From contig NZ_JACJQN010000010.1 in NCBI RefSeq assembly GCF_014696675.1, forward strand, positions 124,001-188,000: DNA of 64,000 bases. Reading direction: 5' to 3'. Within the stretch, counting starts at the first letter, position 1, and every line of letters starts with the position of its first letter. The stretch is from Phormidium tenue FACHB-1052 (GTDB lineage: Bacteria > Cyanobacteriota > Cyanobacteriia > Phormidesmidales > Phormidesmidaceae). Made by a program: the position numbers and the translations under genes. Shown piece after piece: positions 1-64,000 of the stretch. Under the pieces are notes generated by a model that was not told the origin of the DNA, searched no databases, and saw only the letters and a program-made list of their open reading frames with translations.

Positions 1-55
1 CGTGCTGACGTTGTTGGGCCAGTCGTTCGCGGGCCTGATCGTCTGACTTATCCAT
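1..55 (-). CDS. start of an unknown gene, cut by the window edge
   Basis: On the minus strand an ATG at 53-55 opens a frame that stays open to the window edge. It encodes a charged, helix-prone start (MDKSDDQARERLAQQRQH). Only 18 residues are visible, so the product cannot be named. It is divergent from nothing on its right for about 270 bases. The region 56-325 shows no convincing gene; it holds several GGGCGATCG-type HIP1 cores and would contain this gene's promoter. Confidence 0.45.
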   Translation of the reverse strand, partial: MDKSDDQARERLAQQRQH

Positions 56-325
56 AACAGCTACTATCCCCAGGATGTATGGGCGGGGTGGACGGGACGC
101 GATCGCCCTCGACCACTCGCCCCTATTCTAATTTTCCAAGTTATTGGTGAACGGGCGATCGCCCCTGTCACGATTGTTTAGCCTTCTCAATCGCCCGCAA
201 TCTGTCCTGAGAGTGTTTCTGTCATACCTGCCAGAGTTCACCTGTAACTAAGGGATTGCCTGAAAGAGAACACCTAGCACGATAGGCAAGGCTTGGCCAA
301 GGCCAACGCCGCCCGAGGTTCAGGC

Positions 326-673
326 TTACGGCACCGATGCGGTGGCAACAGCATCCTCAGACCCTACCGGGCGAATCACTAGCGTGTTGAATAGACTGAT
401 GTCGGTGTCCTCAGGGACTGACAAGTCAAAGGCTCCACTGGTCTGTGGTAGCGACCCCAAAGCGATGGGACGCTTAGCCATGTTGCCGTTGATGGTCAAA
501 AACGCCTCCAGCGCGTCCCCCTCGGCAGCGATGGTGAAATCTTTTAGCGATAGGGTAATGCTGCTGCCCACAATGGCAGCCCCCACGTAGCCACTGGCGG
601 TGTGGCTGCCTGTCCCGACGACGCTGCCCATAGCCCAGTTCTCCTTTAATACTCTAAAACGCCCGGCCATCAT
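326..673 (-). CDS. small DM13-like domain protein
   Basis: This 115-aa protein has the layout of a DM13 domain. An early GTGSHTASG turn is followed by a beta strand with LSLKDF, then DALEAFLTING, LGSLPQTSG, a P-x-x-TDIS turn, and a last strand FNTLVIRP. In DM13 proteins these correspond to the G-x-HxxSG, LxxF, GPDLxVYL, LGxLKxxxG, VDxxxYxSVVIWC blocks. The usual cysteine of the VVIWC strand is replaced here (LVIRPV), and no signal peptide or lipobox precedes the domain. The frame has a stop 12 codons upstream of the ATG, so a longer exported form is unlikely. Function is unknown; DM13 is thought to be a redox or electron-transfer module, but the missing Cys argues against that role here. The family call is by eye only. 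Confidence 0.55.
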   Translation of the reverse strand: MMAGRFRVLKENWAMGSVVGTGSHTASGYVGAAIVGSSITLSLKDFTIAAEGDALEAFLTINGNMAKRPIALGSLPQTSGAFDLSVPEDTDISLFNTLVIRPVGSEDAVATASVP

Positions 674-1144
674 TGTAGAAAGAATCAGCCTTAACTTTGC
701 TTCTGACTCCTAGCGATTGGAGGCAAGACCACAGCGAGTCAAACAGCACTAGCGCTGGGACGCTGCTTGGGCTTGAACCGGTGCGATTCGCGGAGCGTAA
801 AGCCTACGGCATCCTAGAAATGGGGATCGACTCTGAACGACTATCCCCAGGGGGAAGCGCTGTCGGCAAATGATGGGTTTTCCCCACTCAATCTAGCCCC
901 AATGGCGGCTATCCTGGGAAAAGAACTCAGTAATCGATCTCCCCCCTTTCACGGATGTGTCAGGGGGTTTTACAATAGTTCATATTAGGTGTTGTTGCCT
1001 CGGCCCCAGCTCAGACTCCCCGTCATGGTCTCGTGATAGAGTTTTCTGTTGTCAAGGCTACCCAATCGACAACCCAGACCCCGTCTGAGTAACCCATGAA
1101 GATGGTCACCAGCGGTCCATCGCCCAGAATCCGGAGAAGCAGTT
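674..1144. other. intergenic region upstream of fusA
   Basis: About 470 bases separate two divergent genes, and I find no credible ORF or RNA gene. It must hold the fusA promoter; the AT-rich stretch around 965-990 (TTTTACAATAGTTCATATTA) is the best -35/-10-like patch, but it is far from the start and unproven. No riboswitch-like structure was recognised. Confidence 0.4.
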
Positions 1145-3238
1145 ATGGCTAAAGACATCACCCGTTATCGCAATATTGGTATTTTTGCCCACGTAGACGC
1201 GGGCAAGACTACCACCACCGAGCGCATCCTCGCCCTCACCGGTCGCATCCACAAGATCGGTGAAGTTCACGATGGTGCTGCCACCACCGACTTCATGGAG
1301 CAAGAGCAAGAACGGGGGATCACGATTCAGTCGGCGGCCACCACCTGCTTCTGGAAAGAGCACCAGCTCAACATCATTGACACCCCTGGACACGTTGACT
1401 TCACCATTGAGGTGTATCGCTCCCTCAAGGTGCTCGACGGCGGTATCGGCGTCTTCTGCGGTTCAGGCGGGGTAGAGCCCCAGTCTGAGACCAACTGGCG
1501 CTACGCCAACGACTCCAAGGTGGCTCGGGTCATCTACGTCAACAAGCTCGATCGCACCGGGGCCGACTTCTTCCGGGTCGTCAAACAGGTCGACAGCATC
1601 CTGGCGGCCAAGCCCCTGGTAATGGTGCTGCCCATCGGCACCGAAACCGAGTTTGTGGGTGTGGTTGACCTGCTCACCCGCAAGGCCTGGGTGTGGGATG
1701 AGTCGGGCAAACCCGAGAACTACGAGATCAAAGATGTCCCTGAGGACATGAAAGATCAGGTTGAAGAGTACCGCGAGGCCCTCGTTGAGCTAGCCGTTGA
1801 GCAGGACGACGAAATTCTTGGTAAGTACCTTGAGGGCGAAGAGATCTCCATTGAGGAGATTAAGACCTGCATTCGCAAGGGCACCCGCGAGCTGGCCTTC
1901 TTCCCCACCTACTGCGGCTCCTCCTTTAAGAACAAAGGGGTGCAGCTGGTGCTAGATGCGGTAGTTGACTACCTGCCTAACCCCCTCGAAGTGCCTGCCC
2001 AACCCGAAGTCGACCTGGAGGGTAACCCCACCGGCAAACTGGCCTACGCCGATGCCGACAAGCCCCTGCGGGCGCTGGCGTTCAAAATCATGGACGACCG
2101 CTTTGGCGCGCTCACCTTCACCCGCATCTACTCGGGTCATCTGAAGAAGGGCGACACCATTCTCGACACCGCTACCGGCAAGACCGAGCGCATCAGCCGC
2201 CTGGTCGAAATGCACGCCAACGATCGCGAAGAGGTAGAGTCGGCCCAGGCTGGCGACATCGTGGCGCTGATCGGTATGAAAAACGTGCAGACCGGCCACA
2301 CCCTCTGTGATCCCAAAGATCCCGCTACCCTGGAGCCCATGGTCTTCCCTGACCCGGTGATCTCCATTGCCGTGTATCCCAAGAAAAAGGGCGACAACGA
2401 GAAAATGGGTATGGCGATCAGCAAGATGGTGGCTGAAGACCCCTCCTTCCAGGTGGAAACCGACGAAGAGAGCGGCGAAGTCATCCTCAAGGGCATGGGC
2501 GAACTGCACCTCGACATTAAGGTCGATATTCTCAAGCGCACCCATGGCGTCGAAGTCGAAGTGGGCAAGCCCCAGGTGGCCTACCGCGAGGCGATCACCA
2601 AGCGCCTGGCCGACAGCTACACCCACAAGAAGCAGTCGGGTGGTTCGGGTCAGTACGCCAAGATCGACTACGTGATCGAGCCGGGCGAAGTCGGCACCAA
2701 CTTCCAGTTTGAGTCGGCGGTGACCGGCGGTAACGTGCCCCGCGAATTTTGGCCCGCGGTGCAAAAGGGCTTTGCCACCAGCATTGACCGAGGCCCGCTG
2801 GCCGGTTACCCGGTGGTTGACCTCAAGGTCACCCTCACCGATGGGGCCTTCCACGCGGTTGACTCGTCGGCGATCGCCTTTGAAATTGCCGCTAAAGCTG
2901 CCTACCGCCAGTCGCTGCCCAAGGCTGGCCCCCAGCTGCTGGAGCCGATCATGAAGGTTGACGTGTTCACCCCCGACGACTACATGGGTGACGTAATCGG
3001 TGACCTCAACCGCCGTCGTGGCATGATCAAGTCCCAAGATCCCGCCGCTACTGGCGTTCGCGTCAAGGCCGATGTGCCCCTGAGCGAAATGTTTGGCTAC
3101 ATTGGCGACCTGCGCACCATGACCTCCGGTCGGGGCCAGTTCTCCATGGAGTTCTCTCACTACGCTCCCTGCCCCAGCAACGTGGCTGAGGAAGTGATTA
3201 AGGAAGCCAAGGAGCGCCAGGCGGCTGCGGCCAAATAA
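1145..3238 (+). CDS. fusA: translation elongation factor G (stand-alone copy)
   Basis: EF-G is the GTPase that moves tRNAs and mRNA through the ribosome and helps recycle ribosomes. The 697-aa length is full size. The G motifs are all present: AHVDAGKT (15-22), RGIT (57-60), DTPGH (79-83) and NKLD (133-136). Domains II-V follow, with the usual GMGELHLDI and RRRGMI segments. The gene is not next to rpsL, rpsG or tuf, so it is not the str-operon copy. Cyanobacteria commonly carry a second, stand-alone EF-G, and this sequence resembles that type (Synechocystis Slr1463 as I recall it). It has cysteines at 105 (VFCGSGG) and 242 (IKTCIRKG), the two positions linked to redox inactivation in Slr1463. 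A hairpin terminator follows at 3295. Confidence 0.96.
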
Positions 3239-3252
3239 ACCCCTGATCTGCT

Positions 3253-3279
3253 GTAGGGGCACAGCATGCTGTCCCCTAC
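3253..3279. repeat. inverted repeat after fusA
   Basis: GTAGGGG...CCCCTAC arms flank a self-complementary CAGCATGCTG core, so the 27 bases form a near-perfect hairpin. It lies between the fusA stop and the fusA terminator and may protect or end the transcript. It resembles the GTAGGGGCA-type palindromic repeats seen near 42.2 and 51.7 kb. Confidence 0.5.
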
Positions 3280-3294
3280 CTCTTCGGATAGTAG

Positions 3295-3330
3295 AACGCC
3301 CTGGCCAACTTTGGCCGGGGCGTTTTGTTT
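3295..3330 (+). terminator. rho-independent terminator of fusA
   Basis: AACGCCCTGGCCA pairs with TGGCCGGGGCGTT (one wobble) around a short loop and runs into TTTTGTTT. It sits 57 bases after the fusA stop codon, in the right orientation for it. Confidence 0.8.
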
Positions 3331-3401
3331 GAATAGATGGAACAGTAAAAAGAAAAAATCGATCGCTCAATTTATTAAGCGTTTAAACCCCTTCACAAAA
3401 A

Positions 3402-4133
3402 CTATTGCTTGACCCACCCCAGCTCACTGGCTACTCGCTGGCGAATCACGTTAGCTGGAACCCCAACAGCAATTGAATAGGGCGGAATATCTTTTGTGAC
3501 CACTGCTCCAGCACCAATCACGCTGCCTCTGCCAATGGTCACCCCATCGACAACTTTGACTCCAGAACCGAGCCAGCAGTCTTCTTCAATTTCTATGCCC
3601 TTAACCGTTGTGCCCTGCTGGTTGATGGGTATATCTATGCTGGAGAAAATGTGATTGTTTGCATAAAGACTAGTATTTGATGCAATTAAACAGTTTTTCC
3701 CGATAGTAATGTTACCTGGGCCTGCCATACAAACGTATGGCCCTACGTAGGTATTTTGTCCAATACTGACTTTACCTCCTAGTGCTTGGAGATGAAAACC
3801 TTGGTCTAACCGTACAGAATCTTCTAAAACTAGTTCGCCGCCATCCTCCCAACAGTTTAGAAACGAATAATTGCAGATTGAGCAAGAATTGCCGATAATG
3901 ATAGAATTTGGGCGAATGAATCGCACATTAAACTCTATTGTCACGCCCCTACCAAAGCTGCCAAAAATGGGCGAATAGACAAGCTGGCGTAACTTTTTGC
4001 CAACGCCCATTGGAACTGCACCGAATAGAGCAAGTAGATACTCGTCCCTTCGATATTTCCAACCGCTAGAATAATTAGCTTGAGAATTATCTGCTGCTGA
4101 AGGCTTTTGGTTAAAGTCTTGGTGCCGATTCAT
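3402..4133 (-). CDS. hexapeptide-repeat acyltransferase (WcaF/LacA-like)
   Basis: This 243-aa protein has a left-handed beta-helix acyltransferase core from about residue 65 on, with [I/V]G-x-x-[S/T/N] hexapeptide turns (IIIGNS, VSIGQN, ITIGKN, VTIGRG). It ends with the signature DIPPYSIAVGVPANVIRQR typical of sugar O-acyltransferases. The catalytic-type HIFSS/NNH segment sits near residue 160 (ANNHIF). It probably acetylates a sugar of an exopolysaccharide or LPS. The neighbours do not indicate a pathway. Its N-terminal ~60 residues are not part of the helix. The next 1.1 kb upstream of it is gene-poor and AT-rich, so the gene may be a recent arrival. Confidence 0.85.
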   Translation of the reverse strand: MNRHQDFNQKPSAADNSQANYSSGWKYRRDEYLLALFGAVPMGVGKKLRQLVYSPIFGSFGRGVTIEFNVRFIRPNSIIIGNSCSICNYSFLNCWEDGGELVLEDSVRLDQGFHLQALGGKVSIGQNTYVGPYVCMAGPGNITIGKNCLIASNTSLYANNHIFSSIDIPINQQGTTVKGIEIEEDCWLGSGVKVVDGVTIGRGSVIGAGAVVTKDIPPYSIAVGVPANVIRQRVASELGWVKQ

Positions 4134-5166
4134 ATTCTAGTCCTCTTTTTGGAATAGCAAATTGCATTTGAGTTTAATAATGAATACCACCGTCTTTTAG
4201 TGATACCAATGCTTCCTAGAACCCTTATTTTGCAAAGGATCAGCTAACTATTACCTATTTCCTTACAATGCTTGTCCAATGTCGAAACGCAGAGTTCTAT
4301 CGCTTAGAGAACAGCGCATCCCAAACAAAAAATCAGCTTGTATTTCATTGTAGAAAATAAGCTTTATCTAAGACTTATGTGTTGGGTAGGTGGCGACAAA
4401 ATCCTTTTATGCCTGTGCTATTGCGCTCCTTGGAAGAACGCATGTTGCGATCGCAACAATAGCGACGGACAAATGATAATGTAGCTCTTGCGGCTAGAAA
4501 CCCAAAAAATTTAATCTTCAGTGTTGCTAACTACAGCAAATTTCAAGGCCGATCTTAGCGACCTGTTTATTCTCGCTGGAAGATACAATCTGGTGCAGAA
4601 CCCTGTCTGAGATTCTAGCTTTGGGGTACCTTTGCCAACACTTATCTTAGGCAGACAATGACTAATTTAGGGGGGAGTCAAGCCGCCTGGAATTCTTACA
4701 GCCATGACGGGCATGCACACTCGGCTCAAACGAGCTAGCCGTAGCCCTTTCAGCATAGGCTGATAGATATTAGTGTAGACGCGTGATTTGTTGAAAACTG
4801 AGATAAACATACAACAACTTCATCTACGTTTACACTATTGCCAAGGCCTATGCTATAGATGAAAGGCCAAGCTCTAGTTAAGCCTAGTCTACTGCTAAAG
4901 ACTTTCAGCAACAACAAGATATTGTCTTTAAATTGTCGTCGAAGGTAAAGCTTGGTTGCAGCGGTTATCTGATGTAATCTATGTAGAAGATATTAATGGA
5001 CTCTATCGGCTCCACGCATTTCACGCATAAAATTCTTACTACATAGTCCTCCAAAATAGAATTTCGAGGAGCTTTGTAGCTAATTTCTAGCGTTTGAAGA
5101 GCAAGTTAGGCTCAAAGTCCTTGGTTATAGATGCTGTAGCTCCCCGCAAGGTAGGGGCTGATTTAG
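4134..5166. other. gene-poor AT-rich kilobase with decayed sequence
   Basis: No convincing gene is seen in about 1.03 kb. The sequence is more AT-rich than its surroundings. It holds a long imperfect inverted repeat (4744-4781 with 4827-4868) and a short open fragment at 4932-5030 (plus strand) that reads like a protein tail (...SDVIYVEDINGLYRLHAFHA) but lacks a start. I take this as remnants of lost genes or an element, not a functional gene. Confidence 0.45.
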
Positions 5167-5215
5167 ATCTCCCTACCTTGCGTAAGGCAAGATGTTGAAG
5201 GCAAGGTAGGGAGAT
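5167..5215. repeat. perfect 15-bp inverted repeat downstream of por
   Basis: ATCTCCCTACCTTGC (5167-5181) is the exact reverse complement of 5201-5215, with a 19-nt loop. A third partial copy (CCCCGCAAGGTAGGGG) lies at 5144-5160. The structure starts 7 bases past the por stop codon and could act as a terminator or mRNA-stabilising hairpin, although no clear U-run follows on the minus strand. Confidence 0.6.
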
Positions 5216-5221
5216 TAACCC

Positions 5222-6268
<1,047 letters not shown>

Positions 6269-6384
6269 TTAAGGATGACGTGGACAGTGATGCAGTGTCT
6301 TAATGTTTTTTGAGGTGTTGTTACATCGGGTATAGGGTTTTAGGTGAAAGGTATAAGGGGCATTGCTTAACGCAAGTATGATTT

Positions 6385-6456
6385 GCCCCCCCAGCCCCCC
6401 AATTCTGGGGGGAGCCAGAGTCTCAAAGTCCCCCAGAATTGGGGGATTTAGGGGGC
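6385..6456. repeat. intergenic palindromic repeat (CCCCCAATTCTGGGGG family)
   Basis: Two G/C-rich hairpins, CCCCCCAATTCTGGGGGG and its inverse CCCCCAGAATTGGGGG, sit 13 bases apart and are inverted copies of each other. The flanks TTTGCCCCCC and GATTTAGGGGGCC extend the symmetry. This is a common type of cyanobacterial dispersed intergenic repeat. It lies downstream of the phosphohexomutase gene and may end its transcript. Confidence 0.65.
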
Positions 6457-6561
6457 CATGCAGCGTCTAAAGGCTTTTTGCTGGTTCATTCCTCGATTCA
6501 GCAGCACCGGTCAAAGGCTCGGCCTAAAACCCTATACCTTTCATCCTATACCCACCACCAC

Positions 6562-8037
6562 CTACGTAAACGAACTCGCCCAATCCTTCGCCCAGTGCAG
6601 ATGTTTGTGCACCTCATCGAGGGTTTTGGCTTCGCTGTAGAGGCGCAGCACGGGTTCGGTGCCGCTGAAGCGGATCAGTAGCCAGCTGTCGTCGGCCAGG
6701 GTGAGTTTGTAGCCGTCGATGTCGAGGATGTGGGTGACGGCTTTGCCCGCGACTTCGGCGGGGGGGGCGGTGGCGAGGGCCTCAAGCAGCTTGGCCTGCA
6801 CTTCCATGCTGGCCAGGGGCAGGTCGATGCGATCGTACTCGGAGAAGTAGTTGGTTTTCTCTTGCAGGCTGCGGTAGTAGTCGCTGAGGTCGAGGCCGGA
6901 GGCGACGACGGCTTCTAATACATAGAGGGCTGACATCAGGGCGTCGCGCTCGGGGATGTGGTGGCCGTAGCCGATGCCGCCGGATTCTTCGCCCCCCAGC
7001 AGCACTTTGGCCTCCTGCATGCGATCGGCAATGTACTTGTAGCCGACGGCGGTTTGGTAAAGCTCTAGGCCGTTGAGCTTGGCCACCGCTGGAATCAGGT
7101 TGGAGCCGCTGATGGTTTTGACGATTTCGCCGCTGTAGCCCCGGCGCGACTTGAGGTGGTCGATCAGAATGGGGATGAGGATTTGAGAGCTGAGGAAATT
7201 GCCTTGGCCGTCGACGGCGGCGATGCGATCGCTATCGCCATCAAACACCAGACCCACTTTGACGCTTTCTTTGGCGGGATACTCTTTGACGGTCTCTAGC
7301 ATTTCGCCCAGATACTTAGGCAGGGGTTCAGGCGGGTTGCCGCCAAACAGCGGGTCGGCCTCGCTGTGCAGCTCGTGGATGCTGCCTTCGCCCAGCAGTC
7401 GGGGCAGCCCACCGCTGGCGGAGCCGTACATGACATCGGCAAACACCGTCAGCTTGCCGCTGGAGATGGCGCTCTGAATGGCGGCGACATCGACCTCGGC
7501 CTGAAGGGCGGTGCAGTAGTCGGGCCAGGGGTCGAAGGTTTCAATTTGGCCGGGTTTGCCGAGGGGGGCGGGGGGAGTGGGCAACAGCGCCTCGACTTGC
7601 TGGGTCACCTCAGGGGAGACAGAGCCGCCGAAGGCTCCTTTAATTTTGAGCCCGGAGTAGGTGGGGGGGTTGTGGCTAGCGGTGATGACAATCGCCCCAA
7701 GCAAAGTTTGATGCTTGGCGGCGTAGCTAAAGGCGGGGGTGGGGGCAAAATCTTGGGAGAGCAGCACGTCGAAGCCCTGGGCGGCGATCGCCTCGGCGGC
7801 GGTGCGGGCAAATTCGGCGGCGAGAAAGCGGCGATCGTAGCCGACGGCAATGGTGCGGCTGCCGGTTTCGGCCCCAAAGCACTGGTGCAGCACGTGGGCC
7901 GAAACCGCCGCCACCTGAGCGACGCGCTCAAAGGTGAAGTCGGCGGCGATAATGCCGCGCCAGCCATCGGTACCAAATTTGATGGGCTTCGGCGTAGCTG
8001 GGATGGGGCCTGAAGGTGCTGCCATAGCAGATTCCAA
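6562..8037 (-). CDS. phosphoglucomutase/phosphomannomutase family protein
   Basis: Alpha-D-phosphohexomutases interconvert hexose 1- and 6-phosphates for glycogen and cell-wall sugar synthesis. All four family signatures are present. The phosphoserine loop is TASHNPP (119-125), the metal-binding loop is DGDSDR (266-271), and the sugar-binding loop is GGEESGG (348-354). The phosphate-binding loop is RFSGTEPVLRLY (about 462). The 491-aa length fits the short cyanobacterial PGM/PMM type. Which sugar it prefers cannot be told from sequence. A start at the second Met (MAAPSG) is possible. GC is high like the neighbouring core genes. The 8038-8397 stretch upstream holds no gene I can support. Confidence 0.93.
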   Translation of the reverse strand: MESAMAAPSGPIPATPKPIKFGTDGWRGIIAADFTFERVAQVAAVSAHVLHQCFGAETGSRTIAVGYDRRFLAAEFARTAAEAIAAQGFDVLLSQDFAPTPAFSYAAKHQTLLGAIVITASHNPPTYSGLKIKGAFGGSVSPEVTQQVEALLPTPPAPLGKPGQIETFDPWPDYCTALQAEVDVAAIQSAISSGKLTVFADVMYGSASGGLPRLLGEGSIHELHSEADPLFGGNPPEPLPKYLGEMLETVKEYPAKESVKVGLVFDGDSDRIAAVDGQGNFLSSQILIPILIDHLKSRRGYSGEIVKTISGSNLIPAVAKLNGLELYQTAVGYKYIADRMQEAKVLLGGEESGGIGYGHHIPERDALMSALYVLEAVVASGLDLSDYYRSLQEKTNYFSEYDRIDLPLASMEVQAKLLEALATAPPAEVAGKAVTHILDIDGYKLTLADDSWLLIRFSGTEPVLRLYSEAKTLDEVHKHLHWAKDWASSFT

Positions 8038-8397
8038 ATGTCGGGGGATAAAGAGCGGATTTTCTCTGAGTTTACCCGCTTAATTCGGCGGTGACACGGA
8101 CAGGGCGGCGGCACTACGGACAATTTACCCAACCGGCTGGTTTTGCCGAAAAGTTTGAAAAGATTGGCGAATTGTCCTGAGGCGATCGCGGCTTTGGCGC
8201 AAATGCTAGGTCACGGTGGGATGACGCGGCTGATTAAGGGCAATGGTGGTCGAGCTGGGGCGCTAGTGGAGAGATGCTTGGGCTGAGTTGATTGGTGTTT
8301 TTGGGGTGCCGTAGGCTACGGACCTTGCGAATTGCCGCTGCTGACCTAAAATTTGCCAACGGTGGGGGGCTGTCGTGTTACCCTAGTTGAGTAAAAA

Positions 8398-8471
8398 CGG
8401 GATGTAGCGCAGCTTGGTAGCGCACTTCGTTCGGGACGAAGGGGCCGTGGGTTCGAATCCCGCCATCCCGA
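8398..8471 (+). tRNA. tRNA-Pro (anticodon CGG)
   Basis: The acceptor stem CGGGATG (8398-8404) pairs with CATCCCG (8464-8470), with discriminator A. The anticodon arm CTTCG-TTCGGGA-CGAAG puts CGG at 8432-8434. The T arm has the standard GTTCGAATC. It reads proline codon CCG. The CCA end is not encoded, as is usual in cyanobacteria. It is the left border of a run of accessory genes, and tRNA 3' ends are common integration sites, but I saw no second copy of its 3' end downstream. Confidence 0.95.
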
Positions 8472-8493
8472 TTCTTTCGTTAAAGCGAGTCTT

Positions 8494-8787
8494 ATGGACT
8501 ACGCGTCGTCGGGTACAGAAACAATCACGCTCGAAGTCTCGCAGGATATGCTGGCTGCTCTCAAAATGGGGGCAACTGACTTGGGGGAGCGGATTCGATT
8601 GCTGGCTGCAATTTCATTTTTTCAAGAGAAGCAGCTCTCTTTGGGCAAAGCCGCTGAGCTGGCGGGTTTAAATCGCCTGACGTTTATGGATCTTTTGACT
8701 CAACGGGGCATTGTGGTTTTTGACTACGATGAGTCTGCGCTTGCAACCGATCTGGCTGGCATTGCTGAATTGGTAGACCGTGACTGA
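8494..8787 (+). CDS. UPF0175 family protein, probable antitoxin
   Basis: This 97-aa protein matches UPF0175. An N-terminal strand carries [10 protein letters not shown], then helices precede the diagnostic [20 protein letters not shown]. That stretch is a helix-turn-helix-like unit usually written [18 protein letters not shown]. [11 protein letters not shown] tail follows. UPF0175 genes are usually paired with a DUF3368 PIN-like protein, as here, with the stop 8 bases inside the next gene. It probably neutralises that toxin and may repress the operon. The frame starts just after tRNA-Pro. Confidence 0.85.
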
Positions 8788-9268
8788 CATTATCTGCAAC
8801 GCCACGCCCCTGATTGCGTTTGCCAGAATTGGGCAGCTCTCGCTCATGCAAAATGTGGTTGAGCAGCTAATTATTCCAAATGCTGTCGCTGAGGAAGTGA
8901 TGGATTATAAAGGCTCGGGTGCTGGGCAGATTAACCTAGCCCAAGAATCTTGGATTCGAGTTGAAAAGCTGCAATCTGAGGAGCAAATGCGGCTGCTATT
9001 ACCCACGCTAGACAGGGGTGAAGCTGAAGTAATTGCCTTAGCGATAGAACGACGGACAACGCTAGTGCTGATGGATGAATTGACTGGTCGCAAGGTCGCT
9101 GAGTCGTTGCAGCTTAGGGTAATAGGCTCGGTAGGTCTATTGATTCAGGCGAAACAGCAGGGGCAGATTGTCGCTGTTAAACCGTTGCTAGAATCTATGC
9201 ACGAGGCTGGCATATATTTCAGTCGGCGTTTTATTGCGGCTGTACTTGAGTATGTCAATGAAATGTAA
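8780..9268 (+). CDS. DUF3368 PIN-like protein, probable toxin
   Basis: This 162-aa protein has the DUF3368 pattern. The N-terminal strand IICNATPLIAFARIGQL ends in the SPLI/TPLI motif, VAEEVMD follows, then LDRGEAEVIALA and LVLMDELTGRKVAE, and a late GSVGLLIQAKQQG. The acidic residues of GEAE and MDE fit a PIN-type RNase centre, although the first PIN aspartate is Asn here (CNATPL), as is common in DUF3368. It overlaps the UPF0175 gene by 8 bases, so the two are translationally coupled. The pair is a likely toxin-antitoxin module. RNase activity is inferred from family, not shown. Confidence 0.85.
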   Translation: MTDIICNATPLIAFARIGQLSLMQNVVEQLIIPNAVAEEVMDYKGSGAGQINLAQESWIRVEKLQSEEQMRLLLPTLDRGEAEVIALAIERRTTLVLMDELTGRKVAESLQLRVIGSVGLLIQAKQQGQIVAVKPLLESMHEAGIYFSRRFIAAVLEYVNEM

Positions 9269-9357
9269 GACAGAACAATTGAGAGATCATTTGTGAGGCT
9301 GCCTGCCAGTTAGCTTCATCGAACCCCGTTTTCAACTTGAAAGACAATAGGAATTGT

Positions 9358-10290
9358 ATGGGAGTTTTTGACCTTTTCTCTAAGCGTCAGCGTCGAGCCC
9401 GAGGTGAAACGCCAGATGTGTACGTGTACGACGAGCTACCGCAGGAACTGCGAGTCCAGATCATTCATATTATTAAAGATGCTTTTGGTGAAAAGAACTA
9501 TTATAGTGTGAGCGACGTTGAGGAAGCATACGAGCTTGTTAATCAGACTCTATGCAGAGAGTATGGAGTATTTGAGCTTACAAAGCATCCTGAGTCAGTC
9601 CAAGATTCGCTTTTTAACTTTTTCTTGCAGGAAGAATCGGTTGATCGAGCGCTTGATGTCGTCGAGCTCTGTTTCAAGGTAATTAACGTATTAATTGCAG
9701 AAAATCACTCGTACCAAAACAATACCACCCGGAATATTAATCCAGAAGAGGCGATTGCTGAACTTAATGAGCGGTTCAAGGAGCACGGCATTGGCTTCCA
9801 GTTTGAATCCAATGAGTTGATCCGCATTGATTCAGAGTTTTTGCATTCAGAGGCCGTCAAGCCTACCCTCGCTATTCTTAGAGAAAGTGGCTTTCAAGGA
9901 GCTAATGAAGAGTTTCTTCTTGCACATGAGCACTATCGACATGGGCGAAACAAAGAGTGCTTGGTCGAATGCCTTAAAGCTTTCGAAAGTACTATGAAGG
10001 CTATATGTGAGCTTCGTGGATGGCCAACACAATCTAATGATACGGCAAAGTCTCTCCTAAATATCTGCTTTGCTAATGGCTTGCTTCCTACATACCTTAA
10101 TTCTCAGTTCACCTCGCTGCGTTCGTTACTGGAGAGTGGTGTTCCTACGGTTCGGAATAAGAACGGTGGGCACGGCCAAGGAACTATTCCTATCGCAGTT
10201 CCTGAATATATGGCGCGGTACGCGCTGAATTTGACGGCGACAAGCATTCTTTTCCTGGTCGACGCGAACAGCGCAAGTGAACATCTATAG
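9358..10290 (+). CDS. STM4504/CBY_0614 (AbiJ-like) family protein, candidate abortive-infection protein
   Basis: The start MGVFDLFSKRQRRxRGExPDVYVYDELP...LRVQIIHI is typical of the STM4504/CBY_0614 family, whose N-terminal domain resembles one of the AbiJ N-terminal domains. The C-terminal half (about 200-310) is helical and ends with RNKNGGHG, an R-x5-H arrangement like the catalytic motif of HEPN RNases. I chose ATG 9358 over the upstream in-frame ATG 9337 because AGGA lies 8 bases before it. It lies just downstream of a toxin-antitoxin pair and a tRNA, a setting that suggests a small defence patch. Phage defence is inferred. The GC content is lower than in the core genes. Confidence 0.75.
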   Translation: MGVFDLFSKRQRRARGETPDVYVYDELPQELRVQIIHIIKDAFGEKNYYSVSDVEEAYELVNQTLCREYGVFELTKHPESVQDSLFNFFLQEESVDRALDVVELCFKVINVLIAENHSYQNNTTRNINPEEAIAELNERFKEHGIGFQFESNELIRIDSEFLHSEAVKPTLAILRESGFQGANEEFLLAHEHYRHGRNKECLVECLKAFESTMKAICELRGWPTQSNDTAKSLLNICFANGLLPTYLNSQFTSLRSLLESGVPTVRNKNGGHGQGTIPIAVPEYMARYALNLTATSILFLVDANSASEHL

Positions 10291-10294
10291 AACT

Positions 10295-10373
10295 TAGGAT
10301 GGGCAAAGGGTTGAAGCCATGCCACCACTGCAAAGGCTCAAATAAGGGGTTCGGGTTCCTTTTGCCCATCCTA
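10295..10373. repeat. 13-bp inverted repeat flanking a 53-bp spacer
   Basis: TAGGATGGGCAAA (10295-10307) is perfectly complementary to TTTGCCCATCCTA (10361-10373). It lies between convergent genes and could serve as a bidirectional terminator-like hairpin or be a small dispersed repeat. Confidence 0.6.
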
Positions 10374-10381
10374 TAGGTGGG

Positions 10382-10666
10382 TTAATTGAGCTGCCGATCG
10401 CGCCTCAGCAGACTAAACACCTCGCCTTGCTCTGGGGTAATTAAAATCCCCGATCGCGGTATTGCAATCAACTGGCTCCAGGTCATTTGGTCGGCGTAGC
10501 TCAGCACATGCAGCTGGTTGATGGTGGCTCGCACCCCCTCGGGTGAGCCAATCACCAGATGGCGCAATCGCTCGCGCCCCGGCTGGGCTTCAGGATTTGC
10601 CAGCAGCAGCGGATTGGTCGCCTCCCGGTTTTGGGCAGACGACACCAAATATGGCAAACACAACAT
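10382..10666 (-). CDS. small cyanobacterial hypothetical protein
   Basis: This 94-aa soluble protein has the core segment LRHLVIGSPEGVRATINQLHVLSY and a C-terminal PxxGEVFSLLRR. I recall proteins with GSPEGV...INQLH as a conserved short family in cyanobacteria with no known function. A good ribosome site (TAAGGA, 8 bases before ATG) supports the start. It follows another short minus-strand frame by 17 bases and may be co-transcribed with it. Confidence 0.65.
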   Translation of the reverse strand: MLCLPYLVSSAQNREATNPLLLANPEAQPGRERLRHLVIGSPEGVRATINQLHVLSYADQMTWSQLIAIPRSGILITPEQGEVFSLLRRDRQLN

Positions 10667-10683
10667 AATTCAGGGATTCCTTA

Positions 10684-10872
10684 CTAACGATGGGTAGGAA
10701 TCCCAAAAACTTGGCCGCCCCAGACATGTTGCAGTTCAGGACGGCCAGGTAAAATCACCTTAGCCTCCGAGACAGCGACTCCTGTCGACGGGGTTAGCCG
10801 CTGGTTGGAGGGCCTAATCTCCTTCCAGTGGCGCTTGACCAAATTTTTGGGACGTTCAGACTGCACGCACAC
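10684..10872 (-). CDS. possible small protein, unknown
   Basis: A 62-codon frame on the minus strand begins with GTG and ends 17 bases before the next gene. It encodes a basic N-terminal half (VKRHWKEIRP) and ends LPGRPELQHVWGGQVFGIPTHR. I do not recognise it. The close spacing to the downstream gene and the protein-like tail are the only support; it may instead be leader sequence. Confidence 0.3.
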   Translation of the reverse strand: MCVQSERPKNLVKRHWKEIRPSNQRLTPSTGVAVSEAKVILPGRPELQHVWGGQVFGIPTHR

Positions 10873-10992
10873 AGCCTTAGCAGAGTAATTTAATCCAATG
10901 GCGCACCGGACGCAAGTAAGAATTGTTACCGTCTTCTAGAAACCTGATTTCTAGACTCATACTCTTGCTTCCGCTACTGGTAGGGGTTATCC

Positions 10993-11490
10993 ACAGCGCC
11001 ACACCCTTCCTTAGACCCTGTAAACCCTTCCTCTGCCCCCACGAAACCTTTGTTTTGCCCGCTGAAAAGTTGGTTTGACTGCTCGGAGGCTGCTTCAGCA
11101 GGCCAAACCCATTCCTTCGCTCACTCGAAAGGTTTCTCCACCCGCGCAGATCATTCCTTCGATCTCGCAGAGGCTTCCTCCAGCGCCACAGATCATTCCT
11201 CTAGGCCTGCGAACCTTTCCTCCAGACCTGCGAATGATTTCTCCATCAATGCAAATCTTCGTTTCTATAGAGCAGAATCTTGTATTTGGGTCGCAAGCAA
11301 TGCTGCCACCAATCCAAAACAACCAGATCCCTCAACAAACTCAATGAGCAGCGCCTCACTGAATGATGCCTCTGCAAAGTCCATTTCTCCGCCCTGCTCG
11401 ATTCACCCTTTCTTCATCAAAATCCATTCTTTCTATTTGCAATCTTGCTAGTTCTCCGCAGTTCGAGCCGTTTCTACCGGGCAATCTACC
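10993..11490. repeat. degenerate 21-bp tandem repeat array, about 23 units
   Basis: The stretch can be cut into consecutive 21-mers that share the pattern N4-GCGAA-N-C-N-TTTCCTCC. Clear examples are GCCTGCGAACCTTTCCTCC at 11205, ACCTGCGAATGATTTCTCC at 11226, CCGCGCAGATCATTCCTTC at 11142 and TCTCGCAGAGGCTTCCTCC at 11163. Because 21 is a multiple of three, several frames stay open. They encode heptad-like repeats on both strands (for example SSRPANL-SSRPAND on plus, GMICAGG-type units on minus). No frame spans the whole array and no ribosome site is convincing, so I list it as a repeat. It ends about 150 bases before the 123-aa protein gene at 11650. Confidence 0.75.
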
Positions 11491-11649
11491 CTTAGGCGAG
11501 ACACACAGACGCCAACCCCTGCCGTCGTCTCGGTTTACCCTTTGCTGCAACTCAATCCGCTTCTCCAGGTCATCGCCCCAGACCTGCGGCGGCTTTGCAC
11601 GCAACCCAAATTAACCTACTTATCCACCCCTATTCAGGGCGTATCTATC

Positions 11650-12021
11650 ATGAACACCGTTGACTTTTCCCGTCGCATTCCGGCCAAAACCATTGAAGCC
11701 GATATTAATTCCTTCCACAGCATGAACTTCATCAAAACCTATATCCCAGTTCGCAGTGAGGCTACCCCCGAAGCGCTTAAAGCGGGTTACGAAACCATGC
11801 GGGCCAAGCAGCAACAAGAAACCGAACTCTTGGCCGCCATCAAAGCCGCCTCCGATGCAGCCCGCATGGCCGAAGTCGAATTTCACGACATGGTGATGGC
11901 GATGAAAGAAACCGTGCGCGGCCAGTATGGTTCCAACAGTGACGAAGCCGCTGCCGTCGGCTACAAAAAGAAGTCAGAGTATAAGCGTCCCCGCCGCACC
12001 CCCAAGGCCAACGCGTCCTAA
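11650..12021 (+). CDS. conserved hypothetical helical protein (KKKSEYKRP tail)
   Basis: This 123-aa protein starts MNTVDFSRRIPAKTIEADINSF and has a long helical, coiled-coil-prone middle (about 45-95: MRAKQQQETELLAAIKAASDA...). It ends in a very basic tail, KKKSEYKRPRRTPKANAS. I recall similar proteins, with the same Asp-Phe-Ser start and KKKSEYKRP tail, in Bacteroidetes and cyanobacteria, with no known function. The ATG at 11650 is chosen because homologues start MNT[V/I]DFS; the open frame itself begins at 11542. The basic tail suggests nucleic acid binding, which is inference. A terminator follows at 12045, and a 21-bp repeat array precedes it. Confidence 0.72.
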   Translation: MNTVDFSRRIPAKTIEADINSFHSMNFIKTYIPVRSEATPEALKAGYETMRAKQQQETELLAAIKAASDAARMAEVEFHDMVMAMKETVRGQYGSNSDEAAAVGYKKKSEYKRPRRTPKANAS

Positions 12022-12044
12022 GCCATTCTCAAAACCCAATTCTC

Positions 12045-12076
12045 AAGGCTCGTGAGCATAGCTTACGGGCTTTTTT
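12045..12076 (+). terminator. rho-independent terminator
   Basis: AAGGCTCGTGAGC pairs with GCTTACGGGCTTT (wobbles included) over a 3-nt loop, followed by TTTTTT. It ends the 123-aa protein gene 23 bases upstream. Confidence 0.8.
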
Positions 12077-12435
12077 CGTGGCGCTATGACGTGCGAGTGC
12101 TGGCCCCTGGCTTTCCTGAGTCCGAAGTGTGCAACCCCATCGGCTTCCTCCGCAGCGAGTCCGATGCCAAAATGGCGCGGCAAATCGCCGCCGTGCTGAA
12201 CAGAAACTTTCGGCTGATGACCCAGAGCAGTGAGGATGGCTTCTTTGCCGCCGCAGACAATCAGCTCACCGAAGCCCTGGCTCACAAAAAGTCGTTCACC
12301 AATTTCTCGCTGAATGGGGTGGGTGGCCAGCACATGGGGGAGGCTCTGGGGCAAGGGCGCTTCACCGTGCTCTCGCCGACGGTTGGCCCAAGTGGCAAGG
12401 CCTATGTCAATGTGCAGCGGGTGCCGCCGATTTAG
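12052..12435 (+). CDS. possible hypothetical protein or 5'-truncated gene
   Basis: A frame of about 127 codons runs from inside the preceding terminator to 12435. Its protein-like part begins around FPESEVCNPIGFLRSES and ends RFTVLSPTVGPSGKAYVNVQR. The nominal start lies in the terminator stem and lacks a ribosome site, so a real gene here would start at a downstream GTG (about 12091) or has lost its 5' end. The minus strand is also open, so coding is uncertain. I do not recognise the product. Confidence 0.35.
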   Translation: MSIAYGLFSWRYDVRVLAPGFPESEVCNPIGFLRSESDAKMARQIAAVLNRNFRLMTQSSEDGFFAAADNQLTEALAHKKSFTNFSLNGVGGQHMGEALGQGRFTVLSPTVGPSGKAYVNVQRVPPI

Positions 12436-12906
12436 GTAGAGCGGTTGGATGCGATCGGGCTGTACCCGGTGAGTGGTCGCAGGGAGCAAGGTCGAACCCG
12501 TCAGTCTCGACCCCTAATTCAGCCACAGCCTGCCCAACCGGGAGTCTTGCGGCTGGAGGAGCTGGCCGCAGCAAAGGCCCAGGCGTTGCTGCATGGGGAT
12601 AGCCCACTAGAGTCCCGCTCCCATTCCCTCACCTATGCCCTCAAGAGCTATGCCCTAGCAATCTGCAGAGCCGCACGATGGGCGGTGTGGGAGGGAGAAT
12701 TCGTGAGGATTCTCCCTATCCCGATTATGTCGCGATCGCATACCCCTACTAGCAATTAGGAGAATTGATAGCTTAATCGAACCTCGACTAATTGATTTTT
12801 TTGAGCAGCATCATCTCATTTGAGACAGTCAAGGAAGAGCTCGATGACGTCACAATGGACAGAGTTTCCCAATTGTACGCAAGAAAGATGTACCGATAAG
12901 CTAACG
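12436..12906. other. intergenic region, no supported gene
   Basis: About 470 bases between convergent neighbours. A 104-codon plus frame at 12445-12759 is proline/serine-rich without homology signals and is not accepted. A short frame ending at 12897 (...TVKEELDDVTMDRVSQLYARK) reads like the tail of a lost gene but has no start. Confidence 0.35.
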
Positions 12907-13821
12907 CTATTTAGGATTTTCTTCCGCAGGCAATGCATCAATGGATTGCAAGATATCGCGTGTAATTTCCTCTCTTTTATAGAGGTCGTCCAATCGGTTT
13001 GGCGTATCGATATTGAGAGCAAAGAACACAGGGCCTGTTGGCCACTCGACCCACCCTACCCACCACCCCCAGCGCCCTTCCCAGCCAGTTTTAGCCCGTA
13101 GAATCCAATCCCGCTCTGCTTCAACGATCATAATATCCTTGACTAATCGTTGGTGCTCAACCCTGAAAGGGAGTTCGTTGTGATACAGCTTCTGTAGAAA
13201 ATAAATTTGCTCTTGTGCTGAGATTGCTAACGCTCCATCAATCCAGTAAGCACCTTCGCTAGTGCTTGGGTCTGCGTTTCCGTAATCAATTTGCGTTAGA
13301 TACTCTCTTGCTTTCGCTTCTCCGATTTCGTCAGCAAACATTTCGTAAACCCAAACGGCTGAGTTTCGCATAGCTGAGCGCAACGTTTGATCCTGATTGT
13401 GTGGAGCGAAATCCCTCTCCACTCCATCCCACTCAAAAACTTGAAATTCATCGCGAACGACACCTGCATCGAGCGCAAAGAGAGAATGCGGAATCTTAAA
13501 CGTTGATGCTGGGGAATAAGCTCTGTCAGCCCGTTCCTGGTCGTAGACCCACAACTGCTGAGCATCTCCGCGCTGATCTAATACCACGATAGTTCCTTGA
13601 GCCTCAGCGCCGTCGAAGAAACTGGCCCAATCCGGGCGCTCTTGCCTTTCTACACTGCCCAAAGACCTATTGTCTACGGTGGTCGAATTACTTATCTTCG
13701 GTCGCTGCGCAATCTGCGGAGTATGTAGTCTATTACTTAGCTCTGCTGAGATAGGTGAAGTAAGCGATATCCCTGCACTACTTATGACCAAAGAAACAAG
13801 GAAAAGGAAACGATGATTCAT
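12907..13821 (-). CDS. class D (OXA-type) beta-lactamase
   Basis: Class D serine beta-lactamases hydrolyse beta-lactam antibiotics in the periplasm. The 304-aa protein starts with a signal peptide (MNHRFLFLVSLVISSAG..., likely cut near PISA-E, residue 26). A variable linker follows, then the catalytic motifs in order. These are STFK (106-109, nucleophile Ser106 and carbamylated Lys109), SAV (154-156), YGN (180-182), the omega-loop-like WIDGALAIS (193-201) and KTG (244-246). All key residues are present, so it should be active. It is a divergent, chromosomal-looking gene with no mobile element or cassette site adjacent. Expression and spectrum cannot be told. Confidence 0.95.
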   Translation of the reverse strand: MNHRFLFLVSLVISSAGISLTSPISAELSNRLHTPQIAQRPKISNSTTVDNRSLGSVERQERPDWASFFDGAEAQGTIVVLDQRGDAQQLWVYDQERADRAYSPASTFKIPHSLFALDAGVVRDEFQVFEWDGVERDFAPHNQDQTLRSAMRNSAVWVYEMFADEIGEAKAREYLTQIDYGNADPSTSEGAYWIDGALAISAQEQIYFLQKLYHNELPFRVEHQRLVKDIMIVEAERDWILRAKTGWEGRWGWWVGWVEWPTGPVFFALNIDTPNRLDDLYKREEITRDILQSIDALPAEENPK

Positions 13822-13857
13822 AATGCTATCTTGCTGCGGTAAAAGTTTTCGTTCTAC

Positions 13858-13897
13858 GCATAGGCGGCAGCGCTAGCGAAACTGCTGCCGCCTATGC
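13858..13897. repeat. perfect 14-bp inverted repeat
   Basis: GCATAGGCGGCAGC (13858-13871) and GCTGCCGCCTATGC (13884-13897) form a strong hairpin with a 12-nt loop. It lies between the RidA pseudogene stop and the beta-lactamase start on the minus strand, so it may separate the two transcripts. Confidence 0.65.
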
Positions 13898-13902
13898 AAA
13901 AC

Positions 13903-14303
13903 TCATGGAACAATTGCAGTCACGCGGATTTCAATCCGCATCGTTGGCAGCCCAAGAGCCGAGACGCCTACCTGTGTCCAAATTGGGGCATGGTCGGGTA
14001 TGTAATGGCGATATAGCCTGACCATCACATCGTTAACTTCTGGGGCAACCCGCCAACATGGTAAGAATTGATGTGGACAACATGCTCCCAACCCGCCCCG
14101 GCAGCCGCCAGGGTTCGCTCTACGTTCCGAAACGCCTGGGCAATCTCATCCGCCAGTGGTTCGGGAATTTGCAGATTGTCATCCCAGCCGCCTTGTCCTG
14201 ATGTCTCCACGCGATCGCCAATTTTTAGCGCTTGAGAGTAATGCAAGTTATTCAGCATGTATTCCCCATAGCCGGGGGTGACAAAAAACTCGGGCTTATT
14301 CAT
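13903..14303 (-). pseudogene. RidA/YjgF-family gene with a frameshift
   Basis: RidA proteins deaminate reactive enamines/imines or have related roles. The first frame (14303 down to about 14045) encodes MNKPEFFVTPGYGEYMLNNLHYSQ...SGQGGWDD...NSYHVG, the RidA N-terminal two thirds. The remainder (VNDVMVRLYRHYIPDHAPIWTQVGV..GLPTMRIEI) is in another frame, from about 14050 to the stop at 13903. One missing base near 14045-14055 (in the run after CATGTTGGC) explains the break. Either the gene is dead or there is a sequencing error. A second, shorter copy of the 3' part lies at 24081. Confidence 0.85.
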
Positions 14304-14502
14304 GGTGTTTCTTCGTTCAGTACAATTGTCGATAGGGATTTCTAAATCCTTAGGTTTGACGCTGGGGCGTCTCGGAATGAAGACGCGACGAGGGTCTTGT
14401 CCGACTGCTGTGGAAAGTTAGAAGGCACTTCAGACATGGTGACTAACTTCTAGATTTTCCTTGTCTTAGCTAACTTGAGTGTAGTAGGTTTTAACACTCA
14501 GC

Positions 14503-14540
14503 TTCTTTCAGATTTTTACAGTGATTTATCAGATTTTTAT
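14503..14540 (-). promoter_or_regulatory. direct-repeat box A, candidate AraC-family site
   Basis: On the minus strand TAAAAATCTGA occurs twice with a 22-bp period, the second followed by AAGAAG. The same arrangement recurs near 15.83, 17.48, 19.44 and 30.09 kb. It lies about 200 bases upstream of the RidA pseudogene, downstream of a decayed AraC tail. Confidence 0.5.
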
Positions 14541-14582
14541 GGGGCTAACGAACCTATTTCGGTGGTATTCGCTTGAAACCCT
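14541..14582 (-). pseudogene. tail remnant of an AraC regulator
   Basis: On the minus strand the bases encode FKR followed by a short deletion, PPK, a stop in place of Gln, then VR-stop. This corresponds to the last residues FKRLTGVTPKQVR of the AraC proteins at 19474 and 30128, and the flanking DNA matches those loci too. Only about 40 bases of the gene survive. Confidence 0.6.
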
Positions 14583-14650
14583 TACTCTTTCATCAACCCC
14601 TAAAAAATTACCTCTCCTTAGACAGCCTTTTCCACCTCAGCCGCTGATCA

Positions 14651-14854
14651 TCATTCAGCAAAATTGCTCCCGACTATTAACTCTATGCTGTCGATTTCAT
14701 CAGTTTGTGCTAGATAGGATTTTTTCAGTAACTCAGCGACTTCTTGCGCGATCGCAATCAAGGCATCATTAACTTTAGAGTCACTGAGAGAATCAGTCCG
14801 AGATGCAATTTCATGCTCAGAATCATTCTTGCGTTGTGATATTGAATGCGTCAT
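14651..14854 (-). CDS. 67-aa small protein (MTHSIS family), unknown
   Basis: This acidic 67-aa protein (MTHSISQRKNDSE...VNDALIAIAQEVAELLKKSY...) has a central helix IAIAQEVAELLKK and an Asp/Glu-rich tail. A paralogue of the same length lies at 31194-31397, and two more loci (20547, 35291) keep only its last 18-20 codons. In the intact unit at 30-31 kb it lies directly upstream of an AraC regulator gene. Here the AraC gene is reduced to its tail. No known domain was recognised; paralogy with conserved reading frame supports that it is a real gene. Confidence 0.6.
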   Translation of the reverse strand: MTHSISQRKNDSEHEIASRTDSLSDSKVNDALIAIAQEVAELLKKSYLAQTDEIDSIELIVGSNFAE

Positions 14855-14941
14855 ATTTTGTACCCGCCGCCCCGAACGAGATCGTAAACCTGTTTCAATG
14901 TCATTCCAGTCAATCGCTGAGAAACATTTAGACCTAATCGC

Positions 14942-15136
14942 AACCTCAGTTCGGGTTAAGCTCAGTGGCCCTATCCCCTTGAGCCCTCACCCCCAACCCC
15001 TCTCACAGCAGGAGAGGGGAGCTAGAGGGGTTCAAAGTCCCTCTCCCACGGGGAGGGATGTAGGGTAAGGGCTCCAGAGCAAGCCAGGAGACGGTTTCTA
15101 ACGATTGCAGTCCTGGGTTTATCCCGAACTCAGGTT
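14942..15136. mobile_element. 195-bp MITE-like element with terminal inverted repeats and AATCGC target duplication
   Basis: The left end AACCTCAGTTCGGGTTAA and the right end (reverse complement AACCTGAGTTCGGGATAA) are inverted, 16 of 18 matching. Both sides are flanked by the direct repeat AATCGC (14936-14941 and 15137-15142). The interior is a GC-rich palindrome of the CCCTCACCCC...GGAGAGGGG type and codes for nothing. This is the structure of a non-autonomous transposable element with a 6-bp target duplication; no transposase is present in the window. Confidence 0.8.
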
Positions 15137-15177
15137 AATCGCAGGTCTAAGCATTGATGAAAAGCTTGTTCTAACCT

Positions 15178-15771
15178 TTAGTTGCGATCGCTGGCACGAT
15201 CGATCAGTGCGTTTGAGGGCAAGCTCGGATCCAATACCTTGCGCGCACTGTCAGCCCCTACAACGGGCAGTGTAGCCGGATCAAGCATGCCAAGTTGAAC
15301 CAATACACTCGCCTGATCCCAATAGAGGTGTTCATGGGCTAGTTTGCCATCACGGAACTGAACAATCACGACTAGTGCTATTTCAACCCGTTTCCCTGTC
15401 GGAGCAATGCCAGGTAGTATCCAGTCCATCTGGATAGAATGAGTGAACTTAATTAGCATTTCATCGACGAGCTGATTGGTCCCGATTGTGCGCGAGACCG
15501 GAACCAACTCTATGTCCGGCGGTATCTGTGGAATGAAGTACTTGGAATAAAACTCACGCAGTGCCGGTTTCCCTACTCCCCCAGTCATGACCGGAATGCC
15601 ATTCACATAAGCATCCTCAACCATTGTGGCGAGAGTGTCTTCGGTGTTGTGAGTGTCAAACTCAAGCCGCAGATGCTCATCCCAGAGTGCTTGAAAGGCT
15701 TCCTGAGCAGGTGTCAGATTGGGGGTTGCCTGTACATTTGCTTGTTTGTCTGCGATTTGCTCTTTGACCAT
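15178..15771 (-). CDS. SnoaL/NTF2-like protein
   Basis: This 197-aa protein belongs to the SnoaL/NTF2-like alpha+beta fold by pattern. An N-terminal helix (EAFQALWDEHLRLEFDTHN) precedes TLATMVEDAYVNGIPVMTGGVGKPALREFY, then strands ending in VEIALVVIVQFRDGKLAHEHLYWDQASVLVQLGML. The EHLYWDQ motif is common in SnoaL-like proteins linked to hydrolases and dehydrogenases. Its substrate is unknown. The ATG has AGGAGAAT upstream. A direct-repeat box (15825) sits 55 bases upstream of the start, so it may belong to the AraC-controlled set. Confidence 0.75.
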   Translation of the reverse strand: MVKEQIADKQANVQATPNLTPAQEAFQALWDEHLRLEFDTHNTEDTLATMVEDAYVNGIPVMTGGVGKPALREFYSKYFIPQIPPDIELVPVSRTIGTNQLVDEMLIKFTHSIQMDWILPGIAPTGKRVEIALVVIVQFRDGKLAHEHLYWDQASVLVQLGMLDPATLPVVGADSARKVLDPSLPSNALIDRASDRN

Positions 15772-15824
15772 GTTAGATTCTCCTAATTCGTTCTATCCCA
15801 ACTGTATTGATGCCAATGCTTAAA

Positions 15825-15852
15825 TTCTTTCAGATTCTTATGATTTTCTTAG
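15825..15852 (-). promoter_or_regulatory. direct-repeat box B, candidate AraC-family site
   Basis: On the minus strand one full unit ATAAGAATCTGAAAGAA follows a weaker one (TAAGAAAATC). The box lies about 55-80 bases upstream of the SnoaL-like gene start at 15771. Confidence 0.4.
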
Positions 15853-16066
15853 TTCCTACTCTTCTGAAACCTTCATAATGAGTTTGCCCTGATTCATACT
15901 GGGAAGTTTTGCCGAAGGAACACCGTTCAGTCCAAAGAATATGGAAAGTAGAATTCGGGAGCCGCGAAAGGACTTCAAGCGACGCGGTAAAGTCCGTCTG
16001 ATCGAGACCTGGGAAAATAATCGCACCAATATTGAGATGTTCTCCCTCTGAGATGTAACTCCTCAT
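15830..16066 (-). pseudogene. N-terminal remnant of a DJ-1/PfpI family gene
   Basis: The first ~46 codons encode LNIGAIIFPGLDQTDFTASLEVLSRLPNSTFHILW. This matches the start of DJ-1/PfpI-type proteins (isonitrile-hydratase-like: LNIGxxxFPGxxxLDxxGPxEVLSR...xxxxxW). After that the frame becomes unrelated and ends early. The catalytic cysteine region is absent. It directly follows the NmrA gene on the same strand and is probably the relic of a former operon gene. Confidence 0.7.
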
Positions 16067-16959
16067 TGTCTTGAAGATTGTAGAATGTGCGAGAGTAGCT
16101 TATGTGTTGCAAACTGCTCGAATGTAGTTGATGTAGCAGCTTCAGGTGTTCGGACTGTCGCATAGATGCCGTCAGGATTGCCAAGAGCATTGAACAAATT
16201 CCCTAGCTCTCGTTGTACATCAGGAGTTACCTCAGTTAATGCAAGTTGCTGCTGAATTGATTCAATGGTTACTTGAACATACTTGATTGGACGATCAAGT
16301 ACCCGTGAGAGAACCGCAATGATTTCAGACAGCGTTAAATTTTCTGGTCCCATCAAATTGTGTGTCCATTGTCCTGCCCAGTGTGTGTCAAGCAAATATT
16401 TTGCAGCTTCATCCCCGATGTCGTCTGTACTAATCCAAGGAATATCATGGTCACTGGCATAGGGAAAGTAAACAGTGTGGTCTCGCTGAATAAACTGGAC
16501 TTGCTCTAGAAAATTCTCCATGAAATAGCCAGGACGTAGGTGCAGCACATTTGAGCAAGCTTGGTTGAAGATCGATTCAACGCTTCCAATGAATGTAACT
16601 GTTCCTAAATGTGGTCCTGCACCTGCACCTAGGCTAGAAATGTTGACCACTCGTTCAATGCGGTTTTCGCGCACGGCTTTAGCCCCGCTCATTGCCGTCT
16701 GAATGTACCAGTCGCCTAAGCTAATTGCGTCCATTTTGGGTGGAGTCAGCCAAAACAAAGCATCTGCATTCTGCGTCGCCTCGATCAATCCTTGGGTATC
16801 ATCGCTGCTGATAGGCTTAGCGATCGCACCTTGAACGACTAAATCGGCTAACTTCTCTGGCTGTCGTGTGAGCAGAATGGTTTCAGCTCCAGCCTGGACG
16901 ACTTTCTCTGCGGTGCGTCGTCCAATGTTGCCGGAAGCGGCAGCAATCACAATCTTCAT
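16063..16959 (-). CDS. NmrA-type NAD(P)-binding protein
   Basis: This atypical SDR has the NmrA/azoreductase-like Rossmann start MKIVIAAASGNIGRRTAEKV. It includes VQGAIAKPISSDD, LFWLTPP, VVNISSLGAG and LRPGYFMENFLEQ, the usual NmrA substrate-side loop. No classical YxxxK is evident. I chose ATG 16959 because GGAGTAAAG precedes it; the open frame extends to 16983 but would overlap the upstream gene. The SnoaL-like gene ends 4 bases upstream, so the two form an operon. Likely role: NAD(P)H-dependent redox sensing or reduction of a small molecule; the substrate is unknown. Confidence 0.85.
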   Translation of the reverse strand: MKIVIAAASGNIGRRTAEKVVQAGAETILLTRQPEKLADLVVQGAIAKPISSDDTQGLIEATQNADALFWLTPPKMDAISLGDWYIQTAMSGAKAVRENRIERVVNISSLGAGAGPHLGTVTFIGSVESIFNQACSNVLHLRPGYFMENFLEQVQFIQRDHTVYFPYASDHDIPWISTDDIGDEAAKYLLDTHWAGQWTHNLMGPENLTLSEIIAVLSRVLDRPIKYVQVTIESIQQQLALTEVTPDVQRELGNLFNALGNPDGIYATVRTPEAATSTTFEQFATHKLLSHILQSSRQ

Positions 16960-16963
16960 ATCT

Positions 16964-17422
16964 TTACTCCGTACGATCGACATTAAAAGATTGGCTCAAA
17001 TGTTCTGTGCTACCCCATGCCTCAAGCGCGGGCATTGGATTCCAATATTCGCGATAGTGAATGATCATGCCTTCCCTAATTTCCAGTCGCATCACGTAAT
17101 CTTGTTGATAGTGACGACCCGTGGAAACAATGTCGGCTTCTCCATGAACCTCAGCCAATACAACATTCGGGTTTGATGTTGGGTAAACCTGAATGTTGCT
17201 AAACACCAAGTTTTGCATTTGTGCTGGTACGTCTTTCATGTAGTTGTAGAGGGCTTCTTTGCCTTCTAGTCGTCCTGGTGTCGTGGAAGCATACGGGAAT
17301 TCAATCACTGCATTTTCGACAAACAGGTCTAGCCAAGCTTGAACATCCTTGCCCACAACCGATAAAAGAGCGGTCAATACTTGAGTAGCCGTCTGTTGCT
17401 CTTGATCCGGTGTTAACTGCAT
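16964..17422 (-). CDS. SnoaL-like (NTF2 fold) protein
   Basis: This ~152-aa protein follows the limonene-epoxide-hydrolase/SnoaL pattern: LLSVVGKDVQAWLDLFVENAVIEFPYAS, GRLEGKEALYNYMKDVP, VLAEVHGEADIVSTGRHYQQDYVMRLEIREGMIIHYREYWNP. The YREYWNP ending is typical. ATG 17422 follows AAGGAGAACCC, better than the upstream in-frame ATG at 17455. It heads an operon with the NmrA gene 4 bases downstream. Such pairs occur in many stress or detoxification clusters. A direct-repeat box (17470-17506) lies about 50-85 bases upstream. Confidence 0.82.
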   Translation of the reverse strand: MQLTPDQEQQTATQVLTALLSVVGKDVQAWLDLFVENAVIEFPYASTTPGRLEGKEALYNYMKDVPAQMQNLVFSNIQVYPTSNPNVVLAEVHGEADIVSTGRHYQQDYVMRLEIREGMIIHYREYWNPMPALEAWGSTEHLSQSFNVDRTE

Positions 17423-17469
17423 TGGGTTCTCCTTAATCTCATCATTGAGGTGCATTTCCTCTTGCTGCT

Positions 17470-17506
17470 TTCCCTCGGATTTTTAGGGTGAATTGTCAGA
17501 TTCTTG
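17470..17506 (-). promoter_or_regulatory. direct-repeat box C, candidate AraC-family site
   Basis: Minus-strand AAGAATCTGACAATTCACCC is followed by TAAAAATCCGAGGGAAA, a 22-bp-period pair matching box D at 19431 almost exactly. The distal part overlaps the last codons of the hydrolase gene 17496-18392. It faces the SnoaL-NmrA operon. Confidence 0.5.
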
Positions 17507-18392
17507 TGCAATCACCTTCAAGACGCAGCGTGGAACCGATCGCGTTGTCGAGGAACGTGCGGATCAACGCTGCCACCTCTTCCGCATGGGTCTCCAGCGC
17601 GAAATGTCCGGCATCGAGCAGATGAATCTCTGCATCCGGGAGATCGCGTTGATAAGCAGCAGCACCAGCGGGCAGAAATGCCGGATCATGACGACCCCAG
17701 ACGGCGAGAAACGGCGGACGGTGCTCACGAAAGTAGGACTGGAAGGCTGGATAGAGCGCGACGTTGCTGCGGTAATCGAGGATCAGATCGAGCTGGATCT
17801 CCTCCGCGTCTGGCCGCCCCATGTAGGCGATGTCGAGTTCGTAGCCGTCGGGTGACAAAAGGGTTGGATCGGCTCCGGTCCCATACTGCCAATTCCGGAT
17901 TGTGTCCGGCGCGAGCGAGGGTCGGCAGGCTTCCCGGTTTGCTGCGCTCGGTTCGCGCCAATAGGTCTCCCACGAACCCCATTCATCACTAAAACCTTCA
18001 AGATAGGCATTGCCGTTCTGCGAGACGATTGCGGATATCCTTTCAGGGTGGCGTATTGCCAGACGCAGACCCACTGGCGCACCGTAGTCGAAAATGTAGA
18101 GCACGTAACGATCGAGCGACAAAGCATTGACGAAGCTCTCAATCACGTCGGCAAGATGGTCGAAGCTGTAGTCGAAGGCCCCACGTGGCGGTGCCTTGGT
18201 CTGTCCGAAACCAGGCAGATCTGGCGCAACGAGCCGAAAGCGATCGGCAAGGAGAGGGATAAGGTTGCGGAACATGTGGCTAGCAGTTGGAAAGCCGTGC
18301 AACAGCAGTATCACTGGCGCGTCGCTTGCCCCCGCCTCGCGGTAAAACACTTCGACATCACCGACCTGTCGAAACCCATAGCGTATTTTCAT
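17496..18392 (-). CDS. alpha/beta hydrolase, haloalkane dehalogenase/epoxide hydrolase-like
   Basis: The 298-aa protein has the oxyanion-hole motif LLHGFPTASHMFRN (about 30-43) and LVAPDLPGFGQT. Its nucleophile elbow is YIFDYGAPVGLRLA, with Asp as nucleophile, and the late catalytic His is in LLDAGHFALE. Aspartate instead of serine at the elbow points to haloalkane dehalogenases, epoxide hydrolases or fluoroacetate dehalogenases. The middle segment (WETYWREPS, cap domain) differs from DhaA, so the substrate is open. GC is high and codon use more proteobacterial-looking than in the flanking genes, hinting at separate acquisition. Confidence 0.85.
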   Translation of the reverse strand: MKIRYGFRQVGDVEVFYREAGASDAPVILLLHGFPTASHMFRNLIPLLADRFRLVAPDLPGFGQTKAPPRGAFDYSFDHLADVIESFVNALSLDRYVLYIFDYGAPVGLRLAIRHPERISAIVSQNGNAYLEGFSDEWGSWETYWREPSAANREACRPSLAPDTIRNWQYGTGADPTLLSPDGYELDIAYMGRPDAEEIQLDLILDYRSNVALYPAFQSYFREHRPPFLAVWGRHDPAFLPAGAAAYQRDLPDAEIHLLDAGHFALETHAEEVAALIRTFLDNAIGSTLRLEGDCTRI

Positions 18393-18440
18393 CGTACAAT
18401 TCTCTTTTTTGATTTTCTTCCAACTGAACTTCGACGTTCA

Positions 18441-18489
18441 AAATTGGCGATCACAGGCCACCCTTCGCATACCTTGTGATCGCCAATTT
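18441..18489. terminator. 15-bp perfect inverted repeat between hydrolase genes
   Basis: AAATTGGCGATCACA (18441-18455) pairs exactly with 18475-18489 around a 19-nt loop. On the minus strand it follows the hydrolase at 18521 by about 30 bases and runs into TTTTGAA, so it may end that transcript. It contains a HIP1-like GCGATC core. Confidence 0.55.
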
Positions 18490-18520
18490 ATAGCGATTCA
18501 GAAATGCGGCAGACCACTGA

Positions 18521-19357
18521 CTATTTCTGCTGAAGAAAGTCCAGCAACATGGGATTGACCTGATCAGCGTGAGTCCAGTTGATGGCGTGCGGCCCGCCAG
18601 GAATAATTTCAAGCTGACTGTTTTTAATCAGTTTCGGGAGTCTTGCGGCGGTAGATTCAAATGGCAAAATGCGATCGGCATCGCCATGAATGATTAGGGT
18701 AGGTATATCAATCCGGGGCAGATCATCGCGGAAATCGGTGAGCCAGGACGGGACACAATCCAAGGTTCCTTTAGCAGAAGCCCCGGCTGCTACATTCCAG
18801 CAGGCTTGAATGGCATAGTTGCTGATGCGTTCGCCAAGCAGCACATCCACATTAAAAAATTCTCTGAAAAACTCAGAAAAGTAAGCGGGACGGTCTTTAA
18901 CGATCGCTTGCATAATGCCATCGAAAACGCTCTGGTCAACGCCTTCAGGATTATCAGCGGTCTTCAGCAGGAAGGGCGGCACTGGAGCCATCAGCACGGC
19001 TTTTTGCACCCGCTTTGAGCCGTATTTGCCAAGATAGCGCGTGACTTCGCCGGTTCCCATAGAGAACCCAACCAGCACAGCATCATGCAAGTCAAGTTTG
19101 GTCATCAGCGTGTTCAAATCGGCTGCAAAGGTATCGTAGTCATAGCCCAACGAGGGTTGGCTAGACGCACCAAATCCTCGGCGATCGTAGGTAATCACTC
19201 GATACCCCGCATTTAGCAGCACCAAGACCTGCTTTTCCCAGGAATGGCCGTTGAGGGGAAATCCATGAATGAGAACAATGGGTTGACCGGCCCCAAGATC
19301 TTCGTAATAGATATCAATGGTTGCAGAATTTTCTTGACCAACAGTCACGTAAGGCAT
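18521..19357 (-). CDS. alpha/beta hydrolase, non-heme chloroperoxidase-like
   Basis: This 278-aa protein resembles cofactor-free haloperoxidases/arylesterases. It has VLIHGFPLNGHSWEKQ (oxyanion hole), ITYDRRGFGASSQPS, the serine elbow VGFSMGTGEVTRYLG, IIHGDADRILPFE (Asp) and GGPHAINWTH (His). The GFSMGTGEVxRY and YDRRGFGxSS signatures are specific to this group. It can be an esterase or perhydrolase; the native substrate is unknown. AGGAGGTCA precedes ATG 19357. The direct-repeat box D lies 75-115 bases upstream, between this gene and an AraC regulator gene transcribed in the same direction, so AraC control is likely. Confidence 0.9.
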   Translation of the reverse strand: MPYVTVGQENSATIDIYYEDLGAGQPIVLIHGFPLNGHSWEKQVLVLLNAGYRVITYDRRGFGASSQPSLGYDYDTFAADLNTLMTKLDLHDAVLVGFSMGTGEVTRYLGKYGSKRVQKAVLMAPVPPFLLKTADNPEGVDQSVFDGIMQAIVKDRPAYFSEFFREFFNVDVLLGERISNYAIQACWNVAAGASAKGTLDCVPSWLTDFRDDLPRIDIPTLIIHGDADRILPFESTAARLPKLIKNSQLEIIPGGPHAINWTHADQVNPMLLDFLQQK

Positions 19358-19430
19358 ATTGACCTCCTAATGAACATTGCAAAATGTTCTTATCTGATTT
19401 AACCGAAGTATAGTGAGTTCTAATGCTCGG

Positions 19431-19470
19431 TTTCTTTCAGATTCTTAGGGTGAATTGTCAGATTCTTAAG
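19431..19470 (-). promoter_or_regulatory. direct-repeat box D, candidate AraC-family site
   Basis: On the minus strand TTAAGAATCTGAC and CTAAGAATCTGAAAG recur with a 22-bp period, about two helix turns, as expected for an AraC-family dimer site. It starts 3 bases after the araC-like stop codon. A TATACT hexamer on the same strand lies about 20 bases further downstream (near 19410), a plausible -10 for the hydrolase gene at 19357. Confidence 0.55.
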
Positions 19471-19473
19471 GTG

Positions 19474-20382
19474 TTAGCGAACCTGTTTCGGTGTTACTCC
19501 GGTGAGTCGCTTAAACTGTTGCGTCAGATGGCTTTGACTGGAGAAGCCGACTTGTAGAGCGATGTCGGCGATCGCCAAATCTGTTCCCTTCAACATAACT
19601 TCTGCCCGTTCCACTCGCTGTTTGATCACATACTGATGCGGCGAAATCCCCATTACTTTCTTAAACAAGCTTGCAAAGTAAGTCGGGCTGATATTGACGA
19701 CGCTTGCCAGTTCAGCCAAGGATAAATCTCGATTTAAGTGAGCGTGGATGTAATCGATCGCCTGCTGCAACTGGGCATGAGTTAAGCGGTTGTTCGGTGA
19801 TACAATCGGTTTCGCTAGGGTCGAATAGCGGCGTAGTAAATGAATCACTAAAGCCTGAGTGAGTGATTCGATATATAACTGCCCCATCATCCCGCCCGAT
19901 TTCAACTCAGCGAACATTAGCATGCCAATCTGATGCAGTTGCAAATCTTGCTGACCAAAACAAGGCACGAGTTCAGACCGTTTTGAATCAACTTCAGAAA
20001 CTTCAGCAACTTGTTGAATCAATTCCGGTTTTAAGCAAATGTGCAACGGAGCACAAATGACGTCACTCATATCGGGTGCTTGACACCAATAGCTCGGTTG
20101 TCCAGCTGGAACCAGAAGGCTGTCCCCTTTGTGGAGAGTTGATTCATGCAGGCGATCGTCGCGTTTTTGAACTAAAGGTGCAGAATCTCCCGTGTGGAAG
20201 TAGAGCCAGTGATCAGATAAAGCAGGGAGTTCCATTTCAAACGATGAAGCAGGGCTTTGACACTGCTCCACCAAAATGCCATTCCAGTCCATTTGGCGAC
20301 TGGAGAACATCAGCGTTTTGTTCCACTGGTGGCTGAGTTCGAGCGAGTTGAGCTGGTTGCTGGCCATGGAGCTTGCTCTCAC
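19474..20382 (-). CDS. AraC family transcriptional regulator (copy 1)
   Basis: The 302-aa protein has an N-terminal cupin-like sensor half (about 1-190) and a C-terminal AraC domain (about 205-302) with two HTH units. The first contains LSLAELASVVNISPTYFASLFKK and the second IADIALQVGFSSQSHLTQQFKRLTGVTPKQVR. It is closely similar along its whole length to the protein at 30128, so the two arose by duplication. The annotated frame begins with GTG; ATG 20367 (MASNQLN) is an alternative. It is followed on the same strand by box D and a chloroperoxidase-like hydrolase, its probable target. Confidence 0.93.
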   Translation of the reverse strand: MRASSMASNQLNSLELSHQWNKTLMFSSRQMDWNGILVEQCQSPASSFEMELPALSDHWLYFHTGDSAPLVQKRDDRLHESTLHKGDSLLVPAGQPSYWCQAPDMSDVICAPLHICLKPELIQQVAEVSEVDSKRSELVPCFGQQDLQLHQIGMLMFAELKSGGMMGQLYIESLTQALVIHLLRRYSTLAKPIVSPNNRLTHAQLQQAIDYIHAHLNRDLSLAELASVVNISPTYFASLFKKVMGISPHQYVIKQRVERAEVMLKGTDLAIADIALQVGFSSQSHLTQQFKRLTGVTPKQVR

Positions 20383-20546
20383 CGATTTCTTGCAGTCACA
20401 AAAATTAAAATTTTTCTAAATCAACTATGGCACAAAAAAGCGTTTGCCAATCAGGGAGCCAAGATAGCAACCAAAACGTTAGACCATAGGCTAGCGATCA
20501 ATACTTCTCTCCTTAGACAGACTGTTTCAACTCAGTCAGGAGCCGA

Positions 20547-20615
20547 TCATCCAGCAAAAATGTTCCCGTCTGCTACCTCTACGCTATCAATTTTATCAGC
20601 TTGTACTTGTAAATG
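20547..20615 (-). pseudogene. tail remnant of the 67-aa MTHSIS protein gene
   Basis: Minus-strand codons read VQADKIDSVEVADGNIFAG-stop, matching the ends of the proteins at 14651 and 31194. The start and middle of the gene are missing. Its position upstream of the AraC gene is the same as in the intact unit at 30-31 kb. The rest of the 20383-20750 interval shows no gene. Confidence 0.65.
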
Positions 20616-20750
20616 AGGCTTTTAGCCACGTCTGCATCGCCCGAAAGCTAATGCACACCTTAGATACAATTTTCTTGCGCTTACCCTGGGATAGCTTTAT
20701 TGTTCTCTGATATCTAAATCTCTCCTGTGCATATCCGATGAAATTTGGCC

Positions 20751-21362
20751 CTACCGGGGTTGATGACGCAACAACCATTGTAGGCAAATTCCGGTAACGA
20801 TGCCGTAGCCCAGCCAACCTGATCCATAGCTCAATGCTGTCAGGAATGGTGCTGGTAGTAGCCCCGGCTGCAAAATATATGCGATAGTCGAACTGCCCGC
20901 CCCTGCTAGTGCACCTCCTAAAGCGCTGACCAGAATCCACCAATGCGCTTTACGGACAAATCGTCTCAAAATCGGAAATTGAGTCGCGCCAAGAATAGCC
21001 AGTACAATCAGCTGCTTGACCAAATTCATCCAAAATACATACCATAGGCCAAGCATATTTAGGAATTGAATAAGTGGATCAAGGGTTACGTTAGGACTCA
21101 CCAGCAATAACCCAAAAGTCCATCCTAGTGCGCTAACCACTATCCACCAAAAGGCTTTAGGAATGTACTGGCGCAAAACGAGCCATTGGGCTGTGCCAAT
21201 CAATAAACCTGTAAAAAATACGGTTGCTACAAACTGAAAACCTGATGCTTCCAGTGCTCCGACGATCGCCCCCGCAATTGTGGTAGCCAATGTCCACCAG
21301 AGCCACAGTCTAGGCGCGACCGCCAACTGTCGTGTTTCATCTTGTTTTTCATGCTGCATCAT
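20751..21362 (-). CDS. membrane protein with internal duplication, unknown
   Basis: This ~203-aa protein has about five to six hydrophobic segments. It contains an internal repeat: IGTAQWLVLRQYIPKAFWWIVVSALGW resembles LGATQFPILRRFVRKAHWWILVSALGG. Proteins with this [A/T]QxxxLRxxxxxAxWW repeat are widespread in cyanobacteria and have no assigned function. ATG 21362 with AGGG upstream is preferred over the longest frame (21389). It lies between an AraC gene and an NmrA-type gene but has its own upstream region. Confidence 0.72.
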   Translation of the reverse strand: MMQHEKQDETRQLAVAPRLWLWWTLATTIAGAIVGALEASGFQFVATVFFTGLLIGTAQWLVLRQYIPKAFWWIVVSALGWTFGLLLVSPNVTLDPLIQFLNMLGLWYVFWMNLVKQLIVLAILGATQFPILRRFVRKAHWWILVSALGGALAGAGSSTIAYILQPGLLPAPFLTALSYGSGWLGYGIVTGICLQWLLRHQPR

Positions 21363-21431
21363 AATGCTCACCCTAGAGTTGCACTTCAACTCTATATCTG
21401 TACTATTTGGCCTAGGCTGATTGGGCTGCGT

Positions 21432-22295
21432 CTAGCCAAACATTGCTGCGTAGTCACAGGCGAATGTCTTAAAACTGCGCGGCTCTTTACCAATTGCGTC
21501 CTGTATATCAGACGAAACCGCTGCTGCCTCATTGCGTCGGTAGTGCGCGTAATCCTCAATCAGCCCGTCTGCTTGCCAAACTAGCATCCCAAGGTTGAGC
21601 AGTTGATCGCGCATTACTTCAGATGAAATATCGACGAATGCAATCTGACGATTGAGTGCAGCCGAGAGTTGTTCTGCCATCTCAGCATGAGTCAATGCCT
21701 GTGGCCCGGTGAGGTTATAAATCTTTCCCTCATGCCCTATTTCTGTTAGAGAAACTACTGCAACGTCTGCAATATCGCGCACGTCTACCACGCTGACCTT
21801 TGCATCGCCGATCGCTGCATAAAAGGCGCTTTGGCTCGTGATTGTCGATTTAAAGTTTAATAAGCCCTGCATAAAGAGGTTGGGGCGCAGAAACGTGTAC
21901 GTCATTCCTGATGCTTGAATTGCCGCTTCGACTGCGGCATGGTAACGCAAAAAGCGCACGGGCGAATGGGCATCGGCTGCAAATTGCGATAATTTGACGA
22001 TATGCTTGACACCACTCTGACGAGCCGCATCAACAAACGCAAGTTGTTGGGCTTCTGCGTGTTCTGTAGAGTTCGTTAAGAGAAAGGCACGGTCTACTTC
22101 AGTCAGCGCCTCCAACAGTGTCTCAGGGCGATCAAAGTTCCCCTCCACCACTTCGACATTCGGGAGTGCAATCTTCTTTATTCGATCATGGTTACGAACC
22201 ATGGCGCGGACTTGCACGTTCTGTGCTGCGAGTCGTTTGACAATCTCTGTACCGTTGCTTCCAGTTGCACCAGTTACTAAAATCTTCTGGTTCAT
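21432..22295 (-). CDS. NmrA-like SDR oxidoreductase
   Basis: This 287-aa atypical SDR starts MNQKILVTGATGSNGTEIVKRL (NAD(P)-binding glycine motif). It has VEVVEGNFDRPETLLEAL, HIVKLSQFAA and TFLRPNLFMQGLLN, and ends with a helical LGMLVWQADGLIEDYAHYRR segment, as in quinone-oxidoreductase-2/NmrA-like proteins. AGGAGG lies 8 bases before ATG 22295, which fixes the start well inside the longer frame. It probably reduces a quinone or carbonyl compound, or acts as a redox sensor; the substrate is unknown. It is one of three NmrA-type genes in this accessory region. Confidence 0.87.
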   Translation of the reverse strand: MNQKILVTGATGSNGTEIVKRLAAQNVQVRAMVRNHDRIKKIALPNVEVVEGNFDRPETLLEALTEVDRAFLLTNSTEHAEAQQLAFVDAARQSGVKHIVKLSQFAADAHSPVRFLRYHAAVEAAIQASGMTYTFLRPNLFMQGLLNFKSTITSQSAFYAAIGDAKVSVVDVRDIADVAVVSLTEIGHEGKIYNLTGPQALTHAEMAEQLSAALNRQIAFVDISSEVMRDQLLNLGMLVWQADGLIEDYAHYRRNEAAAVSSDIQDAIGKEPRSFKTFACDYAAMFG

Positions 22296-22333
22296 TGGAA
22301 ACCTCCTGATAGGGTGTTGTAGTCTGATTGACT

Positions 22334-22432
22334 GACAAAAGTTCTGCTGTAGGTTGGTGTAGAGCGAAGCGTAACCCAACACCAGCAACCGTTTTGTTGA
22401 GTTACGCTGGCGCTAACCCAACCTACAACAGC
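22334..22432. repeat. TAGGTTGGGTTA-family palindromic repeat
   Basis: CTGTAGGTTG...GCGTAACCCAAC is mirrored by GTTGAGTTACGC...CTAACCCAACCTACAACAG, giving a long imperfect hairpin. A second member of this family is at 48780-48865. This is a common cyanobacterial dispersed intergenic repeat. Confidence 0.65.
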
Positions 22433-22560
22433 TTAAAGGTTTCAAGGGTTTTGTCAGGCAACTAGGTGTTGTAGTAAGCTTTGACTAAAAAAGCGAGGCC
22501 TCAAGGACTCGAATTAACGTTTTGTGCAGGCATATTGCTCGGCATCATCCGATTTAGACC

Positions 22561-22932
22561 CTAATGTTCAGAATTCACTTGCCTTATAATCACAATGTTT
22601 TCAGCAAACAGTAAAACACCTATTAGCCATGGAAGCACCTGTAAAATGGCTTCCGCTGTCCAGTTCTGACTCTGAACCTGCCAGATCATCCAAATAATTG
22701 TGAATCCAATCACCAACGAGGATAGGATGATCGATGAATTGCGGCGGCGATAGAAGCTGCTTGTCCTCTCTCGCAAAAATGGATTGAAAATACAAGCGAT
22801 GTAGGACGCTCCTGCACTGATCAACAAGCTAGTTCGAAGACCCGAAGGCAGGTTTGGGTATCCAAACGCGATCGCCGTCAGACAGACTCCCAGAGCAAGA
22901 TACAGGAAAGTAAACAAGGTAGATCGTCTCAT
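22561..22932 (-). CDS. small membrane protein, four TM segments
   Basis: This 123-aa protein has four hydrophobic helices (LFTFLYLALGVCLTAIAFG; LLISAGASYIACIF; IILSSLVIGFTIIWMIW; VLPWLIGVLLFAENIVII) and few charged loops. No family was recognised. ATG 22932 has GGAGAAG upstream and is preferred over the longer frame (22989), which would overlap the preceding gene. The gene starts 21 bases after the 99-aa gene stop, so the two may be co-transcribed. Confidence 0.68.
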   Translation of the reverse strand: MRRSTLFTFLYLALGVCLTAIAFGYPNLPSGLRTSLLISAGASYIACIFNPFLRERTSSFYRRRNSSIILSSLVIGFTIIWMIWQVQSQNWTAEAILQVLPWLIGVLLFAENIVIIRQVNSEH

Positions 22933-22952
22933 TATTTCTTCTCCGGTGAAGC

Positions 22953-23252
22953 TTATTCTCTGTACCAAACACGCACACATTGAAAGCAATTGATTGCAAG
23001 CCCCTGACTGATCATCACTGGGTAGAAAGCATTACTGGTCTTCACTCCGTAGTCGCCATCACCGATGCCTTCGATGCGATCGGGTAAAACAACAGTTTCA
23101 ACATTGATTACCTGTATCGTTGTATTTTCGATCCACTGATTTGCAGCACTCACAACCTCCGAAAAAGATTCATACCCGGAAGGGCCACCGAAGGGTCCTC
23201 GTTCAGTAATTCGAGGCGCGAAATCTTTGTACTTAATCATTTGATTCACCAT
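22953..23252 (-). CDS. small protein of unknown function
   Basis: This 99-aa soluble protein has FSEVVSAANQWIENTTIQVINVETVVLPDRIEGIGDGDYG and ends GLAINCFQCVRVWYRE. It resembles small proteins found with stress-cluster genes, but I cannot name a family. A decayed copy of its last 17-20 codons is present at 35393-35455, showing that it too was duplicated in this region. Met5 (MIKYKDF) is an alternative start; no strong ribosome site precedes either. Confidence 0.6.
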   Translation of the reverse strand: MVNQMIKYKDFAPRITERGPFGGPSGYESFSEVVSAANQWIENTTIQVINVETVVLPDRIEGIGDGDYGVKTSNAFYPVMISQGLAINCFQCVRVWYRE

Positions 23253-23311
23253 CTAAAATTGTAGAGTTGACAATCGATTCAAGACACCATCATGATTTGG
23301 TTTGTTTAGCG

Positions 23312-23992
23312 CTACAACAACCATTGGGTCAGCGGAGGAACCAGGTAGCGAAGCGAGAACGCCTCCCAAATCGCGCCGATGATAAACAGTGGGAGCGTGG
23401 CCAGGCTCAGCCAACCGAGCTGTTTTAGCCCACGGACGTAACCCTGACGATGGTTCCGAGCACCGATGGTGGCGGGGCGAACCCAAGACCGACCAAGGAT
23501 GTATGCGCCAAACATCAAGAGGGCGTAAGCTTGCAATTCGATGAGTATCGTCAGCGAGTGCGGGATCAGTGCCACCGCCATAATCTCGGTAGACGGGGCC
23601 ATGGCTAGACCTAAAGTGAATGTCTTATACGCAAATATGGCGATGCCACTGAAGGGAACGATCAGCGAAGGGAGCACGATCCGCAGCGCGCCAGTCATGA
23701 CGTTGACTCCCAGGATAGTCAGCGAGAACAGCCAGGGGTTATTGAATAGCGATCGAACCAGATCCGCCGTTCCGTTATCTTCCAGGATGGCCGACTGAGT
23801 TGCGCCCAGACTGGGGAAGACCATCGCCGCTACCATCCCGGTGAAGACCAAGCCATACACAATGGCGTTGATGATGAGGTAGGCACGAAAATTGGCGCGA
23901 ATGATCTGGAAGGGTTTGCGAAGCAAGCGGATGTGTCTTGCTTCATGATTCGGGTGAATAAGGCGCTTTGTGGCAATCGCTTTGCGTGACAT
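23312..23992 (-). CDS. stage II sporulation protein M-like membrane protein
   Basis: This 226-aa protein with about five TM segments matches the SpoIIM/DUF95 pattern. A basic N-terminus is followed by a first TM helix, then NNPWLFSLTILGVNVMTGALRIVLPSLIVPFSGI, then IPHSLTILIELQAYALLMFGAYILGRSW, and finally PLFIIGAIWEAFSLRYL. In non-sporulating bacteria these proteins often accompany RDD-family proteins and membrane remodelling genes; an RDD protein is encoded 5 kb away. The function here is unknown. The upstream side is separated by 260 bases from the S15 hydrolase, with a RidA fragment between. Confidence 0.8.
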   Translation of the reverse strand: MSRKAIATKRLIHPNHEARHIRLLRKPFQIIRANFRAYLIINAIVYGLVFTGMVAAMVFPSLGATQSAILEDNGTADLVRSLFNNPWLFSLTILGVNVMTGALRIVLPSLIVPFSGIAIFAYKTFTLGLAMAPSTEIMAVALIPHSLTILIELQAYALLMFGAYILGRSWVRPATIGARNHRQGYVRGLKQLGWLSLATLPLFIIGAIWEAFSLRYLVPPLTQWLL

Positions 23993-24080
23993 GTTTTTAG
24001 CTCCTATTTTTGGTGATGGATGTAGTGATGATTAAGAGTGAGAACCGCCGCGTAGAGCAGCGTTGTTGTTGATGCAAAAC

Positions 24081-24214
24081 TCATGGGACAATTGCAGTCA
24101 TGCAGATTTCAATCTGCATCGTTGGCAGTCCAAGCGCCGCGACTCCATCTGTGTCCAAATTGGGGCGTGGTTGGGCATGTAGTGGAGACATAGCCTGACC
24201 ACTGCATCGTTAGC
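24081..24214 (-). pseudogene. 3' fragment of a second RidA-family gene
   Basis: The minus strand reads EANDAVVRLCLHYMPNHAPIWTQ and, after a one-base shift, GVAALGLPTMQIEICMTAIVP-stop. This is the C-terminal third of the RidA copy at 13903-14045, and the DNA stays similar over about 150 bases including the sequence past the stop. It lacks a start and carries a frameshift, so it is a remnant. It sits between the S15 hydrolase and the SpoIIM-like gene. Confidence 0.8.
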
Positions 24215-24253
24215 CTCCGCGTGCATACAGCAAGATCCAGCAGAGGATGTGGG

Positions 24254-25996
24254 TCAGCGGTCTGCCGTCGGCAGCGTGAAGCTCGGGGCACCGGGGGACA
24301 ACTGCTCCGTGTACGCCTGCCGGTAGATGTCCAGCCACGGCGCGCGATCGCCAGGGATGACGGTGTCGTTGGCTGGGTCGTCCAGGGCAAGCTCGAGTCG
24401 GGCATTGCTGACGGTGATTGTTTCAAGCGACGGTGTATCAATCCAGTCGTTGTCCGGGGCCAGAGAGGGCTGAATGGTGCCAATCTCGACGACCAACGCG
24501 TGACCAGCTTGCAGCATCCAGTCCGTCGATCGCAGATCGAAGCTGGTCGTGCCGGGTTTCACTACCGCCACCTGCCGGTTGAACGCAACGGCGCTGCCGT
24601 CTGGGGCGACGTCGTACAGCTCGACCATGACGTTGCCGTGGCCCTCGGTATTCAGAGACACCTGCGGCGTACCAGTGATCCGAACCGGCTGCCCAAGGGG
24701 CTCAGACCAGACGAAGAAACGGTTGGGAACCTCGGCTGCGGGGTCGGCGGGCAGTCCGTCGTCCAGGTACGACCCGCCGCCAAGCGCGATGGTAGTGGAG
24801 TACTCCACGACCGGCCAGGTATCCTGGGCGCGCCAGGCACCGGTACTGTCCTGCACGACGTAGGCTGGGTAGTCCACGGTCGGTTCGATGCCCTTGAGGT
24901 GCTGGTCGTAGAAGGAGATCACCTCGTCGAACCAGCCCTCGCGGCCCATTTCCAGTTTCCCATCGGCAGTGCGATCGTTGCCCCGGTAATGTTCCCACGG
25001 GCCGAGCCAGCCGCGCTGCGGCCCCCGGTGGTTGGTGAGGAACTCCTCCACTGCCTCGGCTTCGGCCTTCCAATCGAGGAAGCCCTGCGTGAACAATAGC
25101 GGAGTGTCGGTGCCCTTGGCGCGCTCGGCTAGGTTGCGGAACTGCCAGAACTCCGAGTCCGGGTTGGCGGCCTGGTGACCGAGCGAGTTCAGCGGCAGGC
25201 ACAGCGGGTTCACCTGCTCGTAGGCGGCATTGGTCCGGTAGCGCTCGTCATCGTCGGGCAGCTGCGGCAAGATAGCAATCTCGTTGTAGGTGCGCGGCAC
25301 ATCCACGATGGTCGAGCGGGGGACGCCGTTCGACCAGAGGTTGCGGTACAGATCCCAGATCGGCTCCTGGGCGACGACAGCCTTCAGCGCGTCGTGGTTG
25401 AGGTTGTTGCCGATTAGTCCGGTGATGGCATCAGCGGACTTGCCGTACATACCGACGGCACCCGTCGACCAGGGCTGGCTCGCCGCCCAGTCGATTGCGG
25501 CCTGCACGTCGGCCTGCGCACCGGGACCCATGAAGTCTAGACATCCGGTGGAGCCGCCGAAGCCGCGCAGGTCGACCATCACCAGGGCGTAGCCGCGGTT
25601 GAATAGATCAGTGCCTTCGATCAGGTCGTTGAAGCGGTTGGAGGGGCCGGTGTGCGCGTGGTTTTCCAGTGCCTGTTCACCGGAGTGCCCGAAGTATGGC
25701 CCGACCACCAGGATCACCGGCACCCTCTCGCCTGCGGCCAGTCCTTCAGGCAACAGAACGTCGGCGTGCAGTTCAACGTCGGAGCCGTCCGAGGACGCAA
25801 AGTATTGCTGCGTCCAGGCCGCGCCTTCGGGAACGCGGTCGTTCTCGGTGTGCGTGACCGCTTTGTCGGCGGTGGCAACCGCAGCAGTCGCGGTCGCCTC
25901 TGACTGTGTCAATGCGGCAGGTGCCCCAGCGAGGACAAGCAACATCACGGCTGTGCCTGTTAATAAGCGCCTGACGCAGGTCTTGGGAACGCGCAT
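24254..25996 (-). CDS. secreted CocE/NonD (S15) family hydrolase
   Basis: This 580-aa protein has a signal peptide (VRRLLTGTAVMLLVLAGAPAALT) and an S15-type alpha/beta hydrolase domain. It has VILVVGPYFGHSG, YALVMVDLRGFGGSTGC, the serine elbow GMYGKSADAITG (nucleophile in GKSAD) and FTQGFLDWKAEAEAV (acid region). The C-terminal galactose-binding-like jelly roll found in X-Pro dipeptidyl peptidases and cocaine esterase follows. ATG 25996 has AGGAGGAG upstream. GC is high (about 60 per cent by eye) and the protein reads like actinobacterial homologues, so transfer is likely. Substrate: an ester or X-Pro peptide, unknown. Confidence 0.88.
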   Translation of the reverse strand: MRVPKTCVRRLLTGTAVMLLVLAGAPAALTQSEATATAAVATADKAVTHTENDRVPEGAAWTQQYFASSDGSDVELHADVLLPEGLAAGERVPVILVVGPYFGHSGEQALENHAHTGPSNRFNDLIEGTDLFNRGYALVMVDLRGFGGSTGCLDFMGPGAQADVQAAIDWAASQPWSTGAVGMYGKSADAITGLIGNNLNHDALKAVVAQEPIWDLYRNLWSNGVPRSTIVDVPRTYNEIAILPQLPDDDERYRTNAAYEQVNPLCLPLNSLGHQAANPDSEFWQFRNLAERAKGTDTPLLFTQGFLDWKAEAEAVEEFLTNHRGPQRGWLGPWEHYRGNDRTADGKLEMGREGWFDEVISFYDQHLKGIEPTVDYPAYVVQDSTGAWRAQDTWPVVEYSTTIALGGGSYLDDGLPADPAAEVPNRFFVWSEPLGQPVRITGTPQVSLNTEGHGNVMVELYDVAPDGSAVAFNRQVAVVKPGTTSFDLRSTDWMLQAGHALVVEIGTIQPSLAPDNDWIDTPSLETITVSNARLELALDDPANDTVIPGDRAPWLDIYRQAYTEQLSPGAPSFTLPTADR

Positions 25997-26171
25997 AATT
26001 CTCCTCCTAATGGAAGCTGTTGGTCTTGAGTCGTACGTGAGTCTGGTCACGATTTCGTGAGCTGTTAGAAGAAATTTGAGACATGATGTGAACTCTTTAC
26101 CGTCCACCTCATCCGGCAGCGTGCCTGGGGCGACCACTTGGTCAGCGCCCGCTGACCATACAACCAATGCC

Positions 26172-26912
26172 TCAACCTAGAAGGGCCAGCACGGCATGAA
26201 CTGTCAGGTGGGCAATCATGGCGGCCTCTAGCCCGTAGCGCCAGAACAAATACCCCGCAACTACTGCAACCAAAGAATTTTGGATCAGCAAGAACCCCAC
26301 TAGGGCCGGGGTTAAGGGCAGTCCTAGGGCGATCGCATAGGGCAAGTGGGCCACAGCAAACATCAGGGAGGAGACGGCAATGGCGACGACCACCCATTGG
26401 GTCTGGGGTTTACCCTGGCGCTGCTGCCCAAATCGCCAGCCTAGCCATAGCAGCAGCGTCATCAGTCCCCAGCGGATCAAAATTTCTTCGGTGATACCGC
26501 CGTAGAGAAATCGCACTAGCAGCGGCGTGGGCTCAGCCGCCTCATAGGCTGGTGGCAGCAGCGGGCGAGACAGTAGGGCGATCGCCGTCAGCAGTGCACC
26601 GCTGATCAACCCACCCACCACGCCGGGCAACAGTTGAGGAACCAAAGCTTGCCGCCACGATCGCCCAGCAGCCAGCGCCTCTGCTCCCGGTGCCCTTAGC
26701 CCTAGCCGGTGGGCCAAGAGCACACCTATCAGCACCGCTACCGACAGCAAAACTGTGGGCTGCACCAGCACCAGCAGCCTAACCACGGCGGCAGGTGGGG
26801 CACCCTCTGGGAGCAAGGGCAAAGGCACCAACACCAGGGTCATCACCCCAGCCATGCCTGCCAACCACAGCAGCCCAAACAGTCGCAGCCTAGCGTTTTT
26901 ATGGTCAACCAT
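26172..26912 (-). CDS. CPBP family intramembrane metalloprotease
   Basis: The 246-aa membrane protein has about seven TM segments and the CPBP/Abi signature in order: EEILIRWG (EExxxR, about 143), FAVAHLP (FxxxH, about 187), and a last His in LTVH. These residues form the zinc site of Rce1-like proteases. Bacterial members process peptides or act in bacteriocin self-immunity; the substrate is unknown. It is unrelated in detail to the second CPBP protein at 27058, so the two are not recent duplicates. Confidence 0.88.
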   Translation of the reverse strand: MVDHKNARLRLFGLLWLAGMAGVMTLVLVPLPLLPEGAPPAAVVRLLVLVQPTVLLSVAVLIGVLLAHRLGLRAPGAEALAAGRSWRQALVPQLLPGVVGGLISGALLTAIALLSRPLLPPAYEAAEPTPLLVRFLYGGITEEILIRWGLMTLLLWLGWRFGQQRQGKPQTQWVVVAIAVSSLMFAVAHLPYAIALGLPLTPALVGFLLIQNSLVAVVAGYLFWRYGLEAAMIAHLTVHAVLALLG

Positions 26913-27057
26913 GACTCTATCCTCAACGTCATTCCAGAATTGTTTTCAAGCCTTCGCGATCTTGGGGTTATAAGGTTCAGGTCGCCCCTTCATCAGGCAG
27001 TTCGAGGTTGATGAGGTATTCAGGTTCATTTGCTGATAGGTTTGCGAACTGACGAGA

Positions 27058-28011
27058 TCACCCACGATCTTGCGGTGGCTCTGGAAAACGGGTTGGAGTC
27101 TTACGCTTGAACACTCCGTAGGCGATCGCCAGAAACATGGGTACTGCAACCAGCCCTGATAGCGCCCCGTAGGTGGCGTGATACTCGCTGATGGTAAACA
27201 GAGCGGGTGAGGGCAAGGCAGTTCCAGTGATGTTGAACAGGAGTACCCCGCCGATGTTGTTCGCGAAGTGTACGCCGATGGCGAGTTCAGTGGTTCCGTC
27301 AATCAACGAGACCACAGTCCACACCAGACCCGGAACGAAGAAGTAGTTGGAAAAGATCGTGAGCCAGCCGCCCGCCCGCGCCTCCGGGTTAAGGAGGTGC
27401 GGCAAGGTAAAGATAACGGCTGGCACGATCGCCAGAAAAGCGCGGTTGCTCCAGATGAGGCTCGCGCCCTGCACGATGTATCCGCGAAAGAAAAGCTCCT
27501 CCGTTGTCGTCTGGATCGCGGTGAGAACCAGCGCCAGCGGGACAAAAAGCGCAAATGTTATGAGGCCGGAGTTGAAGGAGAAGGTATCTGGGTAGAACAG
27601 ATACTGCCCCAGCCCACCGATCAGGCAGTACGGCACAAACCACGCCACGAATCCATGACCGACCCGATGCCAGTCTATCCGCTTCCGCGCTGTGACGAGC
27701 GTCCGGGGGTGGCGGCGGTGGACGAGGAAGGCAGCGATCAAGACTCCCGTGAAGAAGCACAGGAAACTCGCCATGACAAACAGGTAGTATTCCACAAGCC
27801 CGAGCCCCGAGGGGTCTGCCTGGCCGCCAAGCGCGAACGCGACGAGTACGCTGGCACCACTGCCGACGATCAGCCACGCAAAGAGAATGATCATCAGCCC
27901 CAGAACATACCGCCACCCCCGATACTTACCCCACCGGGCAGCCTCCACGTAGGTAACTTTTTTCGCTTCTGCAATGATTCCCTCGGTTCTTTCAGTATTT
28001 TGTATCTTCAT
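27058..28011 (-). CDS. CPBP family intramembrane metalloprotease
   Basis: This ~317-aa protein has eight or so TM helices and the CPBP motifs EELFFRG (about 178-184), TLPHLLNPE (His of motif 2) and VHFANN (His of motif 3, with Asn). The cytoplasmic tail VFKRKTPTRFPEPPQDRG follows. ATG 28011 is preceded by AAGGGAACGG and is preferred to the longest frame (28065). A decayed copy of the same tail lies upstream at 28255-28334, so a tandem paralogue once existed. The peptide or protein substrate is unknown. Confidence 0.88.
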   Translation of the reverse strand: MKIQNTERTEGIIAEAKKVTYVEAARWGKYRGWRYVLGLMIILFAWLIVGSGASVLVAFALGGQADPSGLGLVEYYLFVMASFLCFFTGVLIAAFLVHRRHPRTLVTARKRIDWHRVGHGFVAWFVPYCLIGGLGQYLFYPDTFSFNSGLITFALFVPLALVLTAIQTTTEELFFRGYIVQGASLIWSNRAFLAIVPAVIFTLPHLLNPEARAGGWLTIFSNYFFVPGLVWTVVSLIDGTTELAIGVHFANNIGGVLLFNITGTALPSPALFTISEYHATYGALSGLVAVPMFLAIAYGVFKRKTPTRFPEPPQDRG

Positions 28012-28254
28012 TTCCGTTCCCTTTATGAGTAAATTCTGTGGTGCTTGGATCTGGTTACTAATCACAGTTGCCGATAGTTTCAGGATTTAACGGGCCAATA
28101 ATGCCCTCGGGCAACGCCGGACGCAGACTACTATCAAGTCGAGATGAAAGCGCGGTAGGGATCTTTTCTGACTCCCGTGAGCGGTTATAAGGAACTCGAG
28201 CCATGAAAATTACTCCTTCGGCACATTTGCTTTTGGTTTTACGAACTGACGAGA

Positions 28255-28334
28255 TTACTGATGACCTTGCGGTGGCTCTGGCAAGCAGATCGAGTCCTCA
28301 CGCTTGAACATACCGTCAGCGATAGCTAGGACTA
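28255..28334 (-). pseudogene. tail remnant of a second CPBP gene
   Basis: The minus strand encodes VLAIADGMFKREDSICLPEPPQGHQ-stop, matching the end of the CPBP protein at 27058 (FLAIAYGVFKRK...FPEPPQDRG). The adjacent non-coding bases also match. Nothing of the upstream part of the gene survives. The rest of 28066-28551 shows no gene. Confidence 0.7.
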
Positions 28335-28551
28335 AGGGGGAGGTTCACGACCATCCCGATCTCGCTGGATGACTGACAAAAATTCAATGAAGACCTCTAA
28401 AGCTCTACATATGAAAGGGCTTCATTCTTAAGTAAGCAGTCGTTCCTTTGAGCAAGCTGAAAATCTCTCTATCAAAGACGATTTAAGCCTTGCAAAGGAT
28501 GCATATATCGCTAGCTTTCTTATCGATTCTCGCTCTTGAAAATTGTCCGAA

Positions 28552-28989
28552 CTATTGCTTCAGCACTACAGTATTAAAAATCTTGTCGTGCCATGTCTCC
28601 TGTTCTTTATCCACAAAAAACCAGAGATAGCCTAACCCAAATATTAGTCCACTTAGGAAATACCCCAACGAGCCGCGTAGACCAGCCATCACAAAAGACA
28701 ATGAATGTCCATCGGTTTTAACTACTCCAATGTTCATCACTCCCATGCCAATTGATCGCTCTCGCTGACTCCAAAGGTAACCAAAGTACAAAAAATGCCC
28801 AAATGCAGGAGCGATTGAAAATCCAATCACACTCGGAGCTACAATTAAATTTGGTACAGGTATATCGCTATCAGCGTAAGCTCCGATGATCACTCCAATA
28901 GCAACCGCTGCTAGTGAATAGATGATTGAGAGAATAGCTTGATCAATCAACCATGCAGCAGCCCGCTGTAAGAAGGTCGCCTTATTCAT
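28552..28989 (-). CDS. RDD family membrane protein
   Basis: This 145-aa protein starts MNKATFLQRAAAWLIDQAILSIIYSL, where the R-A-A-x-x-x-D spacing is the RDD motif. TM helices follow, then the middle YFGYLWSQRERSIGMGVMNIGVVKTDG and the final WHDKIFNTVVLK, all standard in RDD proteins. RDD proteins are small membrane proteins proposed to move ions or lipids; the role here is unknown. ATG 28989 with GAGGACA upstream is preferred to the longer frame (29118). Next upstream is a TetR gene on the same strand, 135 bases away. Confidence 0.87.
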   Translation of the reverse strand: MNKATFLQRAAAWLIDQAILSIIYSLAAVAIGVIIGAYADSDIPVPNLIVAPSVIGFSIAPAFGHFLYFGYLWSQRERSIGMGVMNIGVVKTDGHSLSFVMAGLRGSLGYFLSGLIFGLGYLWFFVDKEQETWHDKIFNTVVLKQ

Positions 28990-29123
28990 CTTTATGTCCT
29001 CAAATGTTTTCCACAATTGTCTAAGCAAAATACTCTGAGCAGCCTTTGCGGATGGCTGGAAGGAATTTGAGACATGAGGATCAACTCCTTTACTCTTGTT
29101 GCTGATTTCAGTTGTCAATTGGT

Positions 29124-29795
29124 TTAAGGATCGACAGGATCGCCGACCGCCCCACCTGTAGCTGTGTGCACGGCGCGGGCCATCTGCCCAAGCGTGTTGC
29201 CAAGCGAGGTGGGATCGGCTCCTGCCATCAGGGCCGCACTGACGTCTTCACTGATAACGCGCACGACTGCGGTGGCCGCAGCGGCATGCAACCGCACCTC
29301 GATATCGTCAGGCGATCGCCGCAGGCGATCTGCGAAGATCTCGACTAGAGCGTGCTCTATTCGGTCGTTGGTCATCAGCCAGGCCGTCCGCACATCCGGC
29401 TCTTTTTCGGCCAGCACGGTCATCTTGATCACAGCCTGATCAAAGGACTGCTGATCGGGATCTTTAGTACGATTCATCGCCCACTCCATGAGGTGATCTT
29501 CAAGGGAGACATCCCGAGGCCAGCGGCGCAATAGTGCCACAAACTCCTCGCCATCCTGCGCCAAAACCGGCTCGACACAGCTCTCCTTGTTGCGGAAGTA
29601 TCGCCAGAGAGTGCGTACCGAGAGACCCACTGCAGCGGCGATTTGCTCGCCGGTTGTGGCAGCGACGCCTTGCTCCCAGAACAAACGCGCCGCCTCCCGC
29701 GAAATCTCCAGACGTATCCGCTGCTGCCGCTGCTCACTCATCCTCCCTGGTTTGCGCTCGTTCTGCGTTGTGTCGTCGGTACCATCACTCCCCAC
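29124..29795 (-). CDS. TetR family transcriptional regulator
   Basis: The 223-aa protein has an N-terminal TetR HTH: RLEISREAARLFWEQGVAATTGEQIAAAVGLSVRTLWRYFRNKESCV (about 27-73). A helical ligand domain with DVSLEDHLMEWAM and a late ALMAGADPTSLG follows. The wording is close to actinobacterial TetR proteins (SVRTLWRYFRNKE), and the GC is high, as for the S15 hydrolase at 24254, so both may have come together. A perfect palindrome (29818-29832) lies just upstream of the start and is a likely autoregulatory operator. The ATG at MSEQRQ (codon 19) is an alternative start. Confidence 0.92.
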   Translation of the reverse strand: MGSDGTDDTTQNERKPGRMSEQRQQRIRLEISREAARLFWEQGVAATTGEQIAAAVGLSVRTLWRYFRNKESCVEPVLAQDGEEFVALLRRWPRDVSLEDHLMEWAMNRTKDPDQQSFDQAVIKMTVLAEKEPDVRTAWLMTNDRIEHALVEIFADRLRRSPDDIEVRLHAAAATAVVRVISEDVSAALMAGADPTSLGNTLGQMARAVHTATGGAVGDPVDP

Positions 29796-29817
29796 AACAG
29801 TCTTCCTTTCAAGAATC

Positions 29818-29832
29818 TGTCACTAAGTGACA
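29818..29832. promoter_or_regulatory. palindromic operator of the TetR gene
   Basis: TGTCACTAAGTGACA is a perfect 15-bp palindrome, 23 bases before the TetR ATG. A further half site GTGACA follows at 29845-29850. A TATATT hexamer on the minus strand lies between them, so bound TetR would cover a promoter. Confidence 0.6.
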
Positions 29833-30084
29833 ATATAGCTCTTGGTGACACTGTCGACAAGAGGTTGCTTCACTAATCAGCACATTCAATTTGAGCCAAT
29901 AGCTATTCAAACTCTGGAAATGCTGTCAGGGAATGACATCTGAGAGATCCCGCCACAATCGGCAGGGGTGAGGTCACCCCCGCAACGGACACTGCCTGCG
30001 TGATTGTTAGGCGCTGTTTATATACTTTCCGTACAGGTTGCCTTTGTCTTAGCCAGCTTGAGTGTAGTGAGTTCCAACACTCAA

Positions 30085-30123
30085 CTTCTTTCAAATTCTT
30101 ACGGTGATTTATCAGATTCTTAT
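30085..30123 (-). promoter_or_regulatory. direct-repeat box E, candidate AraC-family site
   Basis: The minus strand has ATAAGAATCTGAT and GTAAGAATTTGAAAGAAG with a 22-bp period, just past the stop of the AraC gene at 30128. The following bases (ACTCACTACACTCAAGCTGGCTAAGAC in part) match those after box A. No gene is seen directly downstream (29833-30084), so the target gene may be lost here. Confidence 0.5.
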
Positions 30124-30127
30124 AGGC

Positions 30128-31030
30128 TTAGCGAACTTGTTTTGGCGTTATTCCAGTAAGGCGCTTGAACTGCTGTGTTAGGTGGCTCTGGCTGGAGAAG
30201 CCGACCTGTAAGGCAATATCTGCGATCGCCAAATCCGTTTTCAACAACATTAGTTTCGCCTGCTCTATGCGCTGTCGAATCACGTACTGGTGGGGCGAAA
30301 TCCCCATGGCTTGTTTAAACAAACTTGCAAAGTAAGTTGGGCTGATGTTAACAACGCTAGCCAGTTCTGCCAAGGATAAATCTCGATTCAGGTAGGTGTG
30401 AATATAATCGATCACCTGCTGCAACTGGATACGAGTGAAGCTGTTATTTTGGGATGTGATCGGCCGCGTCAGCGTCGAATAGTGTCGCAGCAAATGAATC
30501 ACCAGAATCTGAGTGAGTGATTCGACATATAACTGCCCCATCATCCCGCCCGATCGCAACTCAGCTAACATCAGCATGCCAATCTGGTGAAGTTGCAAAT
30601 CTTGTTGGCCAAAACAGGGTACAAGTTCGAACTGATTCGCACCCATGTCGGAGGTTTCAGCAACTTGTTGAATCAGTTCCGGTTTCAAGCAAATGTGTAG
30701 TGGAGTGCAGATGACACCACTTTTGTCTCGACACCAATAGCTTGGTTGTCCAGCCGGGACAAAGAGATTATCCCCTTCATTAAGGATGGACTCATGCAGG
30801 CGATCATCCCGTTTTTGGATTAAAGGAGCGGGATTTCCTACATGCAAGTTAAGCCAATGGTCTGAGAGGGCTGGGAGTTCAACCTCGAAAGCTGAAACAG
30901 GGCTTTGACACTGCTCAACGAAAATGTCATTCCAGTTCATTTGCTGACTGGAGAGCATCAGTGCTTTATTGAACCGTTGGCTAAGTTCGTGCGAGTTGAG
31001 CTGGTGGCTGGCCATGGAGCTTGCTCTCAT
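30128..31030 (-). CDS. AraC family transcriptional regulator (copy 2)
   Basis: This 300-aa AraC protein is a close paralogue of the one at 19474. It has the same N-terminal MASHQLNSHELSQRFNKAL, the sensor half with LFVPAGQPSYWC, and the C-terminal two-HTH domain (LSLAELASVVNISPTYFASLFKQ and IADIALQVGFSSQSHLTQQFKRL). ATG at 31030 or 31015 can start it. The 67-aa protein gene lies 163 bases upstream on the same strand, and box E follows the stop. This is the most complete copy of the repeated small-protein/AraC/box unit. Confidence 0.93.
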   Translation of the reverse strand: MRASSMASHQLNSHELSQRFNKALMLSSQQMNWNDIFVEQCQSPVSAFEVELPALSDHWLNLHVGNPAPLIQKRDDRLHESILNEGDNLFVPAGQPSYWCRDKSGVICTPLHICLKPELIQQVAETSDMGANQFELVPCFGQQDLQLHQIGMLMLAELRSGGMMGQLYVESLTQILVIHLLRHYSTLTRPITSQNNSFTRIQLQQVIDYIHTYLNRDLSLAELASVVNISPTYFASLFKQAMGISPHQYVIRQRIEQAKLMLLKTDLAIADIALQVGFSSQSHLTQQFKRLTGITPKQVR

Positions 31031-31193
31031 CGATTGCTTGGAACTATAAAATCAACACTTTCCAGCCCGGTTATGGTGCAGCAAAAGCGTTCATCAGTCA
31101 GAGACACAAAAGGATGACCAGAGCATAGAACTACAAGCCAGTGATCAATGCCTCTCTCATTAGATAGACTTTGTCAACTCATCCAGGGGCCGA

Positions 31194-31397
31194 TCATTCA
31201 GCAGAACTGTTTTCATCTGCTAATTCTATGCCATCGCTTTCATCGGCTTGTACTGGATGGGCTTGTTTCGACAATTCAGCAACTTCTTGCGCGATCGCAA
31301 CCAGGGCATAATTAACTGAAGAGTCACAGATGAAATCAGTCTGAGATGTAACCTCAGGTTCAAAATCATTCTTGCATTGTGATATTGAATGCGTCAT
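31194..31397 (-). CDS. 67-aa small protein (MTHSIS family), second copy
   Basis: This protein has the same length as, and about half its residues in common with, the protein at 14651: MTHSISQCKNDFEPE, a central helix YALVAIAQEVAELSKQ, and an acidic end. It lies upstream of an AraC regulator gene and directly after an SDR gene (23 bases), so it may be the last gene of an SDR transcript or the first of the AraC transcript. No domain was recognised. Conservation of length and frame between two copies supports that it is translated. Confidence 0.62.
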   Translation of the reverse strand: MTHSISQCKNDFEPEVTSQTDFICDSSVNYALVAIAQEVAELSKQAHPVQADESDGIELADENSSAE

Positions 31398-31419
31398 GGG
31401 ATCATTCTCAATGATGGGT

Positions 31420-32154
31420 TTACATCGCCAGGCGAATCGGGCGGACAATCACTTCATTGACATCAACATCGTCCGGCTGGGAAACAGCGTATAAAACGGC
31501 TCTGGCGATCGCCTCTGATGCAAGGGCGGTTTTGCGAAGTTCTTCTAACAAGCCTTTGGATGACTCATCAGTGATATCAGAGCCAAGTTCAGTGGCAACG
31601 ACCCCCGGGGAGATAGTGGTGACACGAATAGTTTGTGATTCCTGCCGCAGTCCTTCAGAAATTGCCCAAACCGCATACTTGGTTGCACAGTAAACTGCCG
31701 CAGTGGGTACTACCACGTGGGCACCAATGGATGCAGTATTGATGATTTGCCCTCCACCTTGAGCTTCCATAATCGGTAGCCCCGCTGCGATACCATTCAA
31801 TACGCCCCGGATATTCACATTGATCATGTTGTCCCATTCCTCGACTTTCAGGGCATTCATCGGCGATAGGGGCATCACGCCTGCATTATTAAAGATGACA
31901 TCGACGCGACCAAATTCGGCTTTGGCAAACTCCACAAATGCTTTTACATCGTCGCGATCGGTGACATCGACCGCTTTGAATTCTGCTGTGCCACCAGATG
32001 CATGAATCTTCTTGACTAGCTTCTCTAGCTTGTCTGTACGCCGTGCCCCCAAAACGACTTTTGCACCATTTTGGGCGAGCAGCTTCGCGGTGGCTTCACC
32101 GATACCGCTACTGGCTCCGGTGATAGCGATCACTTTGTTTTCTACATTTAACAT
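31420..32154 (-). CDS. classical SDR oxidoreductase
   Basis: This 244-aa classical SDR has TGASSGIG (13-20), the Asp-Val-Thr cofactor loop, NNAG, the catalytic Ser in INTASIGAH, and the active-site YCATK. The end VNEVIVRPIRL is typical of the YdfG/serine-3-dehydrogenase-like group. It reduces an aldehyde or ketone, or oxidises a 3-hydroxy acid, with NADP(H) likely from the basic GARR after strand 2. It is complete. A related but broken SDR lies just upstream at 32188. Confidence 0.92.
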   Translation of the reverse strand: MLNVENKVIAITGASSGIGEATAKLLAQNGAKVVLGARRTDKLEKLVKKIHASGGTAEFKAVDVTDRDDVKAFVEFAKAEFGRVDVIFNNAGVMPLSPMNALKVEEWDNMINVNIRGVLNGIAAGLPIMEAQGGGQIINTASIGAHVVVPTAAVYCATKYAVWAISEGLRQESQTIRVTTISPGVVATELGSDITDESSKGLLEELRKTALASEAIARAVLYAVSQPDDVDVNEVIVRPIRLAM

Positions 32155-32187
32155 GATGATTCTCCTGACTGTTGAGGTGGATTGAAA

Positions 32188-32485
32188 TTAAATAGACTGA
32201 CCACCAAAGACTTCGATTCTCTGTGCATTCACCCAGCGATTGTCTTCGGAGAGCAATGCTGCGATACCTTCGGTAAGCTTCGCTAACGCACCTCCAATAT
32301 CATCGGGAACACCCACACGACCTAACGCCGTTTGCGAAGCGAGGAAGTTGTTGATTTCTGGATTGTCCTGCACTGCACCGCCTGCAAAATCTGTTTCATC
32401 GCGCCTGGAGCCACAGCATTTACGGCAATCTGTCTGTGTCCTAGTTCTTTTGCCATATGGCGACCAGCACTAGTTCCTCGGCGAA
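32188..32485 (-). pseudogene. C-terminal fragment of an SDR gene
   Basis: The minus strand encodes AGRHMAKELGHRQIAVNAVAPGAM in one frame and, after a frameshift, VQDNPEINNFLASQTALGRVGVPDDIGGALAKL...LLSEDNRWVNAQRIEVFGG in another. Together these are the last third of a classical SDR. The NAD-binding domain and the YxxxK site are missing. The fragment abuts the end of the SnoaL-like gene at 32470, as if a deletion fused the two. Confidence 0.82.
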
Positions 32486-33012
32486 ACTCTTGCCCATAAG
32501 TCGTTGAACTCTTGCATATCCAGAAAGGCGATCGCTTCGATTGCTTTGCCGTCCTGCATTCTGAAATACCAGGTGTAAGTGTTGTGGTAAGGTCTGCCGT
32601 CCCCGGCGGTCGCTGCTCCATCCCACAGGGCAATGACCATATCGCCATCGGCCCAGATGCCGCGTAGGGTTGGCACAATTGGGGTCGATAATCGGGCACT
32701 GGTTGGGTTAATGACTTGCTCAAGTAACGCTTGTTTGCGATAGGTTCCCGCAGTTGCGCCAGTGCCCGTAATCGTCCAGGTTGCTTCTGGAGCAAGCAGG
32801 TCGAAGAAGTTGCCAGTTCCGTTGCGCCAACCGTTGAAATACTGCCGGACGATTTCTTTGTTGCGCTGTTCGATACTCTCAGTATCTTGCACGCCTACTG
32901 GGTTGGGCTGCATGACCTGAGACAATGGTTGATTAGGCGTTTTCGACATCCCCGGAACTGTTAGCAGCCCAATCAATCCCATACCGATTAAAACCTGACT
33001 CAAACGATGCAT
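32470..33012 (-). CDS. exported SnoaL/NTF2-like protein
   Basis: This 180-aa protein has a signal peptide (MHRLSQVLIGMGLIGLLTVPGMSK) and a SnoaL-like domain. The domain includes IEQRNKEIVRQYFNGWRNGTGNFFDLLAPEATWTITG, IVPTLRGIWADGDMVIALWDGAAT and TYTWYFRMQDGKAIEAIAFLDMQEFNDLW. AGGAGG before ATG 33012 fixes the start. The last codons (DLWARV) are followed closely by an SDR fragment, but the family usually ends there, so the gene appears complete. Its ligand or substrate is unknown. It is the only exported member of the three SnoaL-like proteins in the region. Confidence 0.82.
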   Translation of the reverse strand: MHRLSQVLIGMGLIGLLTVPGMSKTPNQPLSQVMQPNPVGVQDTESIEQRNKEIVRQYFNGWRNGTGNFFDLLAPEATWTITGTGATAGTYRKQALLEQVINPTSARLSTPIVPTLRGIWADGDMVIALWDGAATAGDGRPYHNTYTWYFRMQDGKAIEAIAFLDMQEFNDLWARVSPRN

Positions 33013-33131
33013 CTTTTTAACCTCCTGAAGGTTGCATAACAAAGTAGCTATTTCGCTCTCACATCTATTGCATTGTTCGGTATCGCTTTTATGGAAAAGG
33101 CATTTCTCAGTGAGTCCTTGAGCGTGAACTT

Positions 33132-34013
33132 CTAAATCAGGTTTTGCGCTTTTACAGTTGCGGCAGCGAAATTTTCGATTGTCGTTTGTCCTTTGCGAGT
33201 TTCAATACCGTTGTTTTCAAAAATGATATGACCGGAATTGAAGCCGCGCAGCATCTCGCACCAAGCGTTAGCAGCTTCAGGCGAGGCACCGAAACCAACG
33301 ATCGTCGCCTGCCAATCGCTTTCGGGAAGGGCGACAGCTTGCACGTCGCGCTTGAGCACGACAGCAAAAGCGACGGCGACATCATTTGGCGAATAATCTG
33401 CCGCGCCGTATAGCTCGATGATGCGTTTGCCCGTCCAGTCTTCGGTCAACGCTTCAGCGGCAGCGCGTCCGATGTCGGCAGCGGCAACCATCGGAAGTTT
33501 ACGGTCTAGTGGACTGTAAAAGCTCGGCAAAATGCCTTTTTCGGCGGCGATTACAGCCACGCCGTTCCAGTTTTCCATAAATCCCGCTGCCCGCAGAAAC
33601 GTGACGGGAATCGCCAAATTGCCAAAGATGTTTTCCAAAAGGTAAGTTGTCATGATGTTGCCTGTGCCAGTAGCGTGCTGCGAGCCAACCGAAGAAAGCA
33701 AGACAACTTTTTGCACGCTGGATTGCGCGATCGCTTCAACATAGGCTGCACCAATGTTTTTGGCTACGGTGAACATATCGACAGCCTGATAAGCAGGTGG
33801 ATTCATTGCATAAACAGCAATCGCACCGTCTAACGCCTTGGTTATCGCATCTGCGTCAATGACATCAGCGAAAGCAACATCCGCACCTTTCGCCTGCCAA
33901 GCATCAGCGGCTTTGTCCGATCGCAACACGACGCGCACCGGCAGTTGTTTTTCAAGCAACGTATCGGCAACCACAGAACCCGTTTGTCCGGTCGCACCAA
34001 ACACTACAAACAT
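33132..34013 (-). CDS. NmrA family NAD(P)-binding protein
   Basis: The 293-aa protein starts MFVVFGATGQTGSVVADTLLEK (glycine-rich NAD(P) motif). It has VRVVLRSDKAADAW, YAMNPPAY, VVLLSSVGSQHATGTGNI and TFLRAAGFMENW, the NmrA pattern. AGGAGG lies 7 bases before ATG 34013. It is divergent from an AraC regulator gene at 34282, and the pair probably forms a regulator-target set. The role is likely redox sensing or quinone/carbonyl reduction. Confidence 0.87.
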   Translation of the reverse strand: MFVVFGATGQTGSVVADTLLEKQLPVRVVLRSDKAADAWQAKGADVAFADVIDADAITKALDGAIAVYAMNPPAYQAVDMFTVAKNIGAAYVEAIAQSSVQKVVLLSSVGSQHATGTGNIMTTYLLENIFGNLAIPVTFLRAAGFMENWNGVAVIAAEKGILPSFYSPLDRKLPMVAAADIGRAAAEALTEDWTGKRIIELYGAADYSPNDVAVAFAVVLKRDVQAVALPESDWQATIVGFGASPEAANAWCEMLRGFNSGHIIFENNGIETRKGQTTIENFAAATVKAQNLI

Positions 34014-34281
34014 AAATTTCCTCCTGAAATGTCGAAACCAATTTTGATAACCGAAACCCCCAACGGCACAGTTCAACGGCAGGTTCCACTTTTGATGAGT
34101 CCAATGATCTAACGTTCAATCGCTAGTCTTCTCTTACGGCATGGATTTATCCTAGGTTTGAAAAGCTTTGGCGTGAATATACAAACCTGGCAGATGATTG
34201 CCTAATCCTCTCAAGTGAGGCATTGGTAACAGAGAATTTTCCCTATAATGAGCGCAGAAGCAGAGTTTAAGTTAAAACAGC

Positions 34282-35214
34282 ATGACGATTGATACACTCA
34301 GCCACAAGAGCGCGATCGATAAATGTGCAGAACTGGCGGCATTGGTCGATCGGCATACTGGCAACCAAGTTAACGGTATCCATGCAACTGCGATCGCTCC
34401 CCTAGAGTTCACGCGAGAATGTAATCCTGTCGTAGCAATGCCCGTTGTCAGCGAACCGCTTTTTGCGGTTGTGATACAGGGACAAAAGGAATTGTGGCTG
34501 AACGAGAAAGCCTTTCGATACGGTGTTGCTCAGTATCTGGTTTTGTCGGTGGATTTGCCGGTGAGTGCACGTGTGATCGAGGCGACTCCCACTCAACCTT
34601 ATCTCGGCTTTAAGCTGAAGCTAGACCCAGCCCAATTTTGTGAGATCATTGCTCAAACCCAGCCATGCACTAGTCAAAAAGAACCCGTGAAAGGTTGGTT
34701 CGTTAGCCATGCTGAGCCATCTTTGATTGACTGCGCTCTGCGGCTCGCAAAACTTTTAGAGACACCGCAAGATGTTTCGTTTCTGGCACCGATGATCATT
34801 CGCGAAATTTATTATCGTCTTCTAATGGGGGAACAAAGCGAAGCAGTTCGCCAAATTGCTACTGCTGGTAGCAATATGCAGCGCATTGCTGAGGTGATCA
34901 AAGACATCAAAGCAGAGCTTACAAAGCCGTTGCGGATTGAGGATCTCGCTGAGCAAGTGAACATGTCCGTTTCCTCTTTCCACCGCCACTTCAAAACAGT
35001 CACCTCAATGAGTCCGCTGCAATATCAAAAACAATTGCGACTCTTAGCTGCGCGACAGATAATGCTTGCTGAGAAAGCTGATGCCGTTCAAGCGGCCTAT
35101 CAAGTTGGGTATGAGAGTAATTCACAGTTCAGCCGCGAATATGCCCGCATGTTTGGTGCCCCTCCTATCCGGGATGTTGAACGGTTACGGACAGCCGAGA
35201 TAGTACTAAAGTGA
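34282..35214 (+). CDS. AraC family transcriptional regulator (YqhC-like)
   Basis: This 310-aa protein has an N-terminal AraC_N-type domain (AIAPLEFTRECNPVVAMPVVSEPLFAVVIQGQKELWL...YLVLSVDLPVSARV). The C-terminal AraC HTH pair includes LRIEDLAEQVNMSVSSFHRHFKTVTSMSPLQYQKQLRL and AAYQVGYESNSQFSREYARMFGAPP. This architecture is that of YqhC, which responds to aldehydes. It is not a close paralogue of the AraC proteins at 19474 and 30128. It is the only plus-strand gene in this region and faces away from the NmrA gene at 34013, its likely target. Confidence 0.93.
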   Translation: MTIDTLSHKSAIDKCAELAALVDRHTGNQVNGIHATAIAPLEFTRECNPVVAMPVVSEPLFAVVIQGQKELWLNEKAFRYGVAQYLVLSVDLPVSARVIEATPTQPYLGFKLKLDPAQFCEIIAQTQPCTSQKEPVKGWFVSHAEPSLIDCALRLAKLLETPQDVSFLAPMIIREIYYRLLMGEQSEAVRQIATAGSNMQRIAEVIKDIKAELTKPLRIEDLAEQVNMSVSSFHRHFKTVTSMSPLQYQKQLRLLAARQIMLAEKADAVQAAYQVGYESNSQFSREYARMFGAPPIRDVERLRTAEIVLK

Positions 35215-35290
35215 TTTCTGGAAGATAGTTTTCCCTAGTGATCAATGCTTCTCTCCTTAGGCAGACTTTGCCGACTCAGCCAGGAGCCGA

Positions 35291-35353
35291 TCATTCAGCA
35301 GAACTGTTCCCGGTTATTGATTCTATGCCGTCGATTTCATTGGCTTGTACTGG
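35291..35353 (-). pseudogene. tail remnant of the 67-aa MTHSIS protein gene
   Basis: The minus strand reads PVQANEIDGIESITGNSSAE-stop, matching the ends of the intact proteins at 14651 and 31194. The downstream bases (ATCGGCTCCTGGCTGAGT) match the other loci as well. No AraC gene follows here. Confidence 0.65.
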
Positions 35354-35392
35354 ATAGGAAATTGGTGCAATTTCGCCAGCGCTAACCAACGC

Positions 35393-35455
35393 TTATTCTC
35401 TGTGCCAGACACGCACACATTGAAAGCAATTGATGGCAAGACCTTGATCATCACT
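35393..35455 (-). pseudogene. tail remnant of the 99-aa protein gene
   Basis: The minus strand encodes SDDQGLAINCFQCVRVWHRE-stop, nearly identical to the end of the protein at 22953 (GLAINCFQCVRVWYRE). The rest of the gene is absent. It sits next to the MTHSIS tail, so two unrelated gene tails were left side by side. Confidence 0.7.
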
Positions 35456-35473
35456 GGTTCTTCGTCTTAAAGC

Positions 35474-36298
35474 TTAGGGAAGAGTTAGAATTTCTACCCC
35501 TTCCTCAGTCACAGCAACGGTGTGTTCAAACTGAGCTGAAAGTTTCTTGTCTTTTGTAATCACAGTCCAACGATCCGCTAAAAACTTAAGTGTACTCGTG
35601 CCTTCGTTTAGCATTGGCTCAACCGTAAAAACCATTCCCGGACGCAGCTTCAATCCACTGCCTCGTTCGCCAAAATGAGGAATTTGAAGCTCTGTATGCA
35701 TCTGCCTGCCGATACCATGCCCAACCATATCTCGAACAACTGAGAACCCTTTCGCCTCGGCATATTCTTGAATTGCAGCTCCAATATCACCAATTCTTGC
35801 CCCCGGCTTGATTTCAGCAATTCCTCGCATCATCGATGCTTGAGTGGCTTCAACTAGCTTTCGAGCTGTTGCGGATACATTGCCAACTAGGAATGTTTTA
35901 GACGTGTCGCCATGATAACCGTCTAGGCGTGGCGTTACATCGATGTTGATAATATCTCCGTCTTTAAGGATGTGCTTTGGATTCGGAATTCCGTGACAAA
36001 CTACTTCATTAATGCTGGTGCAAATTGAGCCGGTAAAGGGGGGATGATCGGGAGGCGCATAGCCAAGGGTGGCACTGGTTGCACCATGGGCTTGCATCCA
36101 ACGCGCCGCCTCATCATTTAAAGCTTGCGTACTCACTCCAGGTTGCACCATTGATTCAAGATGGTTGAGGAGATTCGCCGCGAGCCGTCCAGCCCGCCGC
36201 ATCTTGTCTAGTTCTCTACTCGAAAGCAAGACAAGGCCTGGATGACCCTGGGGTTGGCCCAAATCTCCGGCGATCGAGAGCAAATTCTGGCGGTTCAT
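35474..36298 (-). CDS. map: type I methionine aminopeptidase
   Basis: MetAP removes the initiator methionine from new proteins and needs two metal ions. The 274-aa protein has a short N-terminal extension (about 25 residues) before the SSRELDKMRRAGRL core. The metal ligands are in place: Asp in INIDVTP, Asp in HGDTSK, His in VGHGIGR, Glu in FTVEPML and Glu in QFEHTVAV. His in CHGIPN is the substrate-side His. Cyanobacteria often have several map genes; this one sits in an accessory region and is probably a secondary copy. It diverges from an RHH gene, with a strong palindrome between. Confidence 0.94.
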   Translation of the reverse strand: MNRQNLLSIAGDLGQPQGHPGLVLLSSRELDKMRRAGRLAANLLNHLESMVQPGVSTQALNDEAARWMQAHGATSATLGYAPPDHPPFTGSICTSINEVVCHGIPNPKHILKDGDIINIDVTPRLDGYHGDTSKTFLVGNVSATARKLVEATQASMMRGIAEIKPGARIGDIGAAIQEYAEAKGFSVVRDMVGHGIGRQMHTELQIPHFGERGSGLKLRPGMVFTVEPMLNEGTSTLKFLADRWTVITKDKKLSAQFEHTVAVTEEGVEILTLP

Positions 36299-36317
36299 GG
36301 ATAAAGCTTTGATTACT

Positions 36318-36354
36318 CGTGCTATGCCATGCTAGCACAGCATGGCATAGCACG
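36318..36354. promoter_or_regulatory. perfect 16-bp palindrome between map and the RHH gene
   Basis: CGTGCTATGCCATGCT (36318-36333) is exactly reverse-complementary to 36339-36354, with AGCAC between. Shorter TGCTA/TAGCA and GCCATGC units nest inside it. It lies in the 82-bp gap between divergent genes, about 19 bases from the map start and 27 bases from the RHH frame, a good place for an operator bound by the RHH protein. Confidence 0.6.
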
Positions 36355-36380
36355 ACACAGGCTAGGCTATTACTGGTATC

Positions 36381-36599
36381 TTGGAAGCAAGAAAACCAGA
36401 AGTGAAACTCAAAATGGGTGGTAAGACAGACTTGGAGCGAGTGGTTGCTTACGTTTCTCCAGAGTTAAAGCAAGAACTGGAGGAGTGGGCGCAGACAGAT
36501 GAAAGATCTGTCTCTTGGCTGGTTGCAAAATTAATTGATAAGTCTTTGCAAGAACGCCGAAAACAGCGAAGCGCTTCGGAAGTAGTCAATATGCGCTGA
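36381..36599 (+). CDS. ribbon-helix-helix (CopG-like) protein
   Basis: The core DLERVVAYVSPELKQELEEWAQTDERSVSWLVAKLIDKSLQERR has the RHH layout: a strand (RVVAYV), helix A (PELKQELEEWAQ), a turn (ERSVSW) and helix B (SWLVAKLIDKSLQE). Such proteins are repressors or antitoxins. No toxin gene follows. The frame opens with TTG at 36381; ATG 36414 (61 aa) is a good alternative. The strong palindrome just upstream is a candidate for its own operator. Confidence 0.75.
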   Translation: MEARKPEVKLKMGGKTDLERVVAYVSPELKQELEEWAQTDERSVSWLVAKLIDKSLQERRKQRSASEVVNMR

Positions 36600-36747
36600 A
36601 ATTAGAGTTCTTATAGAGTAGGTTGCTCTCGTTGCACTGACATTGACCCAGTTCTCAAGCGGGGCGGGCCTGCTGATTGACAAAAAAAGACCACTCGAGG
36701 GATGACATCCTTCAGCATCTGCCATCGCATAATGAATTAGACGTCTT

Positions 36748-36921
36748 ATGAGCTATCGAGCCCCTCTCGGTCGCTATGACGTAGACGCGGTGACCCCGCA
36801 CCCAACGCTTGCCCTAGAGGAAGCAGTGCTCGCTCACTTCCAAATTAGCAAAGCCCCGTTCACCCATCTGATGTCGAGTAACGGTTTAGTTGTCGTCGCT
36901 AACACTTTAGTGTCGTCTTAA
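36748..36921 (+). CDS. possible small ORF running into a transposon-like end
   Basis: An ATG frame encodes MSYRAPLGRYDVDAVTPHPT and about 22 more protein-like residues (...LALEEAVLAHFQISKAPFTHL) before entering the repeat element that starts at 36872, where it ends after 57 codons. On the far side of the element a frame reads PSFGDTNARSISREQALFCV and stops at 37197. It may be a small gene split by the element. No family was recognised. Confidence 0.3.
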   Translation: MSYRAPLGRYDVDAVTPHPTLALEEAVLAHFQISKAPFTHLMSSNGLVVVANTLVSS

Positions 36922-37091
36922 CCAAATTGGTGTCGCCTTAACGCATTAGTGCCATCAAGGTTCATTTAGCGTTTGAGCGCACTTTAGGTGTCATCTTAGC
37001 AATCACTAAGACCCTTTCTTGTCAATGGCTTAGCGATTTTTGGCTAGATGACAAAAAGTTGTTAAGACGACAAATAATCTGTTGCCCGACA
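36872..37091. mobile_element. 220-bp element with TnsB/TniA-type terminal repeats
   Basis: The left end starts TGTCGAGTAAC and then repeats TGTCGTCGCTAAC, TGTCGTCTTAAC, TGTCGCCTTAAC (36891, 36911, 36931), spaced about 20 bases. The right end, read on the minus strand from 37091, starts TGTCGGGCAAC and repeats TGTCGTCTTAAC (37072) and TGTCATCTAGCC (37053). The two ends are inverted and align over about 30 bases. Multiple ~20-bp-spaced TGTCGTC-type sites inside a 5'-TGT end are the hallmark of TnsB/TniA transposases (Tn7, Tn5053, type V-K CAST). No transposase is encoded, and I see no clear 5-bp target duplication. Confidence 0.7.
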
Positions 37092-37202
37092 CCCCTTCCT
37101 TTGGCGATACCAATGCTAGGAGCATCAGTCGAGAACAGGCATTGTTTTGCGTCCAGCAGAAAGCTGCAACCAGCCGGATGGAGCTTAAGAATTGACGTTG
37201 GC

Positions 37203-37772
37203 CTAAACGGCTTGGGCTTGGGCCACATGTTTGCCCTTACAAAACTCTTCCACAATTTTGCTGTTGAAGGCGGGCAAATCGTGGGGGTTGCGGCTGGTGA
37301 TTAACCCCTGATCGACGACCACCTCTTGATCGACCCAGGTGGCCCCGGCATTGCTAAGGTCGGTTTTTAGAGAAGGCCAGGAGGTGACGGTGCGCCCCTT
37401 GACCACATCGGCTTCAATCAAGGTCCAAGGCCCGTGACAAATTGCGGCTACGGGTTTGCTATCGGCAAAAAATGCCTGAATAAACTGAATGGCTTGAGCG
37501 TTGGTTCTGAGCTGGTCAGGATTCAACACTCCACCGGGCAGCACTAGCGCGTCGTAATCGGCGGCGCGAGCTTGGTCAAGGGTGCGATCGACCGGCACTG
37601 TGTCACCTTTGTCATGGTGATTCCAGCCTTGAATGGAGTCACCCTGGGGGGCGATCACATGCACTTGGGCACCGGCTTTTTCTAACGCTTGTTTGGGCTC
37701 GGTCAACTCAACCTGCTCAAATCCATCGGTGGCTAAGATCGCCACTTTGCGGTTTGTGAGTACTGGGGCCAT
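37203..37772 (-). CDS. DJ-1/PfpI family protein
   Basis: The 189-aa protein is a class I glutamine-amidotransferase-like DJ-1/PfpI member: KVAILATDGFEQVELTEPKQALEKAGA (Glu of the triad region). It has LVLPGGVLNPDQLR and the nucleophile elbow VAAICHGPWTLIEA (Cys with His), as in PfpI/YhbO/YraA. Members are described as deglycases or stress-protection enzymes, and the catalytic claim is disputed in the field. GAGAATT before ATG supports the start. It appears monocistronic. Confidence 0.92.
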   Translation of the reverse strand: MAPVLTNRKVAILATDGFEQVELTEPKQALEKAGAQVHVIAPQGDSIQGWNHHDKGDTVPVDRTLDQARAADYDALVLPGGVLNPDQLRTNAQAIQFIQAFFADSKPVAAICHGPWTLIEADVVKGRTVTSWPSLKTDLSNAGATWVDQEVVVDQGLITSRNPHDLPAFNSKIVEEFCKGKHVAQAQAV

Positions 37773-38444
37773 GCTAATTCTCCTGAGGTTTGAGGTTTAA
37801 ATTGTCGGTCCTAGATTTCCATGATCTCGGCTAGATTCTGCCCCTGAAATTAATTCAGCACATCCTTAGGCACACCGGGCGTAGCTATCTTCACCGCTTG
37901 ATTGAAGTCAAGAGGCTGGGCTAGTGGTTGCGGATGTGTAGGCTTACAATGCCTTCTAACCATTGAGGTCGCAGACTAAAGCTGGCAGATTTGTTGCCGA
38001 GAACTGTTTTCAGCTTAGGTAACTGAGTTGAGGGCAGCGTCTAGCCATAGGTGGAGTTAGTCAATTGGCCGCACCGGTTCAGCCATATTCATACATGGAG
38101 GGGCGGTACGGCGATCGCCGCTGCTAAAACTTCCCTAGCTAAAGCACAGAGCAGGTGACTAGGTCTACTACGGCCTTTCGAATTGAACACCGTGACAGAA
38201 GATTGAGAGCCCCACAAGACCCTCTTGAATACTTACACTGAAGCTAGCCAGCGCTATTTGAACCATAGCTTTCTTTGCAAAGCAGCAAATAGCTATGTCT
38301 TTCAGTCGATGGGGCTAGCTACATTGCTCAGAAATCGGCTGAAACAATTTGTTAGATAGTGCGATCGCACCCTGGCCCCAAGCAGCCTTGACGAGATTTC
38401 CCCAGCGATCTTCAGCAGAGCCTAGTTGAGATGGAGCTAATTCC
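37773..38444. other. intergenic region, no gene seen
   Basis: About 670 bases between two divergent genes, with no frame I can support on either strand. It includes a HIP1 core at about 38360 and must hold the promoters of the PfpI gene and NDH-2. A short imperfect inverted repeat (AGCTATTTG...CAAATAGCT, near 38260-38300) is present. Confidence 0.4.
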
Positions 38445-39869
38445 ATGAAAAATACCGCCATTGAGACTCAGCCTCACAAAGTTGTGATCGTTGGAGGAGG
38501 GTTTGGCGGTCTCTATGCCGCTAAGGCATTGGGAAAAACTAAGCAGGTTGAAGTCACTCTGATTGACAAACGAAATTTTCATCTGTTTCAACCGCTGCTC
38601 TATCAAGTAGCTACGGGGAAATTATCACCTGGGGATATTTCGTCGCCCCTGCGAGCGATCTTGAGTGCTCACCGCCACGTCAGGGTGTTGATGGATGCCG
38701 TCATTGATATTGACCCTCAGCAGCAGCAAGTGACGCTAACCCACGCAACTCTGCCCTACGACACGCTGGTGGTGGCCACGGGTGTTAGCCACCACTACTT
38801 CGGTCATGACCAGTGGGCCGAAGCCGCACCGGGGCTGAAGACCCTTGAGGACGCCCTAGAAATGCGGAAACGAATTTTTGGGGCGTTTGAAGCCGCTGAA
38901 AAAGAGTCAGATCCGGAGCGGCGGCGGGCCTGGCTAACGTTTGTGGTGGTGGGCGGCGGGCCAACCGGTGTGGAACTGGCTGGGGCCCTGGCCGAACTGG
39001 CTTTTCACACGCTTAAGGACGAATTTCACCATATTGACACCACCGAAACCCGTATTCTGTTGCTGGAAGGGCTCGATCGCGTGCTGCCCCCTTACCCCGC
39101 TGATCTGTCGGCCAAAGCCGCCGCATCACTGAAGGAGTTGGGTGTAACAGTGCGTACCGAAGCTCTAGTGACCGACATCGACGACGATGTGGTGACGGTG
39201 CGCCAGGGCGAGCAGACGGAGCAAGTGCGGGCCAAAACCATTCTCTGGGCTGCCGGAGTGAGGGCTTCGGCGCTGGGCAAAGTGCTGGCTGCCCGAGCCG
39301 GGGCTCAGCTCGATCGCTCGGGGCGGGTCATGGTGAACCCTGATCTAAGTCTGCCTGAGCAGCCCAACATTTTTGTGGTGGGCGATCTAGCCCACTTTGC
39401 CCACCAGAACAATGGCGCAGACTCCCCGGAGGGAAACCAGCCCCTGCCGGGTGTTGCGCCCGTGGCGATGCAGCAGGGAGCCTACATCGCCAAGCTAATT
39501 CAGCGGCGGCTGCAAGGGAAAGCGGTGCCTCCCTTCCACTATGACGATGTAGGCAGTCTGGCGGTGATTGGCCATCACGCGGCGGTGGTGAATATGGGAC
39601 GGTTCAAGCTGTGGGGCTTCCCCGCCTGGCTGATCTGGATTTTTGTACACATCTACTATTTGATCGAGTTTGACAACAAGCTGGTGGTGATGATCCAGTG
39701 GTTGTGGAGCTATTTCACTCGCAAAGGCGGTTCACGGCTGATTACTTGGGAAGAGAGCCGCCTGGATGAGCCGATAGTTGTCGATCAGGAGCCTCAGCGG
39801 GTGGAGCGGAATGAAGCTCCAGAACGCACCTCAGGGAATCTAAAAGCGCCAGTCATTGCAGAATCGTAG
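38445..39869 (+). CDS. type II NADH dehydrogenase (NDH-2)
   Basis: NDH-2 is a membrane-attached flavoprotein that passes electrons from NAD(P)H to quinones without pumping protons. The 474-aa protein has the FAD motif [17 protein letters not shown] (about 13-29) and [25 protein letters not shown]. The NADH motif is [19 protein letters not shown], followed by FVVGDLAHF. The C-terminal amphipathic part [27 protein letters not shown] is the usual membrane anchor. A Pro/Glu-rich tail of about 40 residues follows. The xylulokinase gene starts 16 bases downstream, so the two may be co-transcribed, which would couple polyol-derived NADH to the quinone pool. Confidence 0.93.
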
Positions 39870-39885
39870 GGATGGGGAGGCTGAG

Positions 39886-41352
39886 TTGGCGGACGTAGTC
39901 ATTGGTTTAGACTTGGGAACCGGCGGGGTGCGGGCGATCGCCGTCAATCTGCAAGGCCAAGTGGTGGCCCAAACGACCCAGAGTTATCCCCTGCTGACGC
40001 CCCACCCCGGCTGGACGGAGCAGCAGCCCGCCGATTGGGTCGAGGCTAGTCTCACGGCCCTGAGCGAAGTAGCGGCGCAGATTGAGGGGCAAACGGTAGT
40101 TGCTCTCGGTCTATCAGGCCAAATGCACGGCATGGTGCCGCTGGACGAAGACGGTCAGGTAATTCGCCCAGCCATTCTCTGGAATGACCAGCGCACAGGG
40201 GCGGCGGTGGCGGAAATTGAAGCGGCAGTGCCCCGGTCAGACCTGATTCAGCGCACCGGCAATCCGGCAATTACGGGGTTTCAGCTACCCAAATTGGTGT
40301 GGCTGCGGCAGGAGGAACCCCAGACCTACGCCCAGGTGCGGCAAATTCTGCTGCCCAAAGACTACCTCGGCTACGTGCTGACTGGTGAAGCGGTGACGGA
40401 ACCCTCGGATGCCTCTGGCATTGGCTGCTTAAACCTGGCCAGTCGGCAGTGGGATCAGGATATCCTCGCCGCTCTCGATATCAGCCCCGACCTGTTTCCC
40501 ACGGTGGTCGAATCGACCGCCATTGCTGGACGGCTGAAGCCGGAACTGGCTGAGCGGACAGGACTCCCAGCAAGACTGCCCGTGGTGGCGGGTGGCGGTG
40601 ACAACGCCGCAGCGGCGATCGGTCTCGGCATTTCCGATCGCAACCTGAAGCGAGGCAGCCTCAGCATTGGCACGTCGGGAGTAATTTTTGCCCCCTGCGA
40701 TGTCCCCACCCCCGACCCCCAGGGGCGCGTGCACCTGTTTTGCCATGCCGATGGTGGCTACCACCTGCTGGGGGTAACCCTGGCGGCGGGGGGTGCCCTG
40801 CGCTGGTACCGCGACACCTTTGCCCCCAATATCGCCTTTGCCGATCTGATGGCCCTGGCCGAAAAATCTGAACCGGGGGCGCGGGGCGTGCTGTTTTTGC
40901 CTCACTTGGCGGGCGAGCGCAGCCCCTACCTCGACCCCGATACGCGGGGAGCCTGGGTGAATTTGTCGCTGGCTCACACCCAGGGCGACCTGATTCGGGC
41001 AGTGCTGGAAGGGGTGGCCTTTAGCCTGCGGGCGGCCTTGGAAGTGATTCAGGGAACTTCTCCGGTGAATCAGCTACTGGCAACGGGGGGCGGGGTGCGA
41101 TCGCCCCTCTGGTTCCACCTACTAGCGGATGTGCTCCACACCGAACTGGTCGCTCCCAAAGCCGAAGAAGGAGCGGCCTACGGGGCGGCGATTTTGGCGA
41201 TGGTAGGGGTAGGTGTCTATCCGTCGCTGGAGGAAGCATTTGAGACTTTGCCAGAGGCGATCGAGGCGGTGCAACCCCAAAAGCACGCAGCCTATGAGGC
41301 GGCATTTGAACGATACACCCCACTCTACGAGTCGCTAAAGGTGGTGAGGTAG
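39886..41352 (+). CDS. xylB: xylulokinase
   Basis: Xylulokinase phosphorylates D-xylulose to xylulose 5-phosphate. The ~488-aa FGGY kinase starts [19 protein letters not shown] and has [14 protein letters not shown] (xylulose site) and ILWNDQRT. It also has the FGGY signature regions [21 protein letters not shown] and [14 protein letters not shown] place the start at TTG 39886 because GGGGAGG lies 6 bases before it; the open frame reaches back to 39856 and overlaps NDH-2. It belongs to the polyol locus and would serve arabitol or xylitol breakdown, like MtlY of Pseudomonas fluorescens. Confidence 0.93.
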
Positions 41353-41469
41353 GGATGATGACAATGCTGTAATTCAAGCTTGGGGTAAACCGTAATTTTG
41401 GTTTGGCCCAATAGAAGCTGTCGATATAGTAATGCCCCTACAGTTATGCCCAGACAATATGTATCTAGA

Positions 41470-42225
41470 ATGAATGGCCTTAGCCTCAAGCGTCGCGATG
41501 CCCTAGGCTTCATCGGCGGCACTCTGATGGTTTCGCTGTTTGGCTGCTTGCGCAAGCCCTCGGCCTCGGCTGAACCGAGTAGTACCGTAGCCCAAACCTC
41601 GACCGGCGCAGCGACGGCAGGGCAGCCTGCTTGCACCGTGCGACCCCAGCAGACCGAAGGCCCCTATTTTGTTGATGAAGCGCTAAATCGCTCCGATATT
41701 CGCTCTGACCCAACGACTGGCTCGGTGAAACCAGGCGTTCCCCTAAAGCTGCAATTTCGGGTATCTCAAGTAGGTGCTGATGCCTGTGTGCCGCTGGCAG
41801 GAGCAATGGTAGATGTCTGGCACTGCGATGCCACCGGAGCCTATTCAGACGTAAACGATCGCCAAGCCAACACCTTAGGCCAAAAGTTTCTGCGCGGTGC
41901 TCAGGTCACCGATGCTGACGGCACGGTCGAGTTCACCACCATTTATCCGGGTTGGTATCCTGGCCGGACTGCACATATTCACTTCAAAATTCGCGGTAAT
42001 ACTGCCGAAAATCAGGGCTATGAATTTACCTCACAGCTTTATTTTGACGATGTTCTGAGCGATCGCGTCTACGCCCAGCCCCCTTACAGCGATAGGGGCG
42101 ATCGCACCACCCGTAACCAAAACGACGGTATCTTCCGCAGCGGCGGCGATCAGTTAATTCTGCCCATTACCGAGGCTAGAGAGGGCTACACCGGGCGTTT
42201 TGAGATTGGGCTGGAGTTGGCCTGA
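41470..42225 (+). CDS. Tat-exported intradiol ring-cleavage dioxygenase-like protein
   Basis: Intradiol dioxygenases use Fe(III) to cut catechol rings between the hydroxyls. The core has PACTVRPQQTEGPYFVD, VDVWHCDATGAYSDV (Tyr ligand) and TIYPGWYPGRTAHIHFKI (Tyr, His, His ligands), so the iron site is intact. The N-terminus SLKRRDALGFIGGTLMVSLFGC combines a twin-arginine motif with a lipobox, suggesting an exported lipoprotein. I prefer ATG 41470 because it puts the RR motif at residues 7-8; frames extend to 41398. Similar exported dioxygenases are common but biochemically obscure. Its link to the polyol locus is unclear. Confidence 0.88.
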   Translation: MNGLSLKRRDALGFIGGTLMVSLFGCLRKPSASAEPSSTVAQTSTGAATAGQPACTVRPQQTEGPYFVDEALNRSDIRSDPTTGSVKPGVPLKLQFRVSQVGADACVPLAGAMVDVWHCDATGAYSDVNDRQANTLGQKFLRGAQVTDADGTVEFTTIYPGWYPGRTAHIHFKIRGNTAENQGYEFTSQLYFDDVLSDRVYAQPPYSDRGDRTTRNQNDGIFRSGGDQLILPITEAREGYTGRFEIGLELA

Positions 42226-42247
42226 TGGGCGCTCCTCTATATTTAGC

Positions 42248-42332
42248 CCGGTTTGGTTAGGGCAAACGCCGTTTGCCCCTACAGGGTTGCCTTATTAATG
42301 GGGATGTAGGGGCGAATGGCATTCGCCCTCGG
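42248..42332. repeat. GGGCAAACGCCGTTTGCCC-family palindromic repeat
   Basis: Two short hairpins occur, GGGCAAACGCCGTTTGCCC and GGGCGAATGGCATTCGCCC, each flanked by CCCTACA/TGTAGGGG. They lie between convergent genes and may act as a two-way terminator. Other members of this repeat family lie at 51656-51775. Confidence 0.65.
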
Positions 42333-42335
42333 GGT

Positions 42336-43310
42336 TTAGGCAGCGACCTGGTGGTGCAGAAAAGCATCGACCTCCTGGGGGGTGGGCTGGGCGGCGATCG
42401 CACCCGGTTTCAACGTCGTCAGCGCCCCCACCGCGCTGGCATAACGCAGAATTGCTTTAATCTCAGCCGGGTCTTGCCAAACATCCCAGCCCCGCTGGCA
42501 AAGCTGGTGCAGAATTCCGGCTAGGAAGGCGTCTCCTGCCCCGGTTGTATCTTTGCTGCTGACATCAAAGGCCGGGAGTGAGACGCTGTGCTGTTTCGTA
42601 GCGCAGGTGCTGCCGTTGCCGCCATCGGTGAGCAATACAGCCTGAGCGCGGGGCAGTTGCCGACAAATATCTGCGGCGGAATCGGTCGCGAACAGCCACA
42701 GAGCCTCTTCGCGAGCGAGTTTGAGCAAGTCAGCGACACTTAAAAAGTCTCGAATTTTGGCGGGAGCAAGGTCTACTTCTGGCCAAAACACTGGCCGCCA
42801 GTTCAGATCAATCACAATCTTGGCCCCGGCCTGCTGGGCCTTGTCTCGCGCCCGTGCCATGGCGCTGGCAGTAGTGGGGTAGGCCAGGCCCAGCGTCCCC
42901 ATCACCAGATACTTCACCCCGGCAAAATCGACGGCATCTATCCACTCGGGGGTGAGGTGGGCGTCGGCAAAGGCGGTGGGGTCGGGGGCGCTGAAGCCAA
43001 TGAAATTGCGATCGCCCGTTTCATCCCGCTGCACTAGCACCGTGCGGGTGGGCACATTGACCACGCGCTGAATCTGGCACGCCACTCCCTGCTCTTGCAA
43101 AACCTGAATTAGCCAGTCGCCCAGGTCATCTTGGCCTAGGGCGCTGATCAGTCGGGTGGGGGTGCCGAGTTTTGCGATCGCAGCAGCCACATTCGCAGGT
43201 GCTCCACCAGGATAATCGGTGCCGTCAGCAGAGCCACTTTCAGGCGTTTCACCGACCTCAAACAGGCGATCGACTAAGCATTCTCCTAAACAAATCACGG
43301 GCTCGGTCAT
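42336..43310 (-). CDS. PfkB family sugar kinase, probable fructokinase
   Basis: The 324-aa ribokinase-fold enzyme starts PVICLGECLVDRLFEVG and has YPGGAPANVAAAIAKLG (substrate lid) and GTLGLAYPTTA. Its C-terminal signature SSKDTTGAGDAFLAGIL carries the catalytic Asp in GAGD. In a locus with a mannitol-2-dehydrogenase-type enzyme, fructose is the expected substrate (compare MtlZ of Pseudomonas), but this is inferred from context. It ends next to the convergent dioxygenase and lies 63 bases downstream of the SorC-type regulator gene on the same strand, so it may be co-transcribed with it. Confidence 0.9.
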   Translation of the reverse strand: MTEPVICLGECLVDRLFEVGETPESGSADGTDYPGGAPANVAAAIAKLGTPTRLISALGQDDLGDWLIQVLQEQGVACQIQRVVNVPTRTVLVQRDETGDRNFIGFSAPDPTAFADAHLTPEWIDAVDFAGVKYLVMGTLGLAYPTTASAMARARDKAQQAGAKIVIDLNWRPVFWPEVDLAPAKIRDFLSVADLLKLAREEALWLFATDSAADICRQLPRAQAVLLTDGGNGSTCATKQHSVSLPAFDVSSKDTTGAGDAFLAGILHQLCQRGWDVWQDPAEIKAILRYASAVGALTTLKPGAIAAQPTPQEVDAFLHHQVAA

Positions 43311-43373
43311 GGGTTTCTCCTAAATCGCTCTAAATCCATTCATCCGAGCTAGCCGATCTCGGGTCGATAATAG

Positions 43374-44363
43374 TTATCCCTTAATCAAAATCGCTGTGGC
43401 GGCGGCTTCGTCAGTAATTAGCCCGCTGATCAGCCGACCCTGTAGGGCCGCGAGAATGGCTTCGGCTTTGCGGGTGCCGCCAGCAACGCCGATGATCAGG
43501 CGCTGAGCTGGTTGCTCTAGGGGCACGCCAGCAACACGGCTATTGGTGCCCGCTTGCAGCAATTTCCCCTGAGAATTGAACGCCCAGCCAGCGATTTCAC
43601 CCACGGCCCCCAACTCAATCAGCTCGGTCAGTTCGGCGTCGTTGATAAAGCCATCCTCGTGCAGGGGCGCGTTCCAAGCGATGTGACTAACGCCGACGAA
43701 GGTGACCTTAGCCTGCTCCGCCAGAGCTTTAACCGCTAGAAACGATCGCTGGGTCTGCAACAAGTCGCGCTCCTCCACGCTGGTGGCCACCGCTGGCGTG
43801 GGCACCGGGTAGGTTTGCGACCCCACCCGATCAGACAAATGCATGACCACCTCATGGCGACCGGCTAGCCCGTAGTGCGACATGTTGCCCACAATCGAAA
43901 CAATCTTGTGCTGAGGCTGATCCATCGACGGAATTTGATCGACCATGGCCCGCAGGGTGCGCCCCGAGCTAAAGGCCAGAATGGAAGGGGTTCTGGCGAC
44001 TAGATAGGTCTCTAGATAAGTCGCCGCGCAGACGCCCAAGCCGTCGTAAAGGTCACCACCGACGGCGGGGTCGGGCACGACTTCACACATCGCTAGATCA
44101 AACCGATCGCGCAGGGCCTCGGCCAGGGCAATGCAGTGGCTGAGGGGATGGTCGAGGCGAAATTTGATCAGCTTTTCGCTGACGGCTAGGGCCACCAAGC
44201 GCTGGGCCGCCTGCCGCGACACATTCAGCTTGGCGGCAATTTCTTCTTGGGTGTTACCAGCAATGTAGTATAGCCACGCGGCATGAGCCGCTAGGTCGAG
44301 CTTGCGATGGCCCTGTTGGGCCAGTCTTCGAACATCGCGCTTTTCTGCATAAATATCTCCCAT
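43374..44363 (-). CDS. SorC/DeoR-type sugar-binding transcriptional regulator
   Basis: The 329-aa protein has an N-terminal HTH (AAWLYYIAGNTQEEIAAKLNVSRQAAQRLVALAVSEKLIKFRLDHP, about 27-72). A SorC sugar-phosphate-sensing domain follows, with GVCAATYLETYL, ILAFSSGRTLRAMV, FVGVSHIAW and RLIIGVAGGTRKAEAILAAL. This is the SmoC/DalR type that controls sorbitol, mannitol and arabitol loci. It sits between the kinase gene and the SDR dehydrogenase gene. Likely effectors are phosphorylated products of polyol breakdown; candidate operators are noted at 45367. Confidence 0.92.
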   Translation of the reverse strand: MGDIYAEKRDVRRLAQQGHRKLDLAAHAAWLYYIAGNTQEEIAAKLNVSRQAAQRLVALAVSEKLIKFRLDHPLSHCIALAEALRDRFDLAMCEVVPDPAVGGDLYDGLGVCAATYLETYLVARTPSILAFSSGRTLRAMVDQIPSMDQPQHKIVSIVGNMSHYGLAGRHEVVMHLSDRVGSQTYPVPTPAVATSVEERDLLQTQRSFLAVKALAEQAKVTFVGVSHIAWNAPLHEDGFINDAELTELIELGAVGEIAGWAFNSQGKLLQAGTNSRVAGVPLEQPAQRLIIGVAGGTRKAEAILAALQGRLISGLITDEAAATAILIKG

Positions 44364-44469
44364 CGCTCACCTCAAAACCCACCACTACCCAAAGAAAGAT
44401 TTTATTCGATTAAAGATCTATCTAAAGAGTGATTGAGCAATTCGTCCATCAGAGAATATTTGCTCAATT

Positions 44470-45270
44470 CTATTGTCCCCCTGTGACGTCCAAATTGAAC
44501 CCGGTGATGTAGCTAGCCTCGTCGCTCATCAAGAAAGCGACCCCGTTGGCGACTTCTTCTAACCGGCCCAGGCGGCGCAGCGGCACTGAGTTGAGCATCT
44601 GCTGCTCGACCACCTTGGGGTCGGCGTCAAAATACTGCGACCCCACCCCTGCCTGTAGTTCCGTCTGCCGGGTCCACATCACACCGGGGCCAATCAGCGA
44701 CGGCGATAGAGCGTTGACGCGAATGCCGTAGGGGGCCAGGTCTTTGGCAGCGGTTTGGGTCATGCCAATTACCGCAAACTTGGAGGCGGCGTAGGCCAAC
44801 ATGTTAGGCGGTCCATCCACCCCAGCGTGGCTGGCCATGTTGACGATTGCCCCGCCAGTCTTCCGCAGGTGTTGAGCGGCGGTTTTGAGAATGTGAAACA
44901 CGCCAACTACGTTGATGTCGATCACCGTCTGAAAATCCTGCTCAGGATACTCGTCGGTTTTGGCAAACGCGCCCTGGTAGCCGGCATTGTTAAACACGTA
45001 GTCGAGCTGCCCCACCTGCTCCACGGCGATCGCAAACACGTCGGCCACCTCCTGAGCGTCGGTGACATCGCAGCGAATGGTGTACACAGGATTGCCGTAG
45101 TCTTTCAATCCCTGGGCAACCTCGGCCAATCTCATTTCGTTAATGTCCAGCAACACAATTGTTGCCCCGTTGGCAGCAAATCGGTGGGCAGTGGCTTTGC
45201 CGATTTCCCCTGCCCCGCCGGTAATCAGAATGGTTTTGCCCTGGAAATTGTAGGTTGCCGTCGCGCTCAT
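44470..45270 (-). CDS. SDR polyol dehydrogenase (sorbitol/galactitol dehydrogenase-like)
   Basis: The 266-aa classical SDR has ILITGGAGEIGKATA (about 12-26), the Asp-Ile loop LLDIN that favours NAD(H), NNAGYQG, catalytic Ser in VNMASHAG, and YAASK. The end LDVTGGQ is typical. ATG 45270 has GAGGTCAG upstream, inside a longer frame. By position in a polyol locus it is probably the counterpart of SmoS, oxidising sorbitol or a related polyol. It diverges from the transporter operon, sharing a 167-bp control region. Confidence 0.88.
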   Translation of the reverse strand: MSATATYNFQGKTILITGGAGEIGKATAHRFAANGATIVLLDINEMRLAEVAQGLKDYGNPVYTIRCDVTDAQEVADVFAIAVEQVGQLDYVFNNAGYQGAFAKTDEYPEQDFQTVIDINVVGVFHILKTAAQHLRKTGGAIVNMASHAGVDGPPNMLAYAASKFAVIGMTQTAAKDLAPYGIRVNALSPSLIGPGVMWTRQTELQAGVGSQYFDADPKVVEQQMLNSVPLRRLGRLEEVANGVAFLMSDEASYITGFNLDVTGGQ

Positions 45271-45366
45271 AAAGCTGACCTCACAGGTGGGATTGCAATC
45301 AAGAATTGTTGCGAATACGACTGAGCGCCTCATCTTTGGGAAGTGACATCAGTATGATTCCATTAT

Positions 45367-45380
45367 TGGGCTTTTGCCCA
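45367..45380. promoter_or_regulatory. inverted repeat in the divergent polyol promoter region
   Basis: TGGGC-TTTT-GCCCA is a perfect 5-bp-arm inverted repeat in the space between the SDR gene (minus) and the binding-protein gene (plus). It is a candidate site for the SorC-type regulator. The T-rich TTTATTTTTTT stretch at 45406-45416 lies between it and the binding-protein start. Confidence 0.35.
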
Positions 45381-45437
45381 TAGTCAGAGCATAAATTCAA
45401 CTTAGTTTATTTTTTTAGCAATCCGAGGAGCCGTGCG

Positions 45438-46799
45438 ATGCGCTTATTTCGCCGCGCCCGAATGCGTGCCAGGGGGCTGGTGGCATTCCTGATTGGCCTA
45501 CTGCTAGTGCAGCTTGTCAATGCCTGTTCAGCCGGCCCCCAAGTCGGGGACCGCACTCGCCTCACCATCGCCACCGTCAACAACGGCGACATGGTGGTGA
45601 TGCAAGACCTGTCGAGCCAGTTCGAAGCCGACAACCCCGACATCGAGCTGCGCTGGGTGGTGCTAGAAGAAAACATTCTGCGCCAGCGCACCACCACCGA
45701 TGTGGCCAGCCAGGGCGGTCAATTCGATGTTTTGACGATTGGGTCCTACGAAACGCCGATTTGGGCCAGGCGGGGCTGGCTGCGATCGCTCGACGGTCTC
45801 CCCGCTGAATACGATGTCGACGACCTGATCGACCCAATTCGCACCGGGCTTTCCTACGAAGACACCCTCTACGCGGTGCCCTTCTACGGCGAAAGCTCAA
45901 TGCTCTATTACCGCACCGACCTATTCGACAAGGCGGGCATTACGGTGCCCCCCAACCCCACCTATGCCCAGGTGGGCGAGTGGGCCAGCCAGGTGCACGA
46001 CCCGGCCAACGGCGTCTACGGCATTTGCCTGCGGGGCAAGCCGGGCTGGGGCGAAAATATGGCGTTTCTCACCACCCTGGTCAACACCTTCGGCGGCCGC
46101 TGGTTCGATATGGACTGGCAGCCCACCATCGACAGCCCCGAGTGGCAAAACGCCGTCACTTATTACGTGGATGTGATGAACCAGTACGGGCCGCCCGGAG
46201 CCAGCTCCAACGGCTTTAACGAAAACCTGGCCCTGTTCTCTACTGGCAAATGCGGCATGTGGATCGACGCCACCGTCGCCGCCGGACTGCTCTCCAACCC
46301 TGACCAGTCGCAGGTGGCCGATCGCCTCGGCTTTGCCCGCGCCCCGGTCGAGTCTTACCCCAATGGCTCTAACTGGCTGTGGTCCTGGGCACTGGCAATT
46401 CCCGCCACGTCGCAATCGCCCGAGGCCGCCGAGCGCTTCGTCGCCTGGGCAACCTCGAAGGAGTATGTGCAGCTGGTGGCAGAGGAGCATGGCTGGGTCT
46501 CGGTACCGCCGGGCACCCGCACCTCCACCTACAAGAACCCCAACTACCAGGCCGCCGCCCCCTTCGCCGAAATCGTGCTGGACTCTATCCAGGCCGCCGA
46601 TATCACCAACCCATCCCCACTACCGACCCCCTACCACGGCGTGCAGTACGTGGATATTCCTGAATTTCAGGCGATCGGCACCCAGGTCGGCCAGCGCATG
46701 GCCTCCGCCCTGACCAACCAGGTTTCGGTCGATCAGGCGATCGCGCAGTCGCAGACCGTCGCTGAGCGGTTTATGCGTCATACCGGCTACATCGAGTAG
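45438..46799 (+). CDS. polyol ABC transporter substrate-binding lipoprotein
   Basis: The 453-aa family-1 solute-binding protein begins with a lipoprotein signal peptide ending in the lipobox LVNAC (Cys30). The mature part has LTIATVNNGDMVVMQDLSSQFEADNPDIELRWVVLEEN, FDVLTIGSYETPIWARRGWL, PFYGESSMLYYRTDLFDKAGI and GENMAFLTTLVNTFGGRWFD. This pattern is very close to MtlE/SmoE, the mannitol/sorbitol-binding proteins of Pseudomonas and Rhodobacter. GAGGAG before the ATG supports the start. It is the first gene of the transporter operon. Confidence 0.92.
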   Translation: MRLFRRARMRARGLVAFLIGLLLVQLVNACSAGPQVGDRTRLTIATVNNGDMVVMQDLSSQFEADNPDIELRWVVLEENILRQRTTTDVASQGGQFDVLTIGSYETPIWARRGWLRSLDGLPAEYDVDDLIDPIRTGLSYEDTLYAVPFYGESSMLYYRTDLFDKAGITVPPNPTYAQVGEWASQVHDPANGVYGICLRGKPGWGENMAFLTTLVNTFGGRWFDMDWQPTIDSPEWQNAVTYYVDVMNQYGPPGASSNGFNENLALFSTGKCGMWIDATVAAGLLSNPDQSQVADRLGFARAPVESYPNGSNWLWSWALAIPATSQSPEAAERFVAWATSKEYVQLVAEEHGWVSVPPGTRTSTYKNPNYQAAAPFAEIVLDSIQAADITNPSPLPTPYHGVQYVDIPEFQAIGTQVGQRMASALTNQVSVDQAIAQSQTVAERFMRHTGYIE

Positions 46800-46995
46800 G
46801 CGGGTAAGGGGTGGGAGGGTAGGCGGGTGGATGGGTAGATGGGTAGATGGGTTTTCCATGTACCTGACACCTAAACCCTAAAATCTGACACCTGATACCT
46901 AATACCCAACACCAACACCCCCACTCATCCACCCTTTCACTCTCCCACCCGCCTACCCGCCCACTCATCCACCCCCTACTCATCCACCCCCTTCC
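46800..46995. repeat. G-rich/C-rich complementary spacer between binding protein and permease genes
   Basis: The plus strand has tandem GGGTAGAT/GGGTGGAT units (46810-46852) and, further on, CATCCACCC/CTCATCCACCC units (46922-46998). GGGTAGGCGGGTGG (46817-46830) is exactly complementary to 46945-46958, so the transcript can fold into a long hairpin. Between them lie ACACCTAAACCC/ACACCTGATACC-type short repeats. Such a hairpin could raise binding-protein mRNA over the permease part. Confidence 0.6.
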
Positions 46996-46999
46996 TGCC

Positions 47000-47917
47000 A
47001 TGACCTCATCTATCGCAACCCCTACCCATTCGCCGCCGCCTGCGCGGACGCGATCGCACCGCTCAATTCCCGCCCGGCTGCTGGTCGCGCCCGCGGTGAT
47101 TCTGCTGGTGCTCTGGATGGTGGTGCCGCTGGCGATGGCCATCTGGTTTGCCTTCCAGCGCTACAACCTGCTGATTCCTGACGAGCGCGAGTTTGTTGGC
47201 TTTGCCAACTTTGCCTACATTCTCACCGACCCCACCCTGTGGATTTCTATCGGCATCACGATGGTGCTGGTGATATCGGTGCTGGCGATTACCATTGGCC
47301 TCGGCACCGTGCTGGCGGTGTTGTTTAACCAGGAGTTCCCTGGTCGCGGCGTGGCGCGGGTGCTGGCGATTTCGCCCTTTTTCGTCATGCCCACGGTCAG
47401 CGCCCTGATCTGGAAAAACATGCTGATGCACCCGGTGAACGGGCTGTTCGCCCAGATTACGCGGGGGCTGGGTCTGGGGGCGATCGACTGGTTTGCCGAC
47501 TTTCCGCTGCTGGCGATCATCATCATTGTGGCCTGGCAGTGGCTGCCCTTTTCCCTGCTGATTTTGCTGACGGCAATTCAGTCCCTGGATACCGATCAGA
47601 TGGAAGCGGCCCGCATGGATGGCGCTAGCGCGATGCAGTTGTTCCGCTTTGTGGTGCTGCCCCACCTCAACCGGGCGATCGCCGTGGTCGCCATGATCGA
47701 GACGATTTTCTTCCTCACCATCTTTGCTGAAATCTTCGTCACCACCGGGGGCGGCCCTGGCCTGGCCACCACCAACCTGGCCTACTACATCTACCTCAAA
47801 GCGCTGCTGGAATTCGACGTCGGTGGGGCCTCGGCGGGCGGCTTAATTGCCGTCGTGCTGGCCAACATCGTGGCGATTTTCCTGATGCGCAGTGTTGCTC
47901 GCAATTTGGACTCTTGA
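47000..47917 (+). CDS. polyol ABC transporter permease (MtlF/SmoF-like)
   Basis: The 305-aa permease has six TM helices; the first is RLLVAPAVILLVLWMVVPLAMAIWFAF. The EAA loop EAARMDGASAMQLFRFVVLPHL (about 197-218) contacts the ATPase. The N-terminal 25 residues are Thr/Pro-rich. It is the first of two permeases, and the next begins 1 base after its stop. By operon and family it forms the membrane channel for mannitol/sorbitol-type polyols. Confidence 0.92.
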   Translation: MTSSIATPTHSPPPARTRSHRSIPARLLVAPAVILLVLWMVVPLAMAIWFAFQRYNLLIPDEREFVGFANFAYILTDPTLWISIGITMVLVISVLAITIGLGTVLAVLFNQEFPGRGVARVLAISPFFVMPTVSALIWKNMLMHPVNGLFAQITRGLGLGAIDWFADFPLLAIIIIVAWQWLPFSLLILLTAIQSLDTDQMEAARMDGASAMQLFRFVVLPHLNRAIAVVAMIETIFFLTIFAEIFVTTGGGPGLATTNLAYYIYLKALLEFDVGGASAGGLIAVVLANIVAIFLMRSVARNLDS

Positions 47918-47918
47918 T

Positions 47919-48740
47919 ATGGCAACTAAGCAATCTCACCGCTGGTGGATTCCCCTGCTGGGCTGGCTGGTGGCCTGCCTGCTGTTCTTCCCAATTTTCT
48001 GGATGTTCATTACCAGCTTCAAAACCGAGGTGGCGGCGGTCGCCACGCCGCCCCAGCTGTTCTTTCGGCCCACCCTGGAGAACTATGTGGCGGTGCAGAC
48101 CCGCGCCTCTTACTTCAACTTTGCCTGGAACAGCGTGGTGATCTCCCTGGGGGCGACGATTCTGTCGCTGCTGCTGGCGATTCCGGCGGCCTACGCCATG
48201 TCGTTTTTTCCCACCAAGCGCACCAAGGGCACGCTGCTGTGGATGCTCTCGACCAAAATGCTGCCCGCCGTGGGTGTGCTGGTGCCGATCTACATTTTGG
48301 CGAGGGAAACGGGGCTGCTCGACACCCGCATCGGTTTGATCATCATTTACACCTTAATTAACTTGCCGATTGTGGTGTGGATGATCTACAGCTTTTTCAA
48401 AGAAGTGCCGAAGGAAATTCTCGAAGCCGATCGCATGGATGGCGCTTCCACCTATCAGGAACTGGTCCATGTGCTGCTGCCTCTGGCCCTGCCGGGGATT
48501 TTCTCCACTGCCCTGCTCTCGATTATTTTGTCGTGGAATGAAGCCTTCTGGAGCCTCAATTTAACCACCTTTGATGCGGCTCCACTGACGGCGTTTATTG
48601 CGTCATTTTCTAGCCCTCAGGGTTTGTTTTGGGCCAAGCTGTCGGCCGCTTCTAGCATGGCGATCGCCCCCATTTTGATCTTCGGTTGGGTCAGCCAGCG
48701 GCAGCTGGTGCGAGGTCTCACCTTTGGGGCCGTTAAGTAA
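47919..48740 (+). CDS. polyol ABC transporter permease (MtlG/SmoG-like)
   Basis: The 273-aa permease starts MATKQSHRWWIPLLGWLVACLLFFPIFWM. Its middle has AYAMSFFPTKRTKGTLLWMLSTKMLPAVGVLVPIYIL, typical of the MalG-like partner. The EAA loop is EADRMDGASTYQELVHVLLPLALPGIF. The ATG is 1 base after the upstream stop, indicating coupled translation. The end GRQLVRGLTFGAVK-type (RQLVRGLTFGAVK) is standard for MalG-like permeases. Confidence 0.93.
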   Translation: MATKQSHRWWIPLLGWLVACLLFFPIFWMFITSFKTEVAAVATPPQLFFRPTLENYVAVQTRASYFNFAWNSVVISLGATILSLLLAIPAAYAMSFFPTKRTKGTLLWMLSTKMLPAVGVLVPIYILARETGLLDTRIGLIIIYTLINLPIVVWMIYSFFKEVPKEILEADRMDGASTYQELVHVLLPLALPGIFSTALLSIILSWNEAFWSLNLTTFDAAPLTAFIASFSSPQGLFWAKLSAASSMAIAPILIFGWVSQRQLVRGLTFGAVK

Positions 48741-48779
48741 CCGATCCGCCGTAGGGTGGGCACTGCCCACCAACCAAAA

Positions 48780-48865
48780 CCGTAGGTTGGGTTAAAGCGC
48801 CAGCGTAACCCAACAGGCCCAATTCAAAGTTGGGTTTCACTCCGTTCTACCCAACCTACTAGAGT
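48780..48865. repeat. TAGGTTGGGTTA-family palindromic repeat
   Basis: GTAGGTTGGGTTAAAGCG...GCGTAACCCAAC is followed by GTTGGGTTTCACTCC and ACCCAACCTACTAG, forming an imperfect long hairpin. It is related to the repeat at 22334-22432. It separates the permease and ATPase genes (164 bases), so the ATPase may be partly uncoupled from the rest of the operon. Confidence 0.65.
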
Positions 48866-48904
48866 GCAGTGTTTAAATTTTTCACTTAGTAAGGTGAGCC
48901 AGCC

Positions 48905-50107
48905 ATGTCAACCGTCACGTTAAGAGACATTCATAAAACCTACGTCGATAACGAAGTTATCAAAGGCGTCAATCTCGATATTCATGACAAAGAATTTGTC
49001 GTCTTTGTCGGCCCCTCCGGCTGCGGTAAATCGACCCTGCTGCGCATGATCGCCGGGCTCGAAGACATCACCTCCGGCGACCTGCTCGTCGATGGCGAGC
49101 GCATGAACGATGTGCCGCCTGACCAGCGGGGGCTGGCCATGGTGTTCCAAACCTACGCCCTGTACCCGCACATGACCGTGGCCGAGAACATGGCCTTTAG
49201 CCTGCGCCTGGCCGGGGTGTCAAAAGAGCGGCGAATGGAGCGGGCGCGGGATGTGGCGCGAATTTTGCAGCTCGAACCGCTGCTCGATCGCAAGCCAGGT
49301 AAGCTCTCCGGTGGTCAACGGCAGCGGGTGGCGATCGGTCGTGCATTAGTTCGTAACCCGAAGGTATTCCTGTTTGACGAGCCGCTGTCAAACCTGGACG
49401 CCTCCTTGCGGGTGCAGATGCGCATTGAGCTGGCGGGGCTGCACGAAAGCCTGCAATCCACCATGATCTATGTCACCCACGACCAGGTCGAAGCCATGAC
49501 CTTGGCCGACAAGATCGTGGTGCTCCAGGGCGGCGTGGTCGAGCAGGTGGGGTCGCCGCTGGAGCTGTACCACCATCCCCGCAACCTGTTTGTAGCCGGG
49601 TTCATCGGCTCACCCAAGATGAACTTTTTGGCGGTGCAGACCACCGGGGTGCAGGACGGCGGCACCACCGTGCGCCTGCCGGGCGATGCCACCGTCACCA
49701 TTCCGGTGCAGCCGAGAACGCTGATGGCAGGCGATCGCGCCACCCTGGGCATTCGCCCCGAGCACCTGCGGATCGATGCCACCAACCCCACCCTGATGGG
49801 CGAAGTCCTGGTGGTGGAGCGCCTCGGTGGCGAAACCTACCTCTACGTCAAGGTCGCTGGGGGCGACACCTTTATTGTGCAGACCGATGGCGACAGTCGG
49901 GCCAAGGTACGCGATCGCGTCCCCGTCACCATCGATGGCAATCTGTGCCACCTGTTTGACGGCGCAGGCGAAGCCATTCCCAAGGCCGAGCGCCATCCCC
50001 TCAGCCTCACCCACCATCCCGAAGTCCCGCTACAAACCGAAGCCCCGCGAGAGCAGACCTATGAACAGCCCATCCAACCCCGCGAAGTCCCTCGTCAAGC
50101 TGAATGA
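48905..50107 (+). CDS. polyol ABC transporter ATP-binding protein (MtlK/SmoK-like)
   Basis: The 400-aa ATPase of the MalK/UgpC type has Walker A GPSGCGKST (36-44), the Q-loop VFQTYALYPHM, signature LSGGQ (134-138), Walker B VFLFDEPLSNLD (about 154-165) and the H-loop in YVTHDQVEA. The C-terminal TOBE/MalK regulatory domain has FIGSPKMNFL and LGIRPEHL. The C-terminus is extended by about 35 Pro/Glu-rich residues (HPLSLTHHPEVPLQTEAPRE...) that overlap the start of the next gene by 47 bases. Confidence 0.94.
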   Translation: MSTVTLRDIHKTYVDNEVIKGVNLDIHDKEFVVFVGPSGCGKSTLLRMIAGLEDITSGDLLVDGERMNDVPPDQRGLAMVFQTYALYPHMTVAENMAFSLRLAGVSKERRMERARDVARILQLEPLLDRKPGKLSGGQRQRVAIGRALVRNPKVFLFDEPLSNLDASLRVQMRIELAGLHESLQSTMIYVTHDQVEAMTLADKIVVLQGGVVEQVGSPLELYHHPRNLFVAGFIGSPKMNFLAVQTTGVQDGGTTVRLPGDATVTIPVQPRTLMAGDRATLGIRPEHLRIDATNPTLMGEVLVVERLGGETYLYVKVAGGDTFIVQTDGDSRAKVRDRVPVTIDGNLCHLFDGAGEAIPKAERHPLSLTHHPEVPLQTEAPREQTYEQPIQPREVPRQAE

Positions 50108-51572
50108 GCGATCGCTCGGCCAGCTGAGCGATCGAGTACGCCTGCCCCGGTACGATCGCAGCACCGTCACTCCCGGCATTGTCCACATCGGCGTTGGCGG
50201 CTTTCACCGAGCCCACCAGGCGCTCTACATAGACAACTACCTGGAGCAAAACCCCGGCAGCGACTGGGGCATCTGCGGCGTCGGCCTGCTGGAGTTTGAC
50301 CAGAGAATGCGCGATGCCCTGGTTTCTCAGGACTGTCTGTACACCCTGGTGGAGCGATCGCCCGCCGGGGACAACGCTCGCGTCATCGGCTCAATCACCC
50401 AATACCTGTTCGCCCCCGAAAACCGCGAGGCGGTGATTGAAACTCTAGCCGATCTCCAGTGCCGCATCGTCACCCTGACTATTACTGAAGGCGGCTATTA
50501 CGTCGTCGAGGGCACGGGCGAGTTCGACGTGAATCATCCGACGATTCAGCACGATTTGCAGCATCCAAACGAACCCCACGGGGTCTACGGTTTTCTCACG
50601 GCGGCATTGGAGCGACGGCGGCAAAGGGGAATCACTCCGTTCACCGTGCTCTCCTGCGACAACATCCAGGGCAACGGCGACATGGTGGGCAGAATGCTCA
50701 CTAGCTTCGCCGATCTGCAAAACCCCGATTTGAGCGGCTGGATTCGGGAAAATGTTGCCTTCCCTAACTGCATGGTCGATCGCATCACCCCCGCCACCGC
50801 CCCCGGCGACCTGCAAATGGTCGCCGACCAGTTCGACATTGACGATGCCTGGCCCGTGGTGGCCGAGCCCTTCTTGCAGTGGGTGGTCGAAGATCGCTTC
50901 AGTGCCGGACGTCCCGACTGGGAGAGCGTCGGTGTGCAGATGACCGACGACGTGCACCCCTACGAGATGATGAAGATTCGGCTGCTCAACACCAGCCACC
51001 TGCTGCTGGGCTACCTGGGGTCGCTGAAAGGCTACACCTACGCCCATGAAGCGATGGCCGACGACCAAATTCGCCAGGCGATCGAGCGGCTGATGGATGA
51101 AGTCACCCCCACCCTGCGGCCCGTGCCCGGTATCGACGTCAGCCAGTATAAGCAAACCCTGGTCGAGCGATTCTCGAACCCCAAGATTCAGGATCAGCTG
51201 GCTCGGCTGTGCCTCAACAGCTCGGCCAAGCTGCCCAAGTGGGCACTGGGTTCCCTGCGGGAACAGCTGGAGCAATCTGGCCCCATTGACCACCTGAGTC
51301 TCACCATTGCCGCCTGGTTCCGCTATCTCAACGGTAACGATGACCAGGGCCATGCGATGGCGATCGATGACCCCATGGCCGATACGCTGACAGAACGGGC
51401 CAAATTGGGCGGCACTGACCCCATGCCGCTGCTGAGCCTGACGGAGCTGTTTGGCGATCTTCCCCAATCCGCTCGATTCGTCGAGGCCGTCACCCAGTAT
51501 CTGCACCAGCTCCATGAGCTGGGCACCCAGGCCACCCTGGCCAAGCTGCTTGAGGCTGTTCCCGCTCAATAA
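50061..51572 (+). CDS. mannitol 2-dehydrogenase family enzyme
   Basis: This polyol-specific long-chain dehydrogenase oxidises mannitol to fructose, or arabitol to xylulose, with NAD. The ~503-aa protein has LPRYDRSTVTPGIVHIGVGGFHRAHQALYIDNYL (nucleotide-binding start), TLTITEGGYYV, TVLSCDNIQGNGD, FPNCMVDRITPAT and the catalytic-region MKIRLLNTSHLLLGYLG (Lys in the LNTSH helix). These are the LDR motifs. The start ATG 50061 lies inside the transporter ATPase gene (47-base overlap), so translation is coupled. Mannitol, sorbitol and arabitol are all possible substrates. Confidence 0.93.
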   Translation: MNSPSNPAKSLVKLNERSLGQLSDRVRLPRYDRSTVTPGIVHIGVGGFHRAHQALYIDNYLEQNPGSDWGICGVGLLEFDQRMRDALVSQDCLYTLVERSPAGDNARVIGSITQYLFAPENREAVIETLADLQCRIVTLTITEGGYYVVEGTGEFDVNHPTIQHDLQHPNEPHGVYGFLTAALERRRQRGITPFTVLSCDNIQGNGDMVGRMLTSFADLQNPDLSGWIRENVAFPNCMVDRITPATAPGDLQMVADQFDIDDAWPVVAEPFLQWVVEDRFSAGRPDWESVGVQMTDDVHPYEMMKIRLLNTSHLLLGYLGSLKGYTYAHEAMADDQIRQAIERLMDEVTPTLRPVPGIDVSQYKQTLVERFSNPKIQDQLARLCLNSSAKLPKWALGSLREQLEQSGPIDHLSLTIAAWFRYLNGNDDQGHAMAIDDPMADTLTERAKLGGTDPMPLLSLTELFGDLPQSARFVEAVTQYLHQLHELGTQATLAKLLEAVPAQ

Positions 51573-51655
51573 AGCTAGAACCTTTCGACAGGGGCATTGC
51601 AGTGCAATGTCCTTATATCAAATCCGAATCCCATCGCCCCGATTCGAAACAGGAG

Positions 51656-51778
51656 GCTTGCGTAGGGGCAAACGGTGTTTGCCCAGCCCAACCGGGGGTA
51701 ACCGAGGCGAATTCAGTATTAGCTGCCCTCGGTTGATGAGGGCAAACAACCGTTTGCCCCTACAGGTTGGCCCGTCGG
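51656..51778. repeat. GTAGGGGCAAACGG-family palindromic repeats
   Basis: GTAGGGGCAAACGGTGTTTGCCC and GGGCAAACAACCGTTTGCCCCTAC form nested inverted repeats, with CGAGGCGAATTC/GCCCTCGG in between. This is the same family as at 42248-42332. It lies between the end of the polyol operon (plus) and the fni gene (minus) and probably ends both. Confidence 0.65.
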
Positions 51779-51857
51779 GAGCCAGGGGTATGGAATTCGG
51801 ATCCGGTATTACTTGTCCTGATCCTATGGCGGTGGCAAAACAACCGACGAACCTGGC

Positions 51858-52901
51858 TTAGTCTCGCTCTAGCACTCCCGCCTGGCGAAACCCAGCCAAA
51901 CTGTCTTGCCCAGTGCAGAACAGCACGGTTTTAATTTCGGCCATTAGCACCTCGGCCAGGGCCGCCACGGCCTCCTCTGACTCGCTTGCCGCCTGCAAAA
52001 ACGGCATCGCCAACCCCGCCAGATCGGCTCCCAAAGCTAAGGTTTTGGCCACATCTAGCCCGTGGCGCAGCCCCCCAGAGGCGATCAGCGGCAGGGTTGG
52101 GGCCGTGCGTCGCGCCTGCACAATGCAGTCTGCCGTAGGCAAACCCCATTCCCCAAAGGTCTGCCCCAGCCGTCGCTGGTGGGCATCGATCGCCCGCTCG
52201 CTCTCCACCCTGGCCCAGGAGGTGCCCCCGGCCCCGGCCACATCCACCGCCGCGACCCCGGCCTCCACCAGCCGCCGCACCATGGGAGCCGAGATGCCGT
52301 TGCCGACCTCCTTGGCAATCACCGGCACGGGCAGCGCGGCGCAGAGCTGCTCTATTTTTTGGAACAGTCCTTTGAAATTTGTGTCGCCCCCGGTTTGCAC
52401 TGCCTCCTGCAACGGGTTGAGGTGCAAGATCAGCGCGTCAGCGGCTAGCTTGTCTACCACGCGGCGGCACTGGTCGAGGCCGTAGCCGTAGTTAAGCTGC
52501 ACCGCCCCCAAATTCGCCAGCAGGAGAATGTCTGGAGCCTCTGACCGAACCGCAAACGTTTCCATCACGTCAGGATTTTCGACCCCGACCCGTTGGGAGC
52601 CGACCCCCATCGCCAACCCATAGCGCTGGGCCACCACCGCCAGCCGCCGGTTGATCTGATGCGCCGCCTCGGTGCCCCCAGTCATGGACGAAATCAGCAG
52701 CGGTGCCTCCAGCCGATGCCCCAAAAACACCGTGCTCAGGTCGATATCTTGATAGTCGACCTCTGGCAGACAGCAGTGAGTAAACCGATAGTGCTCTAGC
52801 CCAGTGGTGACTTGGGCACACTGCACCGGCCCCTCCAGGCAAATGCGCAGGTGGTCGGCCTTACGGGCCTGGGTCTCGTGGGTGACGGGCAGTAGGGTCA
52901 C
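51858..52901 (-). CDS. fni: type 2 isopentenyl-diphosphate delta-isomerase
   Basis: IDI-2 is an FMN enzyme that interconverts IPP and DMAPP for isoprenoid synthesis; cyanobacteria use it in place of IDI-1. The 347-aa protein has [13 protein letters not shown] at the start and [15 protein letters not shown]. It also has [55 protein letters not shown] and [26 protein letters not shown], all IDI-2 signatures including the FMN phosphate site. Confidence 0.95.
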
Positions 52902-52983
52902 AGGGGTTTCGCCAAATCAACGCCCCCTATCCTAGGAAAAATCGGGCCGCTTTTGGCGCGATCGCACACCAGACGTAACACCC

Positions 52984-53529
52984 TCAAGATCGCTTCAGCA
53001 GTTCTACCCCATCCCGCCCGTCTGGATCCTGCAAAAACACCTTCACCGCTTCATCCTTCGCCGTGGGCAGGGTTTTGCCCACAAAGTCAGGGCGCACGGG
53101 CAGTTCCCGATGGCCCCGGTCGATCAGCACCGCCAGGCGAATGGCGCTGGGCCGACCGTAGTCAATCACCGCGTTGAGAGCGGCGCGAATAGTGCGCCCG
53201 CTAAAGATCACATCGTCCACCAGTACCACCACGCGATCGCTGATGTCGAAGGGTATCTCGGTACGGGCCGGGGTGCGGGTGCTGATTTTATCCAGGTCGT
53301 CGCGGTAGAGGGTGATGTCGATCGCCCCCACCGGCAGATCTACCCCCTCCAGCCGCTGAATCTGCTGGGCCAGCAGGTGGGCCAGGGGCACGCCGCGCGT
53401 GTAAATTCCCAGCAGCACCAGACGGCTCAGGTCGCCGCCCCGCTCCACCACCTCCGACGCCAGCCGGTTGAGCGTGCGGCGCATTTCCTCCGCCGACAAA
53501 ATCTCGACGACGCTGCTGCTTGTGTTCAT
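52984..53529 (-). CDS. pyrR: PyrR: pyrimidine operon regulator / uracil phosphoribosyltransferase
   Basis: The 181-aa protein has the PRPP-binding motif [19 protein letters not shown] (101-119), [19 protein letters not shown] near the N-terminus, DITLYRDDL, and [22 protein letters not shown] near the end, which identify PyrR. In Bacillus it binds pyr mRNA; in cyanobacteria the RNA-binding role is not settled, and it may mainly be a phosphoribosyltransferase. It is not next to other pyr genes here. GAGGTCG lies before the ATG. Confidence 0.94.
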
Positions 53530-53619
53530 GCCCGACCTCCTGGCAGCCGTAAAGCCCCACTATACCTGACCTACAGGGGTCACTCGTGAAACCCATTCGT
53601 GGTGGGTAGCCGGAGAAAA

Positions 53620-53800
53620 GCCGCAATAATTCAAAGTTCAAAATTGAAAATTCAAACCTCTAGCAGGCTGTTAAAGCGTTGGCCCATTTTGCTTAGTAGA
53701 TAGCAGAACAGAAGCAAACCTGCCGCTCAGGGAGCTTGAAACGCTAACGCCCTGAAATTTTTCATTTTTAACTTTGCATTTTGAACTCCGCGTAGCGGCA
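53620..53800. other. intergenic region with AT-rich inverted repeats
   Basis: ATTCAAAGTTCAAAATTGAAAATTCAAA on the left half is partly complementary to GAAATTTTTCATTTTTAACTTTGC and ATTTTGAAC on the right, and AACGC/GCGTT pairs lie between. It looks like a dispersed repeat (FUR-type 'TTCAAAATTGAAAATT' tracts are common in cyanobacterial spacers). No gene. Confidence 0.45.
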
Positions 53801-54211
53801 CTAGGCCCGATTTTTGATCGTCATTACCTGCACAATCTGCTGGGCCAGGGGGCCGGGAATCTCCAAAATTCGGTACAGGTCTTCTAAAAACGCCTGCTCC
53901 TGGGGGGTAACGGTGCGGTCAGACAGCACTAGATCGGTGGCGATCGCAAAGGCCGTCTCCCGCAGATCCTGGGGCAAAATGGCCTTGGCCTGGTCAACCA
54001 TCGCCCCCGGTCCCTCGGTCTTGAGGCGCGTCAGCAGCAGATCGAACAAGTGGTGGACGGCATCTTTGGAGTAGCTGCTAAACAACGCCATGCGCGACAG
54101 CAGCATGGTCATATCCTGCCCCTCCTGATCGGCCAGGTAGCCGTCGGCGGCGATCGCCACTAGCGCAATGCTGGCCAGCGCCTCTGCGGTGCCCATGGAT
54201 GACTCGGTCAT
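53801..54211 (-). CDS. TerB-like protein
   Basis: This 136-aa helical protein has the TerB pattern: EALASIALVAIAADGYLADQEGQDMTMLLSRMALF (acidic metal-site region, AxADGxxxxxE) and LPQDLRETAFAIATDLVLSDRTVTPQEQAFLEDLYRILEI, its second half-repeat (LxDGxxxxxExxFL). TerB proteins are tied to tellurite resistance and general stress; the cyanobacterial single-gene versions have no known role. ATG 54211 with AGGA upstream is preferred over the frame start at 54238. Confidence 0.85.
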   Translation of the reverse strand: MTESSMGTAEALASIALVAIAADGYLADQEGQDMTMLLSRMALFSSYSKDAVHHLFDLLLTRLKTEGPGAMVDQAKAILPQDLRETAFAIATDLVLSDRTVTPQEQAFLEDLYRILEIPGPLAQQIVQVMTIKNRA

Positions 54212-54436
54212 GGCGATTTTTCCTGGTATCCTTGGCACAAAGCCCTGTATGCCCCTATTTTTGCCCTAAAGCCGACGCGACGCAATCCCGTTGTGAGGAG
54301 TCTTTACCTGGAATCGTGTTTCGGCTGATCCCCTGTGCCTCTGCGTGGCATCCGCCAAAATACGTAACTTTGTGATCAAACTCACCGTTAGCCGTGATAA
54401 ATTCGCTAGGTTTTCAGGAACCTTCCAGAGATACTG

Positions 54437-54518
54437 AAATTGACTCAACTTTAGCCGAGTCATCTACAGGGAACACACAACCAACCGACAAGCCCGCAAG
54501 GGACTGTCGGTTTTTTTT
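54437..54518 (+). ncRNA. candidate small RNA with two hairpins
   Basis: A strong plus-strand terminator (54484-54518) lies where no plus-strand gene exists, since all neighbours are on the minus strand. Just upstream are a small hairpin (TGACTC...GAGTCA, 54441-54462), a 21-base unpaired stretch containing GGGAACACACAA, and then the terminator. This order (5' stem, open linker, terminator) resembles cyanobacterial Yfr1, but the Yfr1 core ACTCCTCAC is absent. A GATACT hexamer at 54429 could be the -10 element. Boundaries are estimates. Confidence 0.5.
54484..54518 (+). terminator. rho-independent terminator, plus strand
   Basis: ACCGACA and CCC pair with GGG and TGTCGGT around a GCAA tetraloop, followed by eight T. 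On the minus strand there is no T-run, so it serves plus-strand transcription, which supports an RNA gene upstream. Confidence 0.85.
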
Positions 54519-54527
54519 GGCCTTCCC

Positions 54528-56003
54528 CTACTTGCCCGACGCCCGCTGGTAAAACCGCTGCATGTCCTCAAACCAGAGCTGTCGCGACTCATCCCAGGTA
54601 TAGAACATGTGGCCCCCCTGAAAATGCCGCAGGGTGAGGTTTGGCTGTAGCTCCGGGTTGAGGTTCATCAAATCCCGCAGGTGCTCTGACGAAAAGTAGG
54701 GCGTCACCAGGTCGTAGATGCCGTGGGTAACGTAGACCTGGAGGTAGGGGTTGAGGGCCATGCCCACCCGCAGGTCGTCTACCGAGCCCACAAAGCCCTG
54801 GCGATACTCGCTTTCAGGCAAGAACTCCCAGGCTTTAAACACCTCAAAGCTGAGCAGGTTATAGGTCAGAGTGGTGTTTACGCCCAAAGTCGAGCGCAGG
54901 TGGCTGTTGATAGCGCCGGTAAACAGGCGATCGATGCCCTCTAGGGTAGGGTCGGTGCCTTCATGCATCAGGCGATCGGGGAAGGGGTCGATCGCAGTAA
55001 CCGAGCCATCGTAAAGACCCAAAATGCGCTGCTGATGGCGCAGCAGCTCGCGGGCAAACACCACAATGTCGATGCGACCCCGGTGGCGCTGCACCACCTC
55101 CAGCGGCAGGCCAATCAGATGGGCCAGCTGACCAAAGACTCGCTGCTGGTCTTCGCCAGAGGCGGTGCTGCCCAAGGCCAACAGTGGAATCAGGGATTTG
55201 CGGGCAAAGTCGGCGGCCTTGGCCCCATGGGTAATGGGGCTATCGGTGGTATCGACCTGCCCGTGATGGACCGCCGTGGCCGCCATCGACGGAATTACCG
55301 TCGCCCAGCCGCTGAGGCTGTAGTCGTTGCCCTCTAGCAGCATAAACTCCATCACCGGCGAAATCAGAATGGCCCCGCACAGGCCGACCCCATAGTCCTG
55401 CTGAAGCTTGCGGCAAAGCTTCGCCACCCGAAAGCCACCATAGCTCTCCCCGGCAATGAAGACCGGCGACAGCCAGCGGTGGTGAGCCGAGAGGTAGCCC
55501 TGAATGAACTCGCCTAGGGCGTTGAGATCGCGATCAACCGTCCAGAATTTTTTGGCCTTTTCGTCGGGTTTGTCCGCCCCTTTGTCGGCGGGCTTATCGT
55601 CAGATTTCTCAGCTTTGTCGCCGTCCTGGGGCAAAACGCGGCTAAAGCCAGTGCCCACAGGGTCAATAAAGACTAAGTCGGTGAAGCTCAGCCAGCTTTC
55701 GTCGTTGTCGGCCACCTCTACCGGCGGGCGCGGCAGGCTGCCGTCGGCGTTAAACACCACCCGGCGCGGACCCAGCGCCCCCACATGCAGGTAGGCCGAT
55801 GCCGCCCCTGGCCCGCCATTAAACACAAAGGTAATCGGTCGCTGGGCTGAGTTTTGGTCGGCAACGGTGTAGGCCACGTGAAACAGCTCGGCCACGGGCT
55901 TGTCATGTTCGTAGAGGGTTTGCCACTGGGCTGAGGCGGTGTAGGCTTGGTTACCCAGCATGTGCTCGGTGGTGTTGCCCTGACGTTGGGTGTGATCTGG
56001 CAT
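54528..56003 (-). CDS. S10 family serine carboxypeptidase-like protein
   Basis: The 491-aa alpha/beta hydrolase has the S10 motifs. These are FVFNGGPGAASAYLHVGALGPRRV (oxyanion hole), LVFIDPVGTGFSR, the nucleophile VFIAGESYGGFRVAKL, Asp in VTHGIYDLVTPYF and His in HFQGGHMFYTW. No signal peptide is seen, so it would be cytoplasmic, unusual for S10 enzymes. A Lys/Asp-rich insert (DGDKAEKSDDKPADKGADKP...) follows the GTGFSR region at about residues 127-155. Substrate unknown. AGATG-type start at 56003; a strong plus-strand terminator abuts its 3' end. Confidence 0.9.
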   Translation of the reverse strand: MPDHTQRQGNTTEHMLGNQAYTASAQWQTLYEHDKPVAELFHVAYTVADQNSAQRPITFVFNGGPGAASAYLHVGALGPRRVVFNADGSLPRPPVEVADNDESWLSFTDLVFIDPVGTGFSRVLPQDGDKAEKSDDKPADKGADKPDEKAKKFWTVDRDLNALGEFIQGYLSAHHRWLSPVFIAGESYGGFRVAKLCRKLQQDYGVGLCGAILISPVMEFMLLEGNDYSLSGWATVIPSMAATAVHHGQVDTTDSPITHGAKAADFARKSLIPLLALGSTASGEDQQRVFGQLAHLIGLPLEVVQRHRGRIDIVVFARELLRHQQRILGLYDGSVTAIDPFPDRLMHEGTDPTLEGIDRLFTGAINSHLRSTLGVNTTLTYNLLSFEVFKAWEFLPESEYRQGFVGSVDDLRVGMALNPYLQVYVTHGIYDLVTPYFSSEHLRDLMNLNPELQPNLTLRHFQGGHMFYTWDESRQLWFEDMQRFYQRASGK

Positions 56004-56148
56004 GAAGATGCGGGGTTGAAGACTCTACTTGTTATAGCGCGGTCGGTCGCCTTCAGAATCGCGCATCCCCCTCCCCGTAGAAGCAGACACATGGCCCACT
56101 AACGATTAAATTGGATTAAGCCAAATCTGCCTTAGGAGTTACCCCACG

Positions 56149-56991
56149 ATGAGATGGCTCCTGCTCGACATCGCCAGCGCCTTTAACAACGTCTACAGCG
56201 GCTGGATTTTGTGGAACCTATTTTTAGCCTTTGTTCCGCTGCTGCTGAGCTTTGGTCTTTTCCGCCGCCAGGCCATACCAAAGCTATGGTGGTGGGCGGC
56301 AGGGGTCGTGGTGGGCGGCTGTGGGGTGGTGGGGCTGCTGCCTCGCCTGCCCCGCGTAGGGCGAGGCCTGTTTAACCTGCTTCAGACCAGCGGCGCAGCC
56401 ACCCTGCTGTGGCTGCTGGTGGTCATCGCCTTGACCGCTGCCCTTACCATCAGAATCTTTAAGAAACAGCAAACTCCCAAGGGCTGGCTCTGGTGGGTGG
56501 GGCTAGTGGTGTTCTTCGCCTTTTTGCCCAACGCTCCCTACGTGCTGACCGATGTCATTCACCTGATTCGCGGCACCAGTTCTGGGGAAATCCCGGTCTG
56601 GGTGGTGGCCCTGGTCTTTATTCCCCTACACGCAGCAGCCATTCTATTGGGGTTTGAGGCCTACGTGATCTCCATTCTCAACCTGGCTAGCTATCTCAAG
56701 CAGTGCGGTGCCAAAGCGTTGATTTTACCCATTGAGCTCACCATCCACGCCCTGTGTGCCGTAGGCATTTACCTAGGGCGATTTCTGCGACTCAACAGTT
56801 GGGATATTGTCACTGCCCCCACTAGCGTGCTTGCCGACACCCTAGATGCGCTCACGTCAAAACGGCCAGCGGCGGTTATCTTTGTCACCTTTATCATTTT
56901 GGCCAGCCTCTACTGGGTGCTAAAGCAGATCACCCTGGGGCTAAAACTGCGCATTCGCTACGCTCGTCAGGGTATTGACGTGCTCGATTAA
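56149..56991 (+). CDS. DUF1361 membrane protein
   Basis: The 280-aa protein has about seven TM helices and the DUF1361 signature FAFLPNAPYVLTDVIHLIRGTSSGEIPVW (about 123-151), with LGRFLRLNSWDI later. The family is widespread in cyanobacteria and Firmicutes and has no known function. AGGAG lies 11 bases before the ATG. The next gene's true start is 85 bases downstream. Confidence 0.88.
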   Translation: MRWLLLDIASAFNNVYSGWILWNLFLAFVPLLLSFGLFRRQAIPKLWWWAAGVVVGGCGVVGLLPRLPRVGRGLFNLLQTSGAATLLWLLVVIALTAALTIRIFKKQQTPKGWLWWVGLVVFFAFLPNAPYVLTDVIHLIRGTSSGEIPVWVVALVFIPLHAAAILLGFEAYVISILNLASYLKQCGAKALILPIELTIHALCAVGIYLGRFLRLNSWDIVTAPTSVLADTLDALTSKRPAAVIFVTFIILASLYWVLKQITLGLKLRIRYARQGIDVLD

Positions 56992-57076
56992 GCCTGATCA
57001 ACCTCAACCAGATGGCCCAGTGCGGACATTGCCGGTAGAAGCGGGCACATTAGCCCTAACGTTACTTCTGCCAACC

Positions 57077-58609
57077 ATGTCTTTTAAGGCCAGCGTGCAG
57101 CATTTTCAAACTCTGGTGACCTCCTTTCACCCGGTCATAGTCATCGACACGGTAGAAGAAGAACGGGTACAGGGGTTGATTAGCGCCGCCTGCACTGACA
57201 TGCAGATGGCCGTATTCGAGTGGAGCGTTGCCCAGGGGCTGATGCGATCGCCCGACAGCCCCGACCACCGCTGGCAAAACGAGTATGCGCCCCCCGGCAC
57301 CAAGCGCGGTCAGGCCCTGCCCAAAACCACCGAACCCCTCGACCTGCTGCGCCACGTTCAAGAGATGAGCTTCAAGGCCGTCTTTTGGCTCAAAGACTTC
57401 GCTGAACACCTCAAAGATCCGGTAGTTGCCCGTCAGTTTCGAGAAGTATCCCAACAGTTTTCTTTCAACAGCTCAACGCTGGTTCTCAGCGGCAGCGGCT
57501 ATGCTCTACCGCCAACCATTGCGCAAAACGCCGTCTATTTAGATATCAAACTGCCCGAACCTGAAGAACTCTACAAAGCTATTTCTGAGACAGTGAAGAC
57601 CCTCCAAGGTCAAGTCGCAATCAACTTAAATCCGGATGATGTGCGCGCCCTGGTATCAGCTCTCCAGGGCATGACCCTACACCAAGCTCGAAAAGTCGTA
57701 TCCTATGCGGCTCGGCATGACGGCAAACTCGACGTCAGTGATGTGAAGTGGGTACTGGAGCGCAAGGCCCGAGTCATTCACGAAGAGGGTCTGCTCGACT
57801 ACTTCCCGCCCGAAACCAATCTGGCCGAGCTAGGTGGGTTTGAAGGGCTCAAGCGCTGGCTAACCTACGCCAAAGTGGGCTTCACACCCCAGGCTCGTGA
57901 ATACAACCTGCCCGCTCCCAAAGGCATTTTGATCGTGGGCATTCAGGGCTGTGGTAAATCGTTGGCCGCCAAAACCATCGCCCGGCAGTGGAGTCTGCCC
58001 CTGCTCAAGCTCGATGCCGGCCGCCTCTACGACAAGTACATTGGCGAGTCCGACAAAAACTTCCGCCGCGCCGTCACCATGGCCGAAACCATGGCCCCCT
58101 GCATCCTGTGGATCGACGAGATCGAAAAGAGCATGGGTCAAACCAGCAGCGAATCCGATGGCGGGCTGAGCCGTCGCCTTTTCGGCTACTTTCTCACTTG
58201 GCTACAAGAAAAATCCCAGGAAATTTTTGTGGTGGCCACCGCCAACGACCTTTCAGCCATTCCGCCAGAACTGCTGCGCAAAGGTCGCTTTGATGAAATC
58301 TTCTTTGTCGATCTGCCCGAGGGTGACGAACGCCACACCATCCTGCACATTCACCTAGAGCGACGGCAGCAGGGCCTCGACAAGTTTGATCTCAAAGAGT
58401 TGGTCATTGCCACCGAAGGCTTTAGCGGGGCCGAAATTGAGCAGGCCATCATCACTGCCCACTACCGAGCACTCTGCGAAAATCGCCGCGCCGATACCAC
58501 CCTGCTGCTCGAAGAAATCAAACGCACAGTTCCCCTCTCCGTTACCCGTCGAGAAGACATTCAGCGGCTGCGAACCACGGCCAAAGAGCGCTTTGTAGCA
58601 GCACGGTAG
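57077..58609 (+). CDS. AAA ATPase, Ycf46-like
   Basis: The ~510-aa protein has an N-terminal domain (about 1-230) starting [35 protein letters not shown] module follows with Walker [13 protein letters not shown], Walker [12 protein letters not shown], sensor-1 [30 protein letters not shown] and a C-terminal helical lid. This is the Ycf46/Slr0374 family of cyanobacteria and algal plastids, linked to inorganic-carbon responses in Synechocystis as I recall. ATG 57077 is chosen because homologues start at this helix; the open frame extends to 56975 and overlaps the DUF1361 gene. Confidence 0.9.
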
Positions 58610-58625
58610 CCATCCGAAGCGTTTG

Positions 58626-59750
58626 TTAGCCAACCCCTAAATAATCCAGCGCCATTTGAATAGACTCGCAGTCAACCTTAAAGGGATTTTGAGATGGCCT
58701 AACAGCCCCAGATGGCAGATCAGAAAAATCTATGGTGCTCAAAAACTCTGGGGTGACCTGACCACGCACACCGCACCACTGCCCGTTTAACCCACTAATA
58801 TGACGACGATGGGCCCAGCGGCTGGCCCAACCAGGGGAGTAAAGCTCGACTACCTTAACTCCGCTGCCAGGCCGATCAGAGTTTTGCAGCCCCAAGCGAT
58901 TAAAGGCCATATGACTCAGGGCAGCACCGTGAACAGCTACGACAATTTTAACGTCGCGGGTGATCGACCATTTTTGAGCACAGGTTAAATCTTCAAAGTA
59001 ATAGGTTTTAAAGCCCTTCTCCCCAAGGAACTGGATGACTTCGTCATTGTTACTTAAAGAGCGACTTCCACGGCGAGGGATAAAAATCTTCTCTGCCTCT
59101 AAGGGTTCAGAACCTAAAAACTCAGTCTCATTAAATAACGCCGCATGGACGTTATAAAGTTTTGAATCGATTTCAGCCACCGGCTTTTCATTAATGATTG
59201 GAGAAAACTCGGGTTTGTCTAGACTGGCGGCATCAGGTCGAGCGACCCAGATAGAGATTACCTCCCCGTAGACACTATCATCGGTGTAAATCACAGGGAT
59301 CTTCAATGTCTCAAAGACTTCGCGAGCCAGGTTTGGCGCTCGTTCTTTAAGGATCACATGAACATCGATATTTTGGCCCAGACGTTTACTCAGCATTTGT
59401 TTTGCGAGTAGAGCCGGAGCGGCTATGTTTTCAATGACGTGACCAATGTTGGTGTCTAACTCTGAGCGCCCGTCAAACAAGAACTTCTCGGAGCAATCTA
59501 AGATTTGAACTCCTTTCACCATGCTATACAGCTTTTTATAAAGCTTCCAGCGCTTGGAGCCCCATTTCCGAGGGCCGGTTTGGCCAGAGGTAACATCTAT
59601 CTTTAAATGTAGGGGGTGCAAATACTCCTCAGGCATAAATATTCTCTCGATCGCAGGCCGCAGCGTATCGCCCAGCGCTGTAGGGTGAGAAAAAATCATC
59701 GACGCAGGGATATTTATGGCCGGTAAAACTTCAGCTATCGACAACCCCAT
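58626..59750 (-). CDS. glycosyltransferase family 61 protein
   Basis: The 374-aa protein matches GT61/DUF563. After a long N-terminal part it has EAEKIFIPRRGSRSLSNNDEVIQFLGEKGFKTYYFEDLTCAQKWSITRDVKIVVAVHGAALSHMAFN (about 219-285), which contains the family's RxxxxR, E and HGAxLxN motifs. The end has VVELYSPGWASRWAHRRHIS. No TM or signal segment is seen. It probably adds a sugar to an exopolysaccharide or glycan. Another glycosyltransferase gene lies 283 bases upstream on the same strand. Confidence 0.85.
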   Translation of the reverse strand: MGLSIAEVLPAINIPASMIFSHPTALGDTLRPAIERIFMPEEYLHPLHLKIDVTSGQTGPRKWGSKRWKLYKKLYSMVKGVQILDCSEKFLFDGRSELDTNIGHVIENIAAPALLAKQMLSKRLGQNIDVHVILKERAPNLAREVFETLKIPVIYTDDSVYGEVISIWVARPDAASLDKPEFSPIINEKPVAEIDSKLYNVHAALFNETEFLGSEPLEAEKIFIPRRGSRSLSNNDEVIQFLGEKGFKTYYFEDLTCAQKWSITRDVKIVVAVHGAALSHMAFNRLGLQNSDRPGSGVKVVELYSPGWASRWAHRRHISGLNGQWCGVRGQVTPEFLSTIDFSDLPSGAVRPSQNPFKVDCESIQMALDYLGVG

Positions 59751-60033
59751 AAGATGTGTTTCTCTTTTTCAAAGATGCTTAAAATTTCAAAAGAAAAAAG
59801 GTTAGCTTTTGCATCCGCGAAAACTAACGCAGCTACTTAATTTACACCGACACGTAGTATAAACGCCAGTGTTTATGGAGATTGAGGTTGCATCTTCATA
59901 GCAACCTCTACTAGGTTGATGAACCTTTAGTCGAGCGACCAGCTTTGCATTGCGCCCCTATGAGCACAATGCAAAATCATCAACTGCTCCCAGGCTGCGG
60001 TCTAGGAACAGTTTGATGGCCGCTCAACAGCGT

Positions 60034-61077
60034 CTACATTTGGCTCACTTTGAGGGGAATGCCCGTCGAGGAGCGCCGTGAACCCGGCAGAGGCGTGGGT
60101 CTAGATTTGCCAGTGGCTTTACGGCGCAGTAAGAGATCGACCGGGGGCAACAGTAGAAACGGATCAAAGGCACCAGCCCGCAATAACAACTTAAGCGCTT
60201 GTTTGATACTTTTAGTGACTTTCCACCGACAAAAAGCCGCCTTCCAGACGTCTTTGCGAAACACTCGGTAGGCGACCCGGCGCAGTAACCGCATTTGGCG
60301 ATTTGATAAATCGTTCGATTGCAGCAGATGCTCAATCCGCATGCGGTAGTGAGACCAGCCAAACCAGATGGTGGGTAAGCTGACAAAGTTACCCGGCTCT
60401 CCGGCCACTTCTACCCGTTCTAGAAGACCATTGCGAACCATTTCAGAGTCGGTGACCGTTTCAGTGACCAATCCTTCAGGCAGGGTTGCAATAGAGCCTA
60501 GGGTCGAGAGCTTCATCACAAACGCATCGGCGTCTAGAGGCTCATCGCGGGCCTCAATTTCTAGGTGGTCAAGCGCCGATCGCCGCATTAGTACCTGGGG
60601 CAACCCGCCGGGCCAAGTGGTGAACATGTTGCGCAGGTATTCGCCCCGCGCCTCAATAGTGAAACCTGGCCGCGATATGCTGTCGAGGCTCATGTGACCA
60701 TCCAGTCCACGCTTCATAATTGAAGAGGTGACCGCTACGACCTCCGGATACTCACTCATCACCTGCCCCTTCATCAGCAGGTTGCCGGGCAACATTTCTT
60801 CGTCATCGAACAAAATAGAGACGTAGTCGCCCGTCGCGGCCTTCAGCGCCGTCATAAAGTTTTGAATTCTGGCTACTCGCACGGGCTGACGAATGACCCG
60901 CACGGCAGAGTAGGCGGGCTCCGCCAACAGAGTCTGGGTATCGTCGTCGCTGCAATTGTCGATGACAACAACTTCGAGTTCACCGTCAACGGTTTGGCTA
61001 AGCACGCTATCGAGCGTTTTTCTAAGCTTATTTGAGCGATTTAGAGTAGGAATAACAACAGAATACTTAAGTGACAT
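60034..61077 (-). CDS. GT2 family glycosyltransferase
   Basis: The 347-aa protein has the GT-A fold of GT2 enzymes: SVVIPTLNRSNKLRKTLDSVLSQTVDGELEVVVIDNCSDDDTQTLL (1-50). The nucleotide-sugar/metal loop is YVSILFDDEEMLPGNLL (DDE in place of DxD). The C-terminal part is basic (WKAAFCRWKVTKSIKQALKLLLR). Likely involved in surface polysaccharide synthesis with the GT61 gene nearby. Confidence 0.9.
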   Translation of the reverse strand: MSLKYSVVIPTLNRSNKLRKTLDSVLSQTVDGELEVVVIDNCSDDDTQTLLAEPAYSAVRVIRQPVRVARIQNFMTALKAATGDYVSILFDDEEMLPGNLLMKGQVMSEYPEVVAVTSSIMKRGLDGHMSLDSISRPGFTIEARGEYLRNMFTTWPGGLPQVLMRRSALDHLEIEARDEPLDADAFVMKLSTLGSIATLPEGLVTETVTDSEMVRNGLLERVEVAGEPGNFVSLPTIWFGWSHYRMRIEHLLQSNDLSNRQMRLLRRVAYRVFRKDVWKAAFCRWKVTKSIKQALKLLLRAGAFDPFLLLPPVDLLLRRKATGKSRPTPLPGSRRSSTGIPLKVSQM

Positions 61078-61695
61078 TGATTAAAAAGCTCCAAAGCGTT
61101 AGATATTTCAATCGCGACCTGCCTAGTCTGCCTGTGCCCTCACCACAAACCAAAGTGTTAACGACTGCTTAAAAAGCCAAACCATAGTCCGCCCAGAGCA
61201 TCAGCACTTTATCAAGCCAAGATTTTTTATCTCTCTGTCAGGCATCAACGGCTAACCGTGAAGTACCTCACTGGGTTAGTAACGTAAAAGTAGTTCCTCA
61301 AAATAGTCAATAGCCGATTCTTAACCAATGAAACCCTGCGCGACTTAAGCGCTCAAGTCACCAAGGTCAGGAGTCTAGAGACCTTTAATTTTACTTAGCC
61401 GCAATTTTGGCCTATCCAGTGAATTATTTCAGCAATCAAGGCAGTCAACTACATAATTCCTTCACTGTTGGCACCCCTTCTTTAAAGAAATACTCGGCTA
61501 ATTTCTTCAGCTCGATGTAAGTAATCACCATGGATCAGCTCGGTGGATCCGTAGAACCATCAAGATATTTCTAGCAGGTCGGCGCTGAGCCGAAGGGCTG
61601 GCCCACCCCACAGATCGTGGCCCCTGACTGGCGACGACCTTGACAAGTGTTTATAAATGTTAAATTGATAAAGCGTTTTCACTAAGCCCCCAGAT
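61078..61695. other. intergenic region upstream of uvrA, no gene seen
   Basis: About 620 bases between divergent genes. Minus-strand frames at 61560-61937 are antisense to the uvrA start and not accepted. It must hold the promoters of uvrA and the GT2 gene; no LexA-like palindrome or clear RNA was recognised. Confidence 0.4.

Positions 61696-64000
<2,305 letters not shown>

Follow-up and report, generated by a model that had tools for sequence, protein, structure and literature searches.

We showed that a 220-bp, gene-free stretch in the genome of Phormidium tenue FACHB-1052 (G000) is very probably an internally deleted, non-autonomous type V-K CRISPR-associated transposon (CAST). Its broader identity, a two-ended element of V-K origin, we regard as close to certain. 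The element lies in the window, i.e. the whole 64-kb stretch of DNA analysed here (contig C2, 124001–188000), and by the alignments it consists of a left end joined to a right end through one internal deletion (Table 1). The V-K reading is supported by eight exact left borders in other genomes, by right-end matches in G007 and G019, and by Cas12k and TnsB in relatives carrying the same end family. A sequence-only reading of the window had proposed a miniature, transposase-less element with TnsB-type ends; this was confirmed and can be narrowed to a type V-K CAST derivative whose end family also occurs on full-length elements in related genomes.

Anatomy and borders of the element

Table 1. Features of the window around the 220-bp element and its candidate attachment site (window coordinates).
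Feature	Position	Strand	Remarks	Method
Whole miniature element	36872..37091	.	220 bp, single copy in genome	
V-K left end (tRNA/Cas12k side)	36872..36998	+	~125 bp, six TnsB-like sites	BLAST, alignment
V-K right end	36999..37091	-	93 bp, three TnsB-like sites	BLAST, alignment
IS4-family transposase gene remnant, left flank	36768..36871	+	ends exactly at element	
Sequence unshared with relatives, right of element	37092..37116	.	25 bp	
Conserved chromosomal block, DJ-1/PfpI gene onward	37117..44798	.	86% to G007:C13	
tRNA-Pro(CGG)	8398..8471	+	V-K CAST attachment site in several genus members	

The left-end sites read TGTCGAGTAAC at 36872, TGTCGTCGCTAAC at 36891, TGTCGTCTTAAC at 36911 and TGTCGCCTTAAC at 36931, followed by two sites absent from the list in the sequence-only reading, a degenerate TGCCATC at 36950 and TGTCATCTTAG at 36989. 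On the minus strand, the right-end sites were, reading inward, TGTCGGGCAAC from 37091, TGTCGTCTTAAC from 37072 and TGTCATCTAGCC from 37053. All words that had been quoted from both ends were present in their places, and the two ends are indeed inverted and alignable, with an inverted repeat of 37 nt and 73% complementarity. Clusters of at least three TGTC-type sites at 17–25 bp spacing occurred in the window only within this element, on the plus strand from 36872 and on the minus strand from 37091, and in none of 200 first-order Markov sequences of window length. The TGTCG termini face outward, so that this is one element with an internal deletion; the alternative suggestion of two fused ends from neighbouring elements is thereby excluded.

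Alignment with four left ends showed that the six-site left end follows V-K left ends to about 36998 and stops short of the anchor-spacer region of the relatives, this region being picked by eye. The right-end alignment took in three relatives, with BLAST identities of 84% over 93 bp (L022, G007), 81% over 95 bp (L029, G019) and 86% over 42 bp (L074, G008). As the left end matches tRNA-side ends and the right end matches these three loci, distinct left and right ends are present in one element. The genes cas12k, tniQ, tnsC and tnsB and a CRISPR/anchor spacer are all absent from the 220 bp, which leave no room for a gene. A search of the G000 genome at E values up to 0.001 gave no second copy, so the element is single copy.

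Within the right end, 37000–37037 is a hairpin-capable stretch (AATCACTAAG...CTTAGCGATTTTT), similar in G007 and G019 and bearing an apparent compensatory change. This likeness is what a structured RNA or a regulatory repeat, rather than a transposon, would offer in its favour. Such a reading is scarcely credible, however, since Rfam gave no match in 36000–38000, the fold was no better than that of shuffled sequences (z-score -1.07, equalled by 32 of 200 shuffles), and the ends are found, sharply bordered, at different locations in the genomes.

The borders were searched with 661 bp around the element against 57 genomes, and 19 of them gave matches. Matches to the element begin exactly at 36872 in eight places (G016, G007, G002, G009, G020, G026, G010 and G029) and 2–3 bases before it in G008 and G017, while G012 matches the element only from inside. 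Right-end matches covering 36999–37091 were obtained from G007 and G019. On the other side of the left border, left-flank matches end exactly at 36871 in three places (G015, and G020 twice) and six bases before it in four (G024, G009, G006 and G022). By these alignments the element borders appear to be independently real. When the element alone was used as query, matches came from 16 of the 63 genomes searched within the order, G000 included, and the whole 220 bp was found in G000 only; the left ends of G007, G002, G020, G026, G008, G016 and others start at the same base as the window's. The opposite outcome named by the sequence-only reading, in which similar ends are missing and the 220 bp is conserved in place, was not borne out.

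Cas12k-bearing relatives and the end signature

The closest left ends in the genus, those of G020, G026, G007 and G002, run into cas12k. In G020 (L027, L068) the left end is followed by Cas12k, long cargo and then TniQ, TnsC and TnsB; the right end of this element was not found. In G026 (L035, L069) an 18.6-kb element runs from the left end and Cas12k through TniQ, TnsC and TnsB to the right end, the end just outside tnsB resembling the window's in general type. By eye, this tnsB-side end abuts an apparent end of another V-K subfamily. The Cas12k proteins of L027 and L035 scored 855.7 and 863.9 bits with NCBIfam NF038191, the best PDB match of L027 was Cas12k (7n3o, E 1.1e-203), and the TnsB of L068 matched ShCAST TnsB (8rdu, E 4.5e-194). 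The Pfam matches were Mu-transpos_C for TnsB, TniB for TnsC and the TniQ domain for TniQ, with none for Cas12k. The G007 element (L022, 4921–8735) is 3.8 kb long with two window-like ends and a cas12k in two pieces, and is a decay intermediate.

The left end lies 10–12 bp from tRNA-Val(CAC) in G007, G002 and G020, and 2–12 bp from tRNA-Pro(CGG) in G008, G016, G010, G017 and G026 (2–12 bp over the eight loci measured for either tRNA). A degenerate end pattern with up to three mismatches, applied to 26 genus genomes, gave counts near those of a reversed-pattern control among the matches listed and was excluded from the counts.

The exact pattern TGTCRARTAACNNNTTANNTGTCRTC was used as an end signature and searched in a collection of 84,980 species. 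It was detected in 59 stretches with 61 ends in total, all under titles that we take to be cyanobacterial, and in 0 stretches of viral contigs. A tRNA is located 4–39 bp upstream and points at the end in 36 of the 61 cases; Cas12k is found inside 19 ends, and TnsB 310–824 bp inside eight, none of these eight having a tRNA. This placement of tRNA, Cas12k and TnsB identifies the signature as a mark of V-K ends, both left and right. Ends of another TnsB/TniA-type transposon (Tn5053 or other Tn7-like) without Cas12k would share the TGT with repeated sites, which is common to TnsB/TniA elements in general, and for 16 of the 61 ends the stretches scanned contain no called tRNA and no CAST genes. This explanation is nevertheless largely refuted and very improbable, in view of the 19 ends with Cas12k, the 36 with a tRNA pointing at them, and the nearest left ends of the genus, which lead to cas12k. 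The tRNA and Cas12k placement also agrees with the V-K architecture given in the available text of PMC9938897, namely a tRNA, a left end downstream and an adjoining anchor spacer.

Insertion site, flanks and resident transposition genes

The left flank is 94% identical to L032 over 104 bp, 81% to L033 and 74.5% to L034, the ORF of the last belonging to the IS4 family (NF033591, 282.9 bits), and the IS4 sequence is uninterrupted in all three loci. The left-flank module is syntenic to L032 (G015), where the IS4 sequence adjoins a TraI/TraA-like gene with NCBIfam scores under the curated cut-offs. Synteny with G007, G010, G017 and G019 begins at 37114–37117 and extends over at least 4.2 kb, and the element is located at the near edge of this conserved block. 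It joins a plasmid-like module on the left to conserved chromosome on the right. The comparison with an empty site, suggested by the sequence-only reading, was thus fruitful on one side only: the left flank is uninterrupted in relatives, and in none of those examined is the left flank joined to the right flank. Distant BLAST against plasmids gave no match for the element or for two miniatures.

The IS4 remnant is cut exactly at the left end, which supports transposition at this joint, and the joint was probably made in that way rather than by chance deletion. The 25 bp beside the right joint are unshared and put its exactness in doubt. The five bases outside the element are TCTGA on the left and CCCCT on the right, i.e. 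there is no 5-bp duplication. A search of G000 for the missing half of the IS4 remnant or a second element copy returned only the known place and a 20-bp match (E 0.5).

The tRNA-Pro is the only called tRNA in the window and the 220-bp element is not beside a tRNA; a CAST end beside tRNA-Pro(CGG) is absent in the window and in G019. Relative to the tRNA-Pro side of the contig, the block that starts at 37117 has the opposite orientation in G007, so that a rearrangement near the element separates the two genomes. An inversion with its breakpoint at tRNA-Pro was considered for the G007 synteny and is contradicted by the synteny of G019, G010 and G008 past tRNA-Pro. Window 8474–8860 also lies downstream of tRNA-Pro in G019, 10392–10945 was found in G019 and G010, and 10398–12076 in G008; since this sequence is kept, the G007 break there is its own CAST insertion. 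The G007 block beyond the edge had no match in G000 in a search run without a positive control.

Several minor features were observed in the same region. Left of the conserved block, G007, G010 and G019 carry an apparent 3' part of a tRNA-Ser(CGA) gene (L077, L078 and L203), and ARAGORN called no tRNA in L077 and L078. Window 36659–36777 matches relatives repeatedly, with at least 10 places in G056 (60–178 of the query) and eight in G008 (60–130), and is probably the end of another insertion sequence. An ORF at 12907–13821 resembles, by eye, a class D beta-lactamase-type protein.

The G000 genome encodes a Cas12k on C33 (214154–216106, L082; 736.6 bits), beside tRNA-Ala(CGC), and TnsB/TnsC/TniQ on C17 (5928–9281, L084), the TnsB being 36% identical to that of G020. 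The ends at these resident V-K genes read TGTACGTTCGCAC... and are, by eye, of a type other than the 220-bp element's. The V-K genes on C33 and C17 have similar ends and are perhaps one long CAST split by assembly. The second TnsB-like gene of G000 is part of a Tn7-like element on C12 (L071, 12290–19108) with an 899-aa TnsB-containing protein, a TnsC-like protein and two TniQ proteins, which adjoins a type I restriction-modification-like cluster. The TniQ family search overlooked the C17 TniQ, which was found by tblastn, so absence by family search alone is weak. A full-length V-K copy with the ends of the 220-bp element was not found in G000; the full-length relative foreseen by the sequence-only reading therefore exists in related genomes (G020 and G026, with cas12k, tniQ, tnsC and tnsB) and not in the same genome. 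A resident helper for the element is unlikely. As no matching transposase seems to remain in G000, the element would now be a stranded relic.

Miniatures in other cyanobacteria and origin of the element

Inverted end pairs shorter than 1.6 kb were collected as miniatures among the loci, after removal of four that repeat the window. Gene-free miniatures were found in Calothrix sp. FI2-JRJ7 (249 and 234 bp), Nostoc flagelliforme (237 bp), Brasilonema CT11 (237 bp) and Symplocastrum torsivum (238 bp), and Scytonema tolypothrichoides has a 799-bp gene-free element beside a tRNA. An identical counterpart of the 234-bp copy of FI2-JRJ7 lies at an unrelated site in Calothrix HK-06, so that miniatures of nearly equal size recur in six genomes, G000 counted. 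Nostoc flagelliforme contains two complete copies, at 93%, besides a partial one. When the flanks of five miniature copies were compared (0.8–1.4 kb on each side), no similarity between copies was seen. Two or more copies are thus found for the Calothrix and Nostoc look-alikes and one for the window's element; the comparison points to recent movement of the look-alikes, and stops short of the window's element. The identical Calothrix copies belong to a subfamily other than the window's, and their interior sequence differs. In the same flank comparison the only match was within one Nostoc flagelliforme locus (L160), where a 128-bp repeat, inverted and at 87%, is common to the two sides of the miniature.

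A perfect 5-bp duplication was present in none of the eight copies of 220–249 bp from six genomes, the matching positions being 1, 3, 1, 2, 2, 4, 1 and 0 of 5. It was likewise missing in two CASTs whose ends both lie on a single contig (3 and 1 of 5) and in L022 of G007 (0 of 5). Since other miniatures and CASTs also have no duplication, its lack is no argument against transposition within the family. The available part of PMC11406308 describes replicative transposition in which TnsA and a resolvase are missing, and the lack of duplication fits such a process, although the sample is small and a later rearrangement would give the same picture. An outward 5-mer common to different copies, a possible trace of replicative inversion, was not found.

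Whether the element was already a miniature on arrival is, in our estimate, an even question. It may have arrived as 220 bp, as a mobile miniature (MITE) of a V-K CAST moved in trans by a V-K TnsB then present, and we give this slightly less than even credence. The exact left border within the IS4 remnant and the mobile look-alikes in Calothrix and Nostoc favour it, while the single copy, the missing target duplication and the lack of a matching transposase in G000 tell against it. Alternatively, a full-length V-K CAST may have lost its interior and some flank by ordinary deletion and never moved as a miniature. This decay in place, which we hold to be a serious possibility just short of an even one, is consistent with the partly decayed 3.8-kb relative in G007, with the single copy in G000, and with twelve degenerate Cas12k proteins reported in the available text of PMC9938897. 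It is opposed by the similar-sized miniatures of six genomes, one of them identical at two unrelated sites, which argue that miniatures do move, and by a site that is not a tRNA.

For the preferred explanation, an internally deleted V-K CAST with a transposed left joint, the following mechanism can be proposed. A TnsB of the same family, supplied in trans, could still bind the predicted sites at both ends, which is what the element would need in cis. TnsA-less replicative strand transfer may have brought the left end and the IS4 remnant together. If left without resolution, events of this kind would give cointegrates, inversions or adjacent deletions, and these products would have no matching 5-bp duplication and unrelated DNA on both sides, as at the window's element. 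This explanation is weakened by the lack of a 5-bp duplication and of an adjoining tRNA, which most V-K elements have, and by the lack of a second copy or of the other IS4 half, which an intact cointegrate would leave. It is further weakened by the different subfamily and interior of the identical Calothrix copies, and the single copy puts the own mobility of the window's element in doubt.

The element has in common with type V-K CAST (ShCAST/AnCAST type) its left and right ends, TnsB-like sites spaced about 20 bp, TGTCG termini, and the end family of genus members bearing cas12k and tnsBC-tniQ. It differs in being gene-free, without an anchor spacer and not at a tRNA, with 220 bp against 18.6 kb in G026. 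Like the MITEs of the review PMC10969869, in its accessible part, it is short and gene-free, has two outward inverted ends and is presumed to be mobilised in trans; unlike them, its parent is a multi-gene V-K CAST, its ends are site arrays with left and right dissimilar, and it has no target duplication. That part of the review names Tn7, and not CRISPR or TnsB. The degenerate V-K CASTs in the available text of PMC9938897 are likewise decayed relatives of the same transposon type with left ends retained, but what is described there are degenerate cas12k genes and left ends located next to regulators, and not miniatures with two ends and no genes. In Anabaena sp. 90, 147 MITEs, complete or partial and classed as 'type II', are reported with no parent known in that genome (PMC3542288, accessible part). 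No earlier report of gene-free V-K CAST miniatures was found in the open literature, subscription papers lying outside this scope.

More tentatively, V-K CASTs may spawn a class of cyanobacterial MITEs of about 220–250 bp that are moved in trans, at places other than tRNA sites. Without TnsA or resolvase, and being short for homologous recombination, such MITEs would leave their joints unresolved and duplication-free, fusing unrelated DNA. If so, V-K MITEs would seed rearrangements of chromosomes and plasmids, and would be naturally occurring donors of minimal size for RNA-guided transposition. V-K CASTs are in use as genome-editing tools and their natural behaviour off tRNA sites is poorly known; the miniature shows how small the DNA retained by a natural V-K derivative can be, about 125 + 93 bp. 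If the miniatures are mobile as a class, genomes would record replicative transposition off the attachment site and its targets, its outcomes without TnsA or resolvase, and the use of V-K transposases in trans.

Smaller elements were also observed, of 68 bp (L025, 14723–14790, G016) and 82 bp (L031, 748–829, G012). Both adjoin tRNA-Pro or its 3' sequence, and both of their outward termini look like left ends. Beside tRNA-Pro in L073 (G007), L030 (G017), L036 (G009), L028 (G010) and L127, 20–45 bp of a window-type left end run directly into the end of another V-K subfamily (TGTACGTTCCGG...). The tandem ends beside tRNA-Pro look as if different CASTs had used one site in turn.
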